Below, in pieces: positions 1 to 6,287 of a stretch of 6,287 nt of DNA. The notes under the pieces are model-generated. The model was given only the letters and a program-made list of their open reading frames with translations. It was not told the DNA's origin and searched no databases. Position numbers and translations under genes: made by a program. Positions within the stretch are counted from its first letter, which is position 1, and the number at the start of each line of letters is the position of its first letter. Source of the DNA: Negativicutes bacterium (lineage in GTDB: Bacteria; Bacillota; Negativicutes; JAGOZY01). The DNA lies in assembly GCA_018058445.1 (NCBI GenBank), contig JAGOZY010000073.1:1-6287 (forward strand), read 5' to 3'.

Positions 1-111
1 ATTGGCTGTCACCCTTGTGAGAATACGACAAGCTTGAAGATCAGAACTTCGGATCTTTTAGAGAAGATTTTACCAGCGGTCAAGCATGAGGCGATTTTGG
101 TGGATCTTTAA
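1..111 (+). CDS. YbaK/ProX-family aminoacyl-tRNA deacylase, C-terminal fragment
   Basis: The reading frame is open from the first base of the window and ends at a TAA, giving 36 residues; the start lies outside. The visible piece contains GCHPCENTTSLKIRTSDLL and ends in AILVDL. This matches the closing part of the YbaK/EbsC/PrdX fold, where a conserved H-P-x-x-N-T segment is followed by a short helix and a final strand. Members of this family hydrolyse mischarged tRNA (for example Ala- or Cys-tRNA-Pro) in the cytoplasm as free-standing editing enzymes. Which tRNA this one edits cannot be told from the tail alone. A terminator follows within 20 nt, so it is the last gene of its transcript. A more distant YbaK-domain protein is the main alternative. 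Confidence 0.7.
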   Translation: MGCHPCENTTSLKIRTSDLLEKILPAVKHEAILVDL

Positions 112-130
112 ATAATGTAGATATAAAAAA

Positions 131-160
131 GGCTCTGACTTATCGTCAGAGCCTTTTTTT
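131..160. terminator. Bidirectional Rho-independent terminator between convergent genes
   Basis: A perfect 9-bp stem (GGCTCTGAC, 131-139, with GTCAGAGCC, 145-153) encloses a 5-nt loop. It is followed by seven T (154-160) and preceded by six A (125-130). It can therefore end transcription in both directions: the deacylase gene on the + strand and the ecotin gene on the minus strand, whose stop codon is almost adjacent. Confidence 0.93.
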
Positions 161-161
161 A

Positions 162-644
162 TTATCTGATTTCAGCTGCTTGAATGGGGTCGGTTGCGAT
201 CCACACGCGGTATTTGACTTGGGTTCCTTCTGGTACATAGACGACTAGGGGAAGTCTGCTGTTGTAGCGTTGGAGTTCTAGGTTTGGGATGGTGATGAAA
301 CGATATTCTTCCGATCCTGGTAGACTTGCCATTAAGGTGGTGAAAGGTCCGGTGAGTTCTTCAACGACTAAGTAGCTGTAGCCCCAGCCTTCGACGGTTC
401 TTTTTATGAGGTTGCCACCAAACCAGACGATATTTTGATCGACGAGTAGTGTTTCTCCAATGAGAAGCTCTACTTTGGCGTCTTGTTCGTTTTCTATGGC
501 TGGTAGAATGATGACGTGCCGTTCAAAACCTGTTTGGGCTTCTGGATACATGGAAAGATCCGGTGTAGACTCATTGGCTAGAACTACGCTTGAGAGCAGA
601 ACTGCACAAAGGAAAGTTGAAATTCCCAGAATTATTTTTTTCAT
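162..644 (-). CDS. eco: Ecotin-family serine protease inhibitor, secreted
   Basis: This is a 160-residue protein, close to the usual ecotin precursor length. Residues 1-23 form a signal peptide (MKK, hydrophobic core, cleavage after VLA), so the product is exported, presumably to a periplasm. Ecotin landmarks are clear: KVELLIGETLLVD (57-69), GGNL, VEGWGYSYLVVEE (84-96), RYNSRLPLVVY (126-136) and VKYRVW (143-148). Ecotins are dimeric inhibitors of trypsin-fold serine proteases. By alignment from memory with E. coli ecotin, the reactive-site loop reads TTLMAS (102-107), placing Leu104 at P1 and Met105 at P1'. The two cysteines of the E. coli disulfide are replaced by Gln70 and Ser107, and the mature chain has no cysteine. 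AGGAGGT lies 6 nt upstream of the ATG. The gene stands alone between two terminators. Confidence 0.93.
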   Translation of the reverse strand: MKKIILGISTFLCAVLLSSVVLANESTPDLSMYPEAQTGFERHVIILPAIENEQDAKVELLIGETLLVDQNIVWFGGNLIKRTVEGWGYSYLVVEELTGPFTTLMASLPGSEEYRFITIPNLELQRYNSRLPLVVYVPEGTQVKYRVWIATDPIQAAEIR

Positions 645-673
645 ACAATGACCTCCTAAATGTTGTTATCTTC

Positions 674-703
674 ATTGTCCTCTAAAATCGAATTAAAGTC
701 CAA
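674..703 (-). promoter_or_regulatory. Weak candidate promoter for the ecotin gene
   Basis: On the minus strand TTGGAC (703-698) lies 18 nt before GACAAT (679-674), about 30 nt upstream of the ecotin start codon. Both boxes match the sigma-A consensus only partly. The surrounding 690-780 stretch is very A+T-rich, which would favour promoter activity but also makes chance matches likely. Confidence 0.25.
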
Positions 704-802
704 TATTATTTTTAATTTAAATGATAAAAAGTTTATTTAATCACTTAAAAAGAGTTTTTAGTTTTTATTTTGATTAGGATGCTCTTCTGAAGAAGATGAA
801 AA

Positions 803-829
803 AACCTCGAGCTGAGGCTCGAGGTTTTT
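803..829. terminator. Strong hairpin terminator, probably for the minus-strand small RNA
   Basis: A 10-bp perfect stem (AACCTCGAGC, 803-812, with GCTCGAGGTT, 817-826) closes a TGAG loop. It is flanked by an A tract (799-804) and a T tract (825-829), so it is functional in either orientation. No + strand gene ends upstream of it, because 645-800 is the ecotin promoter side. It is therefore best explained as the 3' end of a minus-strand transcript coming from about 1013. Confidence 0.85.
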
Positions 830-1013
830 ACTGATGTAATGTTCTATTTATGTCAGGGCTGGTTGCCCTTTTATTATAGCGTATTTGCTGACTGGCAGCT
901 CCCCGACCCCAGTCAACAGGAAGTCACTTCAACAGTAGCTTCCGTCTCCCCTGGCAAAACAATCAAGTGTTTATGCATAATCAGCTCGGGCTTTTCGCCT
1001 CTGTGGCCGATTT
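803..1013 (-). ncRNA. Putative structured small RNA of about 210 nt, unassigned family
   Basis: No convincing protein is encoded here, but the minus strand shows promoter, ordered hairpins and terminator in the right order. Hairpins in transcript order: ATCGGC/GCTGAT (1011-1006 with 985-980) enclosing GGC-GAAAA-GCC; GGAAG/CTTCC (943-939 with 923-919) extended by four further pairs after one mismatch; a 10-bp stem TGTTGACTGG/CCAGTCAGCA (918-909 with 895-886) with a G-rich 13-nt loop; AGGGC/GCCCT (869-865 with 859-855); then the terminator. I looked for tmRNA, RNase P, SRP RNA and common riboswitch signatures and saw none. The length is similar to 6S RNA, but I could not find the long closing stem and central bubble. 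It could instead be a long leader of ecotin, though the terminator still lies about 160 nt before that gene. Confidence 0.45.
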
Positions 1014-1018
1014 TTGCT

Positions 1019-1048
1019 ATTATACAGGTGGTATTCGATTTTTGACTA
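1019..1048 (-). promoter_or_regulatory. Promoter of the minus-strand small RNA
   Basis: On the minus strand an exact TATAAT (1024-1019) is preceded, with an 18-nt spacer, by TAGTCA (1048-1043), which matches TTGACA at four of six positions. Transcription would start near 1012, just before the first hairpin of the candidate RNA. Confidence 0.5.
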
Positions 1049-1206
1049 TACGCTAGGAGGTTTATCTATCCGACTATCCCTCGAATAAGAGGGGCCAACC
1101 CTGACAACTTAATTGTAAACTCTTTGGTGTGTCGAATTCTCGCGAATGCTAGGAAGTTTTGTCGAATAAATGTGTCAAAAGTAGGAACTTTATTTTGCGG
1201 TAAGAG
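1049..1206. other. Divergent intergenic region with no gene seen
   Basis: This stretch lies between the minus-strand RNA promoter and the trp leader promoter. No ORF with a ribosome site was found. It contains a short hairpin (CCCTC, 1078-1082, with GAGGG, 1089-1093). It also contains two related words, GCTAGGAGGTTT (1052-1063) and GCTAGGAAGTTT (1148-1159), each followed downstream by TCGAATAA (17 nt later in the first copy, 2 nt later in the second). The TGTCGAA sites are listed separately. Confidence 0.6.
1130..1166 (+). promoter_or_regulatory. Two TGTCGAA sites resembling Spo0A boxes
   Basis: Exact TGTCGAA occurs at 1130-1136 and at 1160-1166, in the same orientation and 30 bp apart, about three helical turns. 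TGTCGAA is the established 0A-box core bound by the response regulator Spo0A in sporulating Firmicutes. The sites sit 41-77 bp upstream of the -35 box of the trp leader promoter and 80-150 bp upstream of the minus-strand RNA promoter, so either could be the target. Whether this organism has Spo0A cannot be seen here. Confidence 0.35.
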
Positions 1207-1236
1207 TTGACAAGTTTACAGAATGATGTTTATAAT
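1207..1236 (+). promoter_or_regulatory. Consensus sigma-A promoter of the T-box/trpB operon
   Basis: Both boxes are exact: TTGACA (1207-1212) and TATAAT (1231-1236), separated by 18 nt. Transcription should start near 1243, immediately before the T-box stem I. Such a strong promoter fits an operon whose output is set by attenuation rather than by initiation. Confidence 0.93.
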
Positions 1237-1484
1237 GAGGCAATTGAATTTGCAAAGACGTTGATCAGGAAGAGTAGATTGTGGGAGAACTGTACAGCGA
1301 GTCGGTGACCGGAGAAGTCCGGAGGTGGGATGACCGACCAGGGGTAAGCAATCGAATGGTCCTGTGAGTTGGGTGTTTAAAGGCTTAGGCTGAGTAGGCA
1401 TTTCCGGAAGCCCCCGTTATCGTAGGCTAGGATATCGATTTTGATCCGTATCTGAAGAGAGGAAAAGTGTAGGCTTTTCGAATT

Positions 1485-1512
1485 AGGGTGGTACCGCGAG
1501 ATTTTCGCCCCT
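1485..1512 (+). promoter_or_regulatory. T-box antiterminator
   Basis: AGGG (1485-1488) pairs with CCCT (1509-1512), and GCGA (1496-1499) pairs with TCGC (1505-1508). This leaves TGGTACC (1489-1495) bulged for the tRNA acceptor end. The helix shares 1499-1510 with the terminator stem, so the two forms exclude each other. Confidence 0.9.
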
Positions 1513-1534
1513 GTGTGGGTGGAGGTCTTTTTTT
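1499..1534 (+). terminator. T-box intrinsic terminator
   Basis: AGATTTTCGCCC (1499-1510) pairs over 12 bp, with several G-U pairs, with GGGTGGAGGTCT (1517-1528) around a 6-nt loop. It is followed by a run of seven T (1528-1534). This is the default OFF state when tRNA-Trp is charged. Confidence 0.92.
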
Positions 1535-1562
1535 ATTTCCAAAAATGAAGGAGCTGAGGGTA

Positions 1563-1661
1563 ATGTTGCAGATGAATTGGCGATGGTGGCGAGTGATGTT
1601 TAATCCAATAAGGGGAAAAAGCGAACGATGGGATTCTTTGGCGAATTCTGGTGGAGTCTAA
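1563..1661 (+). CDS. Trp-rich leader peptide of a second trp attenuator
   Basis: This is a 32-residue ORF located between the T-box terminator and trpB. It begins MLQMNWRWWRVMFN and has Trp codons at residues 6, 8, 9 and 23 (TGG at 1578, 1584, 1587 and 1629). The ATG at 1563 is chosen because AAGGAG (1548-1553) precedes it by 9 nt; the in-frame ATG at 1545 has no ribosome site. The core WRWWR recalls the WWR of enteric TrpL. Its codons run into one arm of an RNA structure that competes with the terminator before trpB. The expected role is to sense tryptophanyl-tRNA through ribosome stalling, with the peptide itself dispensable. No protein family is recognised. It could in principle be a chance ORF, but four Trp codons, a good ribosome site and the downstream terminator together argue against that. 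Confidence 0.82.
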   Translation: MLQMNWRWWRVMFNPIRGKSERWDSLANSGGV

Positions 1662-1712
1662 GAATTTGTTTGAGATGATTCAGTGATTGATACTGGAGAC
1701 TTTTCGCTTTTT
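1616..1712 (+). promoter_or_regulatory. Antiterminator arms of the leader-peptide attenuator
   Basis: AAAAAGCGAA (1616-1625), inside the leader ORF, is perfectly complementary to TTCGCTTTTT (1703-1712). Nested just inside, AGTCT (1655-1659) pairs with AGACT (1697-1701), and CAGT/ACTG (1681-1684 with 1692-1695) forms an inner hairpin. Together the two helices would occupy the whole 5' arm of the terminator that follows. A ribosome stalled at the Trp cluster (1578-1589) leaves both upstream arms free. A ribosome at the stop codon (1659-1661) covers the second arm. Confidence 0.72.
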
Positions 1713-1739
1713 ACAAAGTGGAAGGTCTTTTTAATTTTT
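1697..1739 (+). terminator. Second attenuator terminator, just before trpB
   Basis: AGACTTTTCGCTTT (1697-1710) pairs along all 14 positions, four of them G-U, with AAAGTGGAAGGTCT (1715-1728) around a TTAC loop. TTTTT (1728-1732), AA and TTTTT (1735-1739) follow. It ends 29 nt before the trpB start codon, is distinct from the T-box terminator, and overlaps the antiterminator helices. Confidence 0.85.
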
Positions 1740-1768
1740 ACAGAGGTAAGAAGAGAGGATGAAAGAAG

Positions 1769-2944
1769 ATGAGTAAAGAAAATGTGGGACGTTATGGTGA
1801 GTACGGAGGGCAATATGTACCGGATGTGGTGATGCCGGCGTTGAAGGAGCTAGAGGATTTTTATGGACAAATTAAAAATGATCCAGAGTTTAAGGCGGAG
1901 CTTGAATACTATCTGCGAGAATATGCGGGGAGACCGACTGGGCTTTATTTTGCTGAGAATTTGACTCGCCACTATGGGCGAGGAAAGATATATCTGAAGC
2001 GGGAAGATCTTCTACATACGGGTGCTCACAAAATCAATAATGCAATTGGTCAGGCACTTGTCGCTCGGCGAATGGGTAAGAAAAAGATCATTGCTGAGAC
2101 TGGCGCAGGGCAACATGGGGTGGCGGCGGCGACTGTGGCTGCACTTTTTGGTATGGAGTGCGAGGTCTTTATGGGTGAGGAAGATATGCGCCGTCAGGAA
2201 CTGAATGTATTTAGAATGCGTCTGCTAGGGGCGAAAGTCACTGCAGCAACTCATGGTACGGGGACGCTTTCAGAGGCGGTCGATGCGGCAATTGGTCACT
2301 GGGTTGAAAATGTGGAGGATTGTTATTTTCTAATTGGTTCGGCAGTGGGGCCTCATCCGTACCCAGAGATTGTCCGGGACTTTCAATCGGTGATTGGCGA
2401 AGAGGTGCGGGAATCTGATGTGAAGCCGGATTATTTGGTTGCTTGTATTGGCGGAGGAAGTAATGCGATTGGTCTTCTTTATCCGTTCCGTAATGATCAG
2501 GGAATCAAGCGCTATGGGGTAGAGGCTGCGGGGCGTGGGTTTGCTGATGGAGATCATGCTGCGACGATGACGATGGGTCGGCCGGGAGTTCTTCATGGGT
2601 CGTTTACATATATTCTTCAAGATGAAAATGGAAAAGATATGTCGGCTTATTCGATTTCGGCGGGACTTGATTACCCGGGGGTGGGGCCAGAGCATTCTTA
2701 TTTTAAAGACGCCGGGATCGTAAAGTATGTGGCAGTAACTGATGCTCAAGCCTTGGAAGCTTTTGAACGACTTGCCAAAATCGAAGGAATCATTCCTGCC
2801 TTAGAGAGTTCTCACGCCTTGGCTTTCCTCGAAGATTTGATGCCTCAGACACAGGTAGACGAGATCGTCGTTGTGAATTTATCTGGTCGAGGTGATAAAG
2901 ATGTCCAGCAAGTCGCTGAAATAATGGGGGATAGAATTGGCTAA
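1769..2944 (+). CDS. trpB: Tryptophan synthase beta chain
   Basis: TrpB condenses indole with L-serine to L-tryptophan in the cytoplasm using PLP. The 391 residues are full length for the canonical TrpB1 class. The N-terminal [13 protein letters not shown] is typical. The PLP lysine is Lys88 in [10 protein letters not shown], the catalytic glutamate is Glu110 in AETGAGQHG, the PLP phosphate loop is GGGSNAIG (about 228-235), Glu346 lies in PALESSHA, and the ring-nitrogen Ser372 in SGRGDKD. The COMM-type segment that normally contacts TrpA is present, so it looks able to bind an alpha subunit, yet no trpA follows. The ATG has AGAGAGG about 10 nt upstream. It is the first gene after two successive Trp-responsive terminators and is followed 26 nt later by a UbiD gene. 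The missing trpA could lie elsewhere, or the enzyme may use free indole. Confidence 0.98.
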
Positions 2945-2970
2945 TTGAGGCTGGAAGGGGAAAATATAAA

Positions 2971-4311
2971 TTGGATTTAAAAGCGTGTTTGGTAAAGCTT
3001 GAACAAGAAAATCGACTCCTTCGAATTGTGGCGGAAGTTGATCCGGTTCATGAACTGGCTGGAGTAGCGGCAAAGCTTGAAGGAGACAAGGTGGTTCTTT
3101 TTGAAAATGTGAAGGGATATTCACAGCCTGTCGTCTGTGGACTGCTTTGGAATCGGGAGAATTTGGCCTGCTTGTTTGATACGGAGGCCGGCAAGCTTCC
3201 TTTCCTTTTTGCGGATGCAGTGAAAAATGTGGAGTATGAAAAATTTCTTCCGGTAGAAGTGGATAAACCTGCCGCGCAAGAGTTGATCATGCTGGAGCCG
3301 GATCTTTTTTCGATATCGACACCGACGTTGGCGCTAAAAGATGGTGGGCCTTATTATTCAAGCAGTGTGGTGATCGCCAAAGACCCTGACACGGGGGTTC
3401 GGAATCTTTCGGTGCATCGGCTGATGGTCACTGGGAAGAATCGCATGACGATGCTCATGGATGTGGGGCGGCATTTGCGGGATTATTATGAGCGGGCGGA
3501 AAAGCTTGGGAAGCCTCTTGAAATCACGATCAATAATGGGGTCGATCCGGCGGTATATTTTGCGGCGATTACGCCGAGCTCGGCGGTGGCGATCGACCAG
3601 GACGAGCTGACTGTGGCAGGATTTTTGCGGGGTAAGCCTGTTGAACTTTCCCGCAGTCAGACGGTTGCGGTAGAGGGCATTGCGGATGCACAGTTAATTA
3701 TTGAGGGGGAAATTCTACCGATGGTGCGGGAAACTGAAGGACCTTTTGGTGAGGTGACTGGCTATTATGGTCCGGCTGATGAGCGATGGGTTGTGAACGT
3801 TAAGGCAATTACTAGCCAAAAAGATCCGGTGATTCAGACTTTGCTTCCAGGAAAAGAAGTCTGGAATTCAGTTGGACTAATGGCGGAGGCGAGTATCTTT
3901 CAAACCATATCAAGGCAAGTCGCTGGTGTGAAAGGCGTTTATCTGAGTCATGGGGGCTGCGGTTTTTATCATGCGTATGTGCAGATGGACCCACCTCGAA
4001 AAGGGATGGCGAAGAATGCGATCTTGGCAACCTTTGCAGCTTTTGCGCCTTTGCAGATGGTGACTGTGGTGAACTCTGATGTGAATATTTTGGATGCCGA
4101 AGATGTTCAGCGGGCGATGGCGACTCGCTTCGTGCCGGATCAGGATTTGGTTTTGCTGCCTAAGAGCTTCGGGCATGAGCTTAATCCTGCCACCGAGGGG
4201 GGATATGGAGCTAAGATTGGCTTTGACTGTACCTATCCGCTACCGAAATCGCCTGACTACGAGCGGGTATCTTTTCAGGAAGTCGACTTGGCGCAGTATG
4301 TGAAAGTGTGA
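2971..4311 (+). CDS. ubiD: UbiD-family prenylated-FMN-dependent decarboxylase
   Basis: UbiD enzymes (de)carboxylate aromatic or conjugated acids using prenylated FMN, Mn2+ and K+. The 446 residues match the family length. Family residues fit by spacing with A. niger Fdc1: Asn145 and Arg150 in NLSVHR (Fdc1 N168/R173), His168 in GRH (H191), probably Glu212 (E233), and the catalytic pair Glu256/Glu261 in ETEGPFGE (E277/E282). The following TGYYG is also typical. The start is TTG, with GGAAGGGGA 9 nt upstream and no ATG or GTG nearby in frame. It lies 26 nt after trpB and 12 nt before ubiX, in one operon. The substrate cannot be read from the sequence. Candidates include hydroxybenzoates, a naphthoate of menaquinone synthesis, or a heteroaromatic acid such as an indole or pyrrole carboxylate. 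Placement under Trp control makes the last worth testing. Confidence 0.93.
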   Translation: MDLKACLVKLEQENRLLRIVAEVDPVHELAGVAAKLEGDKVVLFENVKGYSQPVVCGLLWNRENLACLFDTEAGKLPFLFADAVKNVEYEKFLPVEVDKPAAQELIMLEPDLFSISTPTLALKDGGPYYSSSVVIAKDPDTGVRNLSVHRLMVTGKNRMTMLMDVGRHLRDYYERAEKLGKPLEITINNGVDPAVYFAAITPSSAVAIDQDELTVAGFLRGKPVELSRSQTVAVEGIADAQLIIEGEILPMVRETEGPFGEVTGYYGPADERWVVNVKAITSQKDPVIQTLLPGKEVWNSVGLMAEASIFQTISRQVAGVKGVYLSHGGCGFYHAYVQMDPPRKGMAKNAILATFAAFAPLQMVTVVNSDVNILDAEDVQRAMATRFVPDQDLVLLPKSFGHELNPATEGGYGAKIGFDCTYPLPKSPDYERVSFQEVDLAQYVKV

Positions 4312-4323
4312 GGGAATTAATAA

Positions 4324-4887
4324 ATGAAGATAGTGGTGGGAATGACAGGTGCCTCAGGGGCGATTTATGGAGTTCGCTTGCTAGAGAGTCTTGCGAAGCA
4401 TTCTGTGGAAACCCATTTGGTGGTCAGCCAATGGGCGAAAGAAACTCTAAGGCTGGAGACGGACGTTTCTCTGGAGACTCTTCATGGGCTCGCCAGCAAA
4501 ATCTATGAGGAGTCAGATATGGCAGCTTCGATATCAAGCGGATCTTTTTATCATGATGGAATGGTAGTCATTCCTTGTAGCATGAAAACTCTTGCTGGAA
4601 TTCGGTATGGATTTTCGCAAAATCTGATTCAACGGGCAGCTGATGTGACTTTAAAAGAGAAACGGAAATTGGTTCTTGTTCCACGAGAGAGCCCACTAAG
4701 TTCGATTCATTTAGAAAATATGCTGAGTTTATCTCAAATGGGCGTTTTTATCGCCCCGCCCAGTCCTTCTTTCTATCATCAGCCTGATTCTATTTTGGAT
4801 ATTGTCGACTTTTCTGCGATGCGAATTTTGGATATTTTAGGCATTCGGGAGGAAAGCACCAAAAGATTGGGTGACGCAAATGGCTAG
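4324..4887 (+). CDS. ubiX: Flavin prenyltransferase UbiX
   Basis: UbiX joins a dimethylallyl group to reduced FMN to make prenylated FMN, the cofactor of UbiD. The 187 residues are the usual length. The N-terminal flavoprotein motif is GMTGASGAIYG (6-16). Further landmarks are VIPCSMKTLAGIRYG (82-96), NLIQRAADVTLKEKRKLVLVPRE (100-122) with the conserved VPRE arginine at 121, and SFYHQPDSI (149-157) near the C-terminus. The ATG is 12 nt after the ubiD stop, with AGGGA 8 nt upstream. Its 3' end overlaps the next gene by 8 nt, indicating translational coupling. Adjacency to ubiD means the decarboxylase has its own dedicated cofactor supply. Orthologous Pad1 and other UbiX paralogues catalyse the same reaction. 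Confidence 0.95.
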   Translation: MKIVVGMTGASGAIYGVRLLESLAKHSVETHLVVSQWAKETLRLETDVSLETLHGLASKIYEESDMAASISSGSFYHDGMVVIPCSMKTLAGIRYGFSQNLIQRAADVTLKEKRKLVLVPRESPLSSIHLENMLSLSQMGVFIAPPSPSFYHQPDSILDIVDFSAMRILDILGIREESTKRLGDANG

Positions 4888-5275
4888 TTCTTTCTTCTAT
4901 TCTCAAGGGCGAGTTAAATTGGCGATCGTAGGGCGCTGGATCGGGCCGGAGGATGTGGTGGTCGAACTGACTGGTGGAGATCGCCCACACATTGGCGCGG
5001 TTGCACTTGCCCAGATAAGGCCAAGCTTAAAGAATCCCAATGAGGCGAGTGCGACAACGTCTGTGTTGACTTGTCTGGGGCATCAAGAAGATGATCTTGC
5101 TAGAGGGATAGCAAGTCGTATCGCCAAGCGAGCGAAGATGAATGCTGTGGTTATTTGCGGGATTCACTTGGATGACATTTCAGAAGAAGAGATTCGCGAC
5201 GTGCTGACTGGGGCTGCGTTGCTGGAAGAAGAGATTCTTCAGTGGATTGAAAAGCAGAAAATTGCAGTAAATTAA
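4880..5275 (+). CDS. LpdD-like prenylated-flavin accessory protein
   Basis: A 131-residue soluble protein with no signal peptide or membrane segment. Conserved-looking blocks are TGGDRPHIGAVALA (31-44), GHQEDDLA (67-74) and GIHLDDISEEEI (94-105). These resemble the small LpdD/PAC_BAC family encoded next to UbiD and UbiX partners, such as the gallate decarboxylase genes of Lactobacillus plantarum, where a role in prenylated-flavin handling is proposed. The assignment is from memory of the motif and from context. ATG at 4880 is preferred because GGGTGA lies 5 nt before it; an in-frame GTG at 4871 is possible and would add three residues. It overlaps the end of ubiX by 8 nt and is the last gene of the operon. 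Its exact biochemical role is not established by the sequence. Confidence 0.72.
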   Translation: MASSFFYSQGRVKLAIVGRWIGPEDVVVELTGGDRPHIGAVALAQIRPSLKNPNEASATTSVLTCLGHQEDDLARGIASRIAKRAKMNAVVICGIHLDDISEEEIRDVLTGAALLEEEILQWIEKQKIAVN

Positions 5276-5282
5276 ATAAAAA

Positions 5283-5312
5283 AGTCCTTCACATTTAGTG
5301 AAGGACTTTTTT
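5283..5312. terminator. Bidirectional terminator closing the trpB operon and pflA
   Basis: AGTCCTTCAC (5283-5292) and GTGAAGGACT (5298-5307) form a perfect 10-bp stem with an ATTTA loop, flanked by A (5278-5283) and T (5307-5312) runs. It ends the + strand operon 7 nt after its last stop codon. It also ends the minus-strand pfl genes, whose stop codon touches the T tract. Confidence 0.94.
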
Positions 5313-6042
5313 ATTTTGAAGAGGTTGTAAGGGTAATGCCTTTTTGCTTTAATTGTTCTTCGAGTTCTTTAACTTCGACGTCGGTTGCAGGCGGTAGGTC
5401 TTCGAGTCGGTAGTTCCAGCCTAGGGTCTGCCATTTTGGCTTACCAAGTGTGTGGTAGGGCAGCACTTCGACTTTGGGTGGGCGCTTGAAGCTGTGGATC
5501 AAAGTCCCCCATGCTTTGATGTCTTGCTCGCGATTTGTCAGCCCAGGGAGCAAGATATAACGAAGGGTGACTTCGCCTGGTCCTGAGATCACTTGCGTGA
5601 GATTTTTCAAAATCAAGGTATTGTCTTGGCAAGTGATTTTTTTGTGCATTTCTGGATCGATGCTTTTTATCGAAAAAAGCCATTGGTCAACCCAAGGAAG
5701 GAGGGCTGGGATATTTTCTGCTGGGGCAAAGCCTGAAGTATCGACAACCGTATGGATATTTTCGGCTTTTGTCGCTTTGAGAAGTTCAAGTAAGAAGTCG
5801 GGTTGTAGTAAAGGTTCGCCACCACTAATTGTAATTCCACCGTTTTTATAGAAGCCTTGGTAGCGTTTATAAGTCTGGAGAATTTCGGGTACTGTGATTT
5901 GTTTGGTGCCTTTATCCCAAGTGTCTGGATTGTGGCAGAAGGTGCATCCGAGTTGACAGCCGGCGAGGAAAACAACGAGTCGGGTTCCCGGTCCATCCAC
6001 GGTACCGAAGGTTTCTATCGAGTGCAGATAACCAGGGGTCAT
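5311..6042 (-). CDS. pflA: Pyruvate formate-lyase activating enzyme (radical SAM)
   Basis: PflA uses a [4Fe-4S] cluster and S-adenosylmethionine to place the glycyl radical on pyruvate formate-lyase, an oxygen-sensitive step of anaerobic metabolism. The 243 residues are the normal length. The family pattern is complete: [12 protein letters not shown] near the N-terminus, the cluster motif C29-x3-C33-x2-C36 in [20 protein letters not shown] (74-77) for SAM binding, DTSG (101-104), and [11 protein letters not shown] (194-204) near the C-terminus. GAGG lies 4 nt before the ATG, within the end of pflB, and the two genes overlap by ATGA. The stop codon runs straight into the shared terminator. Confidence 0.97.
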
Positions 6043-6287
6043 ATGGCCTCATAGAAGGTTCGGTTGATAACTTCTCGCTGCTGCTCAGGGGTGAGCTTGA
6101 TGAAGTGAACTGCGTAGCCAGAGACACGGATGGTGAGTTGTGGGTGTTCTTCGGGTTTTTGGATGGCTTCTTCGAGGAGCTCGCGATTTAGAACATTTAC
6201 GTTGATATGATGACCGCCTAGGTTAGAGTAGCCATCAAGGAGATTGGATAAGTTGCTGATCTGAGCGTTTCGATCTTTCCCAAGGGC
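6039..6287 (-). CDS. pflB: Pyruvate formate-lyase, C-terminal part
   Basis: The last 82 residues are visible; the 5' end is outside the window. The glycyl radical domain is unmistakable: [18 protein letters not shown], then [17 protein letters not shown], in which the Gly of SGYA carries the radical. The commonest form of this motif has Asn where this protein has His (YAVHFIKL). PFL cleaves pyruvate with CoA to acetyl-CoA and formate. It is activated by the product of the next gene, pflA, with which it shares a 4-nt overlap. The HHINVNV and RVSGYAV context fits true PFL better than glycerol dehydratase or 4-hydroxyphenylacetate decarboxylase, although a ketobutyrate formate-lyase cannot be excluded. 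Confidence 0.93.

Follow-up and report, generated by a model that had tools for sequence, protein, structure and literature searches.

Two different tryptophan control elements are arranged in series upstream of trpB in a Negativicutes bacterium. A T-box comes first and is followed by a putative leader-peptide attenuator with tryptophan codons, and the two probably serve as successive transcription checkpoints in front of the trpB operon. The T-box itself belongs to a known family; what is new here is its succession by a putative ribosome-mediated attenuator, and no earlier account of a ribosome-mediated transcription attenuator behind a T-box was found in the accessible portions of the open-access literature. 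The window, which is the whole 6,287-nucleotide stretch of DNA analysed, constitutes contig C59 of G000, a draft genome of 1.32 Mb that is 74% complete. One other genome belongs to the same order (G001), making two examined in all.

The leader, roughly 530 nucleotides long up to trpB, is predicted to start at the sole site that matches the promoter consensus at 12 of 12 positions, and its first unit comprises the following features:

1207–1236, plus strand: sigma-70-type promoter (TTGACA-18-TATAAT), a 12/12 consensus match and the predicted leader start
1252–1515, plus strand: T-box leader, from stem I to the antiterminator (Rfam RF00230)
1357–1359, plus strand: UGG specifier codon (tRNA-Trp), at the specifier position of the Rfam alignment
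1485–1498, plus strand: T-box core AGGGTGGTACCGCG, read from the sequence
1498–1534, plus strand: terminator I with its T tract, a 13-pair stem of −17.1 kcal/mol

The T-box aligns with the full RF00230 model (positions 1–219) at 109.2 bits, compared with a gathering score of 93, and is a member of this family whose read-through in response to tRNA-Trp is predicted. Its specifier fits the regulated pathway, given that trpB lies downstream, and the GAATGG motif of the UGG specifier also stands ahead of the core in 13 further T-boxes of the class that are linked to trp genes. Terminator I has a stem (1498–1529) that runs into seven T nucleotides (1528–1534), and the Rfam alignment places the T-box antiterminator over the same bases, indicating that the two are competing structures. 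A sequence-only reading of this DNA had proposed a T-box with a UGG specifier, a core and its own terminator extending to 1534, and all of these elements are located as it described. A promoter scan found no promoter-like sites between the T-box and trpB; thus, both control units reside on one predicted transcript.

Tandem T-boxes are common on Bacillota trp operons, according to the available part of PMC12452182, and the leader could accordingly be an ordinary tandem of two T-boxes, the second of which escaped notice. A search of the window with Rfam, using permissive filters and E values of up to 1, returns one T-box, and there is no second core within positions 1535–1768. This explanation is highly improbable. 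The second unit instead begins with two overlapping reading frames that are rich in tryptophan codons:

1548–1553, plus strand: Shine–Dalgarno sequence AAGGAG of ORF 1, 9 nt 5′ of the ATG
1563–1661, plus strand: leader ORF 1 MLQMNWRWWRVMFNPIRGKSERWDSLANSGGV, with ATG at 1563 and TAA at 1659–1661, 32 codons
1628–1678, plus strand: overlapping ORF 2 MGFFGEFWWSLRICLR, 16 codons, a candidate second leader peptide

The AAGGAG sequence begins thirteen nucleotides past the T tract of terminator I, and ORF 1 carries Trp codons at 1578, 1584, 1587 and 1629 (codons 6, 8, 9 and 23), which include a WRWW cluster. An ATG-initiated ORF with at least three Trp residues in four codons arises in 7 of 5,000 dinucleotide shuffles of 1535–1690, and the same cluster preceded by a Shine–Dalgarno sequence arises in one of 5,000. 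Moreover, when 316 overlapping stretches of the window are considered on both strands, a Shine–Dalgarno-led ORF with three Trp residues in four codons occurs once, and this is ORF 1 itself. The Trp-rich ORF with a ribosome site that had been proposed for 1548–1661 is indeed present. ORF 2, which the sequence-only reading did not mention, uses a different frame and overlaps the end of ORF 1, with Trp codons at 1649 and 1652 (codons 8 and 9, WW), a stop codon at 1676 and a Shine–Dalgarno-like AAGGGG (1610–1615) located 12 nt 5′ of its ATG. WW in some ATG ORF appears in 64 of 3,000 shuffles and in a Shine–Dalgarno-led ORF in 8 of 3,000, and its occurrence in two frames at once is seen in none of 3,000.

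The stretch from within ORF 1 up to trpB can potentially form competing structures:

1593–1628, plus strand: weak ‘1:2’ hairpin, predicted at −4.7 kcal/mol, that could sequester the antiterminator arm
1616–1625, plus strand: antiterminator 5′ arm AAAAAGCGAA, inside ORF 1, a perfect complement of 1703–1712
1695–1739, plus strand: terminator II with a T-rich tail, a 16-pair stem (1695–1730) of −17.2 kcal/mol
1703–1712, plus strand: antiterminator 3′ arm, complementary to 1616–1625 and shared with terminator II, whose stem uses it as its 5′ arm

The stability of terminator II is matched by none of 500 shuffles of 1662–1768, which bears out the earlier claim of a second terminator before trpB. The competing antiterminator that had been postulated corresponds to the 10-nt perfect complement between the two arms, which is attained in 10 of 2,000 shuffles; the best duplex energy of the antiterminator region is ordinary (289 of 2,000 shuffles). 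In the predicted structures, antiterminator and terminator II are mutually exclusive by way of 1703–1712. An extra inner helix between 1654–1659 and the terminator arm forms in the duplex but was rejected, as its probability in the full fold is 0.00–0.15.

This architecture suggests a two-step model. In the first step, uncharged tRNA-Trp would bind the UGG specifier and the T-box core and hold the antiterminator in place, such that polymerase passes terminator I; with charged tRNA, transcription would stop near 1535. In the second step, the read-through transcript would expose the ribosome site and ORF 1. A ribosome held at the Trp codons (1578–1589) would leave 1616–1625 to pair with 1703–1712, preventing terminator II and allowing transcription of trpB. 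A ribosome that moves on would cover 1616–1625 while 1703–1712 emerges, permitting terminator II to form and transcription to stop near 1732, and if a ribosome also reads ORF 2 to its stop at 1676, arm pairing would again be unlikely and terminator II would result. Tryptophan shortage would in this way be read twice, directly as tRNA charging in the first step and as ribosome speed in the second. Since both steps would sense tryptophan shortage, the arrangement is expected to give lower basal expression and a sharper response rather than a two-signal computation. The term ‘AND gate’, which had been applied to it, is therefore overstated; both steps read a shortage of charged tRNA-Trp, and a series filter or a sharper threshold fits better.

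To model the second step, RNA was folded as polymerase exposes 1703–1712, with the ribosome assumed to cover −18 to +14 relative to the A-site codon. When the A site occupies the Trp codons at 1578, 1584 and 1587, the mean probability of arm pairing is 0.61, 0.49 and 0.51, respectively, which is about the same as the value of 0.50 obtained without a ribosome. The modelled probability is 0.89–0.91 at 1590–1599, the four codons that come after the Trp cluster, and 0.21 at the Arg codon amid the Trp codons. Thus, the model has better stall sites than the Trp codons, and stalling at the Trp codons themselves alters the modelled fold little. With the A site anywhere from 1605 to 1641, the ribosome covers the arm and modelled pairing is at most 0.01, and values of 0.06–0.46 are found from 1644 to 1656 and 0.35 at the ORF 1 stop. 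For ORF 2, modelled pairing is 0.08 and 0.26 at the two Trp codons and 0.06 at the stop, where the arm is uncovered. In its direction, the model fits the logic of trpL, wherein a held ribosome is permissive and a translating ribosome is not. Terminator II is favoured at equilibrium in every ribosome state (RNA end at 1730); because it wins once complete, timing rather than equilibrium would have to decide the outcome. The earlier proposal that both steps act on transcription holds in part. Two attenuator layouts do lie in series and the second ends in a terminator rather than a translational block, whereas control of terminator II by stalling is a prediction with a small modelled effect, pairing of 0.49–0.61 at the Trp codons comparing with 0.50 in the ribosome-free RNA.

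In the textbook E. coli leader, a ribosome at the stop codon covers the antiterminator arm. At the ORF 1 stop, a ribosome with an assumed footprint of 1641–1673 leaves the arm at 1616–1625 uncovered, and hence ORF 1 lacks this trpL-type masking. Because stop-codon masking fails and no relative with the unit was found among 380 class genomes, we do not file the second unit as a textbook trpL-type member, and only by prediction does it work like a ribosome-mediated transcription attenuator. It resembles E. coli trpL and the trp attenuators of Corynebacterium and Streptomyces in having clustered UGG codons in a short ORF and an antiterminator opposed to a terminator, as far as the accessible parts of the accounts go (PMC8346122, PMC1262725). 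In the same parts of these sources, no T-box is described for trpL-type attenuators, and the window further differs in that the ORF 1 stop lies 33 nt past the antiterminator arm.

A different origin and role for the second unit must also be weighed, namely that it is what remains of a duplicated T-box antiterminator/terminator domain, with Trp-rich ORFs that are coincidental or reflect general translation coupling and with a terminator II that is fixed or leaky. The T-box 3′ domain is indeed doubled in three trp leaders of the class (L164, L169 and L182), where the cores are 136–145 nt apart. In the window, 1456–1540 aligns with 1600–1745 at a score reached by 8 of 2,000 shuffles, and the likeness between terminators I and II alone is reached by 5 of 2,000 and that of a wider stretch by 20 of 2,000; however, the core portion of the alignment, taken by itself, lacks significance (1,029 of 2,000). 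Of 98 distinct T-box terminators, the six that match terminator II best are all trpB-linked, in a set that sampling had enriched for trpB-linked loci, but terminator II scores 15 against its own terminator I and 17, 16 and 15 against terminators of other genomes. The small change that stalling at the Trp codons brings to the modelled fold also speaks for a relic. Nevertheless, no T-box core is left in 1535–1768, the Trp-rich ORFs would go unexplained despite their rarity in shuffles (1 of 5,000 for the cluster; 0 of 3,000 for WW in two frames), and a duplicate origin is compatible with present function. On balance, we consider a mere relic unlikely. A scenario that joins origin to function is that a doubled T-box 3′ domain shed the core that binds tRNA and two overlapping Trp-rich ORFs came to occupy it, yielding serial tRNA-reading and ribosome-reading control of transcription by tryptophan that guards an indole-3-carboxylate-to-tryptophan operon in a bacterium that lacks trpA and trpC. 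This history may be entertained, although it strikes us as doubtful. The reading that we prefer is limited to two successive transcription checkpoints.

Among relatives, a search for the exact T-box core followed after 60–90 nt by TGGTGG identifies one of 380 class genomes, which is the window's own, and no relative sharing the second unit was found in these 380 genomes with patterns limited to the given cores and spacings. G001 yields a distant trpB-like match alone (E = 7.9e-6, 28% identity). A trpB scan of named genomes gave no match above 67% identity among the best 80 of 496 relatives, with Sporomusa and Selenomonadaceae providing the best matches. A core-motif scan of 120 loci revealed no further T-box with a Trp-clustered ORF behind it.

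Forty stretches upstream of trpB from 34 class genomes, some of which end at contig ends, include 20 with a T-box core, and GAATGG is present in 13 of those 20. A short ORF encoding WW or WxW and starting 15–260 nt past the core is found in none of the 13 GAATGG T-box leaders of the class, which are too distant to count as the window's own flanking sequence. Two scattered Trp residues in a short ORF occur in 4 of the 20 stretches with a core (L164, L169, L185 and L197). Locus L167 contains two ORFs with three Trp residues in four codons, but these fall outside its leader. As judged by sight, GAATGG leaders precede trp genes, trpB alone (L191) or ubiD–trpB pairs (L185 and L190).

A looser pattern, TGGNNNTGG, is found at 34 places in 34 of the 380 class genomes, and 30 of the 34 were inspected, the window included. 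Two loci (L273 and L274) combine the Trp motif with a WRW reading that starts inside the terminator stem and extends over the beginning of the following gene, and these were counted as chance; eight further places have a WxW reading but lack GAATGG. In a phylum sample, 59 places were identified in 54 of 398 genomes. Inspection of 46 of them (30 loci and 16 further places), with eleven that resemble coding DNA left aside, revealed one judged to be a real Trp-motif T-box with a WWW ORF (G401). Loci L244 and L245 were set aside, and L243 duplicates L147. Leaders whose T-box core or spacing differs escape both patterns.

The family of G401, which is assigned to the same phylum, provides a parallel arrangement upstream of trpS. 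The core followed after 50–80 nt by TGGTGG occurs in 25 of 148 genomes of this family. In 14 of the 148, a GAATGG T-box core and terminator are followed by an ORF that begins M(D/E)(D/G)GWW(W); because TGGTGG was required in the search, the Trp codons were selected, and the shared MxxG context was not. The ORF overlaps trpS in another frame in 12 of these 14 leaders (L122, L202, L205, L209, L210, L211, L213, L216, L217, L219, L220, L234, L235 and L236), runs into it in frame in one and stops shortly before it in one. A T run lies between ORF and trpS in 2 of the 14; trpS was named by sight, and terminators in this interval were judged by T runs alone. The recurrence of a T-box core with a WW-encoding upstream ORF in 14 trpS leaders suggests that such pairs recur for tryptophan. 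This trpS tandem of a T-box and an MxxGWW(W) upstream ORF likely resembles, by analogy, the anti-TRAP leader in being translational.

Indeed, the nearest precedent for the window's leader, by analogy, is the B. subtilis at (rtpA-ycbK) leader, which Chen and Yanofsky are said to have described in 2003 and 2004 as combining a T-box with the rtpLP peptide, the latter governing translation of anti-TRAP. Like that leader, the window has a Trp T-box with its terminator and then a Trp-codon ORF in the same leader; both elements reportedly read uncharged tRNA-Trp there, as both would here. In contrast, a second terminator and an enzyme operon as target are present here, so that both steps would act on transcription. 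The B. subtilis example, which reportedly acts on translation, and the trpS leaders, whose ORFs overlap or meet the next gene, lend some plausibility to the idea that translation of the leader ORF in the window hinders or promotes initiation at the gene downstream. However, ORF 1 and ORF 2 stop 107 and 90 nt before the trpB start with the strong terminator II in between, and in neither case does the ORF end at or overlap the next ribosome site, as an anti-TRAP-type ORF does. Translational control of trpB was rejected on the basis of this gap and terminator, and an anti-TRAP-like action of the second unit is quite improbable.

Trp-motif T-boxes also precede a small membrane protein that by sight resembles a tryptophan-transporter component, at L115 (contig C68 of G000) and L158 (G001), and no Trp-rich ORF was seen behind either T-box. 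Separately, T-boxes of G000 (L112) and G001 (L152) carry a second core-like GGTGG element.

The genes that the serial checkpoints would control form the following operon:

1769–2944, plus strand: trpB, tryptophan synthase beta (TIGR00263, 578.9 bits, cut-off 392.45)
2971–4311, plus strand: UbiD-family decarboxylase, likely an indole-3-carboxylate decarboxylase (PDB 7p9q, AnInD, E = 1.5e-109)
4324–4887, plus strand: ubiX flavin prenyltransferase (TIGR00421, 265.4 bits)
4871–5275, plus strand: LpdD-like protein (PAC_bac), likely a UbiD cofactor chaperone (PF21758, E = 2.8e-33; PDB 8pzh, LpdD, E = 2.2e-4)

AnInD (7p9q) is the best PDB sequence match of the UbiD-family protein, and its residues R155, D169 and E266, which the accessible part of PMC8988006 describes as catalytic or as contacting the substrate, align to R150, D164 and E261 (positions counted by hand). 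LpdD is a prFMN chaperone, according to the part of PMC10865409 available. Neither trpA nor trpC was found in G000 or G001, where 14 of 14 controls were positive and the drafts are 74–77% complete. Judging from these homologies, the operon likely encodes tryptophan salvage from indole-3-carboxylate, wherein the AnInD-like UbiD protein, UbiX and LpdD would make indole and TrpB would convert it to tryptophan.

Orthologues of the decarboxylase (57–63% identity) number 14 in the 380 class genomes. At 7 of the 14 loci (L309, L311, L313–L316 and L318), trpB is found no more than about 1 kb from the decarboxylase gene, and in five of those 7 a trpA-like ORF, recognized by sight, separates the two. 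The decarboxylase and trpB genes of L313 and L318 reside behind a Trp-motif T-box core. L310, which ends at a contig end, has a trpA-like ORF near the decarboxylase, and no trpB was seen near the decarboxylase at L306, L307, L308, L312, L317 and L319, some of which are near contig ends. Elsewhere in the window, a gene on the minus strand (162–644) encodes an ecotin-family protease inhibitor, which scores 164.7 against an NCBIfam cut-off of 162 and is unexpected in this group.

T-boxes and leader peptides are usually regarded as alternative answers to amino-acid shortage. The available parts of PMC2965389 and PMC9413887 report that leader peptides replace T-boxes at Bacillota his genes and that ribosome-mediated attenuators are predicted in the phylum; the two are thus alternatives for his, whereas in the window they occur in series. 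Like the tandem trp T-boxes of Bacillota, the leader would read tryptophan twice in succession ahead of trp genes, but in those tandems, as covered by the accessible text of PMC12452182, both sensors are T-boxes, and the second sensor here is a putative translated ORF. The tandem T-box/ppGpp riboswitch AND gate likewise joins a T-box to a further control element in series, although its second sensor is an aptamer for another signal, judging from the portions available of PMC9481103 and PMC7583486.

A single leader in which both mechanisms act on transcription would allow them to be compared on the same transcript, including which of them is the first to respond and what is gained from the second. 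The his screen of PMC9413887, in its accessible part, sought attenuators in genes that lack a T-box, and peptide screens restricted to such genes would miss leaders of this kind.
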